The notes below the pieces were generated by a model, which ran no database searches, was not told where the DNA came from, and saw only the letters and a program-made list of their open reading frames with translations. 64,000 nucleotides of DNA from Rhizophagus prolifer (Eukaryota; Glomeromycota; Glomeromycetes; Glomerales; Glomeraceae). The position numbers and the translations under genes were made by a program. Position 1 is the stretch's first letter, and every line of letters starts with the position of its first letter. The stretch is taken from contig NQWY01024832.1 in the NCBI GenBank assembly GCA_019425655.1, forward strand, positions 1 to 64,000, written 5' to 3'. Positions 1 to 64,000 of the stretch are shown piece by piece.

Positions 1-915
1 AAATACTTAAGTAAATGTATAGATAGTTTAATAGATCAAGACTATACTCAATTAGAAATTATATTAGTTGATGATGGTTCACCTGACAATTGCGGCAATA
101 TTTGTGATAAATATGCAATACAAGATAATAGAATTAAAGTAATTCATAAAAAAAATGGCGGATTATCGGATGCTAGGAATGCTGGATTGAAAATTTCAAC
201 TGGTGATTTTATAACTTTCGTTGATAGTGATGATTATGTAAATAAGGATTTTATTAGCACCTTGGTCAATTTAATTCAAGATTTTGAAGCCGATATAGCT
301 ATTTCTCCATTTATTCATTTCACGGATGATGAAAAAAAAGTAAAAAAGATCTTAAGTATAAACAAAGTAAAGACTTATACAAATATTGAAGGCTTAATAA
401 ATATGTTTTATCAATCTGATTTTGATAATAATGCAACATCAAAATTATTTAAAAAAGAGCTGTTTTTCAATGTCACCTTCCCAAAAGGATTATTATATGA
501 AGATTTAGCAACAGTATATAAATTATTTTTGAATAGTAACAAAATAGTTTTCATAAATAAATTTAACTACAATTATTTGTTGCGAGATGAAAGTATAGAA
601 GGTTCATTATTTAGTCAAGAAAAACTTGACAGTCTTTTAAAAATTATTGTTGAACTAGAAGCATTGAAGAAAAGCAATCATGAAATTCTAGAAGCGGTTA
701 ATTGTCGTATACTAAGTTTTCTTTTTCATTTGCTATTTGAGACAGAAAAAGCTAGTAAGGCAGAAAGGCAAATTTTTTCTCTAATTAAAAAATATAGAAT
801 CTCTGTACTTATAGATATAAATGCTAGAAAAAAAGCTAGATATTCGGCCTTACTATCTTTTTTGGGTATAAAATGTTTGAGGTTTTTTTATAAGTTTGTA
901 AAATCTAGAAAATGA
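1..915 (+). CDS. Glycosyltransferase family 2 (5' end outside the window)
   Basis: Transfers a sugar from a nucleotide-sugar donor, probably onto a lipid-linked glycan at the cytoplasmic face of the membrane. The frame is open from base 1, so the gene starts upstream; a TTG at 187 is only an internal codon. The first visible residues carry the GT-A nucleotide-binding signature ILVDDGSPD (about residues 21-29 of the fragment), then NGGLSDARNAG and the metal-binding VDSDD (about 74-78). The stop overlaps the next gene's ATG (ATGA), so translation is probably coupled. The gene belongs to the surface-polysaccharide cluster that runs to 5.8 kb. The family is clear; donor and acceptor cannot be told. 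Confidence 0.88.
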   Translation, partial: KYLSKCIDSLIDQDYTQLEIILVDDGSPDNCGNICDKYAIQDNRIKVIHKKNGGLSDARNAGLKISTGDFITFVDSDDYVNKDFISTLVNLIQDFEADIAISPFIHFTDDEKKVKKILSINKVKTYTNIEGLINMFYQSDFDNNATSKLFKKELFFNVTFPKGLLYEDLATVYKLFLNSNKIVFINKFNYNYLLRDESIEGSLFSQEKLDSLLKIIVELEALKKSNHEILEAVNCRILSFLFHLLFETEKASKAERQIFSLIKKYRISVLIDINARKKARYSALLSFLGIKCLRFFYKFVKSRK

Positions 916-2240
916 TAAATATGAATGGCAAATCTAAAATAAAAATTGTTTTAGTATTATTTTTTTTGCTAATCACAATACAGATGTTTTTTAAACAGTT
1001 TTTTTATGGACAATCCTCTTCTGTATATGTGGATTTATCTAAACAAACAAAAAAAGAATCAGTTGCTGGATTTCTTCATTTAAATGATATTGATGCTTTG
1101 AATGAACAGATAAAAATTTTGAAACCTAAATATTGGAGATTAGGGAATTATTTATTTAGTTATAAGCAAAGAAGAGAAATAATTACAGGACTCACAAAAA
1201 GGGAAATAATTCCAATTGTTGTCTTAAGTGATTTATGTATATATAAAACAATTAATGAAGAATCAGGTAGTGGCGAACGGATTCAACCTTTTTTAGATTC
1301 GAAGAATTATTTAAAATTTATAGAAAAAATTTACAAAGAAAATGGTAATACTGTAATCTATGATATTTGGAATGAACCAGATACAAATTTTTGGTCAGGC
1401 TCAAAAGAGCAGTTTTTTAGCGCTTTTAAAATGGCTCATGATAAGATAAGAAGTTTGCCAGGAGGAGAAAACGCAAAAATATTAGGTCCCGGTACGTCAA
1501 GATTTGATAAACAATACTTGGAAGACTTTTTATTTTTTTGTAGACAAAACAAAATAAAATTAGATATAATTGCATGGCATGAGGGAGGTGTTTTAAATGA
1601 AGCAAAAAATATGGGTAATAATATAAATTATGCAAGAAATAATTGGTTAAATAATTTTTATGATCTTCAAATAAAGGATATCTTTATTCCTGAAATACTT
1701 TGGGAGACTGAGCAGTTTAATCCTTTAGCTGTATATGCATATCTTGATACAGTTGAAAAAAATAATGCAAAAGGGGCATGTAAAACGTGTTGGGATTTAT
1801 CACCTGAATTGGGAGGTAACACGTGTTTTAATAATTCCATGGACGGTATAATTACTCCCAAAAAAGAATTGAGGTCCGTATGGTGGTCATATAAACTATA
1901 TGCAGACTCCTTAGATAAGAGGTTGGTGTCTAGTAGTAGTGATGAGAATATTATTACATCTGCATATATTTCTCAAAGTTTTGATTTAATTATTGTACTC
2001 GGTAATGTTACAAAATTGCAAACAAGAATGGTTAACTTAACGATAGATAATGTTAATGTAAACAAAATTAAATTTTCATCTCTAAAGCTTTACGAAATTC
2101 CAGATAATGGACCAACTGCACTTAAATCTCCAAAATTAATTAAACAAAAAAAAATATATATAAAAGATAATAAAATCAGAGTGCAAATTGAAGATTTAAT
2201 GCCTTCTAAATTATATTATGTTAGTATTAATAGTAAGTAA
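912..2240 (+). CDS. Membrane-anchored GH39-like glycoside hydrolase of the polysaccharide cluster
   Basis: A 442-residue protein with a short basic N-terminus and one hydrophobic segment (about residues 11-27), likely a signal anchor that places the rest outside the inner membrane. The body looks like a TIM-barrel clan-A glycosidase: IWNEPD with the presumed acid/base Glu155, and ETEQFN with the presumed nucleophile Glu267, both in the manner of family GH39. GH39 hydrolases encoded in exopolysaccharide clusters are known (PslG of Pseudomonas) and trim or release the polymer; that role here is inferred from position. Start ATG overlaps the upstream stop. Subfamily and substrate are uncertain. 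Confidence 0.7.
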   Translation: MINMNGKSKIKIVLVLFFLLITIQMFFKQFFYGQSSSVYVDLSKQTKKESVAGFLHLNDIDALNEQIKILKPKYWRLGNYLFSYKQRREIITGLTKREIIPIVVLSDLCIYKTINEESGSGERIQPFLDSKNYLKFIEKIYKENGNTVIYDIWNEPDTNFWSGSKEQFFSAFKMAHDKIRSLPGGENAKILGPGTSRFDKQYLEDFLFFCRQNKIKLDIIAWHEGGVLNEAKNMGNNINYARNNWLNNFYDLQIKDIFIPEILWETEQFNPLAVYAYLDTVEKNNAKGACKTCWDLSPELGGNTCFNNSMDGIITPKKELRSVWWSYKLYADSLDKRLVSSSSDENIITSAYISQSFDLIIVLGNVTKLQTRMVNLTIDNVNVNKIKFSSLKLYEIPDNGPTALKSPKLIKQKKIYIKDNKIRVQIEDLMPSKLYYVSINSK

Positions 2241-2252
2241 ATTACAGTAAAA

Positions 2253-3341
2253 TTGAGAAAAAAAATTGTTCATTTTGTTGAAGCTTTCGGAGGAGGAGTT
2301 TATACTTATGTAAAGGATTTATGTAATTTTTTAGTACAAAATTCCACAATTAACTGTGAAGTTCATTTGATTTATAGCCCCAACAGAATTGAGTTTGATG
2401 ATGAGGTTTTTCGTAATGAAATTGATTCTAAAGTTATACTTCATAAACTAGATATGCAAAGGGAAATAGTTTTGAAGAAAGATCTTGATGTCATTTTAGA
2501 AACAAGAAAAATTCTGAGAAAAATTCAACCAGACATCCTTCATCTTCATTCGTCCAAAGCAAGTGTTATTGGTAGATTAGCTTCCCTTGGATTAATTAAT
2601 AAGAGCAAGATATTTTATTCACCACACGGCTACGCTTTTATTCAACAGAATATCTCTAAAGAGAAAAAAAAATTTTTCAAATTCATAGAAAATATTATGC
2701 CTGCTATTTTTGGAGGTTTAACTATTGCTTCTGGAAACACTGAGTTTGAGATTTCAAAAAAAATATCAAAATCTGTTCTCATAAGAAATGGTGTGGATTT
2801 TAATTTGCCTGAAATGCTTATTAATCCAAGAATTAACCAAAAATTAACTATAGGCACAATCGGAAGACTTACCCCCCAGAAAAATCCAAAATTATTCAAT
2901 GATATCGCGGAAAGAATACCGGACGCAAATTTTATTTGGATTGGGAATGGAGAACTGCAGGATCAAATCAAATCAGAAAATATCCAAGTGACAGGCTGGA
3001 TCAGAACAAGGGAAGAATTATTAAATAAACTGAATGAAATTGATATTTATCTTCAGGTTTCACTTTGGGAAGGTCTACCCATTGCCTTAATTGAAGCAAT
3101 GGCTATGAGGAAACCCTTAGTAGTTAGTAATATTGTAGGTAATAAAGATTGTGTGGAAGAAGGTTACAATGGCTATACATTTAATTCTATAGATGAAGCT
3201 ATAACTAAAATAAAGAAATTTACCGATAGATCATTAGTGAAAAAAAAGGGTGATAATTCTTTTAATAAAGCTTTTAGAGAATATCATAAAGAAAAAAATT
3301 TTTCAGATTTATTAGATTTATATTTAAGAAATTTCAATTGA
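2253..3341 (+). CDS. Glycosyltransferase family 4 (GT-B fold)
   Basis: A 362-residue retaining glycosyltransferase. The N-terminal donor-side lobe opens with KKIVHFVEAFGGGVYTYV, where the glycine-rich loop follows the first strand. The C-terminal lobe has GTIGRLTPQKNP (about 201-212) and the E-x7-E motif of GT4 enzymes (Glu273 and Glu281 in LWEGLPIALIEAMA). The start is a TTG 12 nt after the previous stop; no ATG fits the conserved N-terminus and the frame is closed just upstream, so TTG is well supported. It belongs to the same polysaccharide operon. Sugar specificity cannot be read from sequence. Confidence 0.87.
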   Translation: MRKKIVHFVEAFGGGVYTYVKDLCNFLVQNSTINCEVHLIYSPNRIEFDDEVFRNEIDSKVILHKLDMQREIVLKKDLDVILETRKILRKIQPDILHLHSSKASVIGRLASLGLINKSKIFYSPHGYAFIQQNISKEKKKFFKFIENIMPAIFGGLTIASGNTEFEISKKISKSVLIRNGVDFNLPEMLINPRINQKLTIGTIGRLTPQKNPKLFNDIAERIPDANFIWIGNGELQDQIKSENIQVTGWIRTREELLNKLNEIDIYLQVSLWEGLPIALIEAMAMRKPLVVSNIVGNKDCVEEGYNGYTFNSIDEAITKIKKFTDRSLVKKKGDNSFNKAFREYHKEKNFSDLLDLYLRNFN

Positions 3342-3375
3342 TAGTGTAATATTTTTTTTCTTATATAAATAATCT

Positions 3376-3383
3376 TATTTTTG
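3376..3383 (+). promoter_or_regulatory. TAnnTTTG -7 element before the cytidylyltransferase-like gene
   Basis: TATTTTTG matches the Bacteroidota -7 consensus and ends 15 nt before the ATG at 3399. No clear -33 TTTG lies at the usual distance. Confidence 0.35.
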
Positions 3384-3398
3384 TCTTTTAACTAATGT

Positions 3399-3836
3399 AT
3401 GAAAACAGAAAAAATCGGGATAACTTTTTCAGCCTTTGACCTACTGCATGCAGGTCATGTAAAAATGTTGGAAGAAGCTAAAACAGTTTGTGATTATCTT
3501 ATAGTTGGATTGCAAATGGATCCTACAATCGATAGACCCCATAAAAATAAACCTACACAATCTGTTGTTGAAAGATATATTCAACTGAAAGCATGCAGAT
3601 CTGTGGACGAAATAATCCCTTACAATACAGAAGAAGATCTTATGGATATATTGAAGTCTTTTGTAATCGATGTCAGAATAATCGGTGATGATTATAAGGA
3701 AAAGCAGTTTACTGGAAAAGAATATTGTGAACAAAAGGGAATACAGATTTATTATAACAAGCGTGATCATAGATTTTCTAGTTCTGCCCTAAAAAGAGCT
3801 GTTTTTGATCAAGAGTTACAAAAAGTAAATAAATAA
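3399..3836 (+). CDS. Cytidylyltransferase-like nucleotidyltransferase (TagD/GCT type)
   Basis: A small (145 aa) single-domain nucleotidyltransferase with HAGH (His17 and His20), the HxGH motif that binds the nucleotide triphosphate, and RFSSSALKRAV near the C-terminus in the place of the family's RTxGIST signature. It probably activates a small phosphorylated alcohol or sugar, such as glycerol-3-phosphate, with CTP. The next gene follows after 4 nt, so the two are cotranscribed. In polysaccharide clusters such enzymes supply CDP-activated decorations. The exact substrate is unknown. Confidence 0.8.
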   Translation: MKTEKIGITFSAFDLLHAGHVKMLEEAKTVCDYLIVGLQMDPTIDRPHKNKPTQSVVERYIQLKACRSVDEIIPYNTEEDLMDILKSFVIDVRIIGDDYKEKQFTGKEYCEQKGIQIYYNKRDHRFSSSALKRAVFDQELQKVNK

Positions 3837-3840
3837 CTCT

Positions 3841-4386
3841 ATGGAATTAATAGAAACTCCTCTAAAGGATTGCTATATAATTGAACCTACTATTTTTAAT
3901 GATAACAGAGGTTACTTCTATGAGAAATTCAATGAGAAAAGATTTGAAGAATTGACAGGAATGAATGGACATTTTGTTCAGGACAATATTTCCAAATCGT
4001 CTTATGGAGTATTAAGGGGGTTACATTTGCAAAAAGGAGAACATGCACAAGCAAAATTAGTTTCTTGTTTAGAAGGTAAAGTCTTCGATGTCGCAGTTGA
4101 TTTAAGAGAAGATTCACCAACATTTGGTAAATGGTTTGGCGTAGAACTCACAGAGGGAAATAAACTGCAATTCTATGTTCCTAGAGGTTTTGCCCATGGC
4201 TATTCCGTGCTTTCAGAAACAGCAGTTTTCTCTTATAAATGTGATAATTTTTATAACAAAGATTCAGAAGGTGGCGTATTATGGAATGATCCTGACCTTA
4301 ATATAAATTGGCAGTTACCGGATTCTGATATCATTATTTCAGAAAAAGATATGATTATGCCTGGCTTATCTTCTAAAAATTTCTGA
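3841..4386 (+). CDS. rfbC: dTDP-4-dehydrorhamnose 3,5-epimerase
   Basis: RmlC-family cupin of 181 residues, the usual length. It epimerises C3 and C5 of dTDP-4-keto-6-deoxyglucose on the way to dTDP-L-rhamnose. Visible motifs include GVLRGLHLQ with catalytic His62, DVAVDLREDSPTFGKW, and PRGFAHGYSVLSE. The other rhamnose genes (rfbA, rfbB, rfbD) are not in the window; they may lie upstream in the same cluster. It lies 4 nt after the preceding gene. Confidence 0.95.
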   Translation: MELIETPLKDCYIIEPTIFNDNRGYFYEKFNEKRFEELTGMNGHFVQDNISKSSYGVLRGLHLQKGEHAQAKLVSCLEGKVFDVAVDLREDSPTFGKWFGVELTEGNKLQFYVPRGFAHGYSVLSETAVFSYKCDNFYNKDSEGGVLWNDPDLNINWQLPDSDIIISEKDMIMPGLSSKNF

Positions 4387-4468
4387 ATTCAAAAACACTA
4401 ATAACCTTTCTTTTTAATATCTTTAAAGACGAATTAAAAGGAATTAACAACATAACTTGACTAGATAT

Positions 4469-5818
4469 ATGATTGTTTATCTATTTAGACACTTGCCCAA
4501 GATATTTCTCGTTGTAGATTATATTGTTATTAATCTTTTACTTTATCTTAATAATCTTTATTTTTTTGAAACTCAAAAAAGCGAACTGTTCAGTATCGAT
4601 TACAAAGTTCAATTTTTAATAATTAGTTTCTCTTGGTTTGTTATAACGCAATTTACAAAATTATATAAAAATCAGACCTTAAAGGAATCTTCATTGCAAT
4701 TCAATGCATTAACAAAATCAATCTTTTCGAACAATATAAACTACGCAAAATTTGGATTTTATTTTTTAGCTATAAGCTTGTTCATGTTCGCTTCACGGTT
4801 TATTTTATTTTTATACCGAAAAAAAAACAGGGTTAAAATCGGGCGCAAGCTATATACATTCAACACGGTTATTATTGGAGAAAGCGAGTTTTCCGAATCT
4901 CTTCTTGTAAACAATAATCTAAGAAGAAACCTGGGAATCCGTGGTACATATAGTGCGGATAATGATTACAATAATAAAATGTATCTTGGAAACATTGATG
5001 ATCTTATTAAAGATATAGAAAATTCTAAATTCAATAGTATCATATTTTGTGACAATAAAATTGATGTTAACCTTTTTGAGAGAATAGTTAACCTGGCAGA
5101 ACATAAGATGATCAGGATATATATGGATCCGAACTTTAAATATAAATATTTGAGCCCGTATTACCTTGATATTATTCAGGATGTTCCATTCTTGAAGTTG
5201 CTGAAAGAACCACTTTCAAGCCCAAGGAAACAAATTTTAAAAAGAGTTTTTGATATTTTGTTCTCATTATTCGTAATGACTTTTATTTTATCCTGGCTAC
5301 TTCCTATTGTTGCAATTATCATCAAGCTCGAGAGCAAAGGCCCTGTTTTCTTTTTGCAGAAAAGATCCGGTCTTAATAACGAGCCTTTTAATTGTATTAA
5401 GTTCAGGAGTATGTCGGTTAATGAGGTTGCTGATCTTCAGATTGCCAAAAAAAATGATTCCAGAGTAACTAAATTTGGAGCATTTATGAGAAAAACCAGT
5501 GTGGATGAACTTCCACAGTTTATTAATGTTTTTCTTGGTGATATGTCTGTGGTAGGACCAAGGCCGCATATGTTATCTCAAACTGAACAGTATTCCAAAA
5601 TCACAAAAAAATACATGACCAGACACGTTGTAAAGCCTGGGATTACAGGTTGGGCACAGGTTATGGGTTCCAGAGGGGAGATATTTTCTGATAGAGATAT
5701 GGAAAAACGGATAGAAAAAGATATCTGGTATATACAGCATTGGTCTTTTTTCCTTGATCTTAAAATTATTTTTCTTACTTTCTATAATATATTAAAAGGA
5801 GATGAGCAAGCATATTAA
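4469..5818 (+). CDS. Undecaprenyl-phosphate sugar transferase (WcaJ/EpsL type)
   Basis: Initiating polyprenyl-phosphate glycosyl-1-phosphate transferase for the polysaccharide. The N-terminal half has hydrophobic membrane segments followed by a CoA-binding-like region (NTVIIGESEFSES). A further membrane segment precedes the catalytic Bac_transf domain, with KRVFDILFS, IKFRSM, TSVDELPQFINVFLGDMS, VGPRPH and KPGITGWAQV. It transfers a sugar phosphate onto undecaprenyl phosphate at the inner membrane. I chose the ATG at 4469; a TTG at 4457 would add four residues and is also preceded by an AAAAGGA stretch. A strong terminator follows, ending the cluster. Confidence 0.92.
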   Translation: MIVYLFRHLPKIFLVVDYIVINLLLYLNNLYFFETQKSELFSIDYKVQFLIISFSWFVITQFTKLYKNQTLKESSLQFNALTKSIFSNNINYAKFGFYFLAISLFMFASRFILFLYRKKNRVKIGRKLYTFNTVIIGESEFSESLLVNNNLRRNLGIRGTYSADNDYNNKMYLGNIDDLIKDIENSKFNSIIFCDNKIDVNLFERIVNLAEHKMIRIYMDPNFKYKYLSPYYLDIIQDVPFLKLLKEPLSSPRKQILKRVFDILFSLFVMTFILSWLLPIVAIIIKLESKGPVFFLQKRSGLNNEPFNCIKFRSMSVNEVADLQIAKKNDSRVTKFGAFMRKTSVDELPQFINVFLGDMSVVGPRPHMLSQTEQYSKITKKYMTRHVVKPGITGWAQVMGSRGEIFSDRDMEKRIEKDIWYIQHWSFFLDLKIIFLTFYNILKGDEQAY

Positions 5819-5843
5819 TGTTTTTTATGTAAATACAACAATC

Positions 5844-5871
5844 AGGAATCAAATTTTTGATTCCTTTTTTT
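5844..5871 (+). terminator. Intrinsic terminator at the end of the polysaccharide cluster
   Basis: AGGAATCAAA and TTTGATTCCT form a perfect 10-bp stem with a tiny AT loop, followed by a run of six T. Confidence 0.85.
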
Positions 5872-5884
5872 ATTCCTAAATTTG
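5856..5884 (+). promoter_or_regulatory. rimO promoter
   Basis: TTTG (5856-5859) and TAAATTTG (5877-5884) are 17 bp apart and lie 20 nt before the rimO ATG, matching the Bacteroidota sigma-ABfr pattern. The -33 element overlaps the terminator stem. Confidence 0.55.
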
Positions 5885-5904
5885 CAGTCTTAAAATTGTA
5901 AATA

Positions 5905-7206
5905 ATGCGTACCAAATCTGTAGGTAAAAAGAAAATTAATATCGTAACTCTTGGCTGTTCCAAAAATGTCTATGATTCAGAAGTTTTAATGGGTCAGCTG
6001 GAAGCTAATGGAAAGCAAGTCGTGCATGAAGAAAAAGGTGATGTAGTGGTTATTAATACCTGCGGATTCATAGATAACGCAAAAGAAGAAAGCATTAATA
6101 CGATTTTAGAATATGTGGATCTTAAAAATCAGGGTGTTGTAGAAAAGGTCTTCGTAACAGGTTGTCTTTCCGAAAGGTATAAACCGGACTTGATTCGTGA
6201 GATTCCCGATGTTGATCAGTATTTTGGGACACGTGATTTGCCAATTTTATTGAAGCATCTTGGTGCGGACTACAAACACGAATTGGTAGGAGAGCGGTTA
6301 ACAACAACTCCCAAGCATTACGCCTATCTAAAAATTTCTGAAGGCTGTGACAGGCCTTGCTCGTTCTGTGCAATCCCTTTGATGAGAGGTGGGCATATTT
6401 CCACGCCGATTGAAAAATTGGTTATCGAGGCGCAAAAGCTTGCAAAAAAAGGAGTTAAGGAATTAATTCTTATCGCTCAGGATTTGACTTTTTACGGGTT
6501 GGATATTTATAAAAAAAGAGCTCTTGGTGAACTTTTACAGGAACTCATCAAAGTGGACGGTATTGAATGGATTCGTCTTCATTATGCCTTCCCAACAGGA
6601 TTTCCAGAAGATGTTCTGGATATTATCAGAACAGAGCCAAAGATTTGTAATTATATTGATATACCACTTCAGCACATCAATACAGAATTGTTGAAAGCAA
6701 TGAAACGAGGAACAACATTTGAAAAAACAAACGCACTTTTGGATAAATTCCGTGAGAAAGTGCCGGATATGGCGATCAGAACAACCTTGATTGTTGGTTT
6801 TCCTGGAGAAACAGAAGAAAGATTCGAGGAATTAAAACAATGGGTGCGAGACCAGCGATTTGACCGATTAGGTTGCTTTACATATTCTCACGAGGAAAAT
6901 ACAACGGCTTATGTTTTAGAAGATAACATTCCGGACGAGGTGAAACAGAAAAGAGTAGAGGAGATTATGGAAATCCAGCAGCAAATTTCTTGGGAGAAAA
7001 ATCAGGAGAAAGTTGGTGAAATTTTCAAATGTATATTTGACAGAAAGGAAGGTGATTATTTCGTAGGAAGAACGGAATATGATTCTCCCGACGTTGATAA
7101 TACGGTTTTAGTTTCTGCAAAAGACGTTTATATCTCTATTGGAGAGTTTGCTAACGTCAAAATTACTTCAGCTGAGGATTACGATTTGATTGGAGAATTA
7201 GTATAA
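5905..7206 (+). CDS. rimO: Ribosomal protein uS12 methylthiotransferase
   Basis: Radical-SAM enzyme of 433 residues that methylthiolates the conserved aspartate of ribosomal protein S12. The N-terminal UPF0004 domain carries Cys18, Cys53 and Cys87 for the second iron-sulfur cluster. The radical-SAM motif CDRPCSFC supplies Cys148, Cys152 and Cys155. A C-terminal TRAM domain completes the usual order. The start ATG follows a clear promoter. The N-terminus (KKKINIVTLGCSKN) separates it from MiaB, and the length is standard for RimO. It is monocistronic, with terminators on both sides. Confidence 0.96.
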   Translation: MRTKSVGKKKINIVTLGCSKNVYDSEVLMGQLEANGKQVVHEEKGDVVVINTCGFIDNAKEESINTILEYVDLKNQGVVEKVFVTGCLSERYKPDLIREIPDVDQYFGTRDLPILLKHLGADYKHELVGERLTTTPKHYAYLKISEGCDRPCSFCAIPLMRGGHISTPIEKLVIEAQKLAKKGVKELILIAQDLTFYGLDIYKKRALGELLQELIKVDGIEWIRLHYAFPTGFPEDVLDIIRTEPKICNYIDIPLQHINTELLKAMKRGTTFEKTNALLDKFREKVPDMAIRTTLIVGFPGETEERFEELKQWVRDQRFDRLGCFTYSHEENTTAYVLEDNIPDEVKQKRVEEIMEIQQQISWEKNQEKVGEIFKCIFDRKEGDYFVGRTEYDSPDVDNTVLVSAKDVYISIGEFANVKITSAEDYDLIGELV

Positions 7207-7222
7207 CTCAACATTTTTATAA

Positions 7223-7259
7223 TAAAAACACCATCTTATTTTTAAGTTGGTGTTTTTTT
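7223..7259 (+). terminator. rimO terminator
   Basis: A stem formed by ACACCATCTTA and TAAGTTGGTGT (one T-T mismatch) is followed by seven T. Confidence 0.8.
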
Positions 7260-7690
7260 GTTTTTGTTAAAAAAAACAATGAATTTGTATAAGTTTTTGT
7301 TTTTCAATTGTTTATCATTTCTTTAAGGTCTTTAAATAGCTTAAATTTTAATATTTTCAATTATTGATAATTAAATTTACTATTTTTCATCGAATCGATA
7401 TACTATTTTGCTTTATAGTATTTATATTTAGCTAACATTGATTTAATATTGTTTTATATTGATAATGTCAAATTGGTGTTTAAAATTTAAAATATTGATT
7501 TTCAGTGTTTTTGTTATTTTTTATGGGTCGGTATAATGTGAAATTTTTAAGAATGTTATAAAATAATTAACATTTTTTAACAAATTCTGTGATCACCTTA
7601 CTATAGCTACATTGCGGCTATCAAAATTTTGTTTTTGTCGTGTTCGCAGCATCTGAAACCCAAAAGCGATGTTTCAGACATCATTCCGAA
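7260..7690. other. AT-rich intergenic stretch without a visible gene
   Basis: Very AT-rich, with many stops in all frames. A weak hairpin (ATAGC...GGCTAT, about 7602-7621) is the only structure noted. The open frame beginning with TTG at 7629 runs into the RlpA-like gene but precedes its promoter and is not conserved-looking. No RNA gene was recognised. Confidence 0.5.
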
Positions 7691-7698
7691 TATCTTTG
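7691..7698 (+). promoter_or_regulatory. -7 element of the RlpA-like gene
   Basis: TATCTTTG followed by C matches TAnnTTTG. Transcription would begin near 7704, so translation should start at the ATG at 7719 and not at the upstream TTG (7629). Confidence 0.5.
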
Positions 7699-7718
7699 CA
7701 GAGTCAAAACCAATAAAT

Positions 7719-8096
7719 ATGTTCAAAATGATGAAAAGAGTTATTCTCGTAATCATAATGATGATTTCAACACTTGGTATTTATTCCTTCAAGAGTAATG
7801 CCACAGATGCCAAAACAAGTTTTGCATCGTTCTACCACGATAAATTTAATGGTAGAAAAACAGCAAGCGGAGAGATTTTCAATAATAAAGAGTTAACCGC
7901 TGCTAACAGAACCCTTCCTTTTGGAACAGAAGTAAAGATTACTAATTTGATTTCTGGGAAGAGTGTTGTAGTGAAAGTGAATGACAGAGGTCCTTACCAT
8001 TCTTCAAGAGCCTTTGATCTATCCAAAGCTGCATTTAGTTCAATCGCAGATACCAGAAAAGGTACTATCGCCATTGAATACGAAATTATCGACTAA
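7719..8096 (+). CDS. RlpA-like double-psi beta-barrel secreted protein
   Basis: A 125-residue protein with an N-terminal signal sequence (MMKRVILVIIMMISTLGIYSF) and one RlpA/DPBB domain: ASFYHDKFNGRKTASGE, LTAANRTLPFGTEVKITNL, KVNDRGPYHSSRAFDLSKAA. The catalytic aspartate of RlpA lytic transglycosylases would be the one in NDRGP, so activity on denuded peptidoglycan glycan is possible. It lacks the C-terminal SPOR domain of E. coli RlpA. The start at 7719 is chosen because a -7 element sits just upstream and a signal peptide begins there. Confidence 0.85.
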   Translation: MFKMMKRVILVIIMMISTLGIYSFKSNATDAKTSFASFYHDKFNGRKTASGEIFNNKELTAANRTLPFGTEVKITNLISGKSVVVKVNDRGPYHSSRAFDLSKAAFSSIADTRKGTIAIEYEIID

Positions 8097-8116
8097 GATT
8101 ATCTTACATTAAAAAG

Positions 8117-8148
8117 AAAAACCATCTCAAAACGAGATGGTTTTTTGT
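8117..8148 (+). terminator. Terminator of the RlpA-like gene
   Basis: AAAACCATCTC and GAGATGGTTTT form an 11-bp stem with a short loop, followed by TTTTTT. Confidence 0.85.
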
Positions 8149-8273
8149 TTTTTAGTATATGATGGTTTTTAATTCCAGATTTCATTCATTACTGTTAGGG
8201 TAATTGGTTTTCCGTCTGTAATGACAATCGACACTGTTGTTGATTTTTAGGATAAAATTACAAATGTTTAGGA

Positions 8274-10316
8274 TTAAGATTGCTTTAAGGAAGCCATTTT
8301 ATTTAACAACTCTTTCTTCATCAGAAAATATTTTCGTCCAATATAAAAATGGAAACTGTTGACAGCAAAAAACAATTGCTGTAAATGATGTTCCATATAT
8401 TGATTTTGATTGAAGTACAGTAGATCATTATCGATGTAAAATTGCAGATCTTTCCTGTTATTTTCGTTGATCTCTTCGTTTAGAAATGGATTGCTCAGGA
8501 TATCTTTTAGCTCTGCTTTCAGTTTTGTCTCCAAAGGTTTAAGGTTAAAGAAGTTCTTTTTAATCTGCTCAAATGGCGTTGTCGTGCTTACGAAATCCAA
8601 TGCCTTACTAAGTTCGGTAAAGAGATTGAATTTTTCTTCATAAACTTTGTCATACTCGTAGAACTCAAAAAACTGATTTCTCATCTCGTATTCCATATTC
8701 TGAGTTTTTGCCAAACCAACAAAATAATGATAAATATTAATGTCATTTTGAGTGATTTCTTCATTCAGGGTTTTGATTTGATTTTCAAGCTTTGGAATCA
8801 GAGTTTTAGCCTCTTGTGATTTATATTTTTTCCCATCGTAATCAAATGTTTTGATTGGATACGTTTTGTCAGCAATTGATTTGATGATTTCTTTATCATT
8901 TTCCAAAGCAATCAGTGTATAAACCAATTCAATTTTTTCTTTTGAAAATAAATCATCAAAGGTAATATTAGTTTCTGATGGATTGGAAAGCGTCTGATTA
9001 AAAGTATTCGGGTTCTTATTGTCGTAATAACCATTAAAGATCCGGTCAAATGAGTTTTTATTGTAATTGTTTTCAAACTCATTTCGAAAATTATCAAGGC
9101 TTAATTCAGAACTTGGATGATCGTATTGAACTTGAGAAAATAATTTCGAAGTTAATTTTTCTTCGGTTGTTTCAATATTTTTAAATAATAATCTTGCTGA
9201 ATTGTTATCGCTTTGTTTACTGATATTAAGTTGTTGTAGTCTTGCCACGCGATCTTCGGTTGACGGATGCGAGGCCCATTGATTTTCTATCACTAGTTTG
9301 GACTTGTTGAATAAACCTGCTTCTTCTATCTTTATAAAAGGAAGATTGTTTTTCGTTTCGATTTCACTTTCTCGTGCGAGGAAATTCATTACAAAAAATT
9401 GTTCTCGGTAGATGTTTTTGCTTGTTTTGCTGTCCGTAATCTTCCCATCATAAAAACTAATCACATTGTTGTAAGAATTGGCGGCTAAATCTAATCTCAA
9501 TAATGATTCTTCCAAAGCTTTTGATCCTGCAATATTCGCAGCAACTTCGTCAGCGTGAAATTCCATTTCTCTGGAAAGTGCCATATGACGAATGTTTACA
9601 AAGGAATACATCTTTGAAAGAATCCATTTGATGCCTTGTGTTACCTTCAAAGCTAACATTGCAAAAATGGCAAAGTAACCGTTTGCGTTAGCCCAGCCTT
9701 CGATGGCTTTTCTGTAAGATTCGTCATCGTTTACCAGGTTAAAAATAATTTGATTAACATTATAAACGTAGCTGCCGACTTTCATTGAGCGCTGGGAAAA
9801 ATGCCCGAATTCGTGCGCTAAAATGGCTTTTAACTCTTGTTTTGTACAGGCATTGACAAGGCCAAGTCCAATAATCAGGTTTTTCTTGATGGGCAAAAAC
9901 ATACTCCAGAAGCTTGAGTCATAAAAAACACTGGCATTAACATCATAGGTAAGATAGACTTTTTTGGGGAAGTCTGTTCCGGCTTCTTTCACTATTTCGT
10001 CGATCATTGCGAAGAGCTGCGGCTCATCAGTACGTTTGATTTCTGTAAGCGAACTCCGGTCATTGATGTGCTTTTTAAAAAGAAATTTTATCAAAAAATA
10101 TGAAATCATAATCCCGAATCCGGCAAGACCGGCGCCGATCATCAGTGTGAAAAACATCGGTTTTGCGGCAATCAGGAAAATTCCGGCTGCAACACAGCCT
10201 AATGTTAAAGCAATAGCAGAAAGAAATAGTAAAATATAGACAATAATAAATAAGATAATGGAAAGAATGGCAGAGCTGCTTTTCTTTTTAAATTCTTTTG
10301 AAACCTGAATCAACAT
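8274..10316 (-). CDS. M48 family zinc metallopeptidase with long C-terminal extension
   Basis: A 680-residue integral membrane protease related to HtpX/Ste24. Two hydrophobic segments lie near residues 15-50 and 54-80. The catalytic HEFGH (His168, Glu169, His172) follows ELKAILA, and a further zinc-ligand region is seen in SREMEFHADEVAANIAG. A long hydrophilic C-terminal part of about 300 residues is common in Bacteroidota versions and has no motif I recognise. The likely role is membrane-protein quality control. It sits downstream of groEL on the same strand but is separated by a terminator. Confidence 0.88.
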   Translation of the reverse strand: MLIQVSKEFKKKSSSAILSIILFIIVYILLFLSAIALTLGCVAAGIFLIAAKPMFFTLMIGAGLAGFGIMISYFLIKFLFKKHINDRSSLTEIKRTDEPQLFAMIDEIVKEAGTDFPKKVYLTYDVNASVFYDSSFWSMFLPIKKNLIIGLGLVNACTKQELKAILAHEFGHFSQRSMKVGSYVYNVNQIIFNLVNDDESYRKAIEGWANANGYFAIFAMLALKVTQGIKWILSKMYSFVNIRHMALSREMEFHADEVAANIAGSKALEESLLRLDLAANSYNNVISFYDGKITDSKTSKNIYREQFFVMNFLARESEIETKNNLPFIKIEEAGLFNKSKLVIENQWASHPSTEDRVARLQQLNISKQSDNNSARLLFKNIETTEEKLTSKLFSQVQYDHPSSELSLDNFRNEFENNYNKNSFDRIFNGYYDNKNPNTFNQTLSNPSETNITFDDLFSKEKIELVYTLIALENDKEIIKSIADKTYPIKTFDYDGKKYKSQEAKTLIPKLENQIKTLNEEITQNDINIYHYFVGLAKTQNMEYEMRNQFFEFYEYDKVYEEKFNLFTELSKALDFVSTTTPFEQIKKNFFNLKPLETKLKAELKDILSNPFLNEEINENNRKDLQFYIDNDLLYFNQNQYMEHHLQQLFFAVNSFHFYIGRKYFLMKKELLNKMASLKQS

Positions 10317-10404
10317 AAACGGTAATTAATTTTTCATAAAAATAAAGAATCAAAAGGTATTTTAAGAATATATTCGATAAATTATTTTACAAAAATTCAA
10401 CAAA

Positions 10405-10432
10405 AAACCGCTCAGAAAATCTGAGCGGTTTA
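10405..10432 (-). terminator. groEL terminator
   Basis: On the minus strand AACCGCTCAG and CTGAGCGGTT form a perfect 10-bp stem followed by TTTTTTG. It lies just after the groEL stop. Confidence 0.85.
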
Positions 10433-10458
10433 ATTTATATTGCTTCGGCCGGTGACCG

Positions 10459-12105
<1,647 letters not shown>

Positions 12106-12129
12106 TTAATTTCAGATGAATTTTTAATA

Positions 12130-12408
12130 TTAACCGATGATTCCTAGTAAATCTCCTTCTTTTACAATCAGGTAGTCTTTACCTTCAAACTTCAATTCAG
12201 TTCCGGAATATTTTCCATAAAGAACTTTGTCGCCAACTTTTACAGTGGTAGGTTCGTCTTTTTTTCCTGGTCCTACCGCAACAACAGTTCCTTCTTGTGG
12301 TTTTTCTTTTGCTGTGTCCGGGATAATGATTCCTGATGCTGTTTTTGTTTCAGCTGGAGTTGGTTCTACCAAAACTCTGTCTGCTAATGGTTTAAAATTT
12401 ACTGACAT
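12130..12408 (-). CDS. groS: Co-chaperonin GroES
   Basis: A 92-residue 10-kDa chaperonin that caps GroEL. It shows the family's [12 protein letters not shown] start, the mobile-loop region [20 protein letters not shown], and the end [17 protein letters not shown]. First gene of the groES-groEL operon. The 247-bp gap upstream holds its promoter; no fully convincing TAnnTTTG match was found there (TACGTTTTG on the minus strand is close). Confidence 0.99.
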
Positions 12409-12606
12409 AATTATATATAATTTTTTAATATTTATTCTGACTGGTTAGTCTCCAACAATGTGCCAATTATTTTTGATGTCTTAATTCATTACCAAAACGT
12501 AATATTTGGCAGAATTTTTTTAAATGATGTGAAAAATTGTCAGTATTTATCATAGTTGTTTATTGTTGAATTTTTCGTAAAAAATTAAGATTATATAAGA
12601 GTTATT

Positions 12607-12621
12607 TGGCAAACAATTTGG
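12607..12621 (+). promoter_or_regulatory. Possible sigma54-like site before the SusE/F-like gene
   Basis: TGGCAA, five bases, TTGG resembles the -24/-12 pattern TGGCAC-N5-TTGC with correct spacing but two mismatches. It lies 34 nt before the ATG. Weak. Confidence 0.2.
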
Positions 12622-12655
12622 ATAATGATTATTAATAACTAAAAAATTTTAAGTC

Positions 12656-13525
12656 ATGATTAAAAAACTATTTCTTGGATTATGCCTTATTTTGGCAAGT
12701 TTTGTATGTAATGCTCAAACCATTTCTTTAACTGGGCAACAGTTTAATAACTGGAATAATGACATAGATTTAGCACCTTCCATAAGTGGGGTTCTTTATA
12801 CTGCAACTAATGTAACGCTTGTGCCCGGAGAAGTCAAATTTCGGGAAAATCACAGTTGGACAAATAGTTGGGGTTCAGGAAGTTTTCCTGTTGGAGTAGG
12901 AATTCTTTCGGGTGCTAATATTAATGTTACAACTGGCGGAATTTATAATATTACTTTTAACAAATTAACAGGAGTTTATGCATTTGTCTTAACTGCTTTT
13001 CCCCGGGTTTCAATTTGTGGACAAAATATAGGAACAGCATGGACAACTGACATTTTTTTAAATACTATTGACGGGATTACCTATAATTTGAACAATTGTA
13101 GTATGCCTGTTGGAGAATTCAAATTCCGATTGGAAGCCGGCTGGCTCGTGAGTTGGGGAAATAGTGGAACAAGTTTGTTTCCGAATGGTATAGCTGTACT
13201 TGCCGGAGGTAATATTAATGCTACGGTTGCCGGAAATTTCAACGTGAGCTTTAATGTTGTAACAGGCGCATACATCTTTACTCAAACATTAGCGATTTCT
13301 GACACGACAAAAAAACAGATCGTGCTTAACACCCTTGTTAAAAATGATCTTAAATTTTCAGATCAGGTAAGAAATGTTCAGGTTTATTCAATGGATGGAA
13401 GAGTGATTAACAGCTACGAAAATGTATCAACAATTAATCTTTCAACATTATCGAATGGCGAATATATCTTGAAAATCAAAACAAAAGATAACGAGATGTT
13501 TAGTCAGAAAATCATTAAAAATTAA
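12656..13525 (+). CDS. SusE/SusF-like repeat protein with T9SS type A sorting domain
   Basis: A secreted protein of 289 residues. A signal peptide (residues 1-20, ending CNAQ) is followed by two related domains of about 100 residues, each with GQ(Q/N), ...PGEVKFRENHSWTNSWG / PVGEFKFRLEAGWLVSWG and a closing 'G.YNITFN..TGVYAF' strand, as in SusE/SusF starch-binding modules. The last 80 residues look like a Por secretion tail (VQVYSMDGRVINSYEN..., LSNGEYILKIKT...), so the protein is probably exported by the type IX system and attached to the cell surface. Ligand unknown, a glucan being likely. Its TAA overlaps menC's stop on the other strand. Confidence 0.8.
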   Translation: MIKKLFLGLCLILASFVCNAQTISLTGQQFNNWNNDIDLAPSISGVLYTATNVTLVPGEVKFRENHSWTNSWGSGSFPVGVGILSGANINVTTGGIYNITFNKLTGVYAFVLTAFPRVSICGQNIGTAWTTDIFLNTIDGITYNLNNCSMPVGEFKFRLEAGWLVSWGNSGTSLFPNGIAVLAGGNINATVAGNFNVSFNVVTGAYIFTQTLAISDTTKKQIVLNTLVKNDLKFSDQVRNVQVYSMDGRVINSYENVSTINLSTLSNGEYILKIKTKDNEMFSQKIIKN

Positions 13526-14490
13526 TTCTTATACCAAAGATTTTCGCCTTTTAAAAATAAAGGTGTTTCAAAATTATTGGTAAACAGACTTCCGGTGCCC
13601 AAACCTTGTGGCATCGGATTTTTTTTGATGTAAGTATATTGAGCAATAGCATTGAGGCCGATGTTGCTTTCCAGAGCAGAAGTGATCCACCAACTGATGT
13701 TATTTTGCTCAGCTAATTCTATCCATTCATCAGATCCGGAAAATCCTCCAATCAAACTTGGTTTTAAAATAATATATTGAGGTTTGATAATTTTCAATAG
13801 ATCTTTTTTGGATTCATAATTAAGAATGCCAATCAGTTCTTCGTCTAAAGCAATTGGTGTCGGCGTATCTTTACAAAGTTCCGCCATTGCTTCCCAATCT
13901 CCGGCTTTGATCGGTTGTTCTATTGAATGAATATCGAGAGCTGCTAATTCCTGTAAAACAATTTTAGCCTGTTCCGGAGAAAAAGCGCCGTTGGCATCCA
14001 CACGAAGTTCGATTTTATCTTTCGGGAATTTTTGTCTTAAAGATTTTAATATTTCTTTTTCAGAATCCCAATCGGTTCCAATTTTTAGTTTAATGCAAGT
14101 AAAATTATTCTTTATTTTTTTCTCAATTTGAGACTGCATATAATCTGAATCACCCATCCAAATTAAACCATTAATCTTAATCGAATCTTTTCCTTCTGTA
14201 AATTCACTTGGAAAATAAAGATCTCCCTGATGCTCAAGATTAAGAAGCGCCTGCTCGATTCCGAAAATAATAGAAGGATGATTGACCAATTCTTCCTGCA
14301 GTTCTTCCAGTTTCAAATTAATATTTCGGCAAGCCCATTCCACCCGGAAAAGAGAACATTCTCCGATTCCCTTTTTATCACCTTCAAAGATTTCTATAAA
14401 ATAAGTTTCTTTGGTGTTGAGAACACCGCGCGAAGTTCCGCTTGGTACTTTAAAATTCAGAATATATTGATGAAATTTTGCCGTCTTCAT
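13522..14490 (-). CDS. menC: o-Succinylbenzoate synthase (enolase superfamily)
   Basis: A 322-residue enolase-superfamily enzyme that dehydrates SHCHC to o-succinylbenzoate in menaquinone synthesis. Expected residues are in place: KLKIG with Lys134/Lys136, RVDANGA with Asp165, IEQP with Glu191, ALDEE with Asp216, and ILKPSL with Lys243. The family phrase TSALESNIGLNAIAQ is present. A dipeptide epimerase is the main alternative, but overall similarity favours MenC. A TAnnTTTG element ends 4 nt before the ATG, suggesting a leaderless transcript. It is separated from fbp by a terminator. Confidence 0.88.
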   Translation of the reverse strand: MKTAKFHQYILNFKVPSGTSRGVLNTKETYFIEIFEGDKKGIGECSLFRVEWACRNINLKLEELQEELVNHPSIIFGIEQALLNLEHQGDLYFPSEFTEGKDSIKINGLIWMGDSDYMQSQIEKKIKNNFTCIKLKIGTDWDSEKEILKSLRQKFPKDKIELRVDANGAFSPEQAKIVLQELAALDIHSIEQPIKAGDWEAMAELCKDTPTPIALDEELIGILNYESKKDLLKIIKPQYIILKPSLIGGFSGSDEWIELAEQNNISWWITSALESNIGLNAIAQYTYIKKNPMPQGLGTGSLFTNNFETPLFLKGENLWYKN

Positions 14491-14494
14491 ACTG

Positions 14495-14502
14495 CAAAAA
14501 TA
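14495..14502 (-). promoter_or_regulatory. menC -7 element (leaderless arrangement)
   Basis: On the minus strand TATTTTTG is followed by CAGT and then the menC ATG. The distance from -7 box to start codon leaves almost no 5' leader. Confidence 0.5.
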
Positions 14503-14530
14503 ATAAAAGACCGGCGAACCGGTCTTTTAT
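14503..14530 (-). terminator. fbp terminator
   Basis: A perfect 12-bp stem (ATAAAAGACCGG with its complement) closes a TTCG tetraloop on the minus strand. The T-rich end runs into the menC promoter. Confidence 0.8.
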
Positions 14531-14549
14531 ATGATTTAAAATTTCAATA

Positions 14550-15569
14550 TTATTTTTTGTTGACAGCTTTTGCCATAAATTCTTCGGCTTTGGTGACCAT
14601 TGCAGCGCTGCCGCAGAAAAAAGGAACGCGCTGATGCAGTTCTGTTGGTTCGATTTCCATAATTCTTTTGAATCCGTCACTACATTTTCCGCCAGCTTGT
14701 TCGGCTAAAAATGCCATTGGATTGCATTCATAAAGCAGTCTCAGTTTTCCATTAGGAGATTGTGAAGTGGAAGGGTAAATGTAGATGCCTCCTTTTAGCA
14801 TATTTCTGTGAAAATCAGATACTAATGATCCGATGTAACGGGAGGTGTAAGGTCTGTCACCTTCTTCTTCCTGGCAATATTTGATATAATCTTTCACACC
14901 TTGGGGAAACTTGATGTAATTACCTTCATTAATAGAATAGATTTTCCCGGAAGTTGGGAATTTGATATTTTTATGGGACAGGTAATAAGTTCCGATTGAT
15001 GGATCGAGTGTGAATCCATTCACTCCGTTCCCGGTAGTATAAACAATCATTGTAGAAGAACCGTAAACAATATAGCCTGCGGCAACCTGGTTAACGCCTT
15101 TTTGTAAAAAATCTTTAAGCTCAACAGGAGTTCCGGGATTTGTAACTCTTCTGTAAATGGAAAAAATTGTACCTACAGAAACATTGACATCAATATTAGA
15201 AGATCCGTCCAAAGGATCGATCAATACAACATATTTGCTGAGGTGAGCATTTTCGGTGCATTTGATTTCTATAAAATCATCACTTTCTTCGGAAGCAATT
15301 CCACAGACAACTTCTCTTTGAGATAAAGCTGCGATGAAAATATCATTGGCTAAAACATCTAATTTTTGCTGATCTTCGCCTTGGATATTTTGATTACCTA
15401 CATTTCCAATGATGTCAGCAATTCCGGCTTTGTTGACTTCTCGATTTACGATTTTTGAAGCAATTCTTATAGAACTGATGAGACGCGATAATTCTCCTGT
15501 AGAATATTTGAAATCATCCTGTTTTTCGATGATGAACTCTCCTAAAGTCTGTAAACCCTGATGCGACAT
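14550..15569 (-). CDS. fbp: Class 1 fructose-1,6-bisphosphatase
   Basis: Gluconeogenic phosphatase that hydrolyses fructose-1,6-bisphosphate. With the ATG at 15569 it has 339 residues and starts [17 protein letters not shown], the typical flavobacterial N-terminus. The metal-binding motif [10 protein letters not shown] is at about 118-127, with [10 protein letters not shown] before it and the C-terminal RVPFFCGS present. The frame is open to a TTG at 15617, but a TAGTTTTG -7 element lies between that TTG and the ATG, so the shorter form is preferred. Confidence 0.95.
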
Positions 15570-15592
15570 AAATTGGTTGATTTGATTTCCTA

Positions 15593-15600
15593 CAAAACTA
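15593..15600 (-). promoter_or_regulatory. fbp -7 element
   Basis: TAGTTTTG on the minus strand, 23 nt before the ATG at 15569. It supports that start. Confidence 0.45.
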
Positions 15601-15808
15601 AATTTTTTTTTAATCAAATAAAACTAAATTCATCAAGAATTGATAATAATCATTATAATATAGATTAATATGGTTTTATTATCTCATTTCGAAGCATTGG
15701 AAATTAAGTGTCAATTTTCATATTTCGTTCATTATTAATATTTTTGAAGGTTAATAATCAATTAACCATTTTTTAATTGACAAATAAATTCTAACAGTTA
15801 AAAATCTA

Positions 15809-17047
15809 ATGAAAGTTTACAAATTTGGTGGAGCATCTGTAAAAGATGCCGAAGGTGTGAAAAATGTGGCCTTGGTTCTTGAAACACAGGGTTTTGAAAA
15901 ATGTCTGCTGGTGGTTTCAGCAATGGGAAAAACAACCAATGCGCTAGAGAAAGTGGTCGAGTTTTATTTCAAGAAACAGGATTATCAGGCAGAAATTGAA
16001 TTAATCAAAAAAAATCACATCGATATTGCTAAAGGTTTATTTTCAGAAAATCATCCGGTTTTTGGAGAGATTTCTTTGTTTTTTGATGATATCGATTCAT
16101 TTTTAAGAAGAAATAAATCACCAAATTATAATTTCGTTTATGACCAAGTAGTGAGTTGCGGGGAGATGATTTCATCTAAAATTTTAAGCGAATATTTGAA
16201 TGATATTCAGTTTTTCAACCATTGGCTGGATGCGAGAGACTATATCAAAACGGACAGTAATTACCGAGAAGGAATTGTGAACTGGCAGGAAACTGAACAG
16301 AATATTTCTAAACTGGATAAGATCAACTGTTATGTGACACAGGGTTTTATTGGTTCGGAAAGTAATAATTTTACAGTGACATTAGGTAGAGAAGGTTCAG
16401 ATTATACGGCGGCGATTTTTGCATATTGCCTGAATGCTGACGAAATGACAATCTGGAAAGATGTTCCAGGTGTAATGACTGGTGATCCGAGAAAATTTGA
16501 AAATGTAGAATTGCTATCTCATATTTCTTACGAAGAAGCGATCGAAATGGCTTATTACGGAGCATCGGTAATTCACCCAAAAACACTTCAGCCGCTTAAG
16601 CAGAAGAATATTCCGTTTTTTGTAAAATCTTTTGTAGAGCCTAAAAAACCGGGAACCAAAGTAGGGAATTCCGAGGAAAATGAATTGATAGAAAGTTATA
16701 TCCTGAAAGAAAATCAAACTTTGCTGAATGTGGAAACAAGGGATTTTTCCTTTATTGCTGAGGATCATATGAGTTTGATCTTTACACTTCTGGCAAAATA
16801 TAAAATTAAAGTTTCTTTGATGCAGAATTCAGCAATTTCATTAGCTTTATGTTTGGAAGATAAATTTGGAAATGCCAACCAGCTTAATGAAGAATTGCAG
16901 CAGAGTTTCATCACTCAGATGACCAAGAATGTATCATTGTTCACGGTTAGAAATGCTGAGCTGGAAAAACTGGATCAATTCTACAAAGACAAAAAAGTCC
17001 TCTTGGAACAGATCTCCAAAAAAACCTTCCAAATGGTAACCGCATAA
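15809..17047 (+). CDS. Aspartate kinase (monofunctional)
   Basis: A 412-residue kinase that phosphorylates aspartate, the first step to lysine, threonine and methionine. The amino-acid kinase fold starts with KVYKFGGASVKDAEGV and has FTVTLGREGSDYTAA and GDPRKFENVELL. The C-terminal third (from about 295) is the regulatory region with ACT-like segments (TLLNVETRDFSFIAEDHMSL). It is shorter than bifunctional ThrA. The lipid acyltransferase gene follows after 7 nt, so the two are probably cotranscribed, although no functional link is obvious. Confidence 0.93.
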   Translation: MKVYKFGGASVKDAEGVKNVALVLETQGFEKCLLVVSAMGKTTNALEKVVEFYFKKQDYQAEIELIKKNHIDIAKGLFSENHPVFGEISLFFDDIDSFLRRNKSPNYNFVYDQVVSCGEMISSKILSEYLNDIQFFNHWLDARDYIKTDSNYREGIVNWQETEQNISKLDKINCYVTQGFIGSESNNFTVTLGREGSDYTAAIFAYCLNADEMTIWKDVPGVMTGDPRKFENVELLSHISYEEAIEMAYYGASVIHPKTLQPLKQKNIPFFVKSFVEPKKPGTKVGNSEENELIESYILKENQTLLNVETRDFSFIAEDHMSLIFTLLAKYKIKVSLMQNSAISLALCLEDKFGNANQLNEELQQSFITQMTKNVSLFTVRNAELEKLDQFYKDKKVLLEQISKKTFQMVTA

Positions 17048-17054
17048 AAAAACT

Positions 17055-18899
17055 ATGAGCTTAATTTCCAAAGAAGACTTGATAAAAGCATCCGGACTGG
17101 ATAAAATTGGTTTCCTCAAGAAACCTGTGGCTTCAGCTATAATGAATCTTGCTAAGATCAATGATGTTAATAATCTATACAACAAACTCAAACATACAAA
17201 AGGTGTAGAGTTTTTTGATGAATTTATCAGAGAGCAGGACCTTAGTTATATTGTATTTGAAGAAGATCTTGCCAAAGTTCCGAAAACAGGCCCGTTCATT
17301 ATAGTTTCCAATCATCCGCTTGGTGCATTGGACGGGATATTGATGTGTAAAATATTGTTACGTGTTCGCCCGGATTTCAAAGTAATGGGAAATTTCCTGT
17401 TATCGAAAATAGAGCCTATGGCTCCTTTCGTGATTTCCGTTAATCCTTTCGAAAGCAGAAAAGAAGCTTACAGCAGTTCTTCCGGAATGAGAGAAACTTT
17501 CAAACATTTGGAAGAGGGTGGATGTTTGGGGATTTTTCCTGCCGGTGAAGTTTCTAATAAAAATAACGAATACGGCGAAGTTCTCGACAGGCCGTGGGGA
17601 AAAACGGCGCTGAAAATTATCAAAAAAGCAAAAGTCCCTGTTGTTCCAATGTATTTTCACGCGACCAACAGCCAAATGTTTTATAATGTAGCCAAGCTGC
17701 ACCCTGATTTGCAAACGATGATGCTGCCAGCAGAAATGATGAAGAAAAGAGATAAGCCGATCAGAATCCGGATCGGAAAGCCAATCTCTGTGAAACAAAT
17801 GGAAGAGGAGGAAACGATTGAAGAGCTAGGCGATTATCTCTATAATAAGGTTTATATGCTGAAGTCTTATTATGAACGGAGAAAAAGTATTACTGAGAAA
17901 CTGAAGCTGCCTAATATGGCGCTTAAATTACCACTTCAGAAACAGAATAATATAGTCCAGAATATCATTGATGAGACACCTGTAGAAGACATCATTAATG
18001 AAATCAATACACTGAAAAATACCGAAAACAAAAGGCTTTTTTCTCACGGCGATTATGACGTTTTCTTTACCAAGTCAGAAGAGATTCCTTCCATAATGAG
18101 AGAAATCGGAAGGCAAAGAGAACTGACCTTTCGGGCCATTGGTGAAGGTACTAATTTGCCTTTTGACCTGGATGAGTACGATAATCATTATCATCATCTT
18201 TTTCTTTGGGATAATGCAGATAAAAAGCTGGTTGGAGCATACAGAATGGCTCTAGGTTCCGAAGTGATGAAAAAATACGGTATCAATGGATTTTATACCA
18301 GCTCACTTTTCGAATATGATCCTGAATTACAGCCGTTTTTCCGAAAGGTAATCGAAATGGGACGCGCCTATATTTCTGTTGAATATCAGCAAAAACCGTT
18401 TCCATTATTCCTGCTTTGGCGAGGAATTGTTCACGTTTGTCTAAGAAATCCGGAACACAAATTCCTGATGGGCGGTGTGAGTATCAGTAACAAGTTTTCA
18501 GAGTTTTCAAAATCTTTGATGATAGAGTTTATGCGCTCTCATTATTATGATTCTGCAGTGGCTCAATACATTCACCCAAAGAATGAATTCAAGGTGGTGA
18601 TGAAGGAGCGTGATAAAGCCTTATTCTTTGAAGATATGGATGCTGATCTCAATAAGCTGGATAAGATCATTGATGATCTTGAACCTGAATTAAGATTGCC
18701 TGTTTTGATTAAGAAATATATTAAACAAAATGCAAAAATGATTGCTTTTAATGTCGATCCTAATTTCAATGATGCGATTGACGGATTGATGTATATCAGG
18801 ATTAGTGATCTTCCGGAAGATACAATTAAGCCTGTTTTGGAAGAATTGAGTGATTTTTTCAAAGCGCAGACCGAAAAAAAATCTTCTGATAATCAATGA
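17055..18899 (+). CDS. Two-domain acyltransferase: PlsC-like plus OlsB/GNAT-like (OlsF type)
   Basis: A 614-residue fusion of two lipid acyltransferases. Residues about 70-280 are a PlsC/LPLAT domain with IVSNHPLGALDG (His87, Asp93) and GIFPAGEVSN. Residues about 330-560 match the hemolysin-type GNAT N-acyltransferases (RQRELTFRAIGEG, LVGAYRMALGSE, VIEMGRAYISVEYQ). The same order occurs in OlsF, which makes ornithine lipids by N- then O-acylation, and corresponds to the separate GlsB/GlsA glycine-lipid enzymes of Bacteroides. The expected product is an aminolipid; which amino acid is used cannot be read. The HPLGALD spacing (H-x5-D) differs from the common H-x4-D. Confidence 0.85.
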   Translation: MSLISKEDLIKASGLDKIGFLKKPVASAIMNLAKINDVNNLYNKLKHTKGVEFFDEFIREQDLSYIVFEEDLAKVPKTGPFIIVSNHPLGALDGILMCKILLRVRPDFKVMGNFLLSKIEPMAPFVISVNPFESRKEAYSSSSGMRETFKHLEEGGCLGIFPAGEVSNKNNEYGEVLDRPWGKTALKIIKKAKVPVVPMYFHATNSQMFYNVAKLHPDLQTMMLPAEMMKKRDKPIRIRIGKPISVKQMEEEETIEELGDYLYNKVYMLKSYYERRKSITEKLKLPNMALKLPLQKQNNIVQNIIDETPVEDIINEINTLKNTENKRLFSHGDYDVFFTKSEEIPSIMREIGRQRELTFRAIGEGTNLPFDLDEYDNHYHHLFLWDNADKKLVGAYRMALGSEVMKKYGINGFYTSSLFEYDPELQPFFRKVIEMGRAYISVEYQQKPFPLFLLWRGIVHVCLRNPEHKFLMGGVSISNKFSEFSKSLMIEFMRSHYYDSAVAQYIHPKNEFKVVMKERDKALFFEDMDADLNKLDKIIDDLEPELRLPVLIKKYIKQNAKMIAFNVDPNFNDAIDGLMYIRISDLPEDTIKPVLEELSDFFKAQTEKKSSDNQ

Positions 18900-18934
18900 T
18901 TTTTATAGAAATGTGCGAAGAAATTCTAATATAA

Positions 18935-18966
18935 TTTGCATTATAAGAATAAAGAATATACTTTTG
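18935..18966 (+). promoter_or_regulatory. Promoter of tRNA-Phe copy 1
   Basis: TTTG (18935-18938), 20 bp, TACTTTTG (18959-18966): a textbook Bacteroidota promoter 26 nt before the tRNA. Confidence 0.7.
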
Positions 18967-18992
18967 CACCACTCAAAACAACAATAGAGTAT

Positions 18993-18999
18993 GGTTTCT

Positions 19000-19040
<41 letters not shown>

Positions 19041-19065
19041 CCTGGTTCGATCCCTGGAGAAACCA
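18993..19065 (+). tRNA. tRNA-Phe (anticodon GAA), copy 1
   Basis: Acceptor stem GGTTTCT pairs with AGAAACC, and the discriminator is A at 19065. The D arm (AGCTCAGTTGGTAGAGC), anticodon stem-loop (CGGACTGAAAATCCG, anticodon GAA) and T arm (CCTGGTTCGATCCCTGG) are all standard. 73 nt; CCA is not encoded. Confidence 0.98.
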
Positions 19066-19070
19066 CTTAA

Positions 19071-19096
19071 AGCCACCTGGTTCAGGTGGCTTTTTT
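19071..19096 (+). terminator. Terminator of tRNA-Phe copy 1
   Basis: AGCCACCTG and CAGGTGGCT form a 9-bp stem with loop GTT, followed by TTTTT. Confidence 0.85.
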
Positions 19097-19127
19097 ATTG
19101 GAAAATATTAAATTAGTGTTAATCTAA

Positions 19128-19159
19128 TTTGGATTATAAAAGGAAAGAGTGTATTTTTG
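19128..19159 (+). promoter_or_regulatory. Promoter of tRNA-Phe copy 2
   Basis: TTTG (19128-19131), 20 bp, TATTTTTG (19152-19159), the same spacing as copy 1 but a diverged spacer. Confidence 0.7.
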
Positions 19160-19182
19160 CACCACTCAAAACAATGGAGTAT

Positions 19183-19189
19183 GGTTTCT

Positions 19190-19230
<41 letters not shown>

Positions 19231-19255
19231 CCTGGTTCGATCCCTGGAGAAACCA
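19183..19255 (+). tRNA. tRNA-Phe (anticodon GAA), copy 2
   Basis: Identical in sequence to copy 1 over all 73 nt, 190 bp downstream. It has its own promoter and its own unrelated terminator, so the two copies are separate transcription units. Confidence 0.98.
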
Positions 19256-19258
19256 CTT

Positions 19259-19290
19259 AAAAACCGCCTGATTTAGGCGGTTTTTGTTTT
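19259..19290 (+). terminator. Terminator of tRNA-Phe copy 2
   Basis: AAACCGCCT and AGGCGGTTT form a stem with a 5-nt loop, followed by a T-rich tail. Confidence 0.8.
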
Positions 19291-19386
19291 TTGCTACTTT
19301 ATTGTCTGATTTTTCATATTAAAATTGAGTTTTGAAAGTTAATTTTATATTTTAATAATAAAAGTTGCTTATTTTCAAAAAAGAAA

Positions 19387-19394
19387 TATTTTTG
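19387..19394 (+). promoter_or_regulatory. -7 element of the giant repeat protein
   Basis: TATTTTTG followed by C lies 26 nt before the ATG at 19421. It makes a coding extension upstream, and thus a missed signal peptide there, unlikely. Confidence 0.45.
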
Positions 19395-19420
19395 CAAAAA
19401 AAACTAATTTTCAAAACTTC

Positions 19421-22400
19421 ATGATGAGAAAACTCTCACAAATAAAAAGTGATACAATCAATTATCTTTCAAATGGTATTGTAGAAGACTCGCATGGGAA
19501 AATAATAACAAATCATGTTTTAAGAGAAAAGTTTCTAAAAGAGAGAGCGATGAAAGTTCTTTCAGAAAAGAAAAAAATGCTAAAGGCAACCCCAACTCTT
19601 GTGGAATTGTGTTCTAATGGCGGCTTTGAACAATTTGAAAGTGTTGGGGGAAAAAACTATCTTAAGAATTTTTTATTTTCTATAGGAGATCCGCCCGGAC
19701 CAACGCAGTGTAGGTCTATTTCTAATAAAGCAGACTCTTATATTAATCAATACGATCCTACTGACGGAGATCTGATGGCAACAACTGTTCCTGCCAATCT
19801 TATCGATTCTTATATGGGAGACATAAAAGCATTTGATCAGTATGCCCTTAAAATTAATTATCCTAATTCAAGTACTTATGGATCAATAGTACAGGGGAAA
19901 AGATTCAAAACCAATAATGAGAATTTTGTAAAATTTAATTATAAGGCCATCCTTCAAAGTGTTTATGATAATAGCCATACTGATAATCAAGCTTTTTTTA
20001 AAGCAAGAATACTTAATAAGTCAAATGTTGTTGTAAGTGAATTTTGTCTTGTTGGCGATGAAAAGAACTGCATATTTACAAAAGTTCCGGACGGCAGCTA
20101 CGGTTATGTGACATTATATACAGCCAACTGGCAGTCAGGATTGCTCGATATCTCTTCTATTCCTAATAATGAGGAATTTACGGTGGAGTTTATGGCGTCG
20201 CGTTGTGGATTAGGGGGACATTTTGGATATGCGTATGTAGATGATATTTGTCTATTACATTCGAATGAGAGTTTTGTCGGAAGCATTGATCTTAGCCCTT
20301 TGAATGCTGTTTGTCCAACATTACCCATTAATGTTTCAGGTGTGTTTACGGTTCCAAATTCCGGCGGAGTAACCGCATCTGTCAAAAATATCACTTTGAA
20401 ATTATTTAATGAAAGCGGTGCTACTGTTTATACAACACAATCTGCTACAATTGATAATGTTAATAAAAAATTTAATTTTGTTCTTAGTAATTCGGATTTT
20501 CCCAATACAAACCAAGCAAATTATAATGTAGGTGTATATGTAGATTATGATATACAAGGCAGTTCGTGCGGTGGTAATAATTTTTTCACAAATGCTTCGG
20601 ATACAGATGCTAATGAAGGTTGGGATATCAGTTTTCTTAATTGCTCATCCTCTTGTAATATCCCTGTAAACACGGCAAAATTATCAAAATGTGATACTGA
20701 TGGGAATGGAGTAGAGGATTTTAATCTCACCGATTTTGATAGCAAAGTAGTAACATCTACAGCCGGTCTTAGTTTTACCTATTTTAAAAATTATAACGAT
20801 GCACTTAGTAATTCTAATAGTATTAGCAATTTTACTAAGTATCCATCTGGTACTGGAAATGTATATGTAAGAATATCCCGAGATGCTAGCTGTTACAAAA
20901 TAGTTTCAGTATCCTTAGAGGTTAGGAATCCAACTGCAAATATTACGGGTATCCTGAATGTCTGTTCGGGCAGTACGAACTTGACTGCATCAACAGGTAG
21001 CAGTTATCTTTGGAGTCCGGGTGGTGAAACAACGCAAACTATTTCCGTGAGCAATACGGGAGTTTACTCCGTTACGGTTACAGATAGCTATGGCTGTAGT
21101 AGCACTGCGAGTGTGAGTATAGAACCAAGCTTAACTGCTGTCACACCAACTTTACAAGTTACGCAACCTTCCTGTTTTGTGTCTTCGGGAACAATAAAGG
21201 TAATATCTCCCGCATCGGAATATAGTTTTGATAACGGTGTTACCTGGACTACTAATGCTATAAAATCTAATTTATATCCAGGAAAATATTTTGTAAAAGT
21301 CAAAACTGTCAAAGGCTGCATATCTTACTCTCAAGAAGTTGATATTGTACAATCTTTGTTGCCGTATCCCAATTGCAACTCGACGCAGCCAAGATTTTGT
21401 GGAGATACGGGTTCCATCACTGTTACCAATTCTGCAGCTTATTACAGTTTTGATAATGGTGTAACCTGGGTTAATAATCCAGTAGCAGATAAACTACAGC
21501 CAGGCAAGTATACTGTCCGAACAAAGGATGCTGCAGGATGTATATCTAATCCGCAAGTTGTTGCTATAGAAAGTCAAACTTTGGGCGATCCGGAATATAC
21601 ATTGGTTAGTCCTGCTTGTTCGGTTGCTGGCAGTATTACTATTAATACACCTGCAGATTTTTATACTTTTGACGGTGGTACGACCTGGGTAACATCGAAT
21701 GTTCTAAGTAATGTCAATTCAGGTAATTTTTCTGTAGGTGTCAAAAACTACTTGGGCTGCATATCTTATTTTAAAACTATCTATGTATATAAATTTGAGA
21801 ATCAGTCACCACAATATGAAGTGATCCAACCAGAGTGTGGAACCAATGGGGCTATCTATATAAAAACTGAGGCAGCTCAATATAGCTTTGATAACGGTGC
21901 AACTTGGACTACGAGCAATTTGGCAGAATTGCCGGCAGGAAATTATACAATAAAAATTAAAAACAGTGCCAACTGTATTTCTCAGGCTACTACTGTAACT
22001 CTTAATCCGCCTTACCTTCCTAATCCTATATATACGGTCGAGCAGCCTGGTTGTGGAGTTAATGGAAAAATCACTATTAACAGTGTATATGACTTTTATA
22101 GTTTTGATAATGGTGTAACTTGGGTTACGACCAATTCCAAAGTATTACCTGCGGGATCCTATCAGATTATGGTGAAGAATAATATTGGCTGCAAATCTTA
22201 TGCTCAATATGTATATTTGTACGAACAAAAACTACCGCAGCCTTCTTTCAAAGTTGTGCAGCCAACTTGCACAACAAAAGGAAGTATAACCATCAATACT
22301 GTAGCTGATTTTTATAGTATCAACGGAGGCTCTACTTGGAGTACTAATCCTGTGTTTAGCAATTTGACAGGATCTAGTTTTACTATTGTTATTAAAAATA

Positions 22401-25400
22401 ACCTGAACTGTATCTCAGAGTCTGCTTATACGTATTTTAATCAGCCATATTTGGAGTCACCAACATATACTGCAGTTAATCCAAGCTGTGGTAATACAAT
22501 TGGCAGTATAAAATTTACATCAGCAGCAGATCAATATAGTATAAATGGAGGAAGTTCATGGTCAACAAATCCAGATTTTAACAACCTTAACAAAGGTTAT
22601 TATAGCCTGGTAGTGAAAAAAGCAGGATGTATTTCTAATAGTATTAGTTTTTACATGGACGACACCTCATTAGCTGCTCCATCGGTCACAGTTGTACAGC
22701 CTACTTGTGGAAGTAAAGGAAGTATCACTGTTAATGCGGTTGCGGATTCATATAGTATTGATGGTTATACATGGGTAACTACTCCTGTTTTTAATAATTT
22801 AAATCCAGGGTATTATAGTGTTTATATCAAGAATAATTCTGGTTGTAAATCAGCAGGAGTTTCAGTTAATTTACAAAATTTCTATTTAGATGATCCGGAT
22901 TATACTTACACATTACCATCGTGTGGTGTTGGAGGTACAATTACAATTACAACGCCAGCTGCTTCTTACAGTATCAACGGAGGGAGCACATGGAACACAA
23001 GCCCTGTTTTTACTAATCTACAGCCCGGTAGTTATTCTATAGCTATCAAGAATAGTCAAAATTGTACATCCAACCTTTCCGGAAGATATCTTAATTTTAA
23101 TAGATTTTATCTGCCTAAACCAGATGTAGAAGTCACTCAGCCTGTATGCGGGCAAAATGGTAGTATAAAAATTATAACTTCAGCGTCACAATATAGTTTT
23201 GATGGCGGAAATACCTGGACAACCAATCCTGTTCTTAATAACCTGACTAGTGGTTATTACTATATAATGATTAAAAATGCTCAGAACTGCACATCAGATC
23301 CTTATGGCTTCAGTGTATCCATTAACGCTTATTATCTTCCCCGGCCAATGGTTAACGTTGTTCAACCAACTTGTAGCAACAACGGAAGTATAACAGTTGT
23401 TTCCAATGCAGCATCTTACTCTTTTGACAATGGTGTTACCTGGACCACAAGTTCTTCATTGCTGAATCCAGCCCCGGGATACTATAGTATTAAGATTAAA
23501 AATTCAATCGGATGTGTTTCTACTGCTGCTAATGTAAATGTTCAGAAGTATTATTTGAATGCTCCGCAAGTGACAACAATACAGCCAACCTGCTCATCTC
23601 CTTCAGGTACAATTATAGTAAATACTATTGCTGATCTTTACAGTTTTGATAATGGAACAACTTGGGTTACCAATCCAATTAAAAATTCTGTTCCCTCCGG
23701 ATATTACAATATTTTGATAAAAAATAGTTTTGGTTGCATATCTCAGGCTGCCTACACTTATATTAATTCAAGTCCCAATGTCCCAGCTGCTCCTGCGGTT
23801 ACTGTAGTACAGCCGACAGCTTGTGATAGTACAGACGGCAGTATCAAAATTAATACAACAGGTGTCAGCTATTCTTTCAATGACGGAGCCTCTTGGACTA
23901 CTAATCCAATGAAAACAAATCTTGGTTCGGGAACATATATTATTAAAATTAAAACTAATTCATATAGCTGCGAATCAAAAACAACAGTCGTAAATTTGGA
24001 TTCCGGAGTTGCAACTGCAGCACCTGATGTATCTGTAACACAACCGACTTGTAGTATTTCTACGGGTACTATAACCGTTACAAGTCCAGCTTCTACTTAT
24101 AGTTTTGATAATGGGTTAACATTCACTTATTCAAACTCTAAAAGTGACTTGCTGCCGGGAACTTATAATGTTAAAGTTAAAAATACAACAGGATGTATTT
24201 CTAATGTTGCAACTGTAGTTGTTTCTAAGCCGGCTCCATTGCCAGCTCCAGCTTATGCTGTAAAACAACCGGATTGTAATAATGCATTCGGAGAAATCAA
24301 AGTTACAAGCCCGGCTTCGGAATATAGTTTTGATAATGGTCTTACATTTGGTGCTGCAGACACTAAGACAAATTTAACTCCCGGAACTTATAATATCGTA
24401 ATTAAAGATGCAGCCGGTTGTATCTCTTCTGCCGCAATGGTTACGGTTAATACGAGACCTTTAACACCCGAGCTTCCTCAGGTTTCAATTACCCAACCAG
24501 TAGGTTGTACTGCTAATACGGGAAATATTGCAGTAATATCTCCCGCAGCATATTATAGCTTTGATAATGGACTTACATGGATTACAAGCTCTAATGCGAC
24601 ATTGCCGCCCGGAACCTATCTGGTAAGACAAAAACTTTCCAATTCAGGATGCCCATCGCCAGCATTGTCAGTAACGATAGATATGCCGCCTAATGCACCT
24701 GTTTTACCTACTTACAGCATTAATCAACCAGCGTCATGTGTTAATCCATTTGGGGATATTAATATTACTACGCCAGCATTTGCTTATAGTTTTGATAATG
24801 GTTTGACTTATACTTCAAGTGCATACTCAGGACAATTATCTCCAGGTAATTATTATCTTAAAACCAAAAATTCTGCCGGTTGTGAATCGGGTTCTGTACT
24901 TGTAGTAATAAAAAAGCCTATCGATACGCCAGTTAAGCCAGTAGTACAAGTTCAACAATTAGACTGTCACCATTCTAGTGGTGAGATTTTAGTTAATGCA
25001 GGTATAGCTGTACAGTATTCAATAGATAATGGTCTTACATGGATTGGTAATAATTCATTTATTAATCTTATTCCTGGGTCATACAGTGTGAGATATAAAA
25101 ATCCTAATGGATGTATCTCTGATCCTGAAATAGTAATTATCAATACGTATACTAATAGTACACCAAAGCCAATTGCTGATGCTCAACAATATTTTTGTGT
25201 ACAAAATAAGCCGACAATTGCCGACATAATAATAACGGGAACAGGTGTCAAATGGTATAACTCTGCATTTGGAACTAGTCAGCTGGCTGCTTCTACATTA
25301 TTAGTTGATGGACAAACATATTATGCATCACAGGTGGTTGCGACTTGTACAAGTGATCGTATTCCTGTTACGGTTAGTATCCAGTCAACTTTGCCGCCAA

Positions 25401-26110
25401 CCGGAGATTCTCCGCAATTGTTCTGTATTAGTCAGAATGCAAAATTATCTGATGTCAAGGTGAATGGCAGTAGTATAAAATGGTATGCTGATAAATTATC
25501 AATTATTCCTCTTCCTTCCAATACGTCATTACAGGATGGTTTTACTTATTATGCAACACAGATGGTAAATGATTGTGAGAGTGTTTTGAGATTGCCTATA
25601 TTGGTTAATATAACCTCTGGTGTTATTCCTAATATGCCAGGTCCGGAAATCCAAAATATTCAGATAGAAAATAATACAGCTACTGTTATAATTAAAGGAG
25701 TTTCTAATTATGAATATTCATTAGATAATACCAATAATTGGCAAAATTCTAACGTTTTTAAAAATTTGGATAATGGAAATCATAAGGTATATGTGAGAGA
25801 AGTCTCCAATATTTGTGCAGTTTCTTTAAAAGAATTTACTATTTTTAAGATTAATAACATTTTAACTCCTAATGGCGATGGTATTAATGATAACTGGGAA
25901 ATAGAAGGATTAGAGAATTATCCGGGTACAAAAGTTCGAGTTATGGATAAGAATGGAAGAGTAGTCTTAGATACAGTAGTATCAGGAAAGTTTTTTTGGA
26001 ACGGAACTTTTTCGGGCAGGTTATTGCCTACGGATAATTATTGGTATCATATTGTGTTGACAGATGGCAGGCTGTTGACAGGTTATCTTGTGATAAAAAA
26101 TAGGAATTAA
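19421..26110 (+). CDS. Giant SprB-like repeat surface protein with T9SS type B sorting domain
   Basis: A 2229-residue protein. Residues about 60-290 resemble the jelly-roll N-terminal modules of flavobacterial adhesins (LCSNGGFEQFE, GYAYVDDICLL). A linker and an SprB/PKD-like unit (ILNVCSG...) follow. Residues about 575-1911 are 18 tandem repeats of 72-77 residues, each with '(V/I)xQPxC', 'GSITV', 'YSFDNGxTW' and 'GxYxVxIKNxxGC(I/K)S'. Two WY-type Ig-like units and a partial repeat come next. The last 85 residues (from NNILTPNGDGINDNW) are the gliding-motility-associated CHU_C domain used for type IX export. The first 60 residues are charged and contain no Sec signal peptide, which is odd for a T9SS substrate. 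A role in adhesion or gliding is inferred from the family. Confidence 0.88.
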   Translation: MMRKLSQIKSDTINYLSNGIVEDSHGKIITNHVLREKFLKERAMKVLSEKKKMLKATPTLVELCSNGGFEQFESVGGKNYLKNFLFSIGDPPGPTQCRSISNKADSYINQYDPTDGDLMATTVPANLIDSYMGDIKAFDQYALKINYPNSSTYGSIVQGKRFKTNNENFVKFNYKAILQSVYDNSHTDNQAFFKARILNKSNVVVSEFCLVGDEKNCIFTKVPDGSYGYVTLYTANWQSGLLDISSIPNNEEFTVEFMASRCGLGGHFGYAYVDDICLLHSNESFVGSIDLSPLNAVCPTLPINVSGVFTVPNSGGVTASVKNITLKLFNESGATVYTTQSATIDNVNKKFNFVLSNSDFPNTNQANYNVGVYVDYDIQGSSCGGNNFFTNASDTDANEGWDISFLNCSSSCNIPVNTAKLSKCDTDGNGVEDFNLTDFDSKVVTSTAGLSFTYFKNYNDALSNSNSISNFTKYPSGTGNVYVRISRDASCYKIVSVSLEVRNPTANITGILNVCSGSTNLTASTGSSYLWSPGGETTQTISVSNTGVYSVTVTDSYGCSSTASVSIEPSLTAVTPTLQVTQPSCFVSSGTIKVISPASEYSFDNGVTWTTNAIKSNLYPGKYFVKVKTVKGCISYSQEVDIVQSLLPYPNCNSTQPRFCGDTGSITVTNSAAYYSFDNGVTWVNNPVADKLQPGKYTVRTKDAAGCISNPQVVAIESQTLGDPEYTLVSPACSVAGSITINTPADFYTFDGGTTWVTSNVLSNVNSGNFSVGVKNYLGCISYFKTIYVYKFENQSPQYEVIQPECGTNGAIYIKTEAAQYSFDNGATWTTSNLAELPAGNYTIKIKNSANCISQATTVTLNPPYLPNPIYTVEQPGCGVNGKITINSVYDFYSFDNGVTWVTTNSKVLPAGSYQIMVKNNIGCKSYAQYVYLYEQKLPQPSFKVVQPTCTTKGSITINTVADFYSINGGSTWSTNPVFSNLTGSSFTIVIKNNLNCISESAYTYFNQPYLESPTYTAVNPSCGNTIGSIKFTSAADQYSINGGSSWSTNPDFNNLNKGYYSLVVKKAGCISNSISFYMDDTSLAAPSVTVVQPTCGSKGSITVNAVADSYSIDGYTWVTTPVFNNLNPGYYSVYIKNNSGCKSAGVSVNLQNFYLDDPDYTYTLPSCGVGGTITITTPAASYSINGGSTWNTSPVFTNLQPGSYSIAIKNSQNCTSNLSGRYLNFNRFYLPKPDVEVTQPVCGQNGSIKIITSASQYSFDGGNTWTTNPVLNNLTSGYYYIMIKNAQNCTSDPYGFSVSINAYYLPRPMVNVVQPTCSNNGSITVVSNAASYSFDNGVTWTTSSSLLNPAPGYYSIKIKNSIGCVSTAANVNVQKYYLNAPQVTTIQPTCSSPSGTIIVNTIADLYSFDNGTTWVTNPIKNSVPSGYYNILIKNSFGCISQAAYTYINSSPNVPAAPAVTVVQPTACDSTDGSIKINTTGVSYSFNDGASWTTNPMKTNLGSGTYIIKIKTNSYSCESKTTVVNLDSGVATAAPDVSVTQPTCSISTGTITVTSPASTYSFDNGLTFTYSNSKSDLLPGTYNVKVKNTTGCISNVATVVVSKPAPLPAPAYAVKQPDCNNAFGEIKVTSPASEYSFDNGLTFGAADTKTNLTPGTYNIVIKDAAGCISSAAMVTVNTRPLTPELPQVSITQPVGCTANTGNIAVISPAAYYSFDNGLTWITSSNATLPPGTYLVRQKLSNSGCPSPALSVTIDMPPNAPVLPTYSINQPASCVNPFGDINITTPAFAYSFDNGLTYTSSAYSGQLSPGNYYLKTKNSAGCESGSVLVVIKKPIDTPVKPVVQVQQLDCHHSSGEILVNAGIAVQYSIDNGLTWIGNNSFINLIPGSYSVRYKNPNGCISDPEIVIINTYTNSTPKPIADAQQYFCVQNKPTIADIIITGTGVKWYNSAFGTSQLAASTLLVDGQTYYASQVVATCTSDRIPVTVSIQSTLPPTGDSPQLFCISQNAKLSDVKVNGSSIKWYADKLSIIPLPSNTSLQDGFTYYATQMVNDCESVLRLPILVNITSGVIPNMPGPEIQNIQIENNTATVIIKGVSNYEYSLDNTNNWQNSNVFKNLDNGNHKVYVREVSNICAVSLKEFTIFKINNILTPNGDGINDNWEIEGLENYPGTKVRVMDKNGRVVLDTVVSGKFFWNGTFSGRLLPTDNYWYHIVLTDGRLLTGYLVIKNRN
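21143..25153 (+). repeat. 18 tandem coding repeats of about 223 bp
   Basis: In-frame array inside the giant surface protein. The units are clearly related in protein (conserved Cys, YSFDNG, W and GC) but diverged in DNA, so the array is old and stable and not a recent expansion. Confidence 0.85.
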
Positions 26111-26140
26111 AAAAAGGCGCTTGATAAAGCACCTTTTTTT
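26108..26140. terminator. Bidirectional terminator between the giant gene and coaD
   Basis: AAAAAGGCGCTT and AAGCACCTTTTT form a stem between convergent genes. The single mismatch is C-A on the plus strand but a G-U wobble on the minus strand, so it should fold better for coaD. Confidence 0.7.
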
Positions 26141-26150
26141 ATAAAATAAA

Positions 26151-26621
26151 TTAAAATTTCTCCACTCTAACAGCTTCCGGAACCATAATCTCGTAGTTAC
26201 CGCCATAAGAAATGATTTCTCTCACAATGCTGCTGCTGATGTAAGATTTCCCGGATGAGGTTAGAAGAAATATCGTTTCAACTGTATTGTCTCTTGTCAG
26301 GGCTCTGTTGGTCTGTGCAATGGATTTTTCAAATTCGAAATCAGCAGGGTTTCTAAGTCCTCTCAAGATGAAATTGACATTTTTACTTTTACAGTAATCA
26401 ATCGTCAAACCTTCAAAATCATCAACTTCAACATTCGGGAATTTTTCAAAAGTTTTCTTGATGAACTCTTTACGTTGTTCAAGGGAGAACATATATTTTT
26501 TCTGAGAATTTTTTCCGATAGCAATGATGATTTTATCAAACAACGGAACTGCACGTTCTACAATATCATAATGACCAAGTGTGATTGGATCAAAAGACCC
26601 GGGAAAAACAGCAATTTTCAT
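26151..26621 (-). CDS. coaD: Phosphopantetheine adenylyltransferase
   Basis: Penultimate enzyme of coenzyme A synthesis: 4'-phosphopantetheine plus ATP gives dephospho-CoA. The 156-residue protein starts MKIAVFPGSFDPITLGH, containing the T/HxGH nucleotide-binding motif, and has RGLRNPADFEFE and TSSGKSYISSSIVREI near the end. An in-frame ATG at 26627 would add two residues; the MKIAVFPGSFDP start is the family norm. It follows ddl after 12 nt and is probably cotranscribed with it. Confidence 0.96.
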   Translation of the reverse strand: MKIAVFPGSFDPITLGHYDIVERAVPLFDKIIIAIGKNSQKKYMFSLEQRKEFIKKTFEKFPNVEVDDFEGLTIDYCKSKNVNFILRGLRNPADFEFEKSIAQTNRALTRDNTVETIFLLTSSGKSYISSSIVREIISYGGNYEIMVPEAVRVEKF

Positions 26622-26633
26622 AGTCATTGATGA

Positions 26634-27617
26634 TTATTTGTTAAGTGCTTTTTCTACTTCGTTTCCGCAAAGGTCTTTGATAGAGATACCGTATATTTTT
26701 GCCTGTTGTGGAAGGATGCTGGCCGGTGAAAAACCGGGATTAGTATTCATTTCTAAAAGATGCGGAATTCCGTCAACGATAATGAATTCCGAACGCGAAA
26801 ATCCGCTCATACCGAGTGATTTGTAAGCTTTGATAGAGATTTCTTCCACTTTCTTTCTGGTCTCTTCATCAATTCTTGCCGGTGTGATTTCCTGAGAAGC
26901 ACCCTCATATTTAGCTTCATAATCAAAGAATTCTTTGTCGGGAACAATTTCCGTGATTCCCAAAACGATCACTTCACCTTTATAATCCAAAACGCCAACG
27001 GAAACTTCCATTCCATTCAAAGCGCTTTCGATAAGGATTTCGTCATCTTCTTTATAAGCAACTTCAAGTGCTTTTGCTAATTCGGATTTTTCTTTCACTT
27101 TAGAAATTCCCAAAGAAGAACCACTTTGATTAGGTTTGACAAAAACCGGAAGTCCTAGTTTTTCTACAATTTCGTCATTAGAAATTTCCTCTCCCTTTCT
27201 CAAATAAATACTTTTTGCGGAAGGAATTCCATATTTAGACAAAACAGCTAAAGTATCTTTTTTATTGAAGGTTAATGCACTTTGATAGAAATCACAACCT
27301 GTATATTTTTGCCCGACTGCATCCCAATACGCTTGGAGGATTCCGTTTTCACCAGGTGTTCCGTGGATGATATTGAAGCAAACATCAAATTTCAAGCTTT
27401 CTCCGTTGCCAAAATCTGCAGAGAAATCAGCTTTATTGATTGGTTTTTTATTGTCGTTTTCGTCTGAGAAATACCATTCGTCTGTTAGAATTACAACTTT
27501 ATAAACGTTATAGGCTTCACGGTCCAGCGAATCAAAAATCAGTTGTCCGCTTTTAAGAGAAACTTTGTATTCATCAGAATAGCCGCCCATTACAACGGCC
27601 ACATTTTTTTTACTCAT
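26634..27617 (-). CDS. ddl: D-alanine--D-alanine ligase
   Basis: ATP-grasp ligase of 327 residues that makes the D-Ala-D-Ala terminus of peptidoglycan precursors. It has the N-terminal VVMGGYSDEYKVSLKSG, PVFVKPNQSGSSLGISKV in the ATP-grasp region, and LLEMNTNPGFSPASILPQQA with the metal-binding Glu/Asn and the substrate serine region. A TACATTTG -7 element lies 20 nt before the start. coaD follows closely. Confidence 0.97.
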   Translation of the reverse strand: MSKKNVAVVMGGYSDEYKVSLKSGQLIFDSLDREAYNVYKVVILTDEWYFSDENDNKKPINKADFSADFGNGESLKFDVCFNIIHGTPGENGILQAYWDAVGQKYTGCDFYQSALTFNKKDTLAVLSKYGIPSAKSIYLRKGEEISNDEIVEKLGLPVFVKPNQSGSSLGISKVKEKSELAKALEVAYKEDDEILIESALNGMEVSVGVLDYKGEVIVLGITEIVPDKEFFDYEAKYEGASQEITPARIDEETRKKVEEISIKAYKSLGMSGFSRSEFIIVDGIPHLLEMNTNPGFSPASILPQQAKIYGISIKDLCGNEVEKALNK

Positions 27618-27637
27618 TTCAAAATTATTCTTGAAAA

Positions 27638-27645
27638 CAAATGTA
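27638..27645 (-). promoter_or_regulatory. ddl -7 element
   Basis: TACATTTG on the minus strand, 20 nt before the ddl ATG. Confidence 0.45.
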
Positions 27646-27717
27646 AAGATTTTATGAAAAAAATATAGATTAAAAATTGCCTAAATATTAAAATTAAGAA
27701 TTTAAGTGTGAATTGAA

Positions 27718-27851
27718 AACACAAAGGCACAAAGAATCTATATTTCTTGTAGCGCTATTAGGCACAAAGTTTAATTTCATTAAATAAAAAATCTTTGATT
27801 TTCCTTGTGCCTTAAAACATTTGATCTAAAAAAACTTCGCGCCTTTGTGTT
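27718..27851. repeat. Inverted pair of the CTTTGTG/CTTTGCG intergenic repeat
   Basis: AACACAAAGGC (27718-27728) and GCCTTTGTGTT (27841-27851) are perfect inverted arms. Inside are GGCACAAAG (27771-27779) and CCTTGTGCC, a second inverted pair. The same words occur before pheT, argC, argD and the carbamoyltransferase gene, so this is one repeat family. Confidence 0.6.
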
Positions 27852-27864
27852 AAGCTAATATTTA

Positions 27865-28227
27865 CTAAAATAATAATCTCATATAAGGCCAATAAATCAA
27901 AGCTCCAACACAAACCGAAGAAATAGTCGCTAACATGACAGTGCCTCCAGCCAAATCTTTAATTATTCCTATTCGAGAATCAAATTCAGGCTGGATATAA
28001 TCGCAGATTTTTTCAACACAAGTATTCAAAGCTTCTGTTACTAAAACAAAAAAACAACAAAAAATTATTAAAGCTGTTTCCATTTTCGAAAGGCTAAGAA
28101 AAACGATCAGAAAAAGATTAATTAGCAAACCGAAAATATGAATCTGAAAATTGCGTTCGGTTCTCAAAATCCACATCAAGCCTTTGATTGTAAAATGGAC
28201 ACTTTTGTGAAATGGCGGTTTTTTCAT
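27865..28227 (-). CDS. Diacylglycerol kinase family membrane protein
   Basis: A 120-residue DgkA-family protein with three hydrophobic helices. Family signatures are TERNFQIHIF, VTEALNTCVEKICD (with the catalytic Glu and Asn) and DLAGGTVMLA. In Bacteroidota and Gram-positive bacteria this family often phosphorylates undecaprenol and not diacylglycerol; which applies here cannot be decided. A TATCTTTG -7 element lies 15 nt upstream. It is separated from ddl by a repeat-containing gap. Confidence 0.9.
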   Translation of the reverse strand: MKKPPFHKSVHFTIKGLMWILRTERNFQIHIFGLLINLFLIVFLSLSKMETALIIFCCFFVLVTEALNTCVEKICDYIQPEFDSRIGIIKDLAGGTVMLATISSVCVGALIYWPYMRLLF

Positions 28228-28242
28228 ACTCTATAATATCAA

Positions 28243-28250
28243 CAAAGATA
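28243..28250 (-). promoter_or_regulatory. -7 element of the dgkA-like gene
   Basis: TATCTTTG on the minus strand, 15 nt before the ATG. Confidence 0.45.
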
Positions 28251-28312
28251 GATAAATCCGAAAATTGTTAATAACTAAATAAATACGGCTTTTAAAATTT
28301 GTCCGAAATCAT

Positions 28313-28320
28313 TATCTTTG
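28313..28320 (+). promoter_or_regulatory. dnaN -7 element
   Basis: TATCTTTG, 23 nt before the dnaN ATG. No well-spaced -33 TTTG was found. Confidence 0.45.
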
Positions 28321-28343
28321 TGGAATTGAAATAAATACAGTTT

Positions 28344-29489
28344 ATGAGATTTATTGTTGCCAGTGGCGATTTGCAGAAAGCTTTACAGACGGTGAGTGGC
28401 GTAATTTCCGGTTCACAATCCAGACCCATTTTGGAGAATTTTCTTTTCGAGCTAGACCAGAACTTATTGACAGTGACGGCTTCTGACGGAGAAACGACAC
28501 TGATTACTTCTCTCGAAGTGAAGTCTGATGACAAAGGAAAATTAGCAGTTCCGGGTAAGATTTTTCAGGATTTTCTGAAAACTTACGGCGAGCAGCCTTT
28601 AACTTTAGTGGTTAAAGATTCCGAGGACGGAAACGGTAGCGTTTTGGAAATTTTGGATGAGAAAGACAACTTTGCTGTGGCATTGGACAATGCTGATGAC
28701 TACCCGGAATTGCCGGAGTTTGATGCGTCTCAGAAAGTAACCATCGGAGGTGGTGTTTTGGCAGAAGCTTTGGCTAACACTTTGTTTGCCACAAGCAATG
28801 ATTCTCTTCGTCCTGTGATGACTGGTGTTTTGTTTCAGTTCAAAGAAGATGAGACCAATTTTGTGTCTACAGATTCTCACAGATTGGTGGTTTACAAAAG
28901 AACAGATATTGTACATCCGGAGACTTTGGAATTCATAATGCCAAAGAAACCGCTGTCGATTTTTAAAAATATCCTGAATAATTCCAACGAAGATGTTGTG
29001 ATCGAATTTAGTGATAATATGGCTAAATTCACATTCGGAAATAATATCTGGATCTGTCGTTTGATTGACGGAAAATATCCAAACTACAATGCGGTAATTC
29101 CGAAAGAAAATCCAAATGTTCTGACCATCAACAGAAGCTTGCTTTTGAGTTCTATCAGAAGAGCATCGATCATGTCCAACAAGTCTACCAATCAGGTAAG
29201 GTTCAAGTTGTCCGGCAACGTTCTTCATCTTCATGCCGAAGATACAGAATACGCAAACAAAGCGGATATGCAGATTCCTTGCGATTATAACGGCGATGAT
29301 ATCAATATCGGCTTCAGTTCAAAATTCCTGACAGAGATGTTATCTGTTTTAGGTTCTGACGATATCACGATGAAAATGTCTCAACCCAACAGACCGGGGA
29401 TTGTAGAACCGGTTGACGGATTAGAAGACAATGAGAGTATCCTGATGCTGTCAATGCCTGTGATAGGCAGGTCTCAAATTTTAGTTTAA
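28344..29489 (+). CDS. dnaN: DNA polymerase III subunit beta (sliding clamp)
   Basis: Sliding clamp of 381 residues, three repeated clamp domains. It shows MRFIVASGDLQKALQTVSGVI at the start, FVSTDSHRLVVYK in the middle, and ends with the conserved VDGLEDNESILMLSMPVI. The gene is monocistronic here and not next to dnaA, as is common in flavobacteria. A dispersed repeat begins 12 nt after its stop. Confidence 0.97.
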   Translation: MRFIVASGDLQKALQTVSGVISGSQSRPILENFLFELDQNLLTVTASDGETTLITSLEVKSDDKGKLAVPGKIFQDFLKTYGEQPLTLVVKDSEDGNGSVLEILDEKDNFAVALDNADDYPELPEFDASQKVTIGGGVLAEALANTLFATSNDSLRPVMTGVLFQFKEDETNFVSTDSHRLVVYKRTDIVHPETLEFIMPKKPLSIFKNILNNSNEDVVIEFSDNMAKFTFGNNIWICRLIDGKYPNYNAVIPKENPNVLTINRSLLLSSIRRASIMSNKSTNQVRFKLSGNVLHLHAEDTEYANKADMQIPCDYNGDDINIGFSSKFLTEMLSVLGSDDITMKMSQPNRPGIVEPVDGLEDNESILMLSMPVIGRSQILV

Positions 29490-29500
29490 AAATCATAAAT

Positions 29501-29602
29501 TTTTGGGCAGCTTTTCCGCCTTCCGTTCCCAATCTTTTTTACCAAAGCTTTTTCGGCCACAAAAAAAGGATTTCACTCAAGTCGGGCTGCTGCAATTCAA
29601 TG
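29501..29602 (+). repeat. Dispersed intergenic repeat A, copy 1
   Basis: Begins TTTTGGGCAGCTTTTCCGCC and ends TCACTCAAGTCGGGCTGC followed by TGCAATTCAATG. The same ends occur at 44341-44453 and 60939-61035. The middle part differs in each copy. Confidence 0.7.
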
Positions 29603-29657
29603 TTTAAAGTAATCTTATTCGAGTTAACGCCTTTGTGAACTTAAATAGGTTTTAAAT

Positions 29658-29689
29658 AAAAATCTTTGTGCACTTTGTGTTCAAAAAAT
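29658..29689 (+). repeat. CTTTGTG-type repeat B before pheT
   Basis: AAATCTTTGTGCACTTTGTG followed by TTCAAAAAA, 16 nt before the pheT ATG. Related copies precede argC, argD and the carbamoyltransferase gene. Confidence 0.6.
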
Positions 29690-29704
29690 TCAAATATAAA
29701 AAGA

Positions 29705-32104
29705 ATGAAAATTTCTAATAATTGGCTTAAAGATTATATCAAAACAGACCTTAATTCTGACAAAATCAGCGCATACCTTACCGATATTGGTTTGGAAGTA
29801 GAAGGTGTTGATCAATTCGAAAGCATAAAAGGAAGTCTGGAAGGAATTGTCGTAGGCAAAGTTTTGACTTGCGAAAAACATCCGAATGCCGATAAATTAA
29901 GCAAAACAACTGTTGATATTGGAAACGGAAAAGTTTTGGAAATTGTTTGTGGAGCACCTAACGTTGCAGCAGGACAAACTGTACCAGTTGCCGTAGTTGG
30001 AACAAAAATCTATGCAAAAGACGGAAACCCTTTCGAAATTAAAAAAGCTAAAATCCGCGGCGAAGTTTCCGAAGGGATGATTTGCGCCGAAGACGAATTA
30101 GGCTTGAGCGATGACCACGCCGGAATTATGGTTTTGGACGAAACAAAATTCGAAGTTGGAAAACCATTGGCCGATTATTTTGAATTAACGAATGATGAGG
30201 TTTATGAAATTGGTTTAACGCCAAACAGAACCGATGCCATGTCACATTATGGTGTTGCGAGAGATCTACAGGCATTCCTTATTTCAAATGATTTGAAATC
30301 TCAGTTTGAAAAAGTGACTTCTGTTGCTTTGAATATAGAAGGTTCTCACGATTTCAAATTAGAAGTTGAAAATTCTGAACTGACTCCGAGATATTTAGGC
30401 GCTGTGATTGAAAATGTTGAGATCAAAGATTCGCCAAATTGGTTGAAAAACAGGCTGAAAGCTATTGGGCTTTCACCAATTAATAATGTTGTAGATATTA
30501 CCAATTATATCCTTCATGGGCTTGGACAGCCGCTTCACGCTTTTGATGCGGATAAAATTACTGGTAAAACTGTAAAAGTGGGAACGGTAAAGGCTGGAAC
30601 CAAATTTAAAACTCTCGATGGTGTTGAGAGAACTTTGAACGGTTCCGAAATCATTATCAAAGACGGCAAAGACAAGCCGATGTGTATTGCCGGAGTTTTC
30701 GGTGGAAGTGAAAGTGGCGTTTCATCCGAAACCAAAACGATTTTCCTGGAAAGCGCTTATTTCAATCCGGTGGCGATCAGAAAAGCATCCAAACTTCACG
30801 GACTTAATACGGATGCGTCTTTCCGTTTCGAGAGAGGTGTTGACCCAAATAATGCGAGAACTGCTTTGACTCATGCTATCAATTTGATTCAGGAATTAGC
30901 TGGCGGAAAATTAGTTGGCGAGATTCTGGAACATTACCCTGAGAAAATCAAAGATCATTATGTGGTTTTCAGATATTCGAAATTAGATCAGATTCTTGGC
31001 GCTAAGATCCACAGAGAAAAAGTAAAAGAAATTCTAAAATCTCTGGATATTCAGATTCTTAACGAGATCCAGAATGGTTTGGAATTATCGGTTCCGGTTT
31101 ACAGAGCGGATGTAACCAGAGAAATCGATGTTATCGAAGAAGTATTGAGAATATACGGTTACAACAAAATCGATGCACCTAAGAAGATCTCTTTCACACC
31201 GGTGAAATTGAGTTTCGATGATCAGGATGCTTTGGAAAATTCCTGGGCAAGAACATTACAATCCAATGGTTTTCACGAGGTAATGAACAATTCACTTCGT
31301 TCTGTAAAAGATGAAACTGATGCTGTGAAGTTATTGAATCCTTTGAGTAATGATTTAGCATTTATGAGAAAGTCTTTGCTGGAGGGACTTTTGGAAAATG
31401 CAATTTACAATATCAACAGAAAATCATCTGACATTAAGTTTTTCGAATTAGGAAAAATTTATCATAAAAAAGAAAAATACGAAGAAAGAAAGCAATTAGC
31501 AATTCTGACATCGGGAAGGGAAGTAGCGGAAAACTGGCTTCAACCAAAAAGTGCGACAGATTTCTACTATTTGAAAGCTTACGTCAAAGTTCTTTTGGAA
31601 AAACTAAATCTTGAACTTCACGAATCTGCGTTAGAAGACCAGCGTTTTTCTGATGCTTTGGAAATAAAATCCGGCGATAAAACGTTGGCAAGGTTAGGAA
31701 AAGTTTCTCCGGAAATGTTGAAGGATTTTGATATCAGTCAGGAAGTTTTCTATGCAGAAATCGAACTGGAAAATTGCCAGACATTGAGAACAAAAGAAAA
31801 TCTGAAATTCATCGATATTCCGAAGTTCAACAAAATCAGAAGAGATTTGGCTTTGCTAGTGGATAAAACCATTACTTATGCAGAATTATATGAGCTCGCA
31901 AAATCTAACAAGTCACCGTTCCTGAAAAATGTTAATCTGTTTGATGTTTACGAAGGGAAAAACCTTCCGGAAGGCAAAAAATCCTATGCTTTAAGTTTTG
32001 AACTTCTGAATGAAGAAAAAACCTTGGAAGACAAAGACATCACAGAAGTAATGAACTCTCTTATCAAATCTTTTGAAAAAGAATTCAAGGCTGAATTAAG
32101 ATAA
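29705..32104 (+). CDS. pheT: Phenylalanyl-tRNA synthetase beta subunit
   Basis: A 799-residue subunit that, with PheS, charges tRNA-Phe; two tRNA-Phe genes lie 10 kb upstream. From the ATG at 29705 the protein starts MKISNNWLKDYI. An EMAP/OB-type tRNA-binding domain lies at about 40-150 (GKVLTCEKHPNADKLSKT). Then come the B3/B4 editing domain and B5 region (VPVYRADVTREIDVIEEV), and a C-terminal FDX-ACB anticodon domain (FIDIPKFNKIRRDLALLVD). The frame is open to 29666, but that extension consists of repeat B and is not conserved. Confidence 0.97.
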   Translation: MKISNNWLKDYIKTDLNSDKISAYLTDIGLEVEGVDQFESIKGSLEGIVVGKVLTCEKHPNADKLSKTTVDIGNGKVLEIVCGAPNVAAGQTVPVAVVGTKIYAKDGNPFEIKKAKIRGEVSEGMICAEDELGLSDDHAGIMVLDETKFEVGKPLADYFELTNDEVYEIGLTPNRTDAMSHYGVARDLQAFLISNDLKSQFEKVTSVALNIEGSHDFKLEVENSELTPRYLGAVIENVEIKDSPNWLKNRLKAIGLSPINNVVDITNYILHGLGQPLHAFDADKITGKTVKVGTVKAGTKFKTLDGVERTLNGSEIIIKDGKDKPMCIAGVFGGSESGVSSETKTIFLESAYFNPVAIRKASKLHGLNTDASFRFERGVDPNNARTALTHAINLIQELAGGKLVGEILEHYPEKIKDHYVVFRYSKLDQILGAKIHREKVKEILKSLDIQILNEIQNGLELSVPVYRADVTREIDVIEEVLRIYGYNKIDAPKKISFTPVKLSFDDQDALENSWARTLQSNGFHEVMNNSLRSVKDETDAVKLLNPLSNDLAFMRKSLLEGLLENAIYNINRKSSDIKFFELGKIYHKKEKYEERKQLAILTSGREVAENWLQPKSATDFYYLKAYVKVLLEKLNLELHESALEDQRFSDALEIKSGDKTLARLGKVSPEMLKDFDISQEVFYAEIELENCQTLRTKENLKFIDIPKFNKIRRDLALLVDKTITYAELYELAKSNKSPFLKNVNLFDVYEGKNLPEGKKSYALSFELLNEEKTLEDKDITEVMNSLIKSFEKEFKAELR

Positions 32105-32126
32105 TTAATTCAAATTTATATAAATC

Positions 32127-32165
32127 AAAATCGGGAAAATCCTCCATCCTCCCGATTTTTTTATT
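32127..32165 (+). terminator. pheT terminator
   Basis: AAAATCGGGA and TCCCGATTTT form a 10-bp stem with a pyrimidine-rich loop and a T-rich tail. Confidence 0.8.
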
Positions 32166-32185
32166 TTTAGCAAAAAATTAAAACC

Positions 32186-33439
32186 GTGAAAAAAATCTTT
32201 ATCTCTTTCCTTTTTGTTGCCGGTTTAGTCTCTTCACAAACGTACAATTGGAGCACATTAAACTTTCCCCCTTCAACTACTGGTCGTTATGACGATGTTT
32301 TCTTTCTTAATGAAAACTTAGGCTGGGCTGCAAGAGGAGGCAATGGAACTGTTTTCAAAACCACAAACGGTGGAACGACCTGGACAGAACAAATTGTTAG
32401 TTCACAAACGGGGCAATACTTCAGGAATATAGAATTTCTGAATGAAAATATCGGTTTTCTGGGAACTCTGAATAATAACTTTTATAAGACGACTAATGGA
32501 GGAACAACGTGGACGAAAGTCAACAATATTTCTCCTTACCCAGCCGCAATCTGTGGACTAGATACAGTTGGATCATCCACGGTTTATGGTTGTGGAGCGT
32601 GGTTTTCTCCAGCTTATGTTATTAAGTCGACAGATTCCGGTAATACTTGGAAGTTTATCGATATGTCAGCTTATGCATCTGCATTGGTCGAAGTTCAGTT
32701 CATTGATGAAAATGTCGGTTTTGTTTCAGGAAGTGACGAACAGGGTGCGGTTATTCTCAAAACGACTGACGGTGGCGACTCCTGGACCAAAATCTACAGT
32801 GCCGGAGAATACGGCGATTACGTTTGGAAACTGCAAATTTTTCCGGATAATAAAATCATTTTCGGTTCGATTGAATCCGAAACTCAAGGCAAATTACTGA
32901 AAACTTTTGACGGCGGATTGACCTGGCAAACCAAAAATTTCCCTGACCCATATGTTCAGGCAGTTGGTTTTGTGTCAACTACGCACGGTTGGATGGGCGG
33001 CCACAATTCAGGTTTTATGGAGACTTTTGATGGTGGTAATACTTGGATTAATAAAAATCTTGGAGGTTCTCTCAACCGTATTTTTTTTGTTAATGGAACC
33101 ACTGCTTTCGCATCAGGAAATCAAATCTATAAAATGACCACAACAGGTTTGTCAACCAATGAGTCAGGCAATGAAAAAGTTGAAAACCTGAAAATAGAAA
33201 TCGTTCCAAATCCGATAAAAGATAAACTAAATTTGAATATTCATTACATTCATTCGGATCATATTATTGTTGGATTATACGATTTGACAGGAAAATTTTT
33301 GGGAAATATTCTAAAAGATGATGTTAGTGGAAAAGGTCTCAAAAAATATTCTCTGGACTTCAAATATCCTACAGGTGAATATCTTTTGGCGGTGCAATCC
33401 AATTTGGGAAGACAGTCTATAAGAATTATTAAGAAATAG
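32186..33439 (+). CDS. Secreted YCF48/BNR-repeat protein with T9SS type A sorting domain
   Basis: A 417-residue exported protein. It starts with GTG and a signal peptide (KKIFISFLFVAGLVSSQ). The body is a beta-propeller of repeated 'KTTNGGTTWTE', 'KTTDGGDSWTK', 'KTFDGGLTWQ' and 'ETFDGGNTW' motifs typical of YCF48/BNR-like sensors of sialidase fold. The C-terminal 80 residues (IEIVPNPIKDKLNLNIHY, GLYDLTGKFLG, FKYPTGEYLLAVQ) are a Por secretion tail, indicating type IX export. No catalytic sialidase residues are recognised, so the function is unknown. Confidence 0.85.
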   Translation: MKKIFISFLFVAGLVSSQTYNWSTLNFPPSTTGRYDDVFFLNENLGWAARGGNGTVFKTTNGGTTWTEQIVSSQTGQYFRNIEFLNENIGFLGTLNNNFYKTTNGGTTWTKVNNISPYPAAICGLDTVGSSTVYGCGAWFSPAYVIKSTDSGNTWKFIDMSAYASALVEVQFIDENVGFVSGSDEQGAVILKTTDGGDSWTKIYSAGEYGDYVWKLQIFPDNKIIFGSIESETQGKLLKTFDGGLTWQTKNFPDPYVQAVGFVSTTHGWMGGHNSGFMETFDGGNTWINKNLGGSLNRIFFVNGTTAFASGNQIYKMTTTGLSTNESGNEKVENLKIEIVPNPIKDKLNLNIHYIHSDHIIVGLYDLTGKFLGNILKDDVSGKGLKKYSLDFKYPTGEYLLAVQSNLGRQSIRIIKK

Positions 33440-33445
33440 TTTTAG

Positions 33446-33527
33446 TAGCTTAATCCCGCTATCCACTATATCTTTTTCTTTTTTGGCAAAAAAAGAAAAA
33501 GGATGCCGTTCCTATCGGGGCTAGGGA
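33446..33527 (+). repeat. Intergenic palindromic repeat with a 13-bp hairpin
   Basis: CTTTTTCTTTTTT (33472-33484) and AAAAAAGAAAAAG (33489-33501) form a perfect hairpin around GGCA, flanked by CCCGCTATCC and GATGCCGTTCCTATCGGGGC. The purine/pyrimidine hairpin recurs in the repeat at 60939-61035. It may serve as terminator of the gene upstream. Confidence 0.55.
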
Positions 33528-33577
33528 TTTTGTCAACCATAGTCTCTAATTCAAAATCATTCCAAACATAGTTTTCG

Positions 33578-33585
33578 TAACTTTG
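33578..33585 (+). promoter_or_regulatory. hemN -7 element (leaderless arrangement)
   Basis: TAACTTTG ends 5 nt before the hemN ATG (CAGCG between). Confidence 0.45.
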
Positions 33586-33590
33586 CAGCG

Positions 33591-34908
33591 ATGAATTCTT
33601 TAGTTGACAAATACAATATTCCAGGTCCGCGTTATACGTCTTATCCTACTGTTCCTTATTGGAATGAGGCAGATTTTACGCCAGAACTTTGGAAAAAATC
33701 CGTAATTAAATCCTTTTCTGAAAGCAATGCCCAAGAAGGGATTTCCATTTACATTCACCTGCCTTTTTGCGAAGCACTTTGTACATTTTGTGCTTGTCAT
33801 AAAAGGATTACGAAGCAGCATTCTGTAGAAATTCCTTATTTGGAAAGTGTCTTGAAAGAATGGAGATTATATCTTGAATTATTCAATGAAAAACCGAAGC
33901 TGAAAGAACTTCATTTGGGTGGTGGAACGCCGACTTTTTTCTCTCCGGAAAATCTGAAAATACTTTTACAAGGGATTTTCGATACAGTTGAAATTGCAGA
34001 AGAACAGGAATTCAGTTTTGAAGGTCATCCGAATAATACGACTCGGGAACATCTTCAGACTTTATTTGATTTAGGGTTTAATAGAGTGAGTTTTGGTGTT
34101 CAGGATTATGATCCAAAAGTTCAGAAAGCAATCAACAGGATTCAGCCTTTTGAGAATGTGAAAAATGTAACCGAATGGGCAAGAGAAATTGGCTATAAAG
34201 GAATCAGCCACGATTTGGTTTTCGGATTGCCGCATCAGACTTGGGAAGCCACCGAATATACGATTAGAAAAACTTTGGAGTTAAAACCAGACCGTTTGGC
34301 TTTTTATTCATATGCACACGTTCCTTGGGTGAAAGGTGTTGGACAAAGAGGTTTTGACGAAAGTGATCTGCCAACTGGCGATGAGAAAAGAAGATTGTAC
34401 GAAGACGGGAAAAAACTCTTAGAAGAACTCGGTTATATTGAGATTGGAATGGATCATTTTGCTTTGGAACATGATGACCTTTATCAATCATTGATTCAGA
34501 AGAAGCTGCACCGTAATTTTATGGGCTACACTTCCAGCAAGACTCAATTGATGATTGGATTGGGAATGTCAGCGATTTCCGATTCCTGGTATGCTTTTGC
34601 GCAGAATGCAAAAACGGTGGAAGAGTATCAGAAGATTGTTGAAGAAGGCGAGATTCCGGTTTTCCGGGGACATATTTTGGATGGTGAAGATTTGACGATT
34701 AGAAAACATATTCTGAATCTGATGTGTCAGTTGGAAACGAGCTGGGATTTACAAACTTCATTTCCCAGACGGTTTGGTAGAAATCTCCGACAATCAAATT
34801 AAAATCACAGAAAAAGGAAGAGCTTTTACACGAAATGTGGCAATGGTTTTCGACCTCAGAATGATGAGAAACAAACCAGAAACCAGGATTTTCTCGATGA
34901 CGATATAA
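33591..34908 (+). pseudogene. hemN: Oxygen-independent coproporphyrinogen III oxidase, frame broken near the 3' end
   Basis: Radical-SAM enzyme of anaerobic haem synthesis. The first frame (33591-34802, 403 aa) carries the iron-sulfur motif CEALCTFC (Cys60, Cys64, Cys67), the TSYPTVPYW start, HLGGGTPTFFSPE and GISHDLVFGLPHQTW, and is intact up to LNLMCQLETSWDL (about residue 387). The family's C-terminal end (DGLVEISDNQIKITEKGRAF and on to FSMTI) is encoded in another frame and stops at 34908. The break lies at about 34755-34775. The stretch usually found between the two parts also seems too short, so a deletion with frameshift, or an assembly error, is likely. The catalytic core remains. Confidence 0.85.
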
Positions 34909-34912
34909 TGAA

Positions 34913-34944
34913 TTAAAAGAAGTTTTAGTAACTTCTTTTTTTAT
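34913..34944 (+). terminator. hemN terminator
   Basis: AAAAGAAGTT and AACTTCTTTT form a stem with a short loop, followed by TTTATT. Confidence 0.75.
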
Positions 34945-34961
34945 TTTAAATAAGATTGAAA

Positions 34962-35792
34962 ATGAATTTAATCCAACAAAAAAACATCATTCTCAAAAGT
35001 TCCAGAGAATTTTTGGCTGATGCAATTTTTCCTGATTCTGGTGAAAAGCTTCCTCTAACCATTTTTGTTCACGGCTACAAAGGTTACAAAGATTGGGGCG
35101 CTTGGGAATTGATGGGAGAGAAGTTTGCGAAAGCTGGATTTTATTTTGTTAAGTTCAATTTTTCACATAACGGAACTACAATTGAGAGTCCTGACGAATT
35201 TGCAGACTTGGAAGCGTTTGGAGAAAATAATTATTCTAAGGAATTGGAAGATTTGGAAATGGTTATCAATCATTTCAAAAACCAAAAAGAAGTTGATGTT
35301 GATGAAATTATTTTGTTAGGCCACAGCCGAGGTGGCGGAATTTCTATCATCAAAGCTTATGAAAATCAATCGATTTCTAAATTGATTACTTTAGCCAGCG
35401 TTTCCACACTTGACAGATTTCCGGAAAATGAAGCTTTTGAAAACTGGAAAAATGATGGCGTCTATTTTGTCGAAAATGCGAGAACGAAACAGAAAATGCC
35501 ACATTATTTTCAGTTTTTTGAAGATTATGAAAATAATAAAGAGAGATTTGATGTTGAAAATGCTTGTAAAAATTTGACAATTCCAAGTCTGTTCATTCAC
35601 GGTTCTGTTGATGAATCTGTTCAGTTAAATCATTCTGAAAACCTTCATCATTGGACGAAGGGTTCTCAACTGAAAATCATCGACAATGCCAATCATACTT
35701 TCGGCGCAAAAGAACCATGGGAAAGTCATTCTCTTCCAAAAGAATTACATGAGGCTGTTGAAACTTGTATCAATTTTTTGAAAAAGAATTAA
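34962..35792 (+). CDS. Alpha/beta hydrolase (dienelactone hydrolase/BAAT-like)
   Basis: A 276-residue cytoplasmic hydrolase. The oxyanion region is TIFVHGYKGYKDWG, the nucleophile elbow is GHSRGGG (serine), and a likely acid and histidine are in HGSVDESVQ and NANHTFGAK. No signal peptide. Substrate unknown; esterase or peptidase activity is possible. ATG at 34962 is preferred to the TTG at 34956. Its TAA lies within the same TTAA as the stop of the convergent gene downstream. Confidence 0.85.
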   Translation: MNLIQQKNIILKSSREFLADAIFPDSGEKLPLTIFVHGYKGYKDWGAWELMGEKFAKAGFYFVKFNFSHNGTTIESPDEFADLEAFGENNYSKELEDLEMVINHFKNQKEVDVDEIILLGHSRGGGISIIKAYENQSISKLITLASVSTLDRFPENEAFENWKNDGVYFVENARTKQKMPHYFQFFEDYENNKERFDVENACKNLTIPSLFIHGSVDESVQLNHSENLHHWTKGSQLKIIDNANHTFGAKEPWESHSLPKELHEAVETCINFLKKN

Positions 35793-36256
35793 TTTTTCTT
35801 TTTGATCAGGTTGTTATTTTCTATCCAGCGTTTGCTGGTGTTGATGTCTTTCAGATACCAAATGTCATTAGCATTCATCAGATAAAGGCTGTAAATAATT
35901 GGTATAGCAATCTGTTTCCCTTCCAGATAATTGGCTCTTACCGAGATAGCATTTTTTTTGCGGATAAAATCCCCTGAAAATATGTTGGAATAACTTTGTC
36001 CAGTCGCTTTGTCATCAATCAGCTCGATGAGTGTAAGGCTGTTGTCAGCATTAAACTGTAGAATATGACGCTCCGAATGGTCTTCAAAATCTTCTACCAA
36101 AACAAATTTTTTATTGCTAATGGTATATCCTGAAGCATCCTTCATCTTTTTATGTTTATTTTCGATCTTTTCCAGGATGTCATTGACCGCTGAAAAATTC
36201 TGAGAATAAAAATAAACCGAAGAAATCAAACTGAATAAGAGAAATAATTTTTTCAT
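35789..36256 (-). CDS. Hypothetical exported protein
   Basis: A 155-residue protein with a clear signal peptide (KKLFLLFSLISSVYFYSQ). The mature part is mixed alpha/beta with no motif I recognise: an N-terminal helical stretch (VNDILEKIENKHKKMKD) and then beta-rich sequence with LQFNADNSLTLIELID. No lipobox and no T9SS tail, so probably periplasmic. Monocistronic; convergent with the hydrolase gene, sharing the TTAA stop. Confidence 0.75.
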   Translation of the reverse strand: MKKLFLLFSLISSVYFYSQNFSAVNDILEKIENKHKKMKDASGYTISNKKFVLVEDFEDHSERHILQFNADNSLTLIELIDDKATGQSYSNIFSGDFIRKKNAISVRANYLEGKQIAIPIIYSLYLMNANDIWYLKDINTSKRWIENNNLIKKKN

Positions 36257-36340
36257 TTTTTATGTGTCTTGTTTACAAAATAAGTTATTGTAAATTGGAT
36301 ACACAAATCTTTGACCAAAAATAATCAGACGTTTTTTAAT

Positions 36341-36348
36341 TATCTTTG
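36341..36348 (+). promoter_or_regulatory. queD -7 element (leaderless arrangement)
   Basis: TATCTTTG ends 4 nt before the ATG at 36353 (CAAA between). Confidence 0.5.
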
Positions 36349-36352
36349 CAAA

Positions 36353-36796
36353 ATGATACGGATTACAAAAATTTTCAATTTCGAGACAGCTCACGTTCTT
36401 TACAATTATGACGGAAAATGCAAGAATATGCATGGTCATTCTTACAAATTATTTGTTACGGTAAAAGGTAATCCTATCGATAATCTGGATGACCATAAAA
36501 ACGGAATGGTTGTCGATTTTGGTGATATCAAAAAAATTGTAAAAGAAGAAATTGTAGATGTTTGGGATCATGCAGTTTTGGTAAATGGCGTTTCTCCACA
36601 CAAATCTCTTGGTGAAAATCTGCGAAACGAAGGACACAAAGTGATTTTCTGTAATTACCAGCCAACATGCGAAAATATGCTTTATGATATTGCCTCAAAA
36701 ATAAAATCAAAACTTCCCAACCATGTTCAATTGGCATATCTTAAGCTTCATGAGACAGAAAATTCTTATGGAGAATGGTTAGCTGAGGAAAACTAA
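36353..36796 (+). CDS. queD: 6-carboxytetrahydropterin synthase
   Basis: A 147-residue PTPS-family zinc enzyme of queuosine synthesis, converting dihydroneopterin triphosphate to 6-carboxytetrahydropterin. Zinc ligands are His14 (NFETAH), His27 and His29 (MHGHS). The catalytic Cys23 sits in GKCKNMHGH, with DHAVL and HETENSYGEW completing the site. The frame is open to 36311, but a -7 element lies directly before the ATG at 36353 and the conserved protein begins there. The eukaryotic-type PTPS reaction is an alternative but less likely. Confidence 0.93.
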   Translation: MIRITKIFNFETAHVLYNYDGKCKNMHGHSYKLFVTVKGNPIDNLDDHKNGMVVDFGDIKKIVKEEIVDVWDHAVLVNGVSPHKSLGENLRNEGHKVIFCNYQPTCENMLYDIASKIKSKLPNHVQLAYLKLHETENSYGEWLAEEN

Positions 36797-36802
36797 CATA
36801 GT

Positions 36803-36833
36803 TTTGCTATTTGCTGAATTTTTCTTAAAATTG
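36803..36833 (+). promoter_or_regulatory. Promoter of the outer-membrane beta-barrel gene
   Basis: TTTG (36803-36806), 19 bp, TAAAATTG (36826-36833; one mismatch to TAnnTTTG), 20 nt before the ATG. Confidence 0.45.
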
Positions 36834-36853
36834 CAGCCTTAAATTAATAAACT

Positions 36854-37372
36854 ATGAAAAAACTATTTTTAGTTGGTGCTTTGTCACTTTTTGGAGCTAT
36901 GAACGCTCAGTCGGCTAAGTTTGGGCTTAACGCAGGTATGCTGACAGGGTTTGCAAAAGCAAAAGTCCCTGGTTATAGTGAGACAGATTCTTCTACAGGA
37001 TTTTATGTTGGAGCTTTGGTAGAAATTAAGTTTGGAAGTTTTGCGATTCAGCCTGCAGTTAACTATGCTAATATTAGTGATGGAAGCGGGTTGCAAATTC
37101 CTGTAATGTTAAAATATTACGCTATTCCAAAATTGAATTTTCAATTTGGTCCCCAGTTTTTATTTGATTTGGAAGATACACCGGCGGGTTATGAAAATTT
37201 TTATAATAAAACAAATTTTGGACTGGCAGTCGGAGCAGGTTTTGATTTTACGTCTAGCTTATTTGCTGAAGCAAGATATTCTTTCCAGGTAAATAATCAT
37301 CTCAAAGATGCGCCTTCAGGATATGCATTAAAAGCTAATTATTTTAATCTTGGTTTAGGTTATAAATTTTAA
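36854..37372 (+). CDS. Outer-membrane beta-barrel protein (porin/OmpA-like barrel)
   Basis: A 172-residue protein with signal peptide (KKLFLVGALSLFGAMNAQ) followed by alternating amphipathic strands: AKFGLNAGMLTGFAK, STGFYVGALVEIKFG, FAIQPAVNYANIS, LNFQFGPQFLFD, NFGLAVGAGFDF, FAEARYSFQVN, and the final NYFNLGLGYKF ending in aromatic Phe as barrel proteins do. About eight strands fit an OmpA/OmpW-sized barrel (PF13568-like). Function unknown. Confidence 0.88.
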   Translation: MKKLFLVGALSLFGAMNAQSAKFGLNAGMLTGFAKAKVPGYSETDSSTGFYVGALVEIKFGSFAIQPAVNYANISDGSGLQIPVMLKYYAIPKLNFQFGPQFLFDLEDTPAGYENFYNKTNFGLAVGAGFDFTSSLFAEARYSFQVNNHLKDAPSGYALKANYFNLGLGYKF

Positions 37373-37394
37373 TCCAATCCAGAATTATATAAAA

Positions 37395-37425
37395 TAAAAA
37401 ACCTCGCAACATTGAGGTTTTTTTA
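37395..37425. terminator. Bidirectional terminator between convergent genes
   Basis: AAAACCTC and GAGGTTTT form an 8-bp stem with an A-rich 5' side and a T-rich 3' side, serving the barrel gene (+) and the NamZ-like gene (-). Confidence 0.75.
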
Positions 37426-38619
37426 GTTTGGATAGACAATATATTTCTGTCTTATTTTTTCAAAATCTCTTAGATCTTTCTTCCAGCTATCTTTAATTTC
37501 TTTTTCGGATTTTCCAGCGATGATCTGTTTTCTTAGTTCATCACTTCCGGCTAACTTATCAAAGAAAAGATTTTTCAAAAAGAAATCCTGCTGAGGATTT
37601 TTATAACTTATGTAGGATTTCAAAAGCCATTCAAGATTTATTTGTCTTAAGTATTGGGAATATTGACTCAGATTTTCGCCATAACATAATTTGCCATTCA
37701 GAAAAGGATCTTTTGCACCTTCTGTTGGTTTCGGTGTGAATTGATATTGGAAATCTTTTGTCCACGGCGAACCGTAGATTTGGAATGGTAAATCTGTTCC
37801 TCTTCCTACAGAAACCTGCGTTCCTTCAAAAAAACAGAGACTCGGATAAAGATTGATGGATTTATCATTAGGAAGATTTGGAGAAGGTTTGTCAGAAACG
37901 CCGTAACGCTTTTGTTTGTGGTAATTAAGCATTGGGATCAGCGTGTATTTTGCTGTCACTCCATTTTTTAGCCATTTTTCTCCATTGACCATTTTTCCGT
38001 ATTCTCCGATTGTTAAACCGTAAACAACAGGCACGTTGTGAAGTCCAATAAAGCTTTTCCAGTTGTCGCGCATCATTGGTCCATCAGTGTAACCGTCGTG
38101 CGGATTTGGTCTGTCGAGAACAATTACTTCAACATTATTTTCAGCAGCAGCTTCCATAATATAAGATAATGTCGAGATATAAGTGTAAAATCGTACTCCA
38201 ACATCCTGAATATCAAATAAAATAACATCAGCACCTTTCAGGTATTCGGATTTTGGTTTCTTGTTGTCGCCATACAATGAAACAATTGGTAAGCCGGTTT
38301 TGCTGTCGATTCCGTTTTTAACGTGTTCGCCAGCATCGGCAACGCCTCGGAAACCGTGTTCAGGCGCAAAAATAGATTTGATTTTTATATTATTTTCGAC
38401 TAAGAAATCAACCAAATGTTTTTTATTCTTCAGAAGACTGGTTTGGTTAGCGGCGACAATGACGTTTTTATTTTTAAGTAAGGACAAATACAATTCCGGT
38501 CTATCAGCAGCGGTTGCAAAACAATCTGTGGATTGATTTTGAGACTTAATAAATGGGATTGAACTAAAATAAATTAGCAGGATAAAAACTAAAGTTTTAT
38601 TTTTGAAGCTTAAAATCAT
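37423..38619 (-). CDS. Exported DUF1343/NamZ-family exo-beta-N-acetylmuramidase
   Basis: From the ATG at 38619 the protein has 398 residues with a signal peptide (FKNKTLVFILLIYFSSIPFIKSQ). Family motifs include NVIVAANQTSLL, IFAPEHGFRG, ADVILFDIQDVGVRFYTYIST, VIVLDRPNPH and GTDLPFQIYGSPW. NamZ (YbbC) of Bacillus removes terminal N-acetylmuramic acid from peptidoglycan fragments; periplasmic recycling of muropeptides is inferred here. The open frame reaches 38691, but that part overlaps the divergent gene. Its likely -7 box (38665-38672) lies inside that gene. Confidence 0.88.
   Translation of the reverse strand: MILSFKNKTLVFILLIYFSSIPFIKSQNQSTDCFATAADRPELYLSLLKNKNVIVAANQTSLLKNKKHLVDFLVENNIKIKSIFAPEHGFRGVADAGEHVKNGIDSKTGLPIVSLYGDNKKPKSEYLKGADVILFDIQDVGVRFYTYISTLSYIMEAAAENNVEVIVLDRPNPHDGYTDGPMMRDNWKSFIGLHNVPVVYGLTIGEYGKMVNGEKWLKNGVTAKYTLIPMLNYHKQKRYGVSDKPSPNLPNDKSINLYPSLCFFEGTQVSVGRGTDLPFQIYGSPWTKDFQYQFTPKPTEGAKDPFLNGKLCYGENLSQYSQYLRQINLEWLLKSYISYKNPQQDFFLKNLFFDKLAGSDELRKQIIAGKSEKEIKDSWKKDLRDFEKIRQKYIVYPN
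38598..38605 (+). promoter_or_regulatory. -7 element of the FtsX-like gene, inside the NamZ coding region
   Basis: TATTTTTG, 18 nt before the TTG start at 38624. It lies within the first codons of the divergent NamZ-like gene. Confidence 0.45.
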
Positions 38620-38623
38620 TGAT

Positions 38624-39853
38624 TTGAATTTTCCGTTATATTTCTCGAAAAAGATAGCGTTTTCCAAAGATAACAAAAATAATCTCTCCAAGGTGATTGT
38701 CTATATCGGCAGGCTTTCTGTTGCTTTGGGCATCATTGTTTCGTTGATTACGATCTCTACAGGTCTCGGTTCCAAAAAAGCTATCGAAGACAGAATTTCC
38801 AATTTCAGCGGAGATATTTCTGTAAAATCTACACGTTCCAATTCTTCTTATAATTCTTCTGTTTTGGATACAAAAGGATTGGACACAAAAGCTCTGAGAT
38901 CAATTCCTGGCGTTGCCGGTTTACAATCTTATGCATCTGTGAGTGGAATCCTTAGAACTGAAAATAATTTTGCGGGTATCATTCTGAAAGGTGTTGGAAA
39001 AGATTTTGATAAAGAAAGATTTCAGCCGTTTATGATTTCGGGCTCGATTCCGGATTATAAAGAAGACGGTTATAATAACGAGATTATTTTGTCAGAAAAA
39101 ATCGCCAGTGATCTTTCACTCAAAGCGAATGACAGTATTGTGGCAATATTTTCAAAAGAAGATCAAAAACCGATTTACAGAAAATTTGTGATTAAAGGGA
39201 TTTACAAAACAGATATCAAACTGGTTGATGATCTTTATATGATCGGCGATATCAATCACGTCCGCAAAGTAATGAATATGAATGATAAAGAAGTTGGCGG
39301 GCTTGATATTTTCTTAGATGATACGAGTGAAATCGATTCTACTTTTCCTCAAATCGAAAAATATATTGGGTATAAAAATTATGCAGAAAAAGTAACGGAA
39401 AAATATCCTCAGATTTTGGATTGGGTCAATATTTTCAATCAGAATATCTCTTTGATCATTGCCATTATGCTGATTGTTGTAGTCATCAACATCATTATGG
39501 TTTTACTGATTTTGATTATCGAAAGAACCAATTCCATAGGGCTTTTGAAGACATTCGGAGCTTCTAATGCACAGATCAGATATATTTTTATTAATTATAC
39601 ATTAATTATAATGATTCCGGGATTGCTGGCAGGAAATGTGATAGGAATCGGATTGTTACTGATCCAAAAATATACAGGAATTATCAAGCTTGATCCGGAA
39701 AATTACTTCATCAGTACTGTTCCGGTAGATCTTAACCCGTTATATATCATTTCGATTTCGGTAGGGATTTTTATCGTTTCAGGCATCGCAATGATTTTAC
39801 CAAGTTATTTGATAAGTAGAATCTCACCATTAAAGGCTATTAAATACAGTTAA
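38624..39853 (+). CDS. FtsX/LolE-like ABC transporter permease
   Basis: An ABC permease of about 409 residues (MacB_PCD plus FtsX). One membrane helix near the start (VIVYIGRLSVALGIIVSLITISTG) is followed by a large periplasmic domain and then three C-terminal helices (ISLIIAIMLIVVVINIIMVLL, IFINYTLIIMIPGLLAG, LYIISISVGIFIVSGIAMIL). The closing phrase ISRISPLKAIKYS is typical. It probably works in lipoprotein release or similar export with an ATPase encoded elsewhere. Start: TTG at 38624 gives MNFPLYFSKK, the usual N-terminus. The TTG at 38603 is inside the -7 box. Confidence 0.87.
   Translation: MNFPLYFSKKIAFSKDNKNNLSKVIVYIGRLSVALGIIVSLITISTGLGSKKAIEDRISNFSGDISVKSTRSNSSYNSSVLDTKGLDTKALRSIPGVAGLQSYASVSGILRTENNFAGIILKGVGKDFDKERFQPFMISGSIPDYKEDGYNNEIILSEKIASDLSLKANDSIVAIFSKEDQKPIYRKFVIKGIYKTDIKLVDDLYMIGDINHVRKVMNMNDKEVGGLDIFLDDTSEIDSTFPQIEKYIGYKNYAEKVTEKYPQILDWVNIFNQNISLIIAIMLIVVVINIIMVLLILIIERTNSIGLLKTFGASNAQIRYIFINYTLIIMIPGLLAGNVIGIGLLLIQKYTGIIKLDPENYFISTVPVDLNPLYIISISVGIFIVSGIAMILPSYLISRISPLKAIKYS
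38665..38681 (-). promoter_or_regulatory. Two -7-like boxes for the NamZ-like gene, inside the FtsX-like coding region
   Basis: On the minus strand TATCTTTG (38665-38672) and TATTTTTG (38674-38681) both match TAnnTTTG and lie 45-54 nt before the ATG at 38619. Confidence 0.4.
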
Positions 39854-39891
39854 TTAATTTTTATAGATTTAAAGACTAAAAAAATACTTAA

Positions 39892-40497
39892 ATGATACTA
39901 AAAAACCTTAATTATCCACTTGATTTTAAATTCAAGATCACCACATTGGCCAGCGACTTTAACATTACGGACAGAAACGGGAATTATGTGGCTTATGTTC
40001 GTCAGAAAATGTTTAAGCTGAAGGAAGATGTAATTGTTTTCAATGATGAGAGCAAAACTCAGGAATTATTCAATATTAAAGCGAACCAATGGATTGATTT
40101 CAACGCATCTTATGTGATGACGGATTTGGTTAACGGTAAAAAGTTCGGAAGATTGGCGAGGAAAGGTGTTCGTTCTATCTGGAAATCCCGCTATGATATT
40201 ATCGATGAAAATGACCAGTCCAAATATCAGATCAATGAAGACAATGGCTGGGTAAAGGTTTTTGACAGTTTCATTGGCGAGATTCCTATTATAGGATTGT
40301 TCACGGGTTATTTTCTGAATCCTTCTTACACCGTGAAAGATAATGCGGGTAAAGAATACTTCAGACTGAAAAAAATGCCTTCTTTGGTTGGGAGGAGATT
40401 CCAATTAGAAAGATTAATTGATATTGATGACGAAGACGAATCTCTTGTTGTTTTGAGTTTTCTGATGATGGTTCTTTTAGAAAGAGCGAGAGGATAA
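39892..40497 (+). CDS. LURP-one/Tubby-C-like domain protein
   Basis: A 201-residue cytoplasmic protein resembling the LURP-one-related/phospholipid-scramblase fold: repeated strands such as FKITTLASDFNITDRNGNYVAYVRQK, FKLKEDVIVFNDE, LARKGVRSIWKSRYDI and YTVKDNAGKEYFRLKK. A mildly hydrophobic stretch (GEIPIIGLFTGYFL) is central. No catalytic residues are known for this family, and function is unknown in bacteria. It follows the permease by 38 nt and precedes the cysteine synthase by 24 nt, so all three may be cotranscribed. Confidence 0.75.
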   Translation: MILKNLNYPLDFKFKITTLASDFNITDRNGNYVAYVRQKMFKLKEDVIVFNDESKTQELFNIKANQWIDFNASYVMTDLVNGKKFGRLARKGVRSIWKSRYDIIDENDQSKYQINEDNGWVKVFDSFIGEIPIIGLFTGYFLNPSYTVKDNAGKEYFRLKKMPSLVGRRFQLERLIDIDDEDESLVVLSFLMMVLLERARG

Positions 40498-40521
40498 TAG
40501 CCTTAATTAAAATAATAGAAT

Positions 40522-41565
40522 ATGAAATATTACAATAATATAGTTGAAACGATTGGTAACACACCTTTGGTTAAAATCAATAAAGTCTTGGGAGAGGATT
40601 TCCCGGCTTTGGTTTTGGCAAAAGTAGAAACGACCAATCCCGGAAATTCTGTGAAAGACAGAATGGCGCTTAAGATGATAGAAGATGCTGAAAAAGACGG
40701 ACGTCTGAAACCTGGCGGAACAATCATCGAAGGAACTTCCGGAAACACGGGAATGGGACTGGCTTTGGTGGCAATTCAAAAAGGTTACAAATGTATTTTC
40801 GTGACCAATTCCAAACAATCCAAAGAAAAATGCGACATCCTGCGTGCAGTTGGTGCAGAAGTAATTGTTTGCCCAACAGATGTTAAACCTACTGATCCAC
40901 GTTCTTATTATTCGGTTTCCAAAAGACTGGCAACTGAAACAGAGAACGGTTGGTATGTGAATCAATACGATAATTTGTCCAACAGACAAGCACATTACGA
41001 AAGTACAGCGCCGGAAATCTGGGAACAGACGGAAGGAAAACTGACGCATTTCGTAGTAGGCGCCGGAACAGGCGGAACAATTACAGGCTGTGGAAAATTC
41101 TTCAAGGAGAAAAATCCAAATATTAAAGTTATTGGCGTTGATACTTACGGTTCAATTTTGAAAGAAATTCACGAAACGGGAGAAATTCATTTGAATCACG
41201 CTTACACTTACATCACGGAAGGTATTGGCGAAGATATTCTTCCTGAGAATTATGATATGAGTGTTATCGACCATTTTGAAAAAGTCACCGACAAAGACGG
41301 AGCAGTCTATGCAAGAAAACTGGCAAAAGAAGAAGGAATCTTCTGTGGTTACTCTGCAGGAAGTGCAATGGCTTCACTTGTTCAGATGAAAGACCAGTTT
41401 ACAAAAGACGACGTGATTGTGGTTCTGCTTCACGACCACGGAAGCCGTTATGTTGGGAAAATCTACAACGATGAGTGGATGAAGGAAATGGGTTGGCTGG
41501 AGTACCGCTGTCGGGAGATAGCGGTTTTAATTTATTTAGCAATTACGGTAGGTGGCTTCCTGTAG
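40522..41565 (+). CDS. PLP-dependent cysteine synthase family protein
   Basis: A 347-residue fold-type II PLP enzyme (CysK/CysM family). It shows ETIGNTPLVKINK at the start, TNPGNSVKDRMALKMI (with the PLP lysine), IIEGTSGNTGMGLAL, and VVGAGTGGTITGCGKFFKE. Expected to make cysteine from O-acetylserine and sulfide, or act as cystathionine beta-synthase. A natural end would be after NDEWMKEMGWLE; instead the frame runs 20 residues further through a terminator hairpin and overlaps the convergent gene by 34 bp. Confidence 0.9.
   Translation: MKYYNNIVETIGNTPLVKINKVLGEDFPALVLAKVETTNPGNSVKDRMALKMIEDAEKDGRLKPGGTIIEGTSGNTGMGLALVAIQKGYKCIFVTNSKQSKEKCDILRAVGAEVIVCPTDVKPTDPRSYYSVSKRLATETENGWYVNQYDNLSNRQAHYESTAPEIWEQTEGKLTHFVVGAGTGGTITGCGKFFKEKNPNIKVIGVDTYGSILKEIHETGEIHLNHAYTYITEGIGEDILPENYDMSVIDHFEKVTDKDGAVYARKLAKEEGIFCGYSAGSAMASLVQMKDQFTKDDVIVVLLHDHGSRYVGKIYNDEWMKEMGWLEYRCREIAVLIYLAITVGGFL
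41504..41529 (+). terminator. Terminator hairpin within the end of the cysteine synthase frame
   Basis: ACCGCTGTC and GATAGCGGT (one G-U pair) form a 9-bp stem around GGGA, followed by TTTTAATTTATTT. Confidence 0.65.
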
Positions 41566-42239
41566 CTATTTATTTTATTTTTATTACCAATAATTTGAAC
41601 TTTATCATCAATGTAAAGAATTTTCATATTTAGATTGATATTCCTTCTTAAATCGAGTTTGATTATATCATTATTATTAATTGTGATTTGAATTAATTCT
41701 GGGTTATTTGATAAATCAAGTTCCTTAAGTCTATTATTATCAGCAACTAAGTACTTTAATTTCGGAAATTTTCTTAAATCAAGGTTTGAAATTTGATTAT
41801 CCATTAAATTGAGTGATTCAATATTTGGACAATTTTTAATCATTACTTCAGTAATTTGATTTCTACCACATGCTAATTCTTGTAATTTTGGAATGTTAGA
41901 AATTTGGAATGTTTTTAGATTGTTTCTCGCACAGTAAAATTTAGTTAGGTTATGAAAATTTTCTATTTTTATTTTTTCAATTTTATTGTTGGTTAATGAT
42001 AGATATTCAAGATTCTTAAAAAATCTTATATCATTTACATTGGTTAGATTTTGAGACATCAAATCTAGTTCTCTTAAACTTTCAGCTTCTTTTTTATCAA
42101 TTTTTCCATTGTTGTTAAAATCAACCTTGGGATATTTTCTCAAAACCGCTTTTTCAAAATTTTGATTTTCAAATTTTAAAACTTGAGAATAAGCAACTGT
42201 TGAAGTTGTTATAGATAACAGAAATAATAATTTTTTCAT
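41532..42239 (-). CDS. Exported leucine-rich-repeat protein with an EF-hand-like loop
   Basis: A 235-residue protein with signal peptide (KKLLFLLSITTSTVAYSQ). A Ca-binding-like loop DFNNNGKIDKKEA (about residues 40-52) is followed by about eight LRR-like turns: 'LEYLSLTNNKIEKIKI', 'LTKFYCARNNLKTFQI', 'LQELACGRNQITEVMI', 'IESLNLMDNQISNLDL', 'LKYLVADNNRLKELDL'. The style recalls internalin/BspA repeats. No T9SS tail or lipobox, so it is probably periplasmic or released. More AT-rich than its neighbours. Function unknown. Confidence 0.8.
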   Translation of the reverse strand: MKKLLFLLSITTSTVAYSQVLKFENQNFEKAVLRKYPKVDFNNNGKIDKKEAESLRELDLMSQNLTNVNDIRFFKNLEYLSLTNNKIEKIKIENFHNLTKFYCARNNLKTFQISNIPKLQELACGRNQITEVMIKNCPNIESLNLMDNQISNLDLRKFPKLKYLVADNNRLKELDLSNNPELIQITINNNDIIKLDLRRNINLNMKILYIDDKVQIIGNKNKINSYRKPPTVIAK

Positions 42240-42255
42240 TTAAATCGATTTTCTT

Positions 42256-43098
42256 TTACCCAAAAACCTCAAAATCCACTCCGTCAAAACTTGCAAAAAC
42301 CATCGTCGGATAAGAATCCTGATGAAAGATATTGCCTTCAGAATCAATCCCGATGGCGCCGGCAAAACCGTCAATTTCTTTCAGTTCTTCAAAGGTTCTG
42401 TCAAAGGCATTTTCAATAGTTAATCCGTCGGTTACTCGGGTTACGATTTTTGCAGCAGTCGCATTGCTCACGATATCTTCGCCAACACCAGTACAGCTTA
42501 CTGCACAAAACTGATTGGCAAAATTTCCTGCAACAGTCGCCGAATCAGAGATTCTTCCCGGGATTTCAAAACCTTTTCCACCAGTTGAAGTTGCGACAGC
42601 AAGTTTCCCGTGTTTGTCAATCGCAACAGCACCAACAGTTCCTTTTCCTCCGTTTTTTAGTTTCTCTTCGTATTCTTTTCTTCGCTGAGGAATTTCCGTT
42701 GAGAAGTTTTCAAAACCGTGTTGATTAGCATATTGTTTGGCTCCGTTGCCGCCCAAAACGCGGTCGTCTTCTTTCATCAATTCTTTGGCAACAAGAATCG
42801 GATTTTTCACATCCTGAATATTAATCACACCACTCATTTTCTGAGTTTCACCGTTCATTATCGCTGCGCTCATCCGGATAATACCATCACTTTGGATTTG
42901 TGAACCAATTCCGGCATTGTACAGTTCATCATCTTCCAACAGCGAAACAGCATAAGCCACTGTGTCGAAAGCAGAATTGTCTTTTAAGAATTCATAGGAT
43001 TTTTTCGCAATATCTTTTAGTGAATTTTGTTTGGCCAATTTCACTTCATTACTTTGACTGCTTTCTGAGAAAAATCCGCCGTGTATGATTATTTTCAT
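42256..43098 (-). CDS. Isoaspartyl peptidase/L-asparaginase (Ntn hydrolase)
   Basis: A 280-residue precursor of the type-2 asparaginase family (IaaA-like). It should cut itself before Thr154 in GGKGTVGAVAI, giving alpha and beta chains; DELYNAGIGSQ and STGGKGFEIPGRISDSAT are family landmarks. It hydrolyses beta-aspartyl dipeptides. Next to cphB and cphA, the likely job is splitting beta-Asp-Arg, the product of cyanophycinase, into aspartate and arginine. No signal peptide, so cytoplasmic. Confidence 0.93.
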   Translation of the reverse strand: MKIIIHGGFFSESSQSNEVKLAKQNSLKDIAKKSYEFLKDNSAFDTVAYAVSLLEDDELYNAGIGSQIQSDGIIRMSAAIMNGETQKMSGVINIQDVKNPILVAKELMKEDDRVLGGNGAKQYANQHGFENFSTEIPQRRKEYEEKLKNGGKGTVGAVAIDKHGKLAVATSTGGKGFEIPGRISDSATVAGNFANQFCAVSCTGVGEDIVSNATAAKIVTRVTDGLTIENAFDRTFEELKEIDGFAGAIGIDSEGNIFHQDSYPTMVFASFDGVDFEVFG

Positions 43099-43127
43099 TT
43101 TTAATTTTATTAGTTTTTCAAAAAAAA

Positions 43128-43196
43128 TCTCACAGATTAAGCATATTGCTGAATTATTTTAAATATTAATCTGTTGAATTTGCTTAATCTGCGAGA
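43128..43196. repeat. Long imperfect hairpin between cphB and the isoaspartyl peptidase gene
   Basis: TCTCACAGATTAAGCA (43128-43143) and TGCTTAATCTGCGAGA (43181-43196) pair over 16 positions with one mismatch. Words such as AATCTGCGA recur near 61070, so this belongs to a dispersed repeat family. Confidence 0.6.
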
Positions 43197-43208
43197 AAAT
43201 TAAATTTA

Positions 43209-44102
43209 TTATTCAGCGCTCACTTGCGGAATCGGATTGTATTGGGAATTAACAATTGTCATTTCCCGGCTTTTCAAATCGAATGTATCATTCATAGAAA
43301 GCACATCCACAATCAGATTTTTGATAGAAATCGGTTGGCCCAATTCTACATTCGTCAGGTTCGTATCTTTAATCTGAAGGCCGTCCACCAAAATCACAAG
43401 ACCGGAGCCAATTGCCGTCATCGTTTCTTCTTCAATAAACAAACCCGTGTCTTCACCAAGGCCAATTCCCAACGTTCTCGGATTGTTCACAACCGCCTGA
43501 AATAATCTTCCGATTCTTCCTCGCTGTACAAAATGTGTATCGATAATTACATTTTCTATAAAGCCAAGACCTTGAGTCGTTTTGATTTCACCTTTCAAAA
43601 GTGCCTCGGAGCTGGAACCTTGATAGATCATATTTTCCGATGCAGCAGCAGCTCCGGCAGAAGTTCCGGCGTAGATAAAATCTTCGGTTTGATATTTGGT
43701 TAAAATGGCATCGTGAAATCTCGTTCCACCAAGAATTGATGTTAAACGAAGCTGGTCGCCACCAGTGAACATCACAACATCTGCAGCATTGGCTCTCGCA
43801 ACAATCGCGTCGCTGTTGGCTTGTTCACGATTTTGGATATCAAGAATATTGCAGTTTTTTGCACCAAGATATTCAAACGCTTTTTTATATTCAGGACCAA
43901 CAATGTCAGGAATCTGAGATGCGGTCGTAATCACTTCAATGACAGAATCTTCTTTAAGCTTCGATTCATCAATAATCTTTCGGAGGATTCCGCGTTCAAA
44001 AAAGTTAAGATTTTTTTCAACATTTTGGTCAAAACTGGTCTCCGTAAAACTACCTTTGTTTACAGCGCCTCCAATGATGACTAGTTTTCCTTTTGATTTC
44101 AT
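43209..44102 (-). CDS. cphB: Cyanophycinase
   Basis: A 297-residue serine exopeptidase of the S51-related CphB family. It cuts cyanophycin into beta-Asp-Arg dipeptides. The nucleophile Ser148 is in YAGTSAGAAAAS. LVIIGGAVNKG at the start, MFTGGDQLRL and GLGEDTGLFIEEE are family landmarks. No signal peptide, so it is the intracellular type. A TATTTTTG -7 box ends 5 nt before the ATG (leaderless arrangement). Divergent from cphA across a 385-bp gap. Confidence 0.95.
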   Translation of the reverse strand: MKSKGKLVIIGGAVNKGSFTETSFDQNVEKNLNFFERGILRKIIDESKLKEDSVIEVITTASQIPDIVGPEYKKAFEYLGAKNCNILDIQNREQANSDAIVARANAADVVMFTGGDQLRLTSILGGTRFHDAILTKYQTEDFIYAGTSAGAAAASENMIYQGSSSEALLKGEIKTTQGLGFIENVIIDTHFVQRGRIGRLFQAVVNNPRTLGIGLGEDTGLFIEEETMTAIGSGLVILVDGLQIKDTNLTNVELGQPISIKNLIVDVLSMNDTFDLKSREMTIVNSQYNPIPQVSAE

Positions 44103-44107
44103 ATTAA

Positions 44108-44115
44108 CAAAAATA
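44108..44115 (-). promoter_or_regulatory. cphB -7 element (leaderless arrangement)
   Basis: TATTTTTG on the minus strand, then TTAAT, then the cphB ATG. Confidence 0.45.
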
Positions 44116-44340
44116 ATAAATCATTACAGAATAAACCTCATATTAATCGCTTAAAAATCCACAAAACAGATTTAAACTTTTAATAATTAAGGACTTATTC
44201 CCGGAAAACGATGCTTGTCTTTTATAACAGAATAATTATTTTCAATTTTTCTTGATTTTACATTATCTTTGATAAAATAGAGAATAAGAATTTACAAATA
44301 GTAAGCATATTTGATTTGACATTTTAGTTCGGCATTAGAT
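44116..44340. promoter_or_regulatory. cphB-cphA intergenic region with a probable cphA -7 element
   Basis: AT-rich. TATCTTTG at 44264-44271 is the best plus-strand promoter match for cphA, giving a leader of about 210 nt that contains repeat A. No gene, and no clear ArgR-type operator, was recognised. Confidence 0.35.
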
Positions 44341-44453
44341 TTGGGCAGCTTTATCCGCCTGTAGTTTATCCTGAGCGTAGTCGAAGGACTCCTGCTTTGT
44401 CACTCTGAGGCTCTCGAAGAGTCCACTCAGGTCGGGCTGCGTGCAATTCAGTG
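44341..44453 (+). repeat. Dispersed intergenic repeat A, copy 2, with nested element
   Basis: Ends TTTGGGCAGCTTTATCCGCC and CCACTCAGGTCGGGCTGC match copies 1 and 3. The centre (about 44369-44423) holds two related words, CTGAGCGTAGTCGAAGGACTC and CACTCTGAGGCTCTCGAAGA, a different repeat common in Bacteroidota, apparently inserted. Confidence 0.65.
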
Positions 44454-44487
44454 TAAAATCATAGGTTAAAATCAGTGAAATAGAAAT

Positions 44488-47106
44488 ATGAAAATAGAAA
44501 AAATACAAGTTTTAAGAGGTCCCAATATTTGGAGCATTACCCGGAAAAAATTAATTCAGATGCGGCTCAACTTGGAGGAAACAGAGCATCAGCCGACCAA
44601 CAAAATTGAAGGTTTCCGGGAAAGGATAGAGCAATTGTTACCATCATTGTATTCTCACAGATGTTCCGAAGGAACCGAAGGCGGATTTTTCAAACGCGTA
44701 GAAATGGGAACCTGGATGGGACACGTGATTGAGCATATAGCGTTGGAAATCCAGACATTGGCAGGTATGGATGTCGGTTTTGGAAGAACAAGAGAAACCA
44801 AAACACCCGGAACTTACAATGTTGTTTTCAATTATATCGAAGAAAGAGCGGGTGTTTTCGCTGCGGAAGAAGCGGTGAAAATTGCAGAATCTCTTATTGC
44901 AGGAACCGATTATGATATCAATTCTTGTATTCAGACTTTGAAAGAAATCCGAGAAAGAGAACGATTAGGTCCATCTACAGGGAGTATTGTTGAGGAAGCG
45001 GCTTCCAGAAGAATTCCTTGGATTAGATTGGGTAAAAATTCTTTAGTTCAATTGGGTTATGGAATTAATCAGCAACGTTTTCAGGCCACGATTACAGGAA
45101 ACACGAGCAGTATAGCCGTAGATATCGCCTGTAACAAAGAACTTACAAAAAAAATGCTGGAAGATGCGGCAATTCCTGTTCCTTCCGGAGGTCTGGTGAC
45201 AGATGAGGAGGGTTTGCAGGCGGTTATCAGGAAAATAGGTTATCCGTTAGTTCTGAAACCTTTGGATGGTAACCACGGAAAGGGCGCTTCCATCAATGTC
45301 AAAGATTATGAAACGGCTGTTATTGGTTTGGAGCACGCTCAGAAATATTCCAGAAAAGTCATTGTAGAAAAATATATTACAGGTTTTGATTTCCGTGTTT
45401 TGGTCATTAATCATAAAATGGTCGCAGCAGCGAGAAGAGTTCCTGCACACGTTGTAGGCGATGGTGAACTGAATCTTCAGCAACTCATCGATAAAGAAAA
45501 TCTTGACCCAAGAAGAGGTTATGGACATGAAAATGTACTCACAGAAATTGATGTTGATAAAGACACGAATGAACTTCTTGAAAAACTCAATTATACATTA
45601 GAAACTGTTCCACAAAAAGGCGAAATCGTCTATCTGAAATCTACAGCAAATCTTTCCACCGGAGGAACGTCGATCGATGTCACAGATATGATTCACCCGG
45701 AAAATATCCAGATGGCTGAACGTGTTTCCAGAATTATTGGACTAGATGTTTGCGGTATCGATATTATGGCGGAAAATTTAACGCAGCCTTTGAAGGAAAG
45801 TGGTGGCGCCATTTTGGAAGTGAATGCTGCACCTGGATTCAGGATGCATTTGGCTCCAAGTGAAGGTTTACCACGAAACGTGGCGGCTCCTGTTGTTGAT
45901 ATGCTTTATCCACCGGGAAAAGAATTCAGAATTCCGATTATTGCGCTTACAGGAACCAACGGAAAAACTACGACCACGAGATTGTTGGCTCACATCGTTA
46001 AAAACAATGGAAAAAGAGTAGGATTTACCACCTCAGATGGGATTTATATTCAAAATACATTGCTCGAAAAAGGAGATACAACAGGACCAATGTCCGCAGA
46101 ATTTATTCTGAAGGACCCAACTGTAGAATTTGCGGTTCTGGAAACAGCCAGAGGTGGAATTCTTCGCTCTGGATTAGGATTTGGAACTTGCGATATTGGG
46201 GTTTTGACCAATATTAAAGAAGACCATTTAGGCATAAGTGATATACATAATCTGAAAGATTTAACAAGAGTGAAGCGGGTTGTTCTGGACAGTGTCAAAA
46301 AGGATGGCTGGTGTGTTCTGAATGCAGATGACGAATATTCTATGCGATTGGCGGATGATCTACGAGCAAAAGTAGCATTGTTCAGTCTGGATGAAAATAA
46401 TCCCCATATCAAAAAATTTGCAAAAGAAGGTAAAATTACCTGCGTTTACGAAGAAGGTTTTGTAACCATCAAAAAAGGCGAATGGAAAATCCGAATCGAG
46501 AGAGTTAAGAATATTCCAATCACAATGGAAGGGAAAGCGAAGTTTATGATTGCGAATGTTTTAGCTGCGTCATTAGCCGCTTACGTTTACGGTTTCGAAA
46601 TCCCGAATATTGCTTTAGCTCTGACTACATTCATTCCAAGTGCTCAGTTAACACCTGGAAGACTGAATGTCTTCAAATTCAAAAACTTCAAGGTAATGAT
46701 TGACTTTGCACACAATCCCGCTGGTTATGAAGCGATTGAAGATTATCTTAAGAATATCGAATCCAACAAAAAAATCGGAATTATTTCCGGAGTGGGAGAC
46801 AGACGTGATAAAGATATCAGAGAATGCGGTAAAATTGCAGCAAGGATGTTTGACCACATCATTATCAGAAATGAGAAACATCTGCGCGGAAGAACCGAAG
46901 ACGAAATCAACGGATTGATTATAGAAGGTATCCAAAGTATTGATAAAAATGTAAGCTATGAGATTATCCCGAAAGAAATCGATGCTTTGAAACATGCGAT
47001 GAGCTTAGCGGAAGAAGGAACCTTTATAACTGCGTTAAGTGATGTTATTAATAACGCCATCGAGATTGTTCAGGAATATCAGGCAAAAGAATTACAGGAC
47101 GAATAA
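44488..47106 (+). CDS. cphA: Cyanophycin synthetase
   Basis: An 872-residue two-engine ligase that builds multi-L-arginyl-poly-L-aspartate from Asp, Arg and ATP. Order: an N-terminal domain (LRGPNIWSITRKKLIQMRL), an ATP-grasp domain at about 215-470 that adds aspartate (PLVLKPLDGNHGKG), and a Mur-ligase-like domain from about 480 that adds arginine (LTGTNGKTTTTRLLAH, ILRSGLGFGTCDIGVLTN, DFAHNPAGY). The length is standard. cphB and an isoaspartyl peptidase sit divergently next to it, so synthesis and breakdown are encoded together. A terminator follows. Confidence 0.97.
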   Translation: MKIEKIQVLRGPNIWSITRKKLIQMRLNLEETEHQPTNKIEGFRERIEQLLPSLYSHRCSEGTEGGFFKRVEMGTWMGHVIEHIALEIQTLAGMDVGFGRTRETKTPGTYNVVFNYIEERAGVFAAEEAVKIAESLIAGTDYDINSCIQTLKEIRERERLGPSTGSIVEEAASRRIPWIRLGKNSLVQLGYGINQQRFQATITGNTSSIAVDIACNKELTKKMLEDAAIPVPSGGLVTDEEGLQAVIRKIGYPLVLKPLDGNHGKGASINVKDYETAVIGLEHAQKYSRKVIVEKYITGFDFRVLVINHKMVAAARRVPAHVVGDGELNLQQLIDKENLDPRRGYGHENVLTEIDVDKDTNELLEKLNYTLETVPQKGEIVYLKSTANLSTGGTSIDVTDMIHPENIQMAERVSRIIGLDVCGIDIMAENLTQPLKESGGAILEVNAAPGFRMHLAPSEGLPRNVAAPVVDMLYPPGKEFRIPIIALTGTNGKTTTTRLLAHIVKNNGKRVGFTTSDGIYIQNTLLEKGDTTGPMSAEFILKDPTVEFAVLETARGGILRSGLGFGTCDIGVLTNIKEDHLGISDIHNLKDLTRVKRVVLDSVKKDGWCVLNADDEYSMRLADDLRAKVALFSLDENNPHIKKFAKEGKITCVYEEGFVTIKKGEWKIRIERVKNIPITMEGKAKFMIANVLAASLAAYVYGFEIPNIALALTTFIPSAQLTPGRLNVFKFKNFKVMIDFAHNPAGYEAIEDYLKNIESNKKIGIISGVGDRRDKDIRECGKIAARMFDHIIIRNEKHLRGRTEDEINGLIIEGIQSIDKNVSYEIIPKEIDALKHAMSLAEEGTFITALSDVINNAIEIVQEYQAKELQDE

Positions 47107-47118
47107 ATTGAGATAAAT

Positions 47119-47146
47119 TAAAACCGCCAGACCTGGCGGTTTTTGT
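47119..47146 (+). terminator. cphA terminator
   Basis: AAACCGCCAG and CTGGCGGTTT form a perfect stem, followed by TTG and an AT-rich tail. It may also serve the convergent methyltransferase gene. Confidence 0.75.
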
Positions 47147-47165
47147 ATTATAAAGGAATACCTTG

Positions 47166-47978
47166 TCAATTAGATACCTGATTCTTCGTGGCAACCACGG
47201 AATACACCATTGGGATTTTATCTCCCAAATGTTCGATCCTGAACTTTTTAGGTTCGAATTCTATGGTTTTATTGAAGCAGTTGTAAGACGAATAATCGTA
47301 TTCATCCAGAGAATTTATTTCGAGACCGTTTTGTATTAAACTATTGATAACTTCACTTAGACCATGATTCCATGTTACATATTCCTGGGTGATATCAGCT
47401 GTTTTATCAGCATAAGTTCCGCTTTCTGTTTCTATGATTGCTCCGGAATTAAAATAGCGGTAAAAGACCTTTTCAAAATCGTTATCAAACATCCAGACCA
47501 CGGGGTGAAATTCCACAAAAACAAATTTTCCTCCCGGTTTTAGAAATCTCGCAATCACTTTTGCCCATCGGTCCAGATCCGGAAGCCAGCCAATCGTTCC
47601 ATAACTTGTATAAACAATATCGAATTGCTGATGTAGATGATTGGGAAGGTCGTAAACATCGGAACAAATGAATTTTGTGTTGATATTAGCATCTTTAGCA
47701 ATCTGTTTGGCACTTTCGATGGCTTTATCAGATAGATCAATACCTGTTGCATCTGCTCCAAGACGAGCCAGTGATATTGTGTCCTGGCCAAAATGGCATT
47801 GGAGATGCAGGACTGATTTTCCTTTGATATCACCCAACAGGTCGAGTTCTATGCTGTTCAACGAAGTGTTGCCTTTCAGAAATCCGTCAAGGTCGTAGAA
47901 ATCGGATGTGAGGTGAGTATCTGTTCTATTGTTCCAGGATTGACGGTTGATTTCCAAATAATCGTTCTCTTTACTCAT
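47166..47978 (-). CDS. Class I SAM-dependent methyltransferase
   Basis: A 270-residue Rossmann-fold methyltransferase. Motif I is SVLHLQCHFGQDTISLARLG, motif II is ATGIDLSDKAIESA, then the acidic FICSDVYDLP and the post-motif FLKPGGKFVFVEFHPVVWM. Small-molecule or ubiquinone-type methylases look like this; substrate unknown. The frame continues to 48050, but the ATG at 47978 (MSKENDYLEINRQSWN) is the typical start. Divergent from the ClC gene. Confidence 0.87.
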   Translation of the reverse strand: MSKENDYLEINRQSWNNRTDTHLTSDFYDLDGFLKGNTSLNSIELDLLGDIKGKSVLHLQCHFGQDTISLARLGADATGIDLSDKAIESAKQIAKDANINTKFICSDVYDLPNHLHQQFDIVYTSYGTIGWLPDLDRWAKVIARFLKPGGKFVFVEFHPVVWMFDNDFEKVFYRYFNSGAIIETESGTYADKTADITQEYVTWNHGLSEVINSLIQNGLEINSLDEYDYSSYNCFNKTIEFEPKKFRIEHLGDKIPMVYSVVATKNQVSN

Positions 47979-48084
47979 AATTATACTGAATAGTTGCTTT
48001 TCCAAATATCCGAAAATCTTTATCATTATGAAAAATGATTTCCAGATCAATAAAAGTGTATGTTCATACTCTCTTTTGATTTGG

Positions 48085-48092
48085 TATATTTG
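48085..48092 (+). promoter_or_regulatory. -7 element of the ClC gene
   Basis: TATATTTG, 16 nt before the GTG at 48109. If used, the ATG at 48028 could not be the start. Confidence 0.35.
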
Positions 48093-48108
48093 TATTCAAA
48101 TTCACAGC

Positions 48109-49953
48109 GTGAAGTTCCAAAATAAGAAAAAATATCTTAGCTTTTTAAAATTCAAAAAAGATTTCCAACAGTTTGGACTGGAGAAAGCACGCAGCTATGA
48201 ACTGATTCTTCATTGGCTAAATAGCAGGTTAAGCAGAAATCAGTTTCTTCTTCTTTCAGGTATTTTAGTAGGGCTTACTGCCGGTTTGGCTGGTGTGATC
48301 CTGAAAACTTTGGTTCACAATATTCATTATTTTATCACGCACAAAGTTCACTTCGAGTATCAGATTTTATTCTACATCGTTTTTCCGTTTTTAGGGATTG
48401 TGTTAACGACAATTACCGTCCAGACTTTATTTAAGGGACAGGATAAAAAAGGCATTGGTGTGATTTTGTATGAGATTGCCCAGAACTCAAGTATCGTTTC
48501 GTCGGTTAAGATGTATTCCCAGATTGTGCAGAGTGCGATTACTGTCGGATTAGGAGGTTCTGCCGGTCTGGAAAGTCCGATTGCTGTGACCGGAGCCGCT
48601 ATTGGTTCCAATTATGCCCAGACTTATAGATTGAGTTATAAAGAAAGAACTTTGTTGTTGGCGGCAGGCGCTAGTGCTGGGATTGCATCAGCGTTTAATG
48701 CACCGATTGCCGGGATTATGTTTGCCTTTGAGATTCTGCTGACGGGCGTTGTGTTTACCGACTTTATTCCTCTGGTTGTGGCTGCGGTTTGCGGTAGTTT
48801 GTTATCCAGGATATTACTGCAGGAAGACGTTCTGTTCAGGTTTTATACAAGAGAAGCTTTCAATTACAAAAACGTTCCTTATTATCTTATTTTGGGAGTT
48901 GTCACAGGTCTGTATGCAAGGTATTTTGTATTGATGTCTCAGAAGGTTGAACATTTTATTCATCAACTGAAGATGTCACCGTTGAGAAGAGCAATGTTTG
49001 GTGGTGCTGTTTTATCTCTGCTTTGTGTATTATTTCCGCCATTATTTGGAGAAGGTTATGACACTATCAAGGCTTTTACCAGTGGTGATACTCTTTTGAT
49101 TATTGAGAACAGCCTGTTCAGATATTTTGAAGTCAAAAGCTGGACGGTGATTATTTTCCTGATCCTGGTACTGGTTCTGAAAGCCTTTGCCACTCCTTTT
49201 ACAATTTTCAGTGGAGGAAATGGAGGAAACTTCGCACCATCTTTGTTTGCTGGAGGAACTGCTGGTTTTTTGTTTGCAGTAGTTTGTCAGCAGATTGGTT
49301 TTAAAGAAGTGCCGGTTACCAATTTGGTTTTAGTGGGAATGGCTGGTGCAATGAGCGGAATTCTATATGCGCCGCTTACGGCAATTTTCCTGATCGCTGA
49401 ATCCAGTTTTGGTTATGATCTCTTTATTCCGTTGATGATTGTGTCAGTAATTTCATACCTGATAGCAAAAAGTTTCTCGCCGATTTCTCCGGAACTGAAA
49501 TCACTGGCTGATCAGGGGAAAATCTTTACAAGCAAGCATGACAATAATCTTTTATTTTCCCTGAATACCAAAGATTATATCGATTTCCAGTCTCAGGTCA
49601 TTAATGAGAATGCTTCTGTCACAGAGTTATTTGATATGATAAAAAATGGGAACAAAAATTCTTTTGCTGTCGTCGATCACGCGAACAAACTGAAAGGTAT
49701 TCTTGATATGGATGATGTCCGTCCTTATCTTTTTAGCGATGACATTGATAAGCTTTCACTTAGTAAAATGATGAAGGCGCCGCCTGCGGTAATCTTTCAA
49801 GATCATAAAGCACCTGAAATTTTACAGACTTTTGACGAAACCGGTTATTGGTATCTGCCTGTTGTAGATCATGATAACCGTTTCATTGGATTCATATCAA
49901 AATCGTCTATATTGACAGATTACAGACAGTTACTCAAATTGTATTCTGAATAA
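48109..49953 (+). CDS. ClC-family chloride channel/antiporter with CBS domains
   Basis: About 614 residues. The membrane part has ClC signatures: GLGGSAGLESPIAVTGAAIG (selectivity region, GxxGPE variant), ASAGIASAFNAPIAGIMFAFEILL, and FSGGNGGNFAPSLFAGG. Two CBS domains follow at the C-terminus (from about residue 490: INENASVTELFDMI, KAPPAVIFQDHKAPEILQ). It moves chloride or similar anions across the inner membrane. I prefer the GTG at 48109 because of the -7 box upstream; the ATG at 48028 would add 27 residues. Confidence 0.92.
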   Translation: MKFQNKKKYLSFLKFKKDFQQFGLEKARSYELILHWLNSRLSRNQFLLLSGILVGLTAGLAGVILKTLVHNIHYFITHKVHFEYQILFYIVFPFLGIVLTTITVQTLFKGQDKKGIGVILYEIAQNSSIVSSVKMYSQIVQSAITVGLGGSAGLESPIAVTGAAIGSNYAQTYRLSYKERTLLLAAGASAGIASAFNAPIAGIMFAFEILLTGVVFTDFIPLVVAAVCGSLLSRILLQEDVLFRFYTREAFNYKNVPYYLILGVVTGLYARYFVLMSQKVEHFIHQLKMSPLRRAMFGGAVLSLLCVLFPPLFGEGYDTIKAFTSGDTLLIIENSLFRYFEVKSWTVIIFLILVLVLKAFATPFTIFSGGNGGNFAPSLFAGGTAGFLFAVVCQQIGFKEVPVTNLVLVGMAGAMSGILYAPLTAIFLIAESSFGYDLFIPLMIVSVISYLIAKSFSPISPELKSLADQGKIFTSKHDNNLLFSLNTKDYIDFQSQVINENASVTELFDMIKNGNKNSFAVVDHANKLKGILDMDDVRPYLFSDDIDKLSLSKMMKAPPAVIFQDHKAPEILQTFDETGYWYLPVVDHDNRFIGFISKSSILTDYRQLLKLYSE

Positions 49954-49978
49954 AGATAAAATCACAAATTACAGGATC

Positions 49979-50788
49979 TTAAATATTTCCGATCACGAAC
50001 ATATTTTCCATCGTAGGAACCGGACTTCCGCCTCGCTTTTCCAATGTGATGGCGAATGCCTGTGCATTTGGAATGTTAGATAAGACGATTTTGCTGTCTT
50101 TATCTTCAGAGTACATCCCTGCACTTACAGGTTTCCCGTCTGAGATTGCCCAGAGCTGATATTCCATTCCTTCAGGAGCTTTCGGAAGATGTTCAGCATT
50201 CAGGTAAACATCTTTTGTTTTTTTATCCCAGAAAACAATCGCTTTGGAATCCGGATGTTTTTCTACACCTTTCAGGGAGACCATCAGCATATCGGGGTTG
50301 GAGAACATCTCCATTTTCTGACTCAGTTTTTGGATAGCAAGACTCTGACTTTCTTTTTCGGTCTGGAGTTTTGCAATCTCCTGTTTTGTTTTGGATTGAT
50401 CGTTCATCCAGAACGCATTTCCTGCGAGGCTAAGCAATAGAAGAATAGATGCCGCAGCAGAAAGCAATTTCCAGTTGCTGTTTCCCTGTATTCTTATTTC
50501 TTCCTGAGGTTTTGCTGCTGGAATATCAACAGAAGCCATAGGTTGTACATTGTCAACAAGCTGTTCCTGCTGAATTTTGTTCCAGATCTTAGACTTCAGA
50601 TCACTTGGAGGTGTCACAGCCTGAGCAGTGGCCATATCTTCCAAAGTTTTTTGTGCCTCTTCAAAAGCTGCTCTTACATCAGCATTGTTCTTCATTACAC
50701 ACTCCAAAATACCTGCTTCTTCGGGAGAAGCAAGACCTAGAATATAAGATTCTATGATTCCGGATGATATGTATTCTTGTGTGTTCAA
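49979..50788 (-). CDS. Anti-sigma factor (RskA/anti-sigma-K type)
   Basis: A 269-residue inner-membrane protein. The N-terminal cytoplasmic part (NTQEYISSGIIESYILGLASPEE) is a zinc-less anti-sigma domain. One helix (LLSAAASILLLLSLAGNAFWM, about 106-126) is followed by a coiled-coil-like stretch and a C-terminal RskA domain (VYLNAEHLPKAPEGMEYQLW, FAITLEKRGGSP). It would hold the ECF sigma encoded just upstream. The start is TTG, one base after the sigma gene's TAA, so the two are translationally coupled. Confidence 0.9.
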   Translation of the reverse strand: MNTQEYISSGIIESYILGLASPEEAGILECVMKNNADVRAAFEEAQKTLEDMATAQAVTPPSDLKSKIWNKIQQEQLVDNVQPMASVDIPAAKPQEEIRIQGNSNWKLLSAAASILLLLSLAGNAFWMNDQSKTKQEIAKLQTEKESQSLAIQKLSQKMEMFSNPDMLMVSLKGVEKHPDSKAIVFWDKKTKDVYLNAEHLPKAPEGMEYQLWAISDGKPVSAGMYSEDKDSKIVLSNIPNAQAFAITLEKRGGSPVPTMENMFVIGNI

Positions 50789-50789
50789 T

Positions 50790-51299
50790 TTATTGATAAT
50801 CTTTTAGCAAATCCTTTAATTTCATTAATGCATTACGCATTTTGGTTTTTACGGTTCCCAGCGGGATCTTCAGTTTTTCGGATATTTCATTTTGGGTAAA
50901 TCCCTGATAATATGCCATATTTATAAGTTCCTGCTTATCAGCTTCCAGGCTTTCCAGAACATTTTTCAGTCCAATAAAGTCAGACTCTTCATTGGTTGTT
51001 GAAAGTTCTGCAGTGTTATATACGAAATCCGGGAGCGGTTGGTTTTTGAGTTCGTTCTGGAATCCTTTCGATTTCAGATAATCAATGGCTGTATTCCTTG
51101 CGATATTGATCATCCATGTATAAAATCTGCCTTTTGAAACATCGTATTGATGGATAGAATTCCAGATTTTGACAAAGACATCCTGGATGACATCTTCAGT
51201 ATATTCTTTGGAGCAGACTATCCGTAGGATAACACCATAAAGTGCACCAGAATAGTTGTCATACAGATGATGAAAACCGTTTTCGTCCTTATTTTTCAA
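50790..51299 (-). CDS. ECF-type RNA polymerase sigma factor (SigK-like)
   Basis: Sigma-70 family protein with only regions 2 and 4. Region 2 is YTEDVIQDVFVKIWNSIHQYD and GRFYTWMINIARNTAIDYLKSK; region 4 is INMAYYQGFTQNEISEKLKIPLGTVKTKM. The given start is a TTG at 51299. Upstream, the same frame still encodes family-like sequence (KYSEEQLIVLLKNKDENGF) back to a stop at 51345-51347, with no ATG, GTG or TTG; an ATT at 51338 or 51341 may be the real start. It pairs with the anti-sigma gene downstream. Confidence 0.92.
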   Translation of the reverse strand: MKNKDENGFHHLYDNYSGALYGVILRIVCSKEYTEDVIQDVFVKIWNSIHQYDVSKGRFYTWMINIARNTAIDYLKSKGFQNELKNQPLPDFVYNTAELSTTNEESDFIGLKNVLESLEADKQELINMAYYQGFTQNEISEKLKIPLGTVKTKMRNALMKLKDLLKDYQ

Positions 51300-51449
51300 T
51301 AGAACGATAAGCTGCTCTTCAGAATATTTAGTTTTAATAATTGATTATTTTTCATTCCAAATGTAATAAAATAAAATATACCACAGACAAAATCCAAAGA
51401 ATCTTTTATTCCGTAAATGATATTAAGTAATCATTCAACATTTATTAAA

Positions 51450-51965
51450 ATGAAAAATTTAATATCACACAGGACTTTCAAGGTTATTTTTATTCTGATT
51501 TCAATTAACGCTTTCTCACAATCCGGGAATTTCAAAATCAAAAACCCATATTATTCCAGAACTGATACAAAACCATTAAAGGTGAGCAATGCCGAATGGA
51601 AAAAAATCCTGAAGCCGGAACTCTATCAGGTGGCAAGAGAAGCTGCTACGGAAACTGCTTTCACGGGAAAATATTATGAGTTCGATGAAAAAGGCACTTA
51701 TTACTGCGCAGTCTGCGGCAATGCTTTATTCCTTTCAACCTCCAAGTTTGCAACCACTTGCGGCTGGCCTTCTTTTTATCAGCCTGTGCGCAAAAACAGC
51801 GTCAGATATAAGAAAGATACATTTTACAATATGGAAAGAACAGAGGTGCTTTGTGGAAGATGTGACTCTCATCTTGGACACATCTTCGATGACGGACCAA
51901 AACCTACAGGAAAACGCTTTTGTATGAACTCGGTTTGTCTTGATTTTATTCCTGATAAAAAATAA
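51450..51965 (+). CDS. msrB: Exported peptide-methionine (R)-S-oxide reductase
   Basis: A 171-residue MsrB with an N-terminal signal segment ([15 protein letters not shown]). It reduces methionine-R-sulfoxide in oxidised proteins. Zinc cysteines are in YYCAVCG and [11 protein letters not shown]; the catalytic cysteine is in RFCMNS, and TTCGWPSF is conserved. Export suggests repair of envelope proteins, fitting the neighbouring stress genes. The frame is open to an ATG at 51417, but the signal peptide begins at 51450. Confidence 0.92.
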
Positions 51966-51990
51966 ATGGCTGATTTATAATTGTTCTGAA

Positions 51991-52560
51991 ATGAATTCAA
52001 GATCAAAAATCACAGTATTAAGTATCCTGGCATTATCATTCGCTTTTAGCGGAAATATGTCTGGACAGTCAATGAAGGAAAAAACGGTAATGGTTGGCGG
52101 TGCTGCCATGTACCCTTCAAAAAATATAATACAAAACGCAGTTAATTCTAAAGACCACAAGACTTTGGTTGCTGCTGTAAAAGCTGCGGGTCTGGTAGAG
52201 ACATTGGAAGGCAAAGGACCATTCACGGTTCTTGCACCAACCGATGAGGCTTTTGCAAAACTTCCTAAAGGAACGGTAGAAAATCTGGTGAAACCTGAAA
52301 ATAAGGAGACACTGACAAAGATTTTAACTTACCATTTTCTTGCAGGAAAGTATAATGCAAAACAAATCTGGGCTGCAGTGAAAGCTGGCAACGGAAAGGC
52401 TATGATGAAAACAGTAGAAGGCGAAGATGTTACTTTTTGGACAAAAGGTAACGATCTGTATGTGAGAGATGCCAAAGGAACGGATGCAAAAGTAACGATT
52501 GCTGACGTAAACCAGTCCAATGGTGTTATTCACGTGATTGATACAGTATTAATGCCATAA
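51991..52560 (+). CDS. Exported fasciclin-domain protein
   Basis: A 189-residue protein with a signal peptide ([20 protein letters not shown]) and one FAS1 domain ([67 protein letters not shown]). FAS1 proteins take part in adhesion; bacterial versions are often induced with ECF-sigma stress genes. ATG at 51991 gives the signal peptide; the longer frame from 51940 overlaps msrB. A strong terminator follows. Confidence 0.93.
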
Positions 52561-52572
52561 GTAGTTGATAAG

Positions 52573-52602
52573 GCAGCATAAATTTTTTATGCTGCTTTTT
52601 TT
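52573..52602 (+). terminator. Terminator after the fasciclin gene
   Basis: GCAGCATAAA and TTTATGCTGC form a perfect 10-bp stem with loop TTT, followed by seven T. Confidence 0.9.
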
Positions 52603-52640
52603 GAATTTTAAAAAATAAACCAAATACTAAAAATAATATT

Positions 52641-53351
52641 ATGAAAAAAACAATCAGTGTATCCAATCAGGGTGCAACCCTGGATACAGGCAGAAGAAAC
52701 TTTTTGAAGCTAAGTGGGGTAGGATTGGCAATGGCTGGTCTTGCGCTCGTAGGATGTAACGATGATGATATGATGATTGGTGGTAATGACAATATTTTTG
52801 ATCTTGGAAAAGGAGATGTTGGTGTCCTCAATTATGCATATGCGCTGGAGCAGCTGGAAGCGGATTTTTATACCAAAGTGGTTAATAACTTCTACTCCGG
52901 AATTTCCAGTGCGGAAAGAGAAATTTTTACAGACCTGTATCATCACGAGGTGATCCACAGGGATTTTTTCAAGGCTGCCATCAGCGGTGCAACATCCAAT
53001 GTGTTACCGACTTTGGAATTTCAGTATCCTAATGTGAACTTCAATGACAGGAACTCTGTGCTGGCAACCGCAAAGGCGCTGGAAGATACAGGTGTTGCAG
53101 CTTACAACGGCGCAGGCAGGTATATTACGAATCAGGATTATCTGGTTATTGCCGGTAAGATTGTTTCTGTGGAAGCAAGACATGCATCAGCGATCAGGAA
53201 TCTCATCAATCCGGGATCTGCTGATTTTTCAGGCGATGATGTGATAGATGCCAACGGATTGGATCTGGCAAAAGAGCCTAAGGATATTGTCATGGCAGCA
53301 GGTGGATTTATCAAAACGCCATTCACATGGAAAGAAAGAAACATCGGTTAA
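52641..53351 (+). CDS. Tat-exported ferritin-like lipoprotein
   Basis: A 236-residue ferritin-like (DUF4439/Dps-like) four-helix protein. The N-terminus is a twin-arginine signal (GRRNFLKLSGVGLAMAGLALVGC) with Arg18-Arg19 and a lipobox cysteine at 39, so it is exported folded and lipidated. The body has ALEQLEADFYTKVV, REIFTDLYHHEVIHRDFFKAA and SVEARHASAIRNLI, whose Glu/His pattern resembles a di-iron site. Export by Tat fits a metal-loaded protein. Its partner gene follows after 27 nt. Confidence 0.88.
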   Translation: MKKTISVSNQGATLDTGRRNFLKLSGVGLAMAGLALVGCNDDDMMIGGNDNIFDLGKGDVGVLNYAYALEQLEADFYTKVVNNFYSGISSAEREIFTDLYHHEVIHRDFFKAAISGATSNVLPTLEFQYPNVNFNDRNSVLATAKALEDTGVAAYNGAGRYITNQDYLVIAGKIVSVEARHASAIRNLINPGSADFSGDDVIDANGLDLAKEPKDIVMAAGGFIKTPFTWKERNIG

Positions 53352-53378
53352 TTATTCATCTTTTTAAAATCAATTATT

Positions 53379-54191
53379 ATGAACATTCTCAAAATACTAG
53401 ATAAGCTTTCTGATGACAAATTCTTCACAACAGAAGCTTCACGATTAAGCACTTTAAACAGTATAGCAGGTTTTGGTAAAAAAGCAGCAGTAGCGGCAGT
53501 GCCACTCGGGTTAGGAGCATTGATGATCACTCCCGTAAAAGCAGAAACAACAGATGCTGCATCTTCTTTTGCATTTAAAAGTACATTGACCGATGCATTG
53601 CAGCTGGCTTTGGTTTTAGAATACCTGGAAGATGAATATTATAGAATGGGGTTAGGTGTTAACAACCTTATTCCCACAGCGGACAGAAAAGTTTTTATGC
53701 AGATTTCAAAACATGAGACAGCGCATGTTGCTTTTCTTAAAAGTGCCTTAACATCATTGGGAGAAACGCCGAGATCAAAACCGACATTTGATTTTACAGC
53801 CAAAGGTAATTTCTCTCCGTTTACGGATTACAGCCAGTTTCTGATATTGGCTCAGGCATTCGAAGATACAGGTGTGAGAGCTTACAAAGGACAGGCAGGC
53901 AATGTGATGTCTAACAAAGATGTTTTAACAGCGGCTTTGCAGCTCCACTCCGTAGAGGCCAGGCATGCGTCTCAGGTCAGAAGAATGAGAGCTAATAAAG
54001 GCTGGATAGAATTAGCCAATGGTGGTAATATGCCTTCCGCAACCAATCCCGTCTATGCAGGTGAGGATAATACCATGCAGGCAGGTTTCAATACGGCAAC
54101 AGCTTTTGGTGCTCCGGCAGGATCCGCAGCTTATGACGAAACAATGAGCGGTTCAGATGCACAGACTATTGCATCCTTATTTATTGCGTAG
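53379..54191 (+). CDS. Ferritin-like domain protein, partner of the preceding gene
   Basis: A 270-residue relative of the preceding protein. Matching segments are ALQLALVLEYLEDEYYRMG, RKVFMQISKHETAHVAFLK and HSVEARHASQVRRMRANKG, again placing Glu and His residues as in di-iron carriers. The N-terminus (about 1-50) has a hydrophobic stretch (KKAAVAAVPLGLGALMITPVKA) that could be a weak export signal, but no RR motif. The C-terminal tail is glycine/alanine-rich. The two genes form an operon closed by a terminator. Confidence 0.87.
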   Translation: MNILKILDKLSDDKFFTTEASRLSTLNSIAGFGKKAAVAAVPLGLGALMITPVKAETTDAASSFAFKSTLTDALQLALVLEYLEDEYYRMGLGVNNLIPTADRKVFMQISKHETAHVAFLKSALTSLGETPRSKPTFDFTAKGNFSPFTDYSQFLILAQAFEDTGVRAYKGQAGNVMSNKDVLTAALQLHSVEARHASQVRRMRANKGWIELANGGNMPSATNPVYAGEDNTMQAGFNTATAFGAPAGSAAYDETMSGSDAQTIASLFIA

Positions 54192-54220
54192 ACCTTACCA
54201 TAATAGTTATTTTTTTGCTG

Positions 54221-54255
54221 ACCATTTTCCGGTTTTAAGCCGGAAAATGGTTTTT
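54221..54255 (+). terminator. Terminator after the ferritin-like pair
   Basis: ACCATTTTCCGG and CCGGAAAATGGT form a perfect 12-bp stem, followed by TTTT. Confidence 0.9.
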
Positions 54256-54351
54256 CGTTCTTAACATATCAGGGTTTAAATAATCCAACTAAAACAATTC
54301 GTAGTTATTACTGAAACTTCCCGGTTATTATTAATCCATAAAAATAGCGTG

Positions 54352-54945
54352 ATGATAGAGGAATTAACATTAAAGTCATTCGGAGCTGACATTGAAGAAT
54401 ACAATGCCGGAGATACTGTTTTTAAGGAAGGAGAAGTGCCGCAGTTTTATTACCAGATTGCTAAAGGGAATGTTAAGCTGAATAATGTCCGTCAAAATAA
54501 CAAAGAATTGATACACTGCATCCTGAATGACAAGCAAAGTATTGCAGAATTTACATTATTTATGAATAAAACTTACCCGGTAAATGCTGTGGCGATCACA
54601 GCTTGCGAGGTGTTGAAGTTGCACAAAGTAGGGTTTTTAGATCTTTTGGTCAGTTATCCCAATATATATTCCAAAATTATCTGCAATCTTTCGGATTTTG
54701 TACATTTCAGGTTGTTGATGGGTGGTGTTTTGTTTGAACAAAATCCTGCCAGTAAGTTGATTTCACTGTTGGATCATCTCAAAAGTTCGCAGGATGATCG
54801 GGATCCTTTTTCATATCAGGTTCCATTCACAAGACAGCAATTGGCCAGCTTGACCGGTCTTCGTGTCGAGACCACAATCCGAACACTCAAGATAATGGAG
54901 AAAGAAAATGTTGTGAAAATCTCAAACGGAAAAGTGTTTTACTAA
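54352..54945 (+). CDS. Crp/Fnr-family transcriptional regulator 1
   Basis: A 197-residue regulator. The cyclic-nucleotide-like effector domain (EYNAGDTVFKEGEVPQFYYQIAKGNVKL) is followed by a long helix and an HTH_Crp domain (FTRQQLASLTGLRVETTIRTLKIMEKENVV). No FNR-type cysteine cluster at the N-terminus, so oxygen sensing through Fe-S is unlikely. Position after the ferritin-like pair suggests a role in the same stress response. ATG at 54352 is preferred to the GTG at 54349. Confidence 0.9.
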   Translation: MIEELTLKSFGADIEEYNAGDTVFKEGEVPQFYYQIAKGNVKLNNVRQNNKELIHCILNDKQSIAEFTLFMNKTYPVNAVAITACEVLKLHKVGFLDLLVSYPNIYSKIICNLSDFVHFRLLMGGVLFEQNPASKLISLLDHLKSSQDDRDPFSYQVPFTRQQLASLTGLRVETTIRTLKIMEKENVVKISNGKVFY

Positions 54946-54992
54946 AGTAAAATCGACCTGTTTTTCTGATTATGATTTGAAACAATTGAAAG

Positions 54993-55184
54993 TTAATTGT
55001 CGGTTTTTTTTCTGTAACCTTTGATGAGGATATAGAGGGCAAACAAAAACGTCAAAGCATACAAAGCGGCCAGCCAGGGCTTCTCCACGGTCATAGTTTT
55101 AAAATCGATTTGCTTATATAATGCCGATCCTACAATGATGGCAATAATGCTCATAACGAACACAGGCGCTTTCCTGTTTTCCAT
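54993..55184 (-). CDS. Small two-helix membrane protein
   Basis: A 63-residue hypothetical protein with two hydrophobic helices (APVFVMSIIAIIVGSALY and WLAALYALTFLFALYILIKGY), a short polar loop and a basic tail (RKKTDN). No family recognised. The helices and clean start support a real gene, though only weakly. Confidence 0.55.
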   Translation of the reverse strand: MENRKAPVFVMSIIAIIVGSALYKQIDFKTMTVEKPWLAALYALTFLFALYILIKGYRKKTDN

Positions 55185-55251
55185 AGTTCATAGTTTTTAT
55201 GATGCTTAAAGATAAGATTTTTGAAGGAAATTTTCTGCTGTTTGGAATAAA

Positions 55252-55281
55252 AAAACCGTTCTGTATGAGCGGTTTTTTATT
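55252..55281 (-). terminator. Terminator of the SDR gene
   Basis: AAAAAACCG and CGGTTTTTT flank an 11-nt loop just after the SDR stop on the minus strand; T runs occur on both strands. Confidence 0.65.
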
Positions 55282-55316
55282 TCATATCATTTGATACACT
55301 GTTATGAGCAATATTT

Positions 55317-56078
55317 TTACCACGGAATTTCTCCCGATTCGGGATTGGTTTCTTCGCAGAAAAATTTTCCCGTTACGCCGTCATTGCCAATTAAAGCATA
55401 TTTTACAATCCGTCTTCCGGCATCTTCCACTGTGCCTGTTCCACGGTTGTTGTTAAAATCCGTCTTTGTAAAACCCGGACTTACCGCATTGATTTTGAAG
55501 TTGGTATCACGAAGTTCATACGCCAGGTTCACAGTGTACATATTGAGCGCTGCCTTAGAAGATAGATAAACTGCCCCTTTGTGGTTGTAATACTTGTAAG
55601 TCGGGTCGCTGTGCAAAGTTATGGAACCCTGACTCGAGCTTACCATCACAATTCTTGGTTCGTCCGATTGTTTCAGCAGGTCCAAAAAAGCCTGTGTCAC
55701 CCTTATCACGCCATAAACATTGATGTTGTACACTTCTTTGAAAACATCAATGCTGGTGTGTTCAGCAGTTTGTGGGATGTACTCGCCTTTTTCATCAAAC
55801 TTTGCACCCGAGATTCCCGAGTTGTTGATCAGGATATCCAAAACATCTGTTGTTTTGCCGATCTCCAGTCGGGCGTTGTTTACCGAATTGTCATCAGTGA
55901 CGTCGATCTGAATGGCTTCTACCTGGCTCAGTCCTTCTGATTTTAGTTGCTCTACGGTTTTCTGCCCGTTTTCCAGGCTTCGGCTTCCGAGATAGACGTA
56001 ATGTCCCTGTTGTAATAATTGTCTTGCTGTTTCGAAGCCGATGCTTTTGTTAGCACCTGTTATGAATACTTTTTTCAT
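55317..56078 (-). CDS. Short-chain dehydrogenase/reductase
   Basis: A 253-residue classical SDR of NADP type. The cofactor motif is TGANKSIGFETARQL, the strand-4 motif is ILINNSGISG, the catalytic serine region is VMVSSSQGS, and YLSSKAALN gives Tyr-x3-Lys. Substrate unknown; carbonyl reduction is likely. It is transcribed away from a region with two perfect palindromes, one of which also stands before the Crp/Fnr gene upstream, so control by that regulator is likely. Confidence 0.9.
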   Translation of the reverse strand: MKKVFITGANKSIGFETARQLLQQGHYVYLGSRSLENGQKTVEQLKSEGLSQVEAIQIDVTDDNSVNNARLEIGKTTDVLDILINNSGISGAKFDEKGEYIPQTAEHTSIDVFKEVYNINVYGVIRVTQAFLDLLKQSDEPRIVMVSSSQGSITLHSDPTYKYYNHKGAVYLSSKAALNMYTVNLAYELRDTNFKINAVSPGFTKTDFNNNRGTGTVEDAGRRIVKYALIGNDGVTGKFFCEETNPESGEIPW

Positions 56079-56106
56079 GTCCTGTTGATTTAGAATTTGC
56101 TGCTGC

Positions 56107-56123
56107 TAAGTTGCGGCAACTTA
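56107..56123. promoter_or_regulatory. Perfect 17-bp palindrome before the SDR gene
   Basis: TAAGTTGC, G, GCAACTTA: 8-1-8 inverted repeat, 28 nt before the SDR ATG. On the minus strand TAAGTTGC also resembles a -7 box, so binding would block the promoter. Confidence 0.6.
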
Positions 56124-56134
56124 AAACAGAATCG

Positions 56135-56150
56135 TTTACCATTTGGTAAA
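56135..56150. promoter_or_regulatory. Operator copy 1: TTTACCATTTGGTAAA
   Basis: Perfect 7-2-7 palindrome, 56 nt before the SDR start and just after the stop of the Crp/Fnr gene. An identical copy is at 56754-56769. Confidence 0.7.
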
Positions 56151-56158
56151 AAGTGATT

Positions 56159-56719
56159 TTAGCGGATGTTTTTCCGGATTCTGCTCAACGATTGTTGCGT
56201 TATACCCAGGTAGGAAGCGATGTAAGAAAGCGGAACACGGTTGGCAAGGGTGGGGAATTTTTGAAGGAAGGTCAGGTAGCGGGTCGTAGCATCATCCGAA
56301 ACTAATGAACTTCTCCGATCCAGTTTTTCAACCAATGCCTTATGGAATATCTTGTTGGTGATATCGTTCCAGCCAACGATCGTATTGGAAAGTTCGTTCC
56401 AGTCCTGCTGCGAAAATACAATCAGCTTACAGTCCGTCAAGGTCTGGATGTATTCCGTGATTGGCTCGCCTGGGCTGGGGTTGGTAAACAGATGGTGTTC
56501 ATCCACAAAATACTTGGTTATCTCCTCACCTTTGTTGTTGTAGTAATAGATGCGTAAAATACCTTCCAAGATAAAAACAAACTGGTTGAAGGTTTTTCCT
56601 GCTTCTACAAGATAGTCACCTTTAAAAAGTGTTGTTTCAACCGTTTTGCTGCGGATAAGGTCGATCTGCTGTTGGTTCAGGTTACCGAATTGTAAAATAT
56701 AGTTGGTCAGTTCTTCCAT
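56159..56719 (-). CDS. Crp/Fnr-family transcriptional regulator 2
   Basis: A 186-residue regulator from the ATG at 56719. The effector domain has TLFKGDYLVEAGKTFNQFVFILEGILRIYY, and the C-terminal HTH is PLSYIASYLGITQQSLSRIRK, the type found in many Bacteroidota Crp-like regulators. No N-terminal cysteines. A TAACTTTG -7 box ends 5 nt before the ATG and a palindromic operator covers the -33 region, so autoregulation is likely. The frame is open to 56761, but that part contains the operator. Confidence 0.9.
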   Translation of the reverse strand: MEELTNYILQFGNLNQQQIDLIRSKTVETTLFKGDYLVEAGKTFNQFVFILEGILRIYYYNNKGEEITKYFVDEHHLFTNPSPGEPITEYIQTLTDCKLIVFSQQDWNELSNTIVGWNDITNKIFHKALVEKLDRRSSLVSDDATTRYLTFLQKFPTLANRVPLSYIASYLGITQQSLSRIRKNIR

Positions 56720-56724
56720 AGCTG

Positions 56725-56732
56725 CAAAGTTA
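56725..56732 (-). promoter_or_regulatory. -7 element of Crp/Fnr regulator 2 (leaderless arrangement)
   Basis: TAACTTTG on the minus strand, then CAGCT, then ATG. Confidence 0.5.
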
Positions 56733-56753
56733 ATTAAGCCTATTGAACTGTGG

Positions 56754-56769
56754 TTTACCATTTGGTAAA
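56754..56769. promoter_or_regulatory. Operator copy 2: TTTACCATTTGGTAAA
   Basis: Identical to the palindrome at 56135-56150. Its near edge is 21 bp upstream of the -7 box of regulator 2, covering the -33 position. Confidence 0.7.
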
Positions 56770-57111
56770 AATAGTGGAGAACTTATCTGAATTATTTCCT
56801 AAAAAATTTTTGCTTTTTACAAGGTTGAAAATTCGCACTATCGGCATAAATTTAACTTTTCGAATCTTTTATAAGTCTTGTTCTCTTACTACAATGAAGC
56901 CGGCTAATCTAGTATGATTGCAAATTGTTATTCCGAACCAATGAAAAAATATGGCAAAATGACAAAGACCACCCAAAATCGGGTGGCCTTACGTTATAAC
57001 TTAAGGTCTAAAGGATTTAATTAATTAATAGGGCTTCGATAGCCTCAACCTGACACTGATACATTTCAATTAATATTGTAAAAGGTCTCAGTATGATCAT
57101 TAATAATTAAA
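56770..57111. other. Gene-poor stretch with a stem-loop
   Basis: Between regulator 2 and the end of acs. A stem-loop GACCACCC...GGGTGGCC (about 56969-56989) is present without a good T run. An ATG-started 27-codon frame at 56941-57024 covers it but looks accidental. Nothing else recognised. Confidence 0.4.
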
Positions 57112-59019
57112 TCATATTTTTTCATTCTTAATCTCATCCACAATCTCAGGATTCAGCAGTGTAGATGTGTCACCGAAGTTGGAGAAATCGCCTTCTGCAA
57201 TCTTTCTCAGGATGCGGCGCATAATCTTGCCGGATCTGGTCTTTGGTAAACCGGATACAAACTGAATCTTGTCCAGCTTGGCAATCGGCCCGATCTGTTC
57301 GGAGATCAGCTGGTTTATTTCCTTCGCAAGGTTCTCGCGGTTTCTTTCTTCTCCTGACTCTTTCAGGATTACAAAACCATAGAGTGCATTCCCTTTGATA
57401 TCGTGCGGATAACCCACGATTGCTGATTCGGCAACAGCAGGATGCTCGTTAATGCTGTCTTCAATAGGTGCTGTTCCAAGGTTATGCCCGGAAACAATCA
57501 CCACATCATCCACGCGCCCAGTGATTCTGTAATAGCCAACTTCATCTCTCAGTGCGCCGTCACCAGTGAAATATTTACCTGGAAATGCCGAGAAATAAGT
57601 TTCCTTGTAACGCTGATGGTCGCCCCAAATTGTTCTTGCAATTCCCGGCCAGGGAAAACGGATGCAAAGATTTCCTGTTACCTGGTTGCCGGAGATTTCG
57701 TTACGCTTATCATCCATCAACACCGGCTGAATTCCTGGCAAAGGCAAAGTCGCATAAGTGGGTTTGGTAGGTGTGACAAATGGGATAGGAGAGATAAGGA
57801 TTCCGCCGGTTTCGGTTTGCCACCAGGTATCAACAATCGGACATTTCTTATGACCGACATTATCATTGTACCAATGCCACGCCTCATCATTAATTGGTTC
57901 ACCAACAGAGCCGATGACTTTCAGAGAATCCAGGTTGTGTTTCTGAACCCATTCCACGCTTTCTTTTGCTAAAGAACGGATAGCAGTCGGAGCGGTATAA
58001 AACTGAGTCACTTTATGCTTCTCAATCACTTCCCAGAATCTTCCTGCATCAGGATAAGTCGGCACCCCTTCGAAAATAACGGTTGTTGCGCCATTCAGTA
58101 ACGGACCATAAAGAATATACGAGTGCCCCGTGATCCAACCAATGTCTGCTGTACACCAATAGATGTCATTTTCTTTATAATTGAACACGTTCTTGAACGT
58201 GTAAGCTGTGTAAACCATATAACCGGCGCAAGTATGAAGCATTCCTTTTGGTTTCCCTGTAGAACCGGAAGTATAAAGAATGAACAACGGGTCTTCCGCA
58301 TCCATAATCACCGTTACAAAATCCGATGATGATTTATCATAATACTCCGACATCCAGTGATCTCTGCCTTCTTTCATTTTCACATCGTTGTGCGTTCTTT
58401 TGACGACCAAAACATTTTCTACAGTTGGTGCCTTTTCTAATGCTTCATCCACAATGCTTTTCAGGTCAAGGACTTTGTTTCCTCTGTAACTTCCGTCTGA
58501 TGTGATAACCATTTTTGCACCACAGTCATTCACTCTGGAAGCTACAGCAGACGCAGAAAATCCTGCAAATATCACCGAGTGTACTGCTCCCAATTTGGCG
58601 CAAGCTAGCATCGTGACTGCCAATTCCGGGATCATGGGAAGATAGATGCAGACTCTGTCGCCTTTCTGGATGCCCATTTCTCTCAGAACATTGGCTGTTT
58701 TGTTTACTCTTTCATAAAGTTCATTGAAACTGATGTGCTGTGCCTCTTCTTTAGGATCGTTAGGTTCCCAGATAATGGCGGTTTTATCTCCGCGTACGGA
58801 AAGATGTCTGTCAAGGCAGTTTTTGGTGATATTAAGTTTTGCGTTTTTGAACCATTTGATATTGGCTTCTTCCATATTGTAATCTACAACTTTGGACCAG
58901 CGCTGATACCATACAAAATTCTCATCCGCAACCTTATCCCAAAACTTCTTAGGGTTTTTGATGGATTTTTTATATTCTTTGAAATAGTCCTGCAGATTCT
59001 GGATGTGATAATTTCTCAT
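57112..59019 (-). CDS. acs: Acetate--CoA ligase
   Basis: A 635-residue AMP-forming acetyl-CoA synthetase. The adenylate motif is YTSGSTGKPKGM, with DTWWQTETGG and the hinge region TGRVDDVVIVSGHN. The C-terminal KTRSGKIMRRIL holds the catalytic lysine that is commonly acetylated for control. It activates acetate for growth on acetate and acetyl-CoA recovery. Divergent from the arginine operon; monocistronic. Confidence 0.97.
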   Translation of the reverse strand: MRNYHIQNLQDYFKEYKKSIKNPKKFWDKVADENFVWYQRWSKVVDYNMEEANIKWFKNAKLNITKNCLDRHLSVRGDKTAIIWEPNDPKEEAQHISFNELYERVNKTANVLREMGIQKGDRVCIYLPMIPELAVTMLACAKLGAVHSVIFAGFSASAVASRVNDCGAKMVITSDGSYRGNKVLDLKSIVDEALEKAPTVENVLVVKRTHNDVKMKEGRDHWMSEYYDKSSSDFVTVIMDAEDPLFILYTSGSTGKPKGMLHTCAGYMVYTAYTFKNVFNYKENDIYWCTADIGWITGHSYILYGPLLNGATTVIFEGVPTYPDAGRFWEVIEKHKVTQFYTAPTAIRSLAKESVEWVQKHNLDSLKVIGSVGEPINDEAWHWYNDNVGHKKCPIVDTWWQTETGGILISPIPFVTPTKPTYATLPLPGIQPVLMDDKRNEISGNQVTGNLCIRFPWPGIARTIWGDHQRYKETYFSAFPGKYFTGDGALRDEVGYYRITGRVDDVVIVSGHNLGTAPIEDSINEHPAVAESAIVGYPHDIKGNALYGFVILKESGEERNRENLAKEINQLISEQIGPIAKLDKIQFVSGLPKTRSGKIMRRILRKIAEGDFSNFGDTSTLLNPEIVDEIKNEKI

Positions 59020-59169
59020 ATTATTTCCGGCTAGATTTAATTGTTTTTCTGATTGTATTAATGTTCAAGCCAATTTACATAAAATTAAGCAAATATGAAC
59101 TGGAAATCATTCATTATTGAGATAATATTATTGTTAATATAAATTTAACAGATAAAATAATCTTTATTA

Positions 59170-59202
59170 TTTGGATTATAAAGATAATTATTTCTATTTT
59201 TG
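59170..59202 (+). promoter_or_regulatory. Promoter of the arginine operon
   Basis: TTTG (59170-59173), 21 bp, TATTTTTG (59195-59202) followed by C, 21 nt before the ATG. No clear ARG-box palindrome was recognised. Confidence 0.6.
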
Positions 59203-59223
59203 CGCCTTAATTAGATAATATCA

Positions 59224-60933
59224 ATGAAATTAGAAGTTTCTTCAGAGAAACATTTGGTTTATGTGGAAGAAATCAGAAACGAAATGGAGGATTCCGCGAA
59301 AAAACGCGGAACTGGTATTGCAAAGCGTTCTTCCGACTATCTGGGCAAAAAAATCTCAGAAGGCAATTCTATTATAGCAATCGACGAAAATGGGAACTGG
59401 GCGGGCTTCTGTTATATAGAAACCTGGACTAACGGCGAATATGTTGCTAATTCCGGACTCATCGTTGCACCTCAATTCAGGAATGCCGGTCTGGCAACTC
59501 AGATTAAGGAAAGGATTTTCCAATTATCCCGTGAAAAATATCCGTATGCTAAAATTTTTGGATTAACAACTGGGTTAGCGGTGATGAAAATCAATAGCAA
59601 TTTGGGTTACAAACCCGTCATCTATTCTGAACTGACGCAGGATGAACAATTCTGGAACGGTTGCAAAAACTGCGTGAATTACGAAATTCTGATGATGAAA
59701 GAACGCAAAAACTGTCTTTGTACGGCAATGCTTTTCGTTCCCGAAAATCTGGTAGTTTTGGCATTTAGCGGAGGTTTGGACACTTCTTATTGCGCAAAAT
59801 ATCTGAGTGAAACTTTGGGTTACGAAGTTCATGCAGTTACGATTAATACAGGAGGTTTTGATAAAAATGATGAGGTTTCGCTTAAAGTAAAAGCGGAAAA
59901 ATTAGGCGTGACTTCTTACAGGTTTGTTGATGCTTCGGAAAAATATTATAATGATTGTGTCAGATACTTAATTTTTGGTAACGTTCTGAAAAACAATACT
60001 TATCCGTTGTCTGTGAGTGCGGAAAGAACGGTTCAGGCGCAGATGATTGCTGAGGTAGCTTTGGAAATTGGAGCTGATGCGATAGCGCACGGAAGTACTG
60101 GCGCAGGAAATGACCAGGTTCGTTTTGATTTGATTTTCAAAGTTATGTGTCCGAAAATCGAAATCATCACACCAATTCGTGATATGAGTTTGTCTCGTGA
60201 AGATGAGATTCAATTCCTGAAAGACCATAACTACGAAATGGATTTTGAGAAAGCGAAATATTCTATAAATAAAGGACTTTGGGGAACTTCCGTTGGCGGA
60301 AAAGAAACTTTGACTTCAAGACATCATCTTCCGGAAGAAGCGTTTCCGTCACAAATCGAAAGAACAGAACCTTCTCAACTGGAAATCGAATTCAAAAACG
60401 GAGAACTGATTTCTGTCAATGGCAAGACGTATTCACATCCGGTTTTGGCGATTCAGAAGATTGAGGAACTGGCTTCACCTTACGGAATCGGTCGCGATAT
60501 CCACGTTGGGGACACGATTGTCGGCATCAAAGGGCGTGTCGGTTTCGAGGCCGCGGCGGCTTCAATCATCATCAAAGCGCATCATTTGCTGGAGAAACAC
60601 ACCTTATCAAAATACCAGCAGACGATAAAATCGCAGTTGTCGGATTGGTACGGAAACTGGCTTCACGAAGCGCTTTTCCTTGACCCGGTGATGAGAAATA
60701 TCGAATCATTTTTGCAGGATTCTCAGAAAACAGTCAACGGAAAAGTGTTTATCACACTTCATCCGTATCGTTTTATTCTGAACGGAATCGAGTCTGAAAA
60801 TGATTTGATGTCTTCAAAATTTGGAAGTTACGGCGAAGAAAATCTCGCCTGGAGTGGTGAAGATGTGAAAGGATTTACCAAAATCCTCAGCAACTCGCTC
60901 AATATTTATCATCAGGTCAATAAACTGAACTAG
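59224..60933 (+). CDS. argG: GNAT acetyltransferase fused to argininosuccinate synthase
   Basis: 569 residues with two parts. Residues 1-175 are a GNAT acetyltransferase (VANSGLIVAPQFRNAGLATQI acetyl-CoA loop, ending NCLCTAMLFVPEN). From about 177, LVVLAFSGGLDTSYC starts a full argininosuccinate synthase, with AHGSTGAGNDQVRFD, EIITPIRDMSLSREDE and SINKGLWGTSVGG. ArgG ligates citrulline and aspartate; the GNAT may be the glutamate N-acetyltransferase of the pathway, inferred from position. In relatives the two are usually separate adjacent genes as far as I know; here they join without a stop and without the usual spacer. Confidence 0.92.
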   Translation: MKLEVSSEKHLVYVEEIRNEMEDSAKKRGTGIAKRSSDYLGKKISEGNSIIAIDENGNWAGFCYIETWTNGEYVANSGLIVAPQFRNAGLATQIKERIFQLSREKYPYAKIFGLTTGLAVMKINSNLGYKPVIYSELTQDEQFWNGCKNCVNYEILMMKERKNCLCTAMLFVPENLVVLAFSGGLDTSYCAKYLSETLGYEVHAVTINTGGFDKNDEVSLKVKAEKLGVTSYRFVDASEKYYNDCVRYLIFGNVLKNNTYPLSVSAERTVQAQMIAEVALEIGADAIAHGSTGAGNDQVRFDLIFKVMCPKIEIITPIRDMSLSREDEIQFLKDHNYEMDFEKAKYSINKGLWGTSVGGKETLTSRHHLPEEAFPSQIERTEPSQLEIEFKNGELISVNGKTYSHPVLAIQKIEELASPYGIGRDIHVGDTIVGIKGRVGFEAAAASIIIKAHHLLEKHTLSKYQQTIKSQLSDWYGNWLHEALFLDPVMRNIESFLQDSQKTVNGKVFITLHPYRFILNGIESENDLMSSKFGSYGEENLAWSGEDVKGFTKILSNSLNIYHQVNKLN

Positions 60934-60938
60934 AATTA

Positions 60939-61035
60939 TTTGGGCAGCTTAATCCGCCCTCCGTTCCCGCTTTTTTCTTTTTCTCAAAAAAAAGAAAAAG
61001 AGCTCCACTCAGGTCGGGCTGCGAGCAATTCAATG
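60939..61035 (+). repeat. Dispersed intergenic repeat A, copy 3
   Basis: Ends TTTGGGCAGCTTAATCCGCC and CCACTCAGGTCGGGCTGC then GAGCAATTCAATG. The centre holds a CTTTTTTC/GAAAAAG hairpin related to that at 33472-33501. It lies inside the arginine operon between argG and argC. Confidence 0.7.
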
Positions 61036-61090
61036 ATTGAAAATCTGTTTAATCAGAAAAATCTGCGATAAAAAATTAAAGATTCAAAAA

Positions 61091-61150
61091 ACTTGTGACT
61101 TAAAAGTAGTTTGAAAATAAAAAAATCTTCGCGCTCTTTGCGTTCAAAAA
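61091..61150 (+). repeat. Repeat B before argC
   Basis: ACTTGTGACTTAAAAGTAG, TTTGAAAATAAAAAAATC, then TTCGCGCTCTTTGCGTTC. Nearly the same 55 nt stand before argD (62101-62159), so argC is bracketed by direct repeats. Confidence 0.7.
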
Positions 61151-61165
61151 TATTAAAAAATAAAA

Positions 61166-62100
61166 ATGAAAAAATCAGTCGGAATTATCGGAGCCAACGG
61201 TTACACAGGAAGCGAACTTGTTCGATTGCTGGCTTTTCATCCGAATATAGAATTAAAGTTTTTGTTCAGCCGTTCCAATTCCGGAGTGAAGATTTCAGAA
61301 TTATATCCACGAAGGAAATTTCACAAACCGACATTCTTTTTCTTTGCCTTCCACACAAAGAAAGTCAGAATTGGCTGAATGAAAACAAAGTGTCAGAGGA
61401 AACTTTGATTATTGATTTAGGAAACGATTTTCGATTGGATGGTGATTTTGGAAACAGAAATTTTATCTACGGTTTGCCGGAAATTTTTTTTAATGAAATC
61501 CAAGGTTCTAAAAGTATTGCTAATCCGGGATGTTTTGCAACTGCGATTCAGTTGGCATTATTGCCTTTAGCGAAAGAAAATCTGCTGAAAGATATTTATA
61601 CAACAGGTATTACAGGTTCAACCGGAGCTGGACAGTCGTTGCAGGCGACAACGCATTTCACTTGGAGAAATGACAATATTTCCGCGTACAAAACTTTGAA
61701 TCATCAGCACGTTGATGAGATTTTAAAACAAGTCAATTCGCTGAATAATCAAGAAGTAGAGCTCAATTTTGTTCCGTGGCGAGGCAATTTTGCAAGAGGG
61801 ATTTTCACAAGCTCTATTATCGGATGTGATTGGAAATTGGAGAAGATTTACTCTTTATATAAAGACTTTTACAAGGATTCATCTTTTGTGAAAGTTTCAG
61901 AAAAAACGATTGATATGAAACAAGTTGTTAATACCAATTTCTGCGTTATCCAAATCGAAAAACAAGGAAATAAAATAGCAGTTCATTCAGCGATTGACAA
62001 CCTTTTGAAAGGCGCATCCGGACAAGCTGTCCAAAATATGAATATTGCCAATGGCTGGGAGCAAAATTTAGGTTTGAATTTAAAACCTTTAGCGTTCTAA
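61166..62100 (+). pseudogene. argC: N-acetyl-gamma-glutamyl-phosphate reductase, frame broken near the 5' end
   Basis: Third enzyme of arginine synthesis (NADPH-dependent reduction of N-acetylglutamyl phosphate). The first frame starts at 61166 (KKSVGIIGANGYTGSELVRLLAFHPN, the NADP-binding motif) and is family-like to SGVKISELYP (about 61312). The rest, from SQTDILFLCLPHKESQNWL to the end with ANPGCFATAIQLALLPL (catalytic Cys) and HQHVDEI, lies in another frame that is open from 61111. About ten residues usually found between the two parts seem missing as well. Either a deletion-plus-frameshift inactivates the gene or the assembly is wrong here. Confidence 0.88.
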
Positions 62101-62159
62101 ACTTTGCGACTTAAAAGCAGTTTGAAAATAAAAAATCTTTGCGCTCTTTGCGTTAAAAA
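62101..62159 (+). repeat. Repeat B before argD
   Basis: ACTTTGCGACTTAAAAGCAG, TTTGAAAATAAAAAATC, TTTGCGCTCTTTGCGTTA; the close partner of 61091-61150. It ends 11 nt before the argD ATG. Confidence 0.7.
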
Positions 62160-62170
62160 TAAAAAGTAAA

Positions 62171-63343
62171 ATGAATTTATTCAACGTATATCCACTCTTC
62201 AACATCAATCCTGTAAAAGCTCAAGGTTCTTTTCTGTGGGACGAAAACGGTCAGCAATACCTAGATTTTTATGGCGGTCACGCTGTGATTTCCATTGGTC
62301 ACAATCATCCGCATTATGTTGAAAGGTTGAAGAATCAATTGGAGAAAATCAGTTTTTATTCTAATTCTGTGGAGAACAAGATTCAGGAAGAACTGGCTGA
62401 GAAATTAGGAATATTGTCAGGTTACGAAGATTACTCGTTGTTCTTATGTAATTCCGGAGCGGAAGCGAATGAAAATGCCTTGAAGCTGGCTTCATTTCAT
62501 AACGGGAAAAAGAAAGTGGTTTATTTTTCCGAATCATTTCACGGACGAACTTCCGCATCTGTTGCGGTAACTGACAATCCGAAAATCATAGCGCCAGTCA
62601 ACAAATCTGAGAATTTTATCAAATGCGAATTCAATAATTCAGAAGAATTGGAGAAGATTTTTGCAGAAAATCAAAACGAAATTTCTGCTGTAATTGTAGA
62701 AGGAATCCAAGGTGTTGGTGGAATCAATTTATTGAAGGAAGATTTCATTTTAAAGATTGAAAAATTGTGCAAAGACAATAATGCGATTTTGATTTTGGAT
62801 GAAGTTCAGTCGGGTTACGGACGTTCCGGGAAATTCTTTGCGCATCAGGAATTTGACATCAAACCGGATTTGATTACTGTTGCCAAAGGAATGGGAAATG
62901 GATTTCCGATGGGTGGTGTTTTGATTAGTCCAAAATTCCAGGCGAGTTACGGATTATTGGGAACCACGTTTGGCGGAAATCATCTTGCCTGCATTGCAGG
63001 ATTAGCTGTTCTGGAAGTCATTGAAAATGAAAAATTAATCGAAAATTCAGAAAAAATAGGAGCTTACATTGCAGAAAAAATCAAATATTTTCCTCACATC
63101 AAAAACATTAAAAGGCGAGGTCTGATGATTGGAATTGAGCTTGACCAAGCTTGCGCAGATGTCAGGAAAGCATTGCTGTTTGAGCATTTTATTTTCACGG
63201 GCAATGCCAATGACAAGAATGTTCTGCGGATTTTGCCGGCGCTTAACATTTCGGAAAAAGAATCCGATTTGTTCATCAATGCTTTAGAAAAAACTTTGAA
63301 AAAGCTTAACCACAAAAGTAACAAAAGTCTTATTCAGAATTAA
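62171..63343 (+). CDS. argD: Acetylornithine aminotransferase
   Basis: A 390-residue class III PLP aminotransferase that makes N-acetylornithine (or N-succinylornithine in some Bacteroidota) from the semialdehyde. It shows GSFLWDENGQQYLDFYGGHAV, FCNSGAEANENALKLA-like sequence, ILDEVQSGYGRSGKFFAHQ and TVAKGMGNGFPMGG with the PLP lysine. Its place after argC and before the carbamoyltransferase gene fixes the pathway. The start at 62171 follows repeat B. Confidence 0.95.
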   Translation: MNLFNVYPLFNINPVKAQGSFLWDENGQQYLDFYGGHAVISIGHNHPHYVERLKNQLEKISFYSNSVENKIQEELAEKLGILSGYEDYSLFLCNSGAEANENALKLASFHNGKKKVVYFSESFHGRTSASVAVTDNPKIIAPVNKSENFIKCEFNNSEELEKIFAENQNEISAVIVEGIQGVGGINLLKEDFILKIEKLCKDNNAILILDEVQSGYGRSGKFFAHQEFDIKPDLITVAKGMGNGFPMGGVLISPKFQASYGLLGTTFGGNHLACIAGLAVLEVIENEKLIENSEKIGAYIAEKIKYFPHIKNIKRRGLMIGIELDQACADVRKALLFEHFIFTGNANDKNVLRILPALNISEKESDLFINALEKTLKKLNHKSNKSLIQN

Positions 63344-63398
63344 CTGTTTAGACTATACAAAACTTTTGTGCCTTATGTGGTTATAACCTTTGATAAGT

Positions 63399-63470
63399 TT
63401 ACGCCTTTGCGAACCTTAAAAACAATTAGTAGTTAAAAAAATCTTTGCGCGCTTTGCGTTCAAAAAATCT
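63399..63470 (+). repeat. Repeat B before the carbamoyltransferase gene
   Basis: ACGCCTTTGCGAACCTTAAAA, then AAATCTTTGCGCGCTTTGCG and TTCAAAAAA. It ends 4 nt before the ATG at 63475. Confidence 0.65.
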
Positions 63471-63474
63471 TAAA

Positions 63475-64000
63475 ATGAAAAATTTCACTTCGGTTTACGA
63501 TATAGATAATTTGCAGGAAATCATTGCAAAAGCCTTAAAAATAAAAGAAAATCCATTAGGAAATCCAACCAAAGGAAAAGGAAAGACAATTGGTTTGGTT
63601 TTTCTTAATTCCAGCCTTAGAACAAGATTAAGTTCACAAATCGCCGCTCAGAATTTGGGACTGAATGTCCTGGTTCTCAACGCTGCTCAGGAAGCCTGGA
63701 ATCTGGAATTTGCTGACGGAACCGTAATGAACGGCGACACAGTCGAACACATCAAAGATGCGATAGAAGTTCTGAATCAGTATTGCGATATCATTGCCGT
63801 GAGATGTTTTGCGGGAATGAAAAACAAAGAAGATGACGTGAATGAAAGTATTCTTAGTCAATTTCTGAAACATGCGAAAGTCCCTGTTGTTTCTCTGGAA
63901 TCTGCGACACGACATCCATTGCAAAGTTTGGCGGATTGCATCACAATCACCGAAAATTGGACAGAAAATAGAAAACCAAAAGTTGTTTTGACTTGGGCGC
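63475..64000 (+). CDS. argF': N-acetylornithine (or N-succinylornithine) carbamoyltransferase, 3' end outside the window
   Basis: Frame open from the ATG at 63475 to the window edge (175 codons seen). The protein starts MKNFTSVYDIDNLQEII. LNSSLRTRLSSQ is the carbamoyl-phosphate-binding SxRTR motif. LESATRHPLQSLADC is the HPxQxxxD motif in the form typical of the Bacteroidota/Xanthomonas N-acylornithine enzymes and not of ordinary ornithine transcarbamylase, which lacks ESATRHPLQ. It would carbamoylate N-acylornithine, so the pathway passes through acylcitrulline before deacylation. Confidence 0.93.
   Translation, partial: MKNFTSVYDIDNLQEIIAKALKIKENPLGNPTKGKGKTIGLVFLNSSLRTRLSSQIAAQNLGLNVLVLNAAQEAWNLEFADGTVMNGDTVEHIKDAIEVLNQYCDIIAVRCFAGMKNKEDDVNESILSQFLKHAKVPVVSLESATRHPLQSLADCITITENWTENRKPKVVLTWA

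Follow-up and report, generated by a model that had tools for sequence, protein, structure and literature searches.

A 16-bp site shared by a Crp/Fnr-type regulator gene and its neighbouring carbonyl reductase-like gene: a predicted local and probably activating circuit in the Bacteroidota

Two identical 16-bp inverted repeats lie in front of two adjacent genes in the 64,000-nucleotide stretch of DNA analysed here (hereafter, the window), raising the question of which protein reads them and to what effect. A sequence-only reading had placed the motif at 56135-56150 (site 1) and 56754-56769 (site 2), each 5' of a minus-strand gene start, and both points were confirmed: the two copies of TTTACCATTTGGTAAA are exact, site 2 preceding a gene for a Crp/Fnr-fold regulator of 186 aa (56159..56719, minus strand) and site 1 a gene for an SDR-family enzyme (55317..56078, minus strand). 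In gene orientation both sites read TTTACCAAATGGTAAA. Site 1 begins 8 nt past the regulator stop (56159), within the 80-bp gap that separates it from the first base of the SDR gene (56078). The description of the motif as a perfect palindrome did not hold, as TTTACCATTTGGTAAA and its reverse complement TTTACCAAATGGTAAA mismatch at the two central bases; two inverted 7-bp arms flank an asymmetric 2-nt centre (TTTACCA-TT-TGGTAAA, centre TT/AA). Two copies within 635 bp had also been judged unlikely by chance, and we agree, because the same pattern read backwards, used as a control, occurs only about 15 times in 296 family genomes; the probability of a second chance copy within 635 bp is of order 1e-5. 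For a whole-genome scan, the nearest genome (G001, 3.5 Mb, regulator 98% identical) stood in for the window's own assembly. It contains exactly two copies of TTTACCANNTGGTAAA, both at the orthologous locus and with the same 619-bp spacing as in the window.

The regulator gene starts at the ATG at 56719. A mechanically called start at 56761 was discarded, since it begins inside site 2 and the longer frame is out of frame in most relatives and not conserved. Pfam finds only a cyclic-nucleotide-binding domain in the protein (cNMP_binding, PF00027, 5.2e-10, above the gathering score), with no detection of HTH_Crp. AlphaFold2 was run on 67 sequences from the window and the loci (mean pLDDT 94.9), and along its full length the resulting model resembles solved structures of CRP and FNR, with TM by query reaching 0.88. 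From this we conclude that a DNA-binding winged helix is present, and profile alignment to FNR and DNR runs through the recognition helix (ITQQSLSRIRK). The domain hit, the model and the fold matches assign the protein to the Crp/Fnr superfamily, with a predicted N-terminal beta-roll of the cyclic-nucleotide-binding type and a predicted C-terminal winged helix-turn-helix.

Comparison with known members of the superfamily reveals both shared and divergent features. The regulator shares with FNR and DNR its fold (TM by query 0.79-0.88 to FNR) and a 16-bp two-half-site geometry, and would also share a site centre at -41.5 (class II) if its promoters start as predicted; its recognition helix carries the S-R motif of FNR (TQQSLSR here, TVETISR in FNR). 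It differs from FNR in its half-site (TTTACC versus TTGAT), in having Gln or Ser rather than Glu at the specificity position, and in its apparent range: no large regulon, but the home locus plus a small number of SDR genes. The four [4Fe-4S] cysteines of FNR are likewise absent from the window regulator, whose sole cysteine is Cys97. This residue is kept in 141 of 145 subfamily regulators; Cys58, present in 125 of the 145, is Tyr in the window protein, and the family conserves only Cys97 and, often, Cys58. E. coli CRP has the same combination of a cNMP-binding beta-roll and a winged helix, but a different site and a longer C-terminal domain, and the protein studied here is, unlike CRP, a putative autoregulated local factor. 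In addition, Arg82 and Ser83 of the CRP cAMP pocket, the former a cAMP contact, align with Ile87 and Thr88 of the window regulator, and the family profile has no Arg at that position (profile alignment). The best full-length solved relative is 3dn7, a cyclic nucleotide binding regulatory protein of Cytophaga hutchinsonii (profile E 4.7e-45), which is nevertheless a more distant paralogue with the helix TPEYLSEIRK. Neither a function nor a DNA site is known to us for that protein.

Both site positions are conserved across the phylum. The comparison covered 80 relatives from across the Bacteroidota (57-98% identical) and the window, 81 sequences in all; this set was fetched partly via a peptide pattern containing SYLGITQQ, which favours Gln at residue 176, and a second set was not. 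The motif was sought 5' of orthologues in related genomes, as the sequence-only reading had suggested: about 70 of the 81 sequences have it 49-50 nt before the ATG of the regulator, 78 have it 7-8 nt past the regulator stop, and it is neither scattered nor missing at orthologous gene pairs. Orthologues with both sites at these fixed positions include those of Chryseobacterium, Flavobacterium, Pedobacter, Dyadobacter, Chitinophaga and Maribellus. Short Crp/Fnr paralogues number at least a dozen in Bacteroidota genomes of this group, with 13-16 in each of the four that were searched. A private palindrome at -49 as a rule for all such paralogues was considered and dropped, as 27 distant paralogues showed no palindrome peak at that position.

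The gene that follows the regulator varies more than the sites do. In most loci it starts about 78 nt past the regulator stop, and the downstream site stands some 70 nt ahead of this SDR or aldo/keto reductase gene. Across 136 loci it encodes an SDR in 122 cases and an aldo/keto reductase, a fold unrelated to SDR, in 12, with two single cases besides. The window enzyme (253 aa, Pfam adh_short 1.8e-40) resembles NAD(P)H carbonyl reductases, its nearest solved relatives being plant alcohol, menthone and salutaridine reductases, and the downstream SDRs span several subfamilies, with identity to it as low as about 25-30%. Between relatives, then, the promoter stays and the enzyme is swapped.

The strongest support that the regulator itself reads the predicted sites is covariation between the two. 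The subfamily sample comprises 145 regulators, 143 of them with a readable site, and the recognition helix is TQQSLSR in 96 of the 145 and TQSSLSR in the other 49. Among regulators with Gln176 (n = 95 with a site), base 4 is A in 350/350 half-sites (TTTAnC); among those with Ser176 (n = 48 with a site), it is G in 122 instances and A in 22, and every such regulator has at least one TTTG half (TTTGnC). Helix type and site type are concordant in 143/143 regulators. Residue 176 is the sole alignment column that perfectly predicts site type, other columns of the DNA-binding region reaching at most 0.85. When the last 22 residues, which include the helix, are left out of the tree, four switches are inferred for each trait; strongly supported branches require just one of them, and weaker branches carry the remainder. 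Profile alignment places residue 176 opposite FNR E209, the Glu of TVETISR. In CRP and FNR, this Glu of the recognition helix contacts a G:C pair at the corresponding half-site position. The locus displays a feature of the superfamily, namely a 14-16 bp inverted-repeat site for a dimer (16 bp here) whose key base tracks the residue equivalent to Glu181/Glu209. In a single case, a 46%-identical relative (L189, genome G023) has the helix MKQPSLSRVR and TTTCACAAATGTGAAA 6 nt past its stop, possibly a third specificity with Pro at 176 and C at base 4.

The same data bear on whether the sites belong instead to an unlinked DNA-binding protein, for example of the TetR or HxlR type, with the Crp/Fnr gene merely a target. 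Genome G008 (loci L005 and L010) does carry two exact copies of TTTACCAATTGGTAAA away from the regulator, 1.4 kb apart and with similar flanks, one in the vicinity of genes for an HxlR-like protein and an SDR, the other close to a glyoxalase-like gene. These copies, however, have repeated flanks in common and no promoter layout, and 11 of the 13 exact sites in the genus flank a Gln176 regulator. An unlinked protein would also leave unexplained why the site base follows residue 176 of the Crp/Fnr regulator in every one of the 143 pairs, and the 16-bp dimer spacing suits the Crp/Fnr fold. We consider such a protein very improbable. That the Crp/Fnr regulator autoregulates and controls the neighbouring SDR gene through both predicted sites is, in contrast, well supported by sequence comparison. 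The autoregulated two-gene unit originally proposed is supported by the phylum-wide conservation of both positions and by the covariation, with the refinement that each gene has a predicted promoter and a site of its own in place of a single operon promoter.

These promoters share a fixed layout. A sigmaA -7 box (nAnnTTTG) recurs downstream of the site: NANNTTTG has an offset of 21 bp in 127 cases and of 20 bp in 18, all other offsets accounting for at most 6 cases each. In the window, the regulator promoter has a perfect -7 box, TAACTTTG (56725..56732, minus strand), starting 21 bp after site 2, and the SDR promoter a degenerate one, CAACTTAG (56106..56113, minus strand; CAACTTTG in relatives), which starts 21 bp after site 1 and is off consensus at two positions. 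The sigmaA box of F. psychrophilum, TAnnTTTG, occupies -12 to -5 (PMC9723704). Carrying over this Flavobacterium distance sets +1 at the 50th base from the site start and, if transcription does begin at the published distance from the -7 box, would centre the site at -41.5 in both promoters. The predicted regulator start (56719..56720, minus strand) coincides with the A of the ATG or lies 1 nt before it, so the regulator mRNA would be essentially leaderless, as are only 5.5% of mRNAs in F. psychrophilum (PMC9723704). The predicted SDR start (56101, minus strand) would give a leader of roughly 22 nt, which is close to the 24 nt published as the median (PMC9723704). At 56105-56121 the window has a second inverted repeat, TAAGTTGCCGCAACTTA, with 8-bp arms and a 1-nt centre, which overlaps the SDR -7 box, as it does in the nearest genome, and might serve as a further operator or form a 5' RNA stem.

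Site 2 had been said to cover the -33 region of the regulator promoter. It does overlap that region, as a consequence of its predicted centre at -41.5, the usual position for a Crp/Fnr activator. The alignment consensus has no TTTG -33 element at the expected place. Self-repression is common among small local regulators of reductases, and dimers bound at both sites might block RNA polymerase at -33 until an inducer, the substrate of the reductase, releases them; the overlap with the -33 region in both promoters and the perfect -7 box of the window regulator promoter would suit such a scheme. The constant distance of 21 bp between site and -7 box nevertheless suggests polymerase contact, as a blocking site would be expected to drift more, and promoters that have no TTTG -33 element look dependent on help. 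Crp/Fnr sites at -41.5 are, moreover, typically activating: of the 23 E. coli promoters that FNR activates and whose start site is known, 19 have the FNR site at -41.5 +/- 4 (PMC3688515). The predicted centre, this precedent and the missing -33 element together favour activation, which we regard as quite probable, and repression as unlikely.

Site 1 could alternatively act as an RNA stem that weakly terminates transcription of the regulator gene. The SDR promoters of most relatives have a T-rich tract, TTTCnTTTTTT, between the site and the -7 box (56114-56134 in the window; alignment positions 20-29 after the site start in relatives), and this conserved tract follows directly on site 1 and not on site 2, as would befit a terminator. 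The 16-nt stem is weak (-4.1 kcal/mol), however, and the same sequence precedes the regulator and unlinked SDR genes, positions at which there is no message to terminate; changes in the site also follow the protein rather than stem stability. With a weak stem and the wrong distribution, a hairpin was rejected as the main role, for which its chances seem slight indeed, and termination could be a secondary role that does not exclude the predicted binding.

The regulon appears to be very small, comprising the regulator and carbonyl-reducing enzymes, as judged from the searches within the genus, in six related family genomes and with a blind pattern. In the six genomes, unlinked intergenic sites precede SDR genes, with the -7 box at the same spacing in the promoters read. 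The blind search for the site, 21 bp and nAnnTTTG in 296 Bacteroidota genomes returned five matches, one in a regulator promoter and four in SDR promoters, two of the four without an adjoining regulator gene. A large regulon was rejected: most of the additional exact sites in relatives belong to the regulator or to unlinked SDR genes, or are chance occurrences within coding sequence or a terminator-like stem.

Taken as a whole, we give a probability of roughly 70% to the reading that a local Crp/Fnr dimer activates two class II-like promoters from predicted binding sites at both. The dimer would bind the 16-bp site TTTACCAnnTGGTAAA, made up of two 8-bp half-sites, occupying the copy 5' of its own gene and that 5' of the adjacent SDR gene; from -41.5 it would touch the sigma and alpha subunits and activate both promoters, in the manner of FNR and CRP at class II promoters. 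The outcome would be positive autoregulation together with induction of a carbonyl reductase, an enzyme of the detoxification type (the SDR here, an aldo/keto reductase in some relatives). Because the targets are carbonyl reductases, an electrophile or carbonyl is a reasonable guess, and no more, for the signal, which might be sensed in the beta-roll domain, possibly by Cys97.

Among open-licence papers, none was found that gives the site sequence, the regulator-SDR pair or a site for this regulator subfamily. The superfamily is well known; the subfamily, with its site, promoter layout and specificity residue, is by that search new and undescribed. A wider proposal, which we hold tentatively and at somewhat less than even odds, is that throughout the phylum a fixed cassette (site, 21 bp, -7 box) drives a leaderless self-activating regulator and an interchangeable carbonyl-reducing enzyme, that repeated changes between Gln and Ser at residue 176 have moved the target from TTTACC to TTTGCC or back, insulating paralogous circuits within one genome, and that some electrophile, such as a reactive carbonyl, serves as the signal. 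For one short Crp/Fnr subfamily the site, the promoter layout, the regulon and the residue that sets specificity are now defined, and its natural protein-site pairs may serve the study of paralogue insulation or the construction of orthogonal switches in Bacteroidota.

Two nearby features of the window were also recorded. Another Crp/Fnr-type gene, with a clear HTH_Crp_2 domain, lies at 54349-54945 (plus strand) and adjoins two ferritin-like genes (52641-54191). At 59224-60933 (plus strand), a single frame joins a GNAT acetyltransferase-like N-terminus to an apparent argininosuccinate synthase, possibly a fusion or an assembly error, and is followed by argC- and argD-like genes.
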